Positions 1 to 12,974 of a stretch of DNA of 12,974 nucleotides are shown here, piece after piece. Each line of letters starts with the position of its first letter. Position 1 is the first letter of the stretch. The notes beneath the pieces are model-generated. The model saw only the letters and a program-made list of their open reading frames with translations. It did not search any database and was not told where the DNA came from. A program made the position numbers and the translations under genes. Source of the stretch: an uncultured Dyadobacter sp. (GTDB taxonomy: Bacteria > Bacteroidota > Bacteroidia > Cytophagales > Spirosomataceae); assembly GCA_946481035.1 (NCBI GenBank), contig CAMLNK010000026.1, forward strand, positions 1 through 12,974, read 5' to 3'.

Positions 1-411
1 CTCGGAAAAAACACATTAAGGGACATTTTCGAACTGCGCCTGGTGCTGGAAATGGGCCTAGCCGATCTCATCTACCTCCGCAAAACCCCGGAAGATATCG
101 CAGCGCTGGAAACCATCGTGGCGCAGGAGGTTAACAAGCAGCAGAAGCCCTTCCGCGTAGAACACGAAATCGCTTTCCACGGAAAGCTTTACCAAATGAC
201 CGGCAACGACACCTACATGCGTTTTCAAAAAATGCTGCTGCCGGTTTTCGAATACGTGCTCGACTATGAAATCCAGGTCAACGGCCAGGCGGAAGTCGGT
301 AAGGTAACGCACCACGACCTGGTTGAAATACTCAAAACCGGCGACGCCGAAGATTTCCGCCGTGGTATGAAGGCGCATTTAAAACCGCATTTCGATCGGT
401 TGAAGGCCTGA
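1..411 (+). CDS. GntR-family (FadR subfamily) transcriptional regulator, C-terminal FCD domain, 5'-truncated
   Basis: The reading frame is open from base 1 and ends at TGA 409-411, giving 136 residues of a longer protein whose start and winged-helix DNA-binding domain lie left of the window. What remains is an all-helical FCD ligand-binding domain: an ELRLVLE helix (visible residues 11-17), then E56-x3-H60, H105 and H126. These correspond to the D-x3-H...H...H metal/ligand-binding set of FCD regulators, with Glu in place of the usual Asp. The G-D-A-E-D-F-R-R-G-M-K-A-H stretch (114-126) is typical of the last two helices. FadR-subfamily GntR proteins, which include E. coli NanR, usually bind carboxylic or sugar acids and repress neighbouring catabolic operons. 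Its position directly upstream of a sialic-acid operon on the same strand makes it the likely regulator, but the effector is inferred from context only. Confidence 0.85.
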   Translation, partial: LGKNTLRDIFELRLVLEMGLADLIYLRKTPEDIAALETIVAQEVNKQQKPFRVEHEIAFHGKLYQMTGNDTYMRFQKMLLPVFEYVLDYEIQVNGQAEVGKVTHHDLVEILKTGDAEDFRRGMKAHLKPHFDRLKA

Positions 412-480
412 GCGTTGCCCGAAACAGTCGCATTAGCATTGTCGTTGCATACCGAAGGGCATTTCAACATCGTCCCGGGC

Positions 481-496
481 TGGTACCTTGCTACCA
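481..496. promoter_or_regulatory. Candidate operator: short inverted repeat TGGTA-N6-TACCA
   Basis: The sequence reads TGGTACCTTGCTACCA, two perfect 5-bp half-sites around 6 bp. GntR/FadR-family proteins often bind palindromes of the TGGT...ACCA kind, and a GntR gene ends 69 bp upstream. It lies about 110 bp before the -33 element of the susC promoter, which is far for simple repression. Five-base arms can also arise by chance, so this is only a candidate. Confidence 0.25.
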
Positions 497-518
497 ACAT
501 TACATGGTTGCGCGATTT

Positions 519-547
519 TGCATTCCCTGAATCCCGGCAGGGATGCA
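519..547 (+). terminator. Strong hairpin after the GntR gene (possible terminator or regulatory stem)
   Basis: TGCATTCCCTG (519-529) pairs with CAGGGATGCA (538-547), giving a 10-bp stem with one bulged T and an 8-nt loop. It lies between the GntR stop (411) and the operon promoter (606-638), so it would fold in the 3' region of the GntR transcript and could insulate the two units. No T-tract follows, so it is not a canonical intrinsic terminator. A regulatory role or mRNA 3'-end stabilisation is equally possible. Confidence 0.4.
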
Positions 548-605
548 ACACCATCATCAACGCGCATATTCCCCGATATTTTTTGCATTATTTTTTGAAT
601 AAATA

Positions 606-638
606 TTTGGATGTTCAGCATCGAAGCCTTTACATTTG
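606..638 (+). promoter_or_regulatory. Bacteroidota-type housekeeping promoter for the susC operon
   Basis: TTTG at 606-609 and TACATTTG at 631-638 match the Bacteroidota sigma-ABfr consensus (-33 TTTG/TTG, -7 TAnnTTTG) with a 21-bp spacer, inside the usual 19-21 bp range. Transcription would start near 645, leaving a 5' leader of about 55-60 nt before the ATG at 703. The surroundings (580-660) are AT-rich compared with the flanking genes. No other match of this quality precedes the five-gene operon. Confidence 0.65.
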
Positions 639-702
639 TTATTATGTAGGACATAACTACTAATAAACATATCAAATTCCTGACTCTTTAAAATTCGATC
701 CT

Positions 703-3700
703 ATGAAAAAATTGTACGCGGTGGTCCTGCTGGGCTGTGCATTGCTGCTGCTGGCACCGGTGGTTATGGCGCAGCAACTGACCGTTACCGGGACCGTCAG
801 ATCGGCCGGGACGGGTGAAAGCCTGCCGGGCGTGAGCATTATTCTCGGTGGCACCTCCTCGGGTTCCACCACCGATGCCGATGGGAAGTATACGATCCAG
901 GCGCCCGCCAACGGCCGATTGATTTTCTCTTACGTGGGTTTCGACCCGCAGGAAGCAGCCATCGAAAACCGTTCAAAAATCGATATTACCCTCGCGGAGA
1001 GCGAAAAAGCATTGAGCGAAGTCGTAGTAGTAGGTTACACGAGCCAATCCAAAGCCAAAACGACAGCCGCAGTGTCCAAGCTGGCAACCGAAGAGCTCCG
1101 AAATACCTCCAATCCCAACCCGGTGCAAGCCATGCAAGGCAAAATGGCGGGCGTTTCGGTTCCGGTTAATTCCGGGCAGCCGGGCGCGGGCGCACAGAAT
1201 ATCATCATTCGCGGCGGCACAAAGCTCAACGTTTATGGTACAGGGTTAGGCAATAGCGGCGGCAATTCGGTCGGCTCCTCGGAGTCGAGTGGGCCGCTGG
1301 TGATCGTGGATGGGGTTTTCAGGTCATTGAATGATATCAACCCCGACAATATCGAATCGTTTCAGGTGATGAAGGACGCTGCCGCGACGGCCATTTACGG
1401 CGCCCGCGGTGCCAATGGGGTAATTGTAGTGAAAACCAAAGGAGGGAAATTCAATACCAAAGCCAATATTACCCTCAACCACCGCACTACCTGGGAAACC
1501 AACGCCCGCGACTACAAATACCTGAATGCCAGGGATTACCTCGCGCTGGCCAGAAAAACGGTACAAAGCACTCTTGACCCCATTGATAAAAATAACCTGC
1601 TCAATAACGGCGGCTTCTCGGCCGGAACGCGCATTTACACCGCGCCGGGGCAATATGGTAACAATATTAACCTCACCGCATTATACGACAACATTGTGGC
1701 GGTGGAAGGCCAGGCGTACGTCGACCGGCTGCTCGCCAACGGCTGGGAGACCATGGACGACCCCATTAACCCCGGCACAAAACTGCTTTTTGCCGACAAC
1801 CATTACCAGAACATGCTCTGGAACACGGGCGTGACGCAAAACCACAATCTCTCCATCGACGGCGGCAGCGAACGCGCCAGTTACAATGTATCAGCCGGCT
1901 ATACCAACCAGGCCGGGACATTTGCAGGTACCAGGTACAAGCGCTACGATGTCCTCGGCAATTTCGGTTTCAAAGCGGCCGACAATTTCCGCATCGACGC
2001 CATGGTAAATTACCAGAATGTGCTGCCCAATTATGTGGAGGCATTCCAGAATGAGCTTACGCGCGGCACACGCCTGACCCCGCTCATACGCATATACAAG
2101 GACGATGGCAACCCCATGCCGGGCGAAAACTACGCCACCCGCAACCGGTTCCACACGCTGAAATACGACGACGTGCGGTCGTCTACCGAACGGATCATCT
2201 CACGCGTGGCCGGCGACCTGCTGATAGCCAAAGGTTTGAGTTACAAGCCTGCCGTTTCCTACCTGATGCAGGATTACCGGTATATGTTCATGCGAAAAGG
2301 CACGCCGGCTTCGGAAATCCAGCCTTCGACCCAGCGCCAGAAGAACGAGGATACCAATAACTTCCGGCAGCTGATGATCGACCAGATCCTCCAATACAAC
2401 TTTACCGTACACAGCCTGCACGACTTCACTTTCCTGGCGGGTTTCAATTTTACCAAATCCACCAACAGTATCGTGAATATCGGCTCCCAGCGCGCAACGA
2501 GCGATTACATTTACACGATTAACGAGCCCACCACGTCGGTCATCAACGGGGTAGTGAATACCAATGTCACGGATTTCAGGACTACGCTCACCGAAAGCCG
2601 CTCGGCGAGCTACTTCGGGCAGTTTAATTATGATTACGACGGCAAATACCTGCTCAGCGGCGCGTTGCGTTACGACGGTTTCTCCAATTTTGCCCCACAA
2701 AACAAATATGCACTGTTCCCCTCGGCCTCGCTCGGCTGGAACATCCACCGCGAAAAGTTCTGGAATGTGGCGCCGGTCAGCATGCTCAAATTCCGCGCAA
2801 GCTGGGGCCAGGCCGGTTCGAGCGACCTGAGCCTTACCGACACTTACGGCGGCTATTCGGCGGCGACGTACGCATTGGGGTCCGGCATCTTGCGGGGTAA
2901 CCTCTCGAACCCGAACCTTAAATGGGAGCTCACCGAAACCACCGACCTCGCGCTCGACGCCGCGCTGTTCGGCGACAGGGTTACGTTGTCAGTCGATTTC
3001 TATAACAAACTCACTAAAAACAGGTTGGAATCGAAACCCCTGCCTTCCGAAGCGCCATTTCCCTCCATTACTTACAACAATGGAACCCTGCAAAACAAAG
3101 GCGTGGAAATTGAACTGGGCGCGACGGTGATCAAAGCAGGTGCATTCACCTGGCGTACCAGTTTCTCATTTGCCCTCAACAGGACGATCATCAAAAAGCT
3201 GCCTGACAACGGCCGGGCCAAAAACCGGCAAGGCGGTGACCTCATTTACGACCCCGCCGCAGGCAAAAACGTAGAAGCCGGTGGATTGGCGGAAGGTGAG
3301 CGGCCATTCGGGCTGTACGCCTACAAGGTGCTGGGCGTATTCTCGACCGAAGAAGAGGCGAAGGCCTGGAACGCCACCAAAAAGGACAACCTCGCCTCGC
3401 CGTCGGGCATTACCACCGGCAAGCACGCCGGCGATTTCATCTTCGCCGACCTCAACAACGACGGCGTGATCGACACCAAGGACCAGGTTTTCATGGGTTA
3501 CCGCAACCCCGACAAGATCGGCGGAATGCAAAACACATTCACTTACAAATCGTTATCGCTCCGCGTGGCGGTCGACTATGCGCTAGGGCACATGATCAGC
3601 AACGGTGCGCTGGCCCGCTCGCTCGGTACCGGACGGGCGTTTAACGAAGGGGCTCCTTCGCAGGCCCTGGGACCGGATATCTGGCAAAAATCCGGAGACA

Positions 3701-4047
3701 CCGGCAAGAAATACGCCCGTTTCTCATTCGCGGACGCCGATTTCGGTCAGCGCAACTACCTGCGCTCGGCGACATTGGGCAACAATAATGGCTATGGTTC
3801 CGACGTGTCGGCGATGATCGAAAAAGGCAATTTCCTGGCCCTGCGCGAGATTTCGCTTGCCTATGATTTGCCCAAAAACGTGCTCAAAAAGATCCGTTCG
3901 ACGGGAATGAATGTATTCGTCAGCGTGTACAACCTCGGCTACCTGACCCAATACAAAGGCATTAACCCGGAAACCTACACCGGCTTCGACGCCGTGGGCT
4001 ACCCGCGCCCGCGCCAGTTTTCGGTCGGCACGACGCTGAGATTTTAG
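703..4047 (+). CDS. SusC/RagA-family TonB-dependent outer-membrane transporter, probably for sialic acid or sialylated glycans
   Basis: The 1114-residue protein has a signal peptide (1-23, cleavage after VMA). A carboxypeptidase-D regulatory-like domain follows (about 26-100), then a TonB-box-like LSEVVVVGY and a plug domain containing IIIRGG (167-172), PLVIVDG (198-204) and AAATAIYGARGANGVIVVKT (226-245), all standard SusC signatures. The rest is a 22-strand-type beta barrel with the family motif DLNNDGVID-x2-D (916-927), ending in the aromatic strand FSVGTTLRF. There is no N-terminal STN domain, so it is not the kind that signals directly to a FecR/ECF pair. With SusD it forms the energised TonB-dependent import complex. 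The neighbouring sialidase, mutarotase-symporter and lyase suggest that it imports sialic acid or sialylated oligosaccharide; the exact substrate is inferred from context. Confidence 0.95.
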   Translation: MKKLYAVVLLGCALLLLAPVVMAQQLTVTGTVRSAGTGESLPGVSIILGGTSSGSTTDADGKYTIQAPANGRLIFSYVGFDPQEAAIENRSKIDITLAESEKALSEVVVVGYTSQSKAKTTAAVSKLATEELRNTSNPNPVQAMQGKMAGVSVPVNSGQPGAGAQNIIIRGGTKLNVYGTGLGNSGGNSVGSSESSGPLVIVDGVFRSLNDINPDNIESFQVMKDAAATAIYGARGANGVIVVKTKGGKFNTKANITLNHRTTWETNARDYKYLNARDYLALARKTVQSTLDPIDKNNLLNNGGFSAGTRIYTAPGQYGNNINLTALYDNIVAVEGQAYVDRLLANGWETMDDPINPGTKLLFADNHYQNMLWNTGVTQNHNLSIDGGSERASYNVSAGYTNQAGTFAGTRYKRYDVLGNFGFKAADNFRIDAMVNYQNVLPNYVEAFQNELTRGTRLTPLIRIYKDDGNPMPGENYATRNRFHTLKYDDVRSSTERIISRVAGDLLIAKGLSYKPAVSYLMQDYRYMFMRKGTPASEIQPSTQRQKNEDTNNFRQLMIDQILQYNFTVHSLHDFTFLAGFNFTKSTNSIVNIGSQRATSDYIYTINEPTTSVINGVVNTNVTDFRTTLTESRSASYFGQFNYDYDGKYLLSGALRYDGFSNFAPQNKYALFPSASLGWNIHREKFWNVAPVSMLKFRASWGQAGSSDLSLTDTYGGYSAATYALGSGILRGNLSNPNLKWELTETTDLALDAALFGDRVTLSVDFYNKLTKNRLESKPLPSEAPFPSITYNNGTLQNKGVEIELGATVIKAGAFTWRTSFSFALNRTIIKKLPDNGRAKNRQGGDLIYDPAAGKNVEAGGLAEGERPFGLYAYKVLGVFSTEEEAKAWNATKKDNLASPSGITTGKHAGDFIFADLNNDGVIDTKDQVFMGYRNPDKIGGMQNTFTYKSLSLRVAVDYALGHMISNGALARSLGTGRAFNEGAPSQALGPDIWQKSGDTGKKYARFSFADADFGQRNYLRSATLGNNNGYGSDVSAMIEKGNFLALREISLAYDLPKNVLKKIRSTGMNVFVSVYNLGYLTQYKGINPETYTGFDAVGYPRPRQFSVGTTLRF

Positions 4048-4060
4048 GGCCGTTGGCCCT
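4046..4060 (+). repeat. Perfect hairpin overlapping the susC stop codon
   Basis: AGGGCC-GTT-GGCCCT is a 6-bp GC-rich stem with a 3-nt loop that begins inside the TAG stop codon of the SusC gene. No T-run follows, so it is not a classical terminator. It abuts the larger inverted repeat at 4060-4148, and the two could act together on the mRNA. Confidence 0.5.
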
Positions 4061-4148
4061 GACGGCCGACCGCTGACAGCCGACAGCCGTATAGCGACGG
4101 ATTGGTTAACATCAAAATCGGCGGTCGGTGGTCAGCCGTCGGCGGTCA
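4060..4148. repeat. Large imperfect inverted repeat filling the susC-susD gap
   Basis: The arm at 4060-4089 is complementary to the arm at 4119-4148 at 25 of 30 positions, around a 29-nt loop. Both arms are built from GC-rich GCCGAC/GCTGAC-like words and look like a dispersed palindromic element rather than unique sequence. In RNA it would fold as a long stem-loop between the SusC and SusD reading frames. Such structures can cause partial termination, stabilise the upstream mRNA, or mark a mobile REP-like repeat. The sequence alone does not decide between these. Confidence 0.65.
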
Positions 4149-4172
4149 AAAACAAAAAACGACAACTCAATT

Positions 4173-5645
4173 ATGAACCCAAGAATTAAATTCCTCATCC
4201 TAACCGCTTTTGCTCTCACAAGCCTTAGTGCCTGCGACAGCTTGCTGGATGTGAAGCCGCAGTCGAGCATTACCGAGGCGGTTTATTTTCAGAATGAAGG
4301 CGATTTTGAACCCTACCTGACCGGGATTTATACCTATATGCGGACTTTTGCCAACAATGTAACGTACGGTACCGAGCGCAGCGAAGAGCTGATCGCCGGC
4401 TCCAATTCGCGTTTCGGCGTGGCATGGTCGCAGATCATCACGCCTACGTCCGGGGCGATCAATTACAACGACTGGTACAAGGCCATCGGGCATTGCAACC
4501 TGCTGCTGGCGAAGATCGAAAGCTTTCCGTTCGCCGGTAATCCCGATCTCAAAAAGCGCATTCTGGCCGAAACTTATAGCTTACGGGCCTATTTTTACTT
4601 TCACCTGACGCGCATTATCGGCGACGCGCCCCTGATGCTGCAAGCCGTGACGGACGAAAATGTGCCGCTCCTGCCGCGCTCCCCGGCGGTTGAAGTAATG
4701 AAGCAGGTGCGTGCCGACCTCGACCAGGCGATCGGCTTGTACAAGTCACTGGGCAATTTCTCCGCCACCTCCTACCCGAGCAAATACCGCTTTGCATACG
4801 CTTCCACGCAGGCGCTCAAAGCCGAGGCCGGCTTGTGGAGCGCCAAAGTGCTGGGCGGCGGCGATGCGGATTTCAATGCGGCCGTCGCGGCCATTTCCGA
4901 AGTCGAGGCGTCGGGCGTTTCGCTGAATGCCGATTTTAAAAATGTAACCGGGCTGCGGGCGCCCAACAATCCGGAAGTGATCCTGTCGGCCTATTTCAGC
5001 CGGGACGAAACGGGCGGGAACTACGGCGTGAATGCATTGCCGTTCCTGACGATCGTGCAGGGCGCGGTAAACCTCGACAGCCTGCCTTACACCCAAACTT
5101 CCACCACCGGCCAGGGCGCTTACCAGATCAGCCAGCCGTCGCGGGCATTATTTAGCAAAAGCACCACCGACAAGCGTATTCCATACACCTGGGTTACCGA
5201 ACGGCAAACCTCCGGTCCAAAAATCTCCTGGATTACCAAATACCCCGGCACCAGATATTCCGACGACCGCATTTCCGACAATGAAGTGATCATTTTCCGC
5301 CTCGCCGACATTTATTTGATGAAGGCCGAAGCATTTGCTGCCCTTGGTAAGGTGGAAGAATCCATTGCCTACCTCGACAAAGTTCGCACACGGGCGGGCA
5401 CAGGCGCTTACGCGGGAGCGAAAACCAAACCGGCCGTGGAGCGCGAAATCCTCGACGAGCGCGGCCGTGAGCTGTTTTTCGAGAACAAACGCTGGTACGA
5501 CCTCGTGCGGTTTCACAAAGGCGGCACCATCGATGTGTACAAGTTTGTACCGAATCTAACAGGTAAGAAAACACCGCTCTTCTGGCCGCTGAATACGACG
5601 GTACTCGCCAACAATAACCAGCTGGTGCAAACAGAGGGCTACTAA
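4173..5645 (+). CDS. SusD/RagB-family surface glycan-binding lipoprotein
   Basis: This 490-residue protein begins with a lipoprotein signal peptide whose lipobox is L18-S19-A20-C21, so Cys21 should be lipidated and the mature protein anchored in the outer membrane. I chose the ATG at 4173 because it gives an ideal lipoprotein signal; the in-frame GTG at 4128 would put a charged tail in front of it and lies inside the intergenic repeat. SusD features include DSLLDVKPQSSITEAVYF after the lipobox, the helix LRAYFYFHLTRIIGDAPLML (137-156), the TPR-like helices at 371-409 (EVIIFRLADIYLMKAEAF) and the C-terminal signature ERGRELFFENKRWYDLVR (429-446). It caps the SusC barrel and captures ligand. 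It is the second gene of the sialic-acid operon, 125 bp behind susC. Confidence 0.94.
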   Translation: MNPRIKFLILTAFALTSLSACDSLLDVKPQSSITEAVYFQNEGDFEPYLTGIYTYMRTFANNVTYGTERSEELIAGSNSRFGVAWSQIITPTSGAINYNDWYKAIGHCNLLLAKIESFPFAGNPDLKKRILAETYSLRAYFYFHLTRIIGDAPLMLQAVTDENVPLLPRSPAVEVMKQVRADLDQAIGLYKSLGNFSATSYPSKYRFAYASTQALKAEAGLWSAKVLGGGDADFNAAVAAISEVEASGVSLNADFKNVTGLRAPNNPEVILSAYFSRDETGGNYGVNALPFLTIVQGAVNLDSLPYTQTSTTGQGAYQISQPSRALFSKSTTDKRIPYTWVTERQTSGPKISWITKYPGTRYSDDRISDNEVIIFRLADIYLMKAEAFAALGKVEESIAYLDKVRTRAGTGAYAGAKTKPAVEREILDERGRELFFENKRWYDLVRFHKGGTIDVYKFVPNLTGKKTPLFWPLNTTVLANNNQLVQTEGY

Positions 5646-5682
5646 TCAGTGCATTGCAGGTATTTTATTTTAATGTTTTGAT

Positions 5683-6834
5683 ATGATAAAAAAGACATTG
5701 CTGATTCTGATCTTCCTGGGCGCCACTAGGGCATTTTCGCAGGACATTCCCGAAACCCGCGCATTGTTCAGCGCAGGTGAGAATGGGTACAAAAGCTACC
5801 GCATCCCATCACTCATTAAAGCCAAAAATGGCGCATTGATCGCTTTTTGTGAAGGCCGGAAAGACGGCGCGGGTGACGCGGGCGATATTGACCTGCTTAT
5901 GAAACGCTCCACGGACAATGGCAAAACCTGGGGACCGCAAACGGTCGTCTGGGACGATGGCACCAACACCTGCGGCAATCCCTGCCCGGTACTCGACGAA
6001 CAAACCGGCGAAATTCTCCTGTTGCTGACCCAAAATCGCGGCGACGTTCCTGAAAAGGACATTATCACCAAAAAATCCGAGTCGACCCGGACGGTATGGC
6101 TCTCCCGCAGCGCCGACCACGGTGCTACCTGGGCCAAACCGGTTGAAATAACCCAAACTACCAAGAAACCCGACTGGGGCTGGTACGCAACCGGCCCGGG
6201 TGTTGGCATACAAATCAAAAACGGTCCGCGCAAAGGCCGCCTGGTGATCCCCTGCGATTTCAGCTACGACGACCCGAACGGCAAGGTCCGCAACGGCCCG
6301 TTTGAATACGGCGCGCACGCCATTTACAGCGACGATCATGGCAAAACGTGGCAGCTCGGCGGGACCATCACGCCCAAAATGAATGAATGCCAGGTGGTGG
6401 AAATGGCCGACGGGAACGGCACATTACTCATGAATATGCGCTCCTATTTTGGCCACGGTCGGCGGGCGCAGTCGCTGAGTTACGACGGTGGCGTGAGCTG
6501 GACGGCCCCCGAAGACATTCCCGAACTTGTAGAACCGGTGTGCCAGGCGTCCATTATCCGGTACCAGCGCCCCAAAGGAACCGGCGCAATGCTTTTTCTA
6601 AACCCCGCCAGCACCACCAAACGCCATAACCTCACATTACGGGCCAGTTTCGACGAAGGAAAAACCTGGCCGGTGATCCGTACCATTTTCCCCGGACCAT
6701 CGGCCTATTCGAGCATGGCTGCATTACCCGACGGTAATATACTGTGCCTTTACGAGGCGGGCAAAACCGGCGCTTATGAGCAGATCGTGCTGCAAACCAT
6801 CACCCCGCAATGGCTGTTCGGGGACCGCAAATAG
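5683..6834 (+). CDS. nanH: Exo-alpha-sialidase (GH33-type, BNR/Asp-box protein)
   Basis: This 383-residue exported enzyme should hydrolyse terminal alpha-ketosidic sialic acids from glycoconjugates. A signal peptide (1-19, cleavage after AFS) is followed by a single six-bladed propeller-sized domain. It has the YRIP motif (39-42, first triad Arg R40) and five Asp boxes: STDNGKTW 76-83, SADHGATW 143-150, SDDHGKTW 216-223, SYDGGVSW 266-273 and SFDEGKTW 322-329. Candidate catalytic residues, by order and spacing against known bacterial sialidases, are D65 (acid/base), E235 with nucleophile Y342, Arg triad R40/R253/R314, and E358 positioning R40. This full set argues for a true sialidase rather than a degenerate BNR protein. 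No lectin or carbohydrate-binding domain is present. The gene lies 37 bp after susD and 25 bp before the lyase gene. An intramolecular trans-sialidase activity cannot be excluded. Confidence 0.9.
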   Translation: MIKKTLLILIFLGATRAFSQDIPETRALFSAGENGYKSYRIPSLIKAKNGALIAFCEGRKDGAGDAGDIDLLMKRSTDNGKTWGPQTVVWDDGTNTCGNPCPVLDEQTGEILLLLTQNRGDVPEKDIITKKSESTRTVWLSRSADHGATWAKPVEITQTTKKPDWGWYATGPGVGIQIKNGPRKGRLVIPCDFSYDDPNGKVRNGPFEYGAHAIYSDDHGKTWQLGGTITPKMNECQVVEMADGNGTLLMNMRSYFGHGRRAQSLSYDGGVSWTAPEDIPELVEPVCQASIIRYQRPKGTGAMLFLNPASTTKRHNLTLRASFDEGKTWPVIRTIFPGPSAYSSMAALPDGNILCLYEAGKTGAYEQIVLQTITPQWLFGDRK

Positions 6835-6859
6835 CTGAATTTCAAGTTTATCAATCCAT

Positions 6860-7810
6860 ATGAATACCATCCAACACACCGACGGCCTCATTGCCGCGCT
6901 TTTCACTCCCTTACATCCCGACGGCTCGGTGCATTACGAGCTGTTGCCCGCATTGGTCGAGCATTTGATCAATACCGGAGTTTCGGGCATCTTCATTTGC
7001 GGCAGCAACGGCGAAGGGCCCAATCTGACGCTCGAAGAACGCATGCAGGTTTCCGAAACCGTGATCAACGCCGGCAAAGGTCGCATGCGCATGATCGTAC
7101 ACGTAGGGCACGCGAGCATCGCGGAGGCGCGCAAGCTGGCGCGTCACGCACAGGAGGCGGATGCCGACGCTATTTCGTCCGTCGCGGCATTCTATTTCAA
7201 ACCTACTTCCGTGCAAAATCTCGCCGATTGCATGACCGACATTGCCGCTGGCGCACCGGAGTTGCCTTTCTATTATTACCACATTCCCTCGCTAACGGGC
7301 TTTTCGGTCGACGTCCTCGATTTCATGCGCATTGCCGAAAAGCAGATCCCGAACTTTGCGGGCGTAAAATACACCGCGGCGACGCTTTGGGAATACCAGG
7401 AATGCCTGCATTACGATAGCGGCAAATATGATGTATTGTATGGTTTTGACGAAAACCACCTGCCTGCATTGTCGATGGGCGCCAAAGGGTGCATCGGGAG
7501 TACTTTCAACTTCGCCGCACCATTCTATTTAAAGGTAAGGGAGTATTTCGAAGCGGGCGAAATCGATAAGGCGCGTAAACAAATGCTTTTCTGCGTCGAA
7601 ATGGTACGGATCGTGGTGCAATACGCACCGATTCCCGCCCAGAAAGCCGTCATGAAAATGCTCGGTTTCGATATGGGTCCCTGCCGCCTGCCCCTCGTGG
7701 CCCTACCCGACGATCAGTACGAGGCATTGCACCGCCAATTGAGCGAAATCGGCTTTTTTGAAAAATCGCAAACCGGCGAAGCCATCGAAACAATTCATGA
7801 CAATTCCTGA
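6860..7810 (+). CDS. nanA: N-acetylneuraminate lyase (DHDPS/NAL superfamily aldolase)
   Basis: This 316-residue cytoplasmic TIM-barrel aldolase is predicted to cleave N-acetylneuraminate to N-acetylmannosamine and pyruvate through a Schiff base. The pyruvate-carboxylate-binding loop reads GSNGE (48-52; GSTGE in E. coli). The proton-relay tyrosine is Y140 in YYYHIP (Tyr137 in E. coli), and the Schiff-base lysine is K170 in FAGVKYT (Lys165 in E. coli). No signal peptide is visible, and the length is close to that of family members (about 300 residues) with a short C-terminal tail. Family members also include dihydrodipicolinate synthase and other 2-keto-acid aldolases. The sialidase upstream and the mutarotase-symporter 14 bp downstream make sialate lyase by far the best reading. 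Confidence 0.92.
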   Translation: MNTIQHTDGLIAALFTPLHPDGSVHYELLPALVEHLINTGVSGIFICGSNGEGPNLTLEERMQVSETVINAGKGRMRMIVHVGHASIAEARKLARHAQEADADAISSVAAFYFKPTSVQNLADCMTDIAAGAPELPFYYYHIPSLTGFSVDVLDFMRIAEKQIPNFAGVKYTAATLWEYQECLHYDSGKYDVLYGFDENHLPALSMGAKGCIGSTFNFAAPFYLKVREYFEAGEIDKARKQMLFCVEMVRIVVQYAPIPAQKAVMKMLGFDMGPCRLPLVALPDDQYEALHRQLSEIGFFEKSQTGEAIETIHDNS

Positions 7811-7824
7811 CAACGCTTGACCCA

Positions 7825-10359
7825 ATGACCCGCTTCCTTTTCTTCCTGACCATTTTCCTGCAAACTATGATTTCCAATGCCCAGCAGCCGGGGCCTTCGC
7901 CCCTGCAATGGAAAAGCCTGCCGCCGCTACCCGACGAGGTCGGATTTGCCGGTGCCTATGCGGGCGTGAGCAACAATGCGCTGATTGTCGGCGGCGGTGC
8001 CAACTTTCCGGGTAATGCCGGGCCATGGGGTACCGCGCCCAAAACCTGGTATGACGACATTTTTGTGCTGGAAAATCCGTCGGGAAGCTGGAAGAAAGCG
8101 GGTATACTGCCACGTGCTATGGGCTACGGCGTTTCGCTCACGACGCCCGAAGGCGTTTTCTGCCTCGGAGGCGCCGACGGTACGCAGCATTACAACCAGG
8201 CATTTTTCCTGAATTGGAAAGACGGCCGCATTACCACCACCCCACTCCCGGCACTGCCCGTTCCGCTTGCTTATGCTTCCGGCGCATTGCTGGGCAATAA
8301 AATATATGTAGCAGGCGGCACCAGCGCCCCTTCCGACACCAATGCGCTGAGCCGTTTCTGGGAATTTGATTTACATAAAAAACAATGGAACGAACTCCCG
8401 CCCATCCCCGGAAATGGCCGCATGCTGGCCGTGGCAGGTGCGCCGGGCGCCGGTGCGCAGGATGGCCGTTTTTTCCTGTTCAGCGGGGTTGAGCTGCACC
8501 CAAATGCCGCCACCGGCGCCACGCAGCGCACTTATTTGAAAGAATGCCTCTCCTATAACCCGGCCACCAAAACCTGGAAGCGTATTGCCGACCTGCCCAA
8601 CGCGGTAGCGGCGGCGCCTTCACCTGCGTATGCGGCCGGACAGTCGCACCTGCTCGTGGTGGGTGGCGACGACGGCGCCAATGCGCAGCGGGTAATGGAG
8701 CTCAGAGAAAAACATCCCGGTTTCCGCAGCGAAATCATGGCCTACCAGAGCATTACCGACACCTGGGCGTCGCTGGGGGTATTTTCGGAAGGGAAAACGG
8801 CGGTTACCACGCCACTCGTAACCTGGAACGGGCAACTGGTAATCCCGTCGGGCGAGGTGCAGCCGGGTATCCGCTCACCGCGCGTGGCGGCGGGCAGTCC
8901 GGTGGTGAGTACCGGCACATTCAACGGAGTCGATTGGGGGGTGGTGTCGGTTTATTTCCTGTTGGTACTGGGCATCAGCATTTACGTTTCGCGTAAAATG
9001 AGCGCCAGCACCGATGATTTTTTCCTCGGCGGCCAGAATATCCCCTGGTGGGCGGCCGGGTTGAGCATTTTCGGGAGCAAGCTCAGCGCGCTCACGTTCA
9101 TCGCCATTCCCGCCAAAACTTACGCCACCGACTGGGTTTATATTTTTGCCAATGCGATGATCGTGGTGGTGGCGCCGATCGTGATCTGGTTTTTCCTGCC
9201 CTATTTCCGCAAACTGAAAATCACAAGCGTTTATGAATACCTCGCATTCCGGTTCAACAAAACCGTCAAACTGGTGGGCAGCTTCACATTTGTTGTTTTT
9301 CAGGTCGGCAGATTGGGGATCGTGATCTACCTTCCTGCATTGGTACTGAGCACCGTCACCGGCATGAACCTCATGCTTTGCATTATCCTCACCAGCCTCA
9401 TTACGACGGCCTACACCATTTCCGGCGGGATCGAAGCTGTCGTCTGGACGGAAGTGATGCAGGTCGGGGTGCTGCTGGGCGGGGCATTTCTCAGTTTGTT
9501 TTTCATTGCCAATGCTTCCGGCGGCTTCGGTTCGCTATTCGATCAGGCAGGCGATGCGGGCAAGTTCCATATGATCAACAGCGGCTGGGCCATTACCGAG
9601 CCGGTGCTATGGGTGGTTTTGGTAGGTAATTTTTTAACCCAAATCGTGACCTACACCTCCGATCAGGTGGTAGTGCAGCGGTATCTCACCACGCCTACCG
9701 AGGCCGAAGCACGCCGATCGATCTGGACTAATGCATTCCTGGTCATCCCGGCTACATTAATATTCTTCCTTGTCGGGACCGCATTATGGGTGTATTTCAA
9801 ACAAGAGCCTCAGCTCCTGAACCCGATGGCCCGGAACGACGACATTTTCCCCTGGTTTATCTCGACGCAACTACCCGCAGGCTTGCGCGGATTGGTCATA
9901 GCAGGTCTTTTCGCCGCTACGATGTCTACCATCAGCTCTTCCATGAACTCGATTGCTACCGTGGTTACTACCGATTTTTTCCAGCATTTTGTCCCAAAAT
10001 CCACCGACCTGCAACGTTTCCGCTTTGCACGTTACACCACACTCGCATTGGGCGCGGCGGGGATCGGCATTGCCGTGTGGCTGGTTTTTATGGAAAACAA
10101 CAGTATCTGGGACCAGTACCTGAAACTGATCGGGATATTCGGCGGCTGCCTGGCGGGCATGTTCGTGGCGGGGATATTTGTCCCTTCGATCAACAGTACG
10201 GGCATTCTCGCCGGGTTTTTCATCAGCGCGGTACTATTGTATTTCGTGCAGGCCAATGGCTGGGTGCATTTCTTCCTCTATCCCGGCGTCGGGATCTTCG
10301 GATGCGTGATCTTCGGGTGGCTGGTGAGTAGGGCGGTACCCGAGGCACGGCCTTCATGA
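7825..10359 (+). CDS. Fusion of a circularly permuted sialate mutarotase (Kelch, NanM-like) with a sodium/solute symporter (SSS family)
   Basis: This 844-residue protein has a signal peptide (1-20, SNA|QQ), then a Kelch beta-propeller (about 25-355), then an SSS-family transporter (about 371-840) with 13 hydrophobic helices by eye. Propeller strands include GFAGAYAG (40-47), RAMGYGVSL (97-105), NKIYVAGG (158-165) and HLLVVGGDDG (275-284). Compared with my memory of E. coli NanM, the blades that are C-terminal there come first here, so the domain is circularly permuted. GEVQPGIR (343-350) matches the NanM GEAKPGLR active-site loop, giving E344 and R350. In the symporter, A698-x2-S701-T702-x-S704-S705 in the eighth core helix fits the Na2/Na3 sodium ligands of sialic-acid symporters, and R496 is a candidate sialate-carboxylate ligand. 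SSS proteins have an outward-facing N-terminus, so the mutarotase would hang in the periplasm and feed the transporter. It is the last gene of the operon. Confidence 0.9.
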   Translation: MTRFLFFLTIFLQTMISNAQQPGPSPLQWKSLPPLPDEVGFAGAYAGVSNNALIVGGGANFPGNAGPWGTAPKTWYDDIFVLENPSGSWKKAGILPRAMGYGVSLTTPEGVFCLGGADGTQHYNQAFFLNWKDGRITTTPLPALPVPLAYASGALLGNKIYVAGGTSAPSDTNALSRFWEFDLHKKQWNELPPIPGNGRMLAVAGAPGAGAQDGRFFLFSGVELHPNAATGATQRTYLKECLSYNPATKTWKRIADLPNAVAAAPSPAYAAGQSHLLVVGGDDGANAQRVMELREKHPGFRSEIMAYQSITDTWASLGVFSEGKTAVTTPLVTWNGQLVIPSGEVQPGIRSPRVAAGSPVVSTGTFNGVDWGVVSVYFLLVLGISIYVSRKMSASTDDFFLGGQNIPWWAAGLSIFGSKLSALTFIAIPAKTYATDWVYIFANAMIVVVAPIVIWFFLPYFRKLKITSVYEYLAFRFNKTVKLVGSFTFVVFQVGRLGIVIYLPALVLSTVTGMNLMLCIILTSLITTAYTISGGIEAVVWTEVMQVGVLLGGAFLSLFFIANASGGFGSLFDQAGDAGKFHMINSGWAITEPVLWVVLVGNFLTQIVTYTSDQVVVQRYLTTPTEAEARRSIWTNAFLVIPATLIFFLVGTALWVYFKQEPQLLNPMARNDDIFPWFISTQLPAGLRGLVIAGLFAATMSTISSSMNSIATVVTTDFFQHFVPKSTDLQRFRFARYTTLALGAAGIGIAVWLVFMENNSIWDQYLKLIGIFGGCLAGMFVAGIFVPSINSTGILAGFFISAVLLYFVQANGWVHFFLYPGVGIFGCVIFGWLVSRAVPEARPS

Positions 10360-10376
10360 CATAATTCTTTGAAATG

Positions 10377-11699
10377 CTAGACCCGCGGCATTTTATAACC
10401 GTTGTGGTATTCGTTACCGATCAGCTTGTTGGCGGCTGCATGATCGAACTCGCCTTTTTGCGCATTCCAATGGAGCGTGCTTCCCGTTCGGTAAGCGATA
10501 TTACCCATTTGCGAAAGGATAGCCACCTCCGCGCCTACACGTATGGGCGCGTGCAGGTCGCCCATGCGCCGCGATCGGATCACTTCCACGAAGTTTCTGG
10601 CATGTTCATCGAGGCCATTGTCGGACGACGCCTGCAATGGTACGGCCTGCATGCGTTTTTCGTAAGGTACCACCTCCCAGCCCTGGCGGTCGACGATCAA
10701 TGTACCGTTCTCGCCCAGGAATGCAATGCCGTGCTGGCGGTTGTAAATACCTGCGCCGTAGCCGATCACGTGCTCCCATTGGATATTAAAATCGTCGTAC
10801 TCAAAAAGTGCCGTTAATGTGTCGGGCGTTTCCGCGCCGGGGTTACGCAGCATGGAACCGCTGGCGCTCACCCGCTTCGGAACACCGGCGGCGGCGGCGG
10901 GCGCTTTCATGCCAAGCAATGCGTAATCGAGCAAATGCACGCCCCAGTCGGTCATGATGCCGCCCGCATAATCCCAAAACCAGCGGAACGAGCCGTGAAA
11001 ACGGTTGGGGTTGAACGGCCGTTTGCTAGCCGGGCCCAGCCACATATCATAATCCACGCCAGCCGGAACAGCGCTGTCGGGATGTTTTAAAATGGGGTTA
11101 CCATAATTAAAATACCCCCAAACTTTTACCAGCCCCACCTTCCCGAGCTTCCCCGAATGCACAAAATCGACCGCGTCGCGGAAATGCTTCTGGCTGCGCT
11201 GCCATTGCCCCACCTGCACCACCCGGTTGTACTTCTCCTGCGCCGCTACCATCGCCCTGCATTCGGCAATGGAATTACCGATCGGCTTTTCCACATATAC
11301 ATCCTTGCCGGATTCACAGGCCTCGGCCATCATCAGGCAATGCCAGTGGTCGGGCGTGCCGATCACCACGGCATCGATATCCTTGTTGTCCAAAACCCTG
11401 CGGTAATCTCCGAAAGTCCGGACCTTTATGCCTTTCGCGGCCAGCTCGGCGGCGCGCTTATCAAGCACATTGCGGTCGGCATCACAGAGCGCAACGCATT
11501 CCACCCCGGGGTTTTTCATCACCGCATTGACGTCCGCCCACCCCATACTATTGATCCCGATCGCCGCGACGCGGATCTTGTCTGCGGCGGAACGCACAAA
11601 CCGGCTTGCATGCGCAAAGTTGCTGATAACGGGTGAAATAGCAGCGCCACCGGCGGCAGCCGCAGCGGTATGGATGAATTTTCTTCTGGAAATAGTCAT
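10377..11699 (-). CDS. Gfo/Idh/MocA-family NAD(P)-dependent oxidoreductase with a Tat signal
   Basis: This 440-residue protein starts with a twin-arginine signal (S4-R5-R6-K7-F8-I9, then an Ala/Gly-rich hydrophobic stretch to about residue 32), so it is probably exported folded with its cofactor. The Rossmann domain begins IRVAAIGINSMG (42-53) and contains TPDHWH (115-120) and the catalytic-lysine motif EKP (137-139, K138). The C-terminal domain holds GGIMTDWGVHLLD (246-258) with D251, H255 and D258, the usual catalytic Asp/His region. It ends with EYHNGYK, a tail typical of the secreted Bacteroidota subgroup. Members oxidise or reduce sugars and cyclitols; the substrate here is unknown. EKP is intact, whereas GH109 glycosidases of the same fold have a different sequence there. 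It converges on the sialic-acid operon with 17 bp between stops, so it is not co-transcribed with it. Confidence 0.9.
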   Translation of the reverse strand: MTISRRKFIHTAAAAAGGAAISPVISNFAHASRFVRSAADKIRVAAIGINSMGWADVNAVMKNPGVECVALCDADRNVLDKRAAELAAKGIKVRTFGDYRRVLDNKDIDAVVIGTPDHWHCLMMAEACESGKDVYVEKPIGNSIAECRAMVAAQEKYNRVVQVGQWQRSQKHFRDAVDFVHSGKLGKVGLVKVWGYFNYGNPILKHPDSAVPAGVDYDMWLGPASKRPFNPNRFHGSFRWFWDYAGGIMTDWGVHLLDYALLGMKAPAAAAGVPKRVSASGSMLRNPGAETPDTLTALFEYDDFNIQWEHVIGYGAGIYNRQHGIAFLGENGTLIVDRQGWEVVPYEKRMQAVPLQASSDNGLDEHARNFVEVIRSRRMGDLHAPIRVGAEVAILSQMGNIAYRTGSTLHWNAQKGEFDHAAANKLIGNEYHNGYKMPRV

Positions 11700-11803
11700 G
11701 ACAAATCAAGGTGATGGCCAGCGTAAAACAAAGCAGGTTTTCAGCCACTTTTACCGCTGTTTTTTCACAAAGTATTCTTGCTATATTTCAAATGTCATCT
11801 TGA

Positions 11804-11811
11804 CAAATCTA
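11804..11811 (-). promoter_or_regulatory. Candidate -7 element for the oxidoreductase gene
   Basis: On the minus strand this reads TAGATTTG, an exact match to TAnnTTTG. It would place the start of transcription near 11797 and give a leader of about 100 nt before the ATG at 11699. I see no clear TTG 19-21 bp upstream on the minus strand, so support is partial. Confidence 0.4.
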
Positions 11812-11817
11812 GCCGGA

Positions 11818-11825
11818 TAATTTTG
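11818..11825 (+). promoter_or_regulatory. Candidate -7 element for the ECF sigma gene
   Basis: TAATTTTG matches TAnnTTTG exactly. The nearest TTG upstream (11800-11802, within TTGACA) is only 15 bp away, shorter than the usual 19-21, so the -33 box is doubtful. A start near 11832 would leave a leader of about 210 nt before the ATG at 12040 and would fall inside the left arm of the inverted repeat at 11828-11886. Confidence 0.35.
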
Positions 11826-11827
11826 CA

Positions 11828-11886
11828 TTGCCGGGAAAAAGTATGGCTTTCCCTATAAAAATCCCGAATGATAACGTTCCCGGCAA
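11828..11886. repeat. Perfect 10-bp inverted repeat in the divergent promoter region
   Basis: TTGCCGGGAA (11828-11837) is the exact reverse complement of TTCCCGGCAA (11877-11886), with a 39-bp spacer. It sits just downstream of both candidate promoter motifs. It could be a pair of operator half-sites bridged by a regulator, or a leader stem-loop of the sigma-factor transcript. Confidence 0.5.
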
Positions 11887-12039
11887 CGTCTGCGTAAAAA
11901 AATCGGCCGAATGCATTGGTCACGATCAAAAATGGATTCAAATTAAGTCCGGGCAGTGATGGGCACCCTGGCCCCACATCGGAAAAGTCCAATTTTAATC
12001 ACACACATCCGACACCGTTTTACAGCACCGATTAACCAC

Positions 12040-12588
12040 ATGAACATCAAATCTCTACCGGACCAACACCTCGTCGAAGCCCTCCGGGACGATGACGGCC
12101 TGGCGTTCCGGGAGATTTACCAGCGCTACTGGAAAAAAATGTACCTGCTCGCGCTCCGCAAGATCGACGACCGCGAAGCCGTTGAAAGCATTGTCCAGGA
12201 TGTTTTCCTCCGGTTATGGGAGCGCCGCAGCCTTTTGCAGATCGACAACCTCGAAGCCTACCTTGTCACGTCGGTGAAATACACCTGCATCAACCATTTC
12301 AAATCGGCCATGGTGCATGAAAAATACCTTACTCACGCATTCACCGGCTACTCCGATACGACTTACACGACCGAAGAGCAGCTCAACGCCAGCGAGTTAA
12401 TGAGCAGCATTGAAGCCCGTCTAAGTCATTTCCCTGAAAAAGCCCAGACCATTTTCCGCCTCCACCGCCTCGAGAACCGCTCCACCAAAGAAATCGCCAC
12501 CCAAATCCAAATGCCCCAACGAACCGTAGAGCACCATTTGAGCCTTGTGGTGAAGGCGCTGCGGTCGTATTTGAAGGATTATTTGTGA
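12040..12588 (+). CDS. ECF RNA polymerase sigma factor, FecI-like (Bacteroidetes expansion type)
   Basis: This 182-residue protein has sigma-70 region 2 at about 10-88 (AFREIYQRYWKKMYLLALR, then EAVESIVQDVFLRLWERR with the core-binding and -10-recognition helices) and region 4 at about 128-182. Its helix-turn-helix is STKEIATQIQMPQRTVEHHL (148-167). The length is normal for ECF factors. I chose the ATG at 12040 because it starts immediately before the conserved region-2 helix; an in-frame GTG at 11956 would add 28 residues with no family resemblance. Such factors are held by a membrane anti-sigma (FecR) encoded next to them and released by a TonB-dependent receptor with an STN domain. The partner gene begins at 12921. 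The SusC protein in this window lacks an STN domain, so the target regulon is probably to the right of the window. Confidence 0.9.
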   Translation: MNIKSLPDQHLVEALRDDDGLAFREIYQRYWKKMYLLALRKIDDREAVESIVQDVFLRLWERRSLLQIDNLEAYLVTSVKYTCINHFKSAMVHEKYLTHAFTGYSDTTYTTEEQLNASELMSSIEARLSHFPEKAQTIFRLHRLENRSTKEIATQIQMPQRTVEHHLSLVVKALRSYLKDYL

Positions 12589-12786
12589 AAAAGGGAGGAA
12601 GGAGGAAAGGAGGAAAGGGAGGATGGAGGATGGGGAATTTCCCCTGTAAACAGGTTGCCCCTCCCGAGCCCTGCCAGATGATTATTACAAACCTAGTTTC
12701 TCCCATTTTCCTTCCCTTCCTCCCCCTCCTCCCTTCCTCCCCTTCCTCCCTCTCCTCCCCTTCCTCCCTTTCCTCCCTTCCTCCCC
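12587..12786. repeat. Polypurine tract and complementary 81-nt polypyrimidine tract (imperfect inverted, G-quadruplex-prone repeat)
   Basis: An uninterrupted purine run (12587-12623, continuing purine-rich to 12637) begins within the sigma-gene stop codon. An uninterrupted pyrimidine run covers 12706-12786 and is made of degenerate CCTTCCTCCC-like units. The two are complementary over long stretches; for example GGAGGAAAGGGAGGA (12609-12623) pairs perfectly with TCCTCCCTTTCCTCC (12762-12776). The minus strand of the pyrimidine run has nine runs of three or more G with loops of seven or fewer, a tandem G-quadruplex pattern. The tract could form a foldback RNA, H-DNA or quadruplexes. Reading frames through it give only low-complexity protein and are not genes. 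Confidence 0.8.
12632..12654. repeat. Two adjoining small palindromes in the sigma-antisigma gap
   Basis: GGGGAATTTCCCC (12632-12644) is a 6-bp palindrome around a central T. It overlaps CCTGT-AA-ACAGG (12643-12654), a 5-bp palindrome with a 2-nt centre. They stand between the purine and pyrimidine tracts and are near the tip of the large foldback. Either could be a protein-binding site; nothing identifies the protein. Confidence 0.45.
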
Positions 12787-12881
12787 ATTGCACAAAAGCC
12801 AGAACTTTCACCTCCAAGCGCCCTAAAAACATAACTTATCCAATAATATTTAAAAAGTTTTGCGGATCATGGCACTGGCGT

Positions 12882-12911
12882 TTGACTACTCACTAAAAAG
12901 CAAGTAGTCAA
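12882..12911 (+). repeat. 9-bp inverted repeat just upstream of the FecR-like start
   Basis: TTGACTACT (12882-12890) is the exact reverse complement of AGTAGTCAA (12903-12911), with a 12-nt A-rich loop. It ends 9 bp before the ATG at 12921. As RNA it would place a stem next to the initiation region, and as DNA it could be an operator. Confidence 0.5.
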
Positions 12912-12920
12912 CCATCGGCC

Positions 12921-12974
12921 ATGAACCGGGAACAATTCGCAGCATTATTGGAGAAATATCAGGAAGGCCGTTGC
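12921..12974 (+). CDS. FecR-like anti-sigma factor, N-terminal fragment (cut by window end)
   Basis: The ATG at 12921 opens a frame that runs to the last base, giving 18 residues, MNREQFAALLEKYQEGRC. This resembles the N-terminus of Bacteroidota FecR-like anti-sigma factors, where a short helix with a LLEKY-x-x-G pattern starts the sigma-binding domain. Position supports it: FecI-like sigma genes are normally followed by fecR on the same strand. The fragment is too short for certainty, and the membrane helix and FecR domain would be to the right. Confidence 0.65.
   Translation, partial: MNREQFAALLEKYQEGRC

Follow-up and report, generated by a model that had tools for sequence, protein, structure and literature searches.

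Gene content of the locus

The window, i.e. the whole stretch of 12,974 nt from an uncultured Dyadobacter sp. that was analysed here, carries on its plus strand, in this order, a partial NanR-like regulator, SusC, a NanU-like SusD, a GH33-type sialidase, a NanA-like lyase and a fused gene. The regulator (1–411) is the C-terminal part of an FCD/GntR protein (NCBIfam, Pfam), for which NanR is the nearest model at 49 bits, below the cut-off of 260. It is followed by a SusC/RagA TonB-linked outer-membrane transporter (703–4047, NCBIfam) and a SusD-family lipoprotein (4128–5645, NCBIfam), whose nearest model is NanU (190 bits, below the cut-off of 425). The GH33-type sialidase (5683–6834) contains BNR repeats (Pfam) and finds its best PDB match in the bacterial sialidase 1w8n (170.2 bits). 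The NanA-like N-acetylneuraminate lyase (6860–7810) reaches none of the cut-offs set for lyase models in NCBIfam, is closest in the PDB to 6h4e, a putative N-acetylneuraminate lyase (226.8 bits), and ends 14 bases before the fused gene. When seven genomes were searched for the AGE epimerase (PF07221), none of the matches listed for Dyadobacter genome G001 lay on the contig that carries the fusion. A convergent Gfo/Idh/MocA oxidoreductase gene is found on the minus strand (10377–11699); its N-terminus appears twin-arginine-like by eye, and its nearest model, a glycoside 3-dehydrogenase, missed the cut-off. Low-complexity repeats directly follow the gene of an ECF sigma factor (12585–12896), with frames that read SSPSSLSS-like on the plus strand and REEGEE-like on the minus strand.

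The fused gene (7825–10359, plus strand) is one ORF of 844 aa, to which ORF, domain profiles and predicted structure assign a signal peptide, a permuted mutarotase propeller and a SiaT-like SSS symporter. The propeller, the GEVQPGIR loop at residues 343–350 and the transporter helices of the original prediction were all found within this single gene. Residues 1–20 (7825–7884) read as a signal peptide, MTRFLFFLTIFLQTMISNAQ, with a helix at residues 2–16 in the predicted structure. The Kelch propeller spans residues 27–359 (7903–8901) with its catalytic loop at 8851–8874, and a short linker of residues 360–367 (8902–8925, from alignment and predicted structure) leads into the symporter (residues 368–838, 8926–10338).

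Encoding both domains as a single chain and lying in a sialate locus, the gene fits the definition of an epimerase/sialate symporter fusion in the accessible part of PMC5561996, a genome paper that names such a protein in another bacterium. The two are alike in that a single inner-membrane protein unites the same pair of families, and the locus described there also holds SusC/SusD, an N-acetylneuraminate lyase and an epimerase. Unlike the present analysis, that account is a genome annotation only, its accessible part is silent on permutation, residues and distribution, and the two proteins are likened by description. The architecture is thus already known, as the original prediction had suspected, and we add a new host. 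The fusion is not mentioned in the available excerpts of three reviews (PMC10017367, PMC7918813, PMC3658417) or of PMC8754123, PMC6254351 and PMC2693436, and a full-text literature search covering one collection returned no functional study of it.

The N-terminal propeller

The propeller passed the gathering cut-off of the Pfam family NANM (PF24996; 127 bits, cut-off 45), where residues 22–136 align to the C-terminal part of the profile (222–348). Its top solved match by sequence is E. coli YjhT/NanM (59 bits; next match 55), again in exchanged order: NanM 228–348 aligns with residues 26–139 and NanM 3–107 with residues 141–259. A profile of fused propellers likewise matched E. coli K-12 NanM in two pieces with swapped order (88.9 and 74.2 bits), while the same profile rotated after residue 140 gave a single match over NanM 3–348 with 174.3 bits; 14 alternative cut points scored between 78.9 and 170.3 bits, declining on either side of 140. 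The domain becomes collinear with NanM after a single rotation, so the circular permutation that had been proposed is real. The NCBIfam model TIGR03548 already has the permuted blade order, and residues 39–354 run collinear with positions 2–322 of its 323. The score of 136.6 bits stays below the curated cut-off of 243.2, so that the expected kinship to the permuted mutarotases holds for blade order and the propeller is a relative of the model, not a formal member. Ten more relatives that were tested, 7 of them fused and 3 unfused, all missed the same cut-off.

The loop GEVQPGIR aligns to GEAKPGLR of NanM (mature residues 208–215), which pairs E344 and R350 with E209 and R215 of mature NanM and preserves their spacing of 6, as anticipated. 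Severi and colleagues reportedly assigned E209 and R215 the role of catalytic pair in 2008. Counted over the query and the best 80 of 583 loci, each of the two residues is kept in 80 of 81 proteins. One fused relative (L040, 3086–5578) has lost both and offers a natural test case for a non-enzymatic role of the propeller. Such a role, in which the propeller has given up its enzyme function and serves the symporter as a sialate-binding or gating module, could draw on L040 and on the tether, a short linker that varies little in length, but a conserved catalytic pair is needless for pure binding, and unfused relatives occur in sialate loci beside other transporters. We therefore regard it as improbable and set a pure binding role aside; because the catalytic Glu and Arg are kept, the earlier idea that the propeller substitutes for a binding protein is likewise disfavoured. 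Identification of the propeller as a permuted NanM-type mutarotase is well supported by these alignments, though its activity would be predicted from them.

E. coli NanM (YjhT, PDB 2uvk) shares the propeller family and the Glu/Arg pair with the fused domain and differs in its rotated blade order. Its partner transporter NanT is a member of the MFS. NanT is a proton symporter according to the accessible part of PMC3658417, and NanM, unlike the fused propeller, is described in an excerpt of PMC10017367 as a soluble periplasmic homodimer.

The C-terminal symporter

The second half passed the cut-offs of NCBIfam SSS (TIGR00813; residues 399–800, 251.4 bits, cut-off 184) and Pfam SSF (PF00474; 151.2 bits, cut-off 22.8); with NANM passed as well, the domain search bore out both the sialate mutarotase and the SSS assignment. 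The best solved match by sequence is the sialate symporter SiaT of Proteus mirabilis (5nv9, 5nva) with 331 bits (next match 185), and SiaT also ranks first in the Foldseek and VIA tables for the full predicted structure, at about 36% identity. NanM (2uvk) is outside the 50 structural matches listed for the full model, which is no argument against the kinship of the propeller to NanM. The helix list of the model reads as 13 membrane helices, the number originally proposed; the first of them, TM0, covers residues 368–391, so that the helices do not begin at residue 373 as had been thought.

Fold and carboxylate ligands are common to the fusion and SiaT, which has no propeller, and most sodium-site residues appear to be shared as well. 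The SiaT ligands Ser60, Thr63 and Arg135 correspond to S421, T424 and R496; the first two lie in the TM1 substrate stretch with K419 (9079–9096; SiaT T58, S60, T63), and R496 (9310–9312) aligns with the Arg135 that forms the salt bridge to the sialate carboxylate. The three positions are kept in 81, 80 and 81 of 81 proteins (query and best 80 of 583 loci). At the Na2/Na3 site A698, S701, T702, S704 and S705 are identical or conservatively exchanged (S701, T702, S704 and S705 at 9925–9939, corresponding to SiaT S342, S343, S345 and S346), but Asp182 of SiaT is Glu543. Four substrate contacts are changed, namely Thr58 to Lys, Gln82 to Asn, Asn247 to Gln and Gln250 to Thr, for which reason we call the symporter SiaT-like and not SiaT; its substrate or preferred anomer may differ. 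In the accessible part of the SiaT literature the protein binds beta-Neu5Ac, and Thr58, its least conserved ligand, contacts the anomeric hydroxyl (C2-OH), possibly through the backbone.

These exchanges bear on a further reading, in which the unit as a whole acts on another 2-keto-3-deoxy sugar acid, e.g. a nonulosonate other than Neu5Ac, either here or in part of the family. Over the query and the best 80 of 583 loci the Thr58 position is occupied by Q (28), M (22), K (18), A (4), L (3), S (3), V, T and G (1 each), with Q, M and K commonest, and many hosts among these loci are metagenome-assembled Planctomycetota and Verrucomicrobiota. Against this stand the sialidase, lyase and NanU-like SusD next to the fusion in the window, as well as the weak conservation of Thr58 and its possible backbone contact in the SiaT excerpts, and we consider another substrate unlikely. 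According to the available part of PMC12893687, the genes that Neu5Ac induces in Parabacteroides include permuted mutarotases. Both the permutation and the assignment of the fusion to sialate are now well supported.

Conservation and genomic context of the fusion

A genome scan confirmed 583 loci. Relatives at the best 80 of these match along almost the whole protein in 80 of 80 cases, and a single open frame spans both domains in 79 of 80; the sole broken fused frame is L043 (10001–12595). The gap between R350 and D370 measures 19 residues in 65 of 81 proteins with a range of 16 to 20 (query and best 80 of 583; L014 was shortened to 900 residues in the alignment for residue counts). Pairwise distances within propeller and symporter correlate with r = 0.73 over 79 proteins (L014 and L043 excluded) and with at most 0.09 in 500 permutations, as expected for long joint inheritance of both domains. 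We conclude that the fusion is a real and conserved architecture far from chance (SSS 251 bits, NANM 127 bits). An accident of annotation or assembly, or separate synthesis of the two halves in the cell, is very improbable: a symporter made on its own might in principle start at one of the in-frame GTG codons (residues 354, 360 and 361), but the frame is open in all but one of these 80 loci across phyla, the linker is near-constant in length, the single-chain model is confident and the domain distances are correlated. We therefore set the assembly artefact aside.

In precomputed domain annotation PF24996 and PF00474 occurred together in 120 of 120 matches listed of 2187. The best 80 of 583 loci belong to Bacteroidota, Balneolota, Planctomycetota, Verrucomicrobiota, Kiritimatiellota, Acidobacteriota, KSB1, Hydrogenedentota and Omnitrophota, with phyla taken from record titles and ranks for sampled rows only. 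Two Dyadobacter genomes (L078, L080) carry a divergent fusion type with 37–39% identity to the present one. In the stretches around the same 80 loci, many of them short (at least 20 kb in 47), a NanA-family frame was found in 48, a sialidase in 34 and SusC in 25; on the same strand and within 200 bases, measured between open frames and not start codons, the counts are 40, 8 and 0.

Fused and unfused mutarotases

With the fused propeller as query (E up to 1e-35), which biases the result toward fused kin, a related propeller was found in 16 of 296 drawn Bacteroidota genomes (17 matches, 13 fused and 4 unfused) and in 15 of 199 Planctomycetota genomes (18 matches, 16 fused and 2 unfused). Fused propellers thus make up 29 of 35, or 27 of 33 if the two from centre genomes are left aside, which had been picked for having the fusion and yet were counted in the draws. 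The unfused query P0236 (E up to 1e-25) gave 23 matches in 21 of 395 Bacteroidota genomes, 15 of them in frames of 843–919 residues, 6 in frames of 360–425 and 2 in longer ones. On a quick tree of 79 propellers with a distant outgroup, the state (fused or unfused) switches at least 8 times, although strongly supported branches force only 4 to 5, and gain and loss are indistinguishable by this method. It comprises 30 of the 80 loci, 33 of the 35 draw loci, 14 of the 120 listed proteins, the query and NanM, and omits L082 and L099, which are the same genes as L001 and L028; set A2 consists of 58 of the 80 loci, the window and 16 listed proteins. Since close unfused relatives exist, the fusion is not essential.

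In all eight unfused Bacteroidota loci examined (L117, L118, L119, L120, L123, L124, L125, L128) the locus stretch contains an MFS transporter and a NanA-family frame, and in L117–L120 and L125 the MFS gene adjoins the mutarotase. The MFS profile was made from L117–L120, so that the independent loci are L123, L124, L125 and L128, all four of which matched; among the best 80 of 583 fused loci (at least 20 kb in 47) none matched this profile at E up to 1e-20. The co-location of unfused permuted mutarotases with MFS transporters, as opposed to fused SSS loci, is new here. Counting against the pattern, the unfused Planctomycetota loci L121 and L122 matched neither NanA nor MFS, and of three loci with propeller-esterase chains (L126, L127, L129) only L127 showed an MFS match, the stretch of L126 being 7 kb. 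An SSS fusion is encoded elsewhere in the genomes of L123 and L128 as well (L078 and L050), and the two forms can thus coexist in one genome.

SSS proteins have a periplasmic N-terminus and MFS proteins a cytoplasmic one, and an enzyme fused to the latter could not stay periplasmic. Importer topology may accordingly decide which importer can carry the mutarotase, which would explain the SSS-fused and MFS-separate pattern and is unproven by it.

Longer chains with sialidase or esterase domains

NANM, SSF and sialidase were found in one chain in 17 of the 120 matches listed to the sialidase part of P0120. These three-domain chains include Flavitalea sp. BT771, whose gene is L014 (9980–13612), and Puia sp.; the listed proteins are P0093, P0120, P0241–P0246, P0250, P0251, P0255, P0256, P0261, P0279, P0283, P0289 and P0304. 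Between the last symporter helix and the C-terminal sialidase, all 16 junctions inspected (P0304 was left out) contain a hydrophobic stretch ending in A-Q, which looks like the former signal peptide of the sialidase; in that case the sialidase would lie in the periplasm and might be released by cleavage. A predicted structure of P0120 reached pLDDT 42 and pTM 0.34 from 17 close sequences and was set aside. Permuted propellers also stand behind GDSL and SASA esterase domains (L126, 183–3329, minus strand; L129, 3883–7122, plus strand) or behind GH20 and SASA domains (L127, 2497–7125, plus strand), which places several periplasmic sialate-processing steps in one chain.

Taken together, we tentatively propose that the mutarotase is joined to the importer where this is an N-out SSS protein and stays separate beside an MFS protein, and that in some Chitinophagaceae the chain adds a sialidase, which might unite release, anomer switching and import in one polypeptide, possibly a polyprotein cut at the internal signal peptide.

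Proposed role in sialate uptake

GH33-type sialidases release alpha-sialate. In an operon for sialic acid utilisation, the fused protein of the window probably serves as the inner-membrane step and couples tethered mutarotation to sodium-driven sialate uptake. Alpha-sialate would be freed by the GH33-type sialidase and converted faster to the beta form by the permuted NanM-type propeller, which its fusion to the N-out first helix of the symporter would keep in the periplasm. The SiaT-like part would import beta-sialate with sodium, and NanA would then cleave the imported sialate inside the cell. We consider this the best explanation on the basis of the domain families, the permutation, the conserved catalytic and carboxylate residues, a linker that is short and hardly varies in length, the operon and the covarying domain distances; propeller activity, beta preference and the gain from tethering, i.e. 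a high local concentration at the importer, are what we infer from them. The strand order in the predicted structure, read with the topology of Kelch domains, points to an exit of the chain from the propeller face that lies opposite the E344/R350 loop; such an arrangement argues against head-on delivery or channelling.

Several observations count against coupled mutarotation and uptake. NanA needs the alpha form according to the available part of PMC3658417, the same excerpt puts the loss in growth rate of an E. coli nanM mutant at 20% at most, so that the gain from a mutarotase may be small, NanA-family and sialidase frames accompany only 48 and 34 of the best 80 of 583 loci (many stretches being short), and L040 lacks both catalytic residues. 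Overall, the original prediction is partly supported, including the periplasmic location of the propeller and the sialate pathway.

As NanM is free and nearly dispensable in E. coli (PMC3658417, accessible part), the benefit of a mutarotase to uptake is hard to test there. In the natural fusion E344 and R350 can be removed with the symporter kept, which makes for a clean experiment on one chain, and the SSS-fused versus MFS-separate pattern and the chains of sialidase, mutarotase and symporter provide natural comparisons. Proteins that their sources label merely as sodium:solute symporters could in this way gain a likely substrate.
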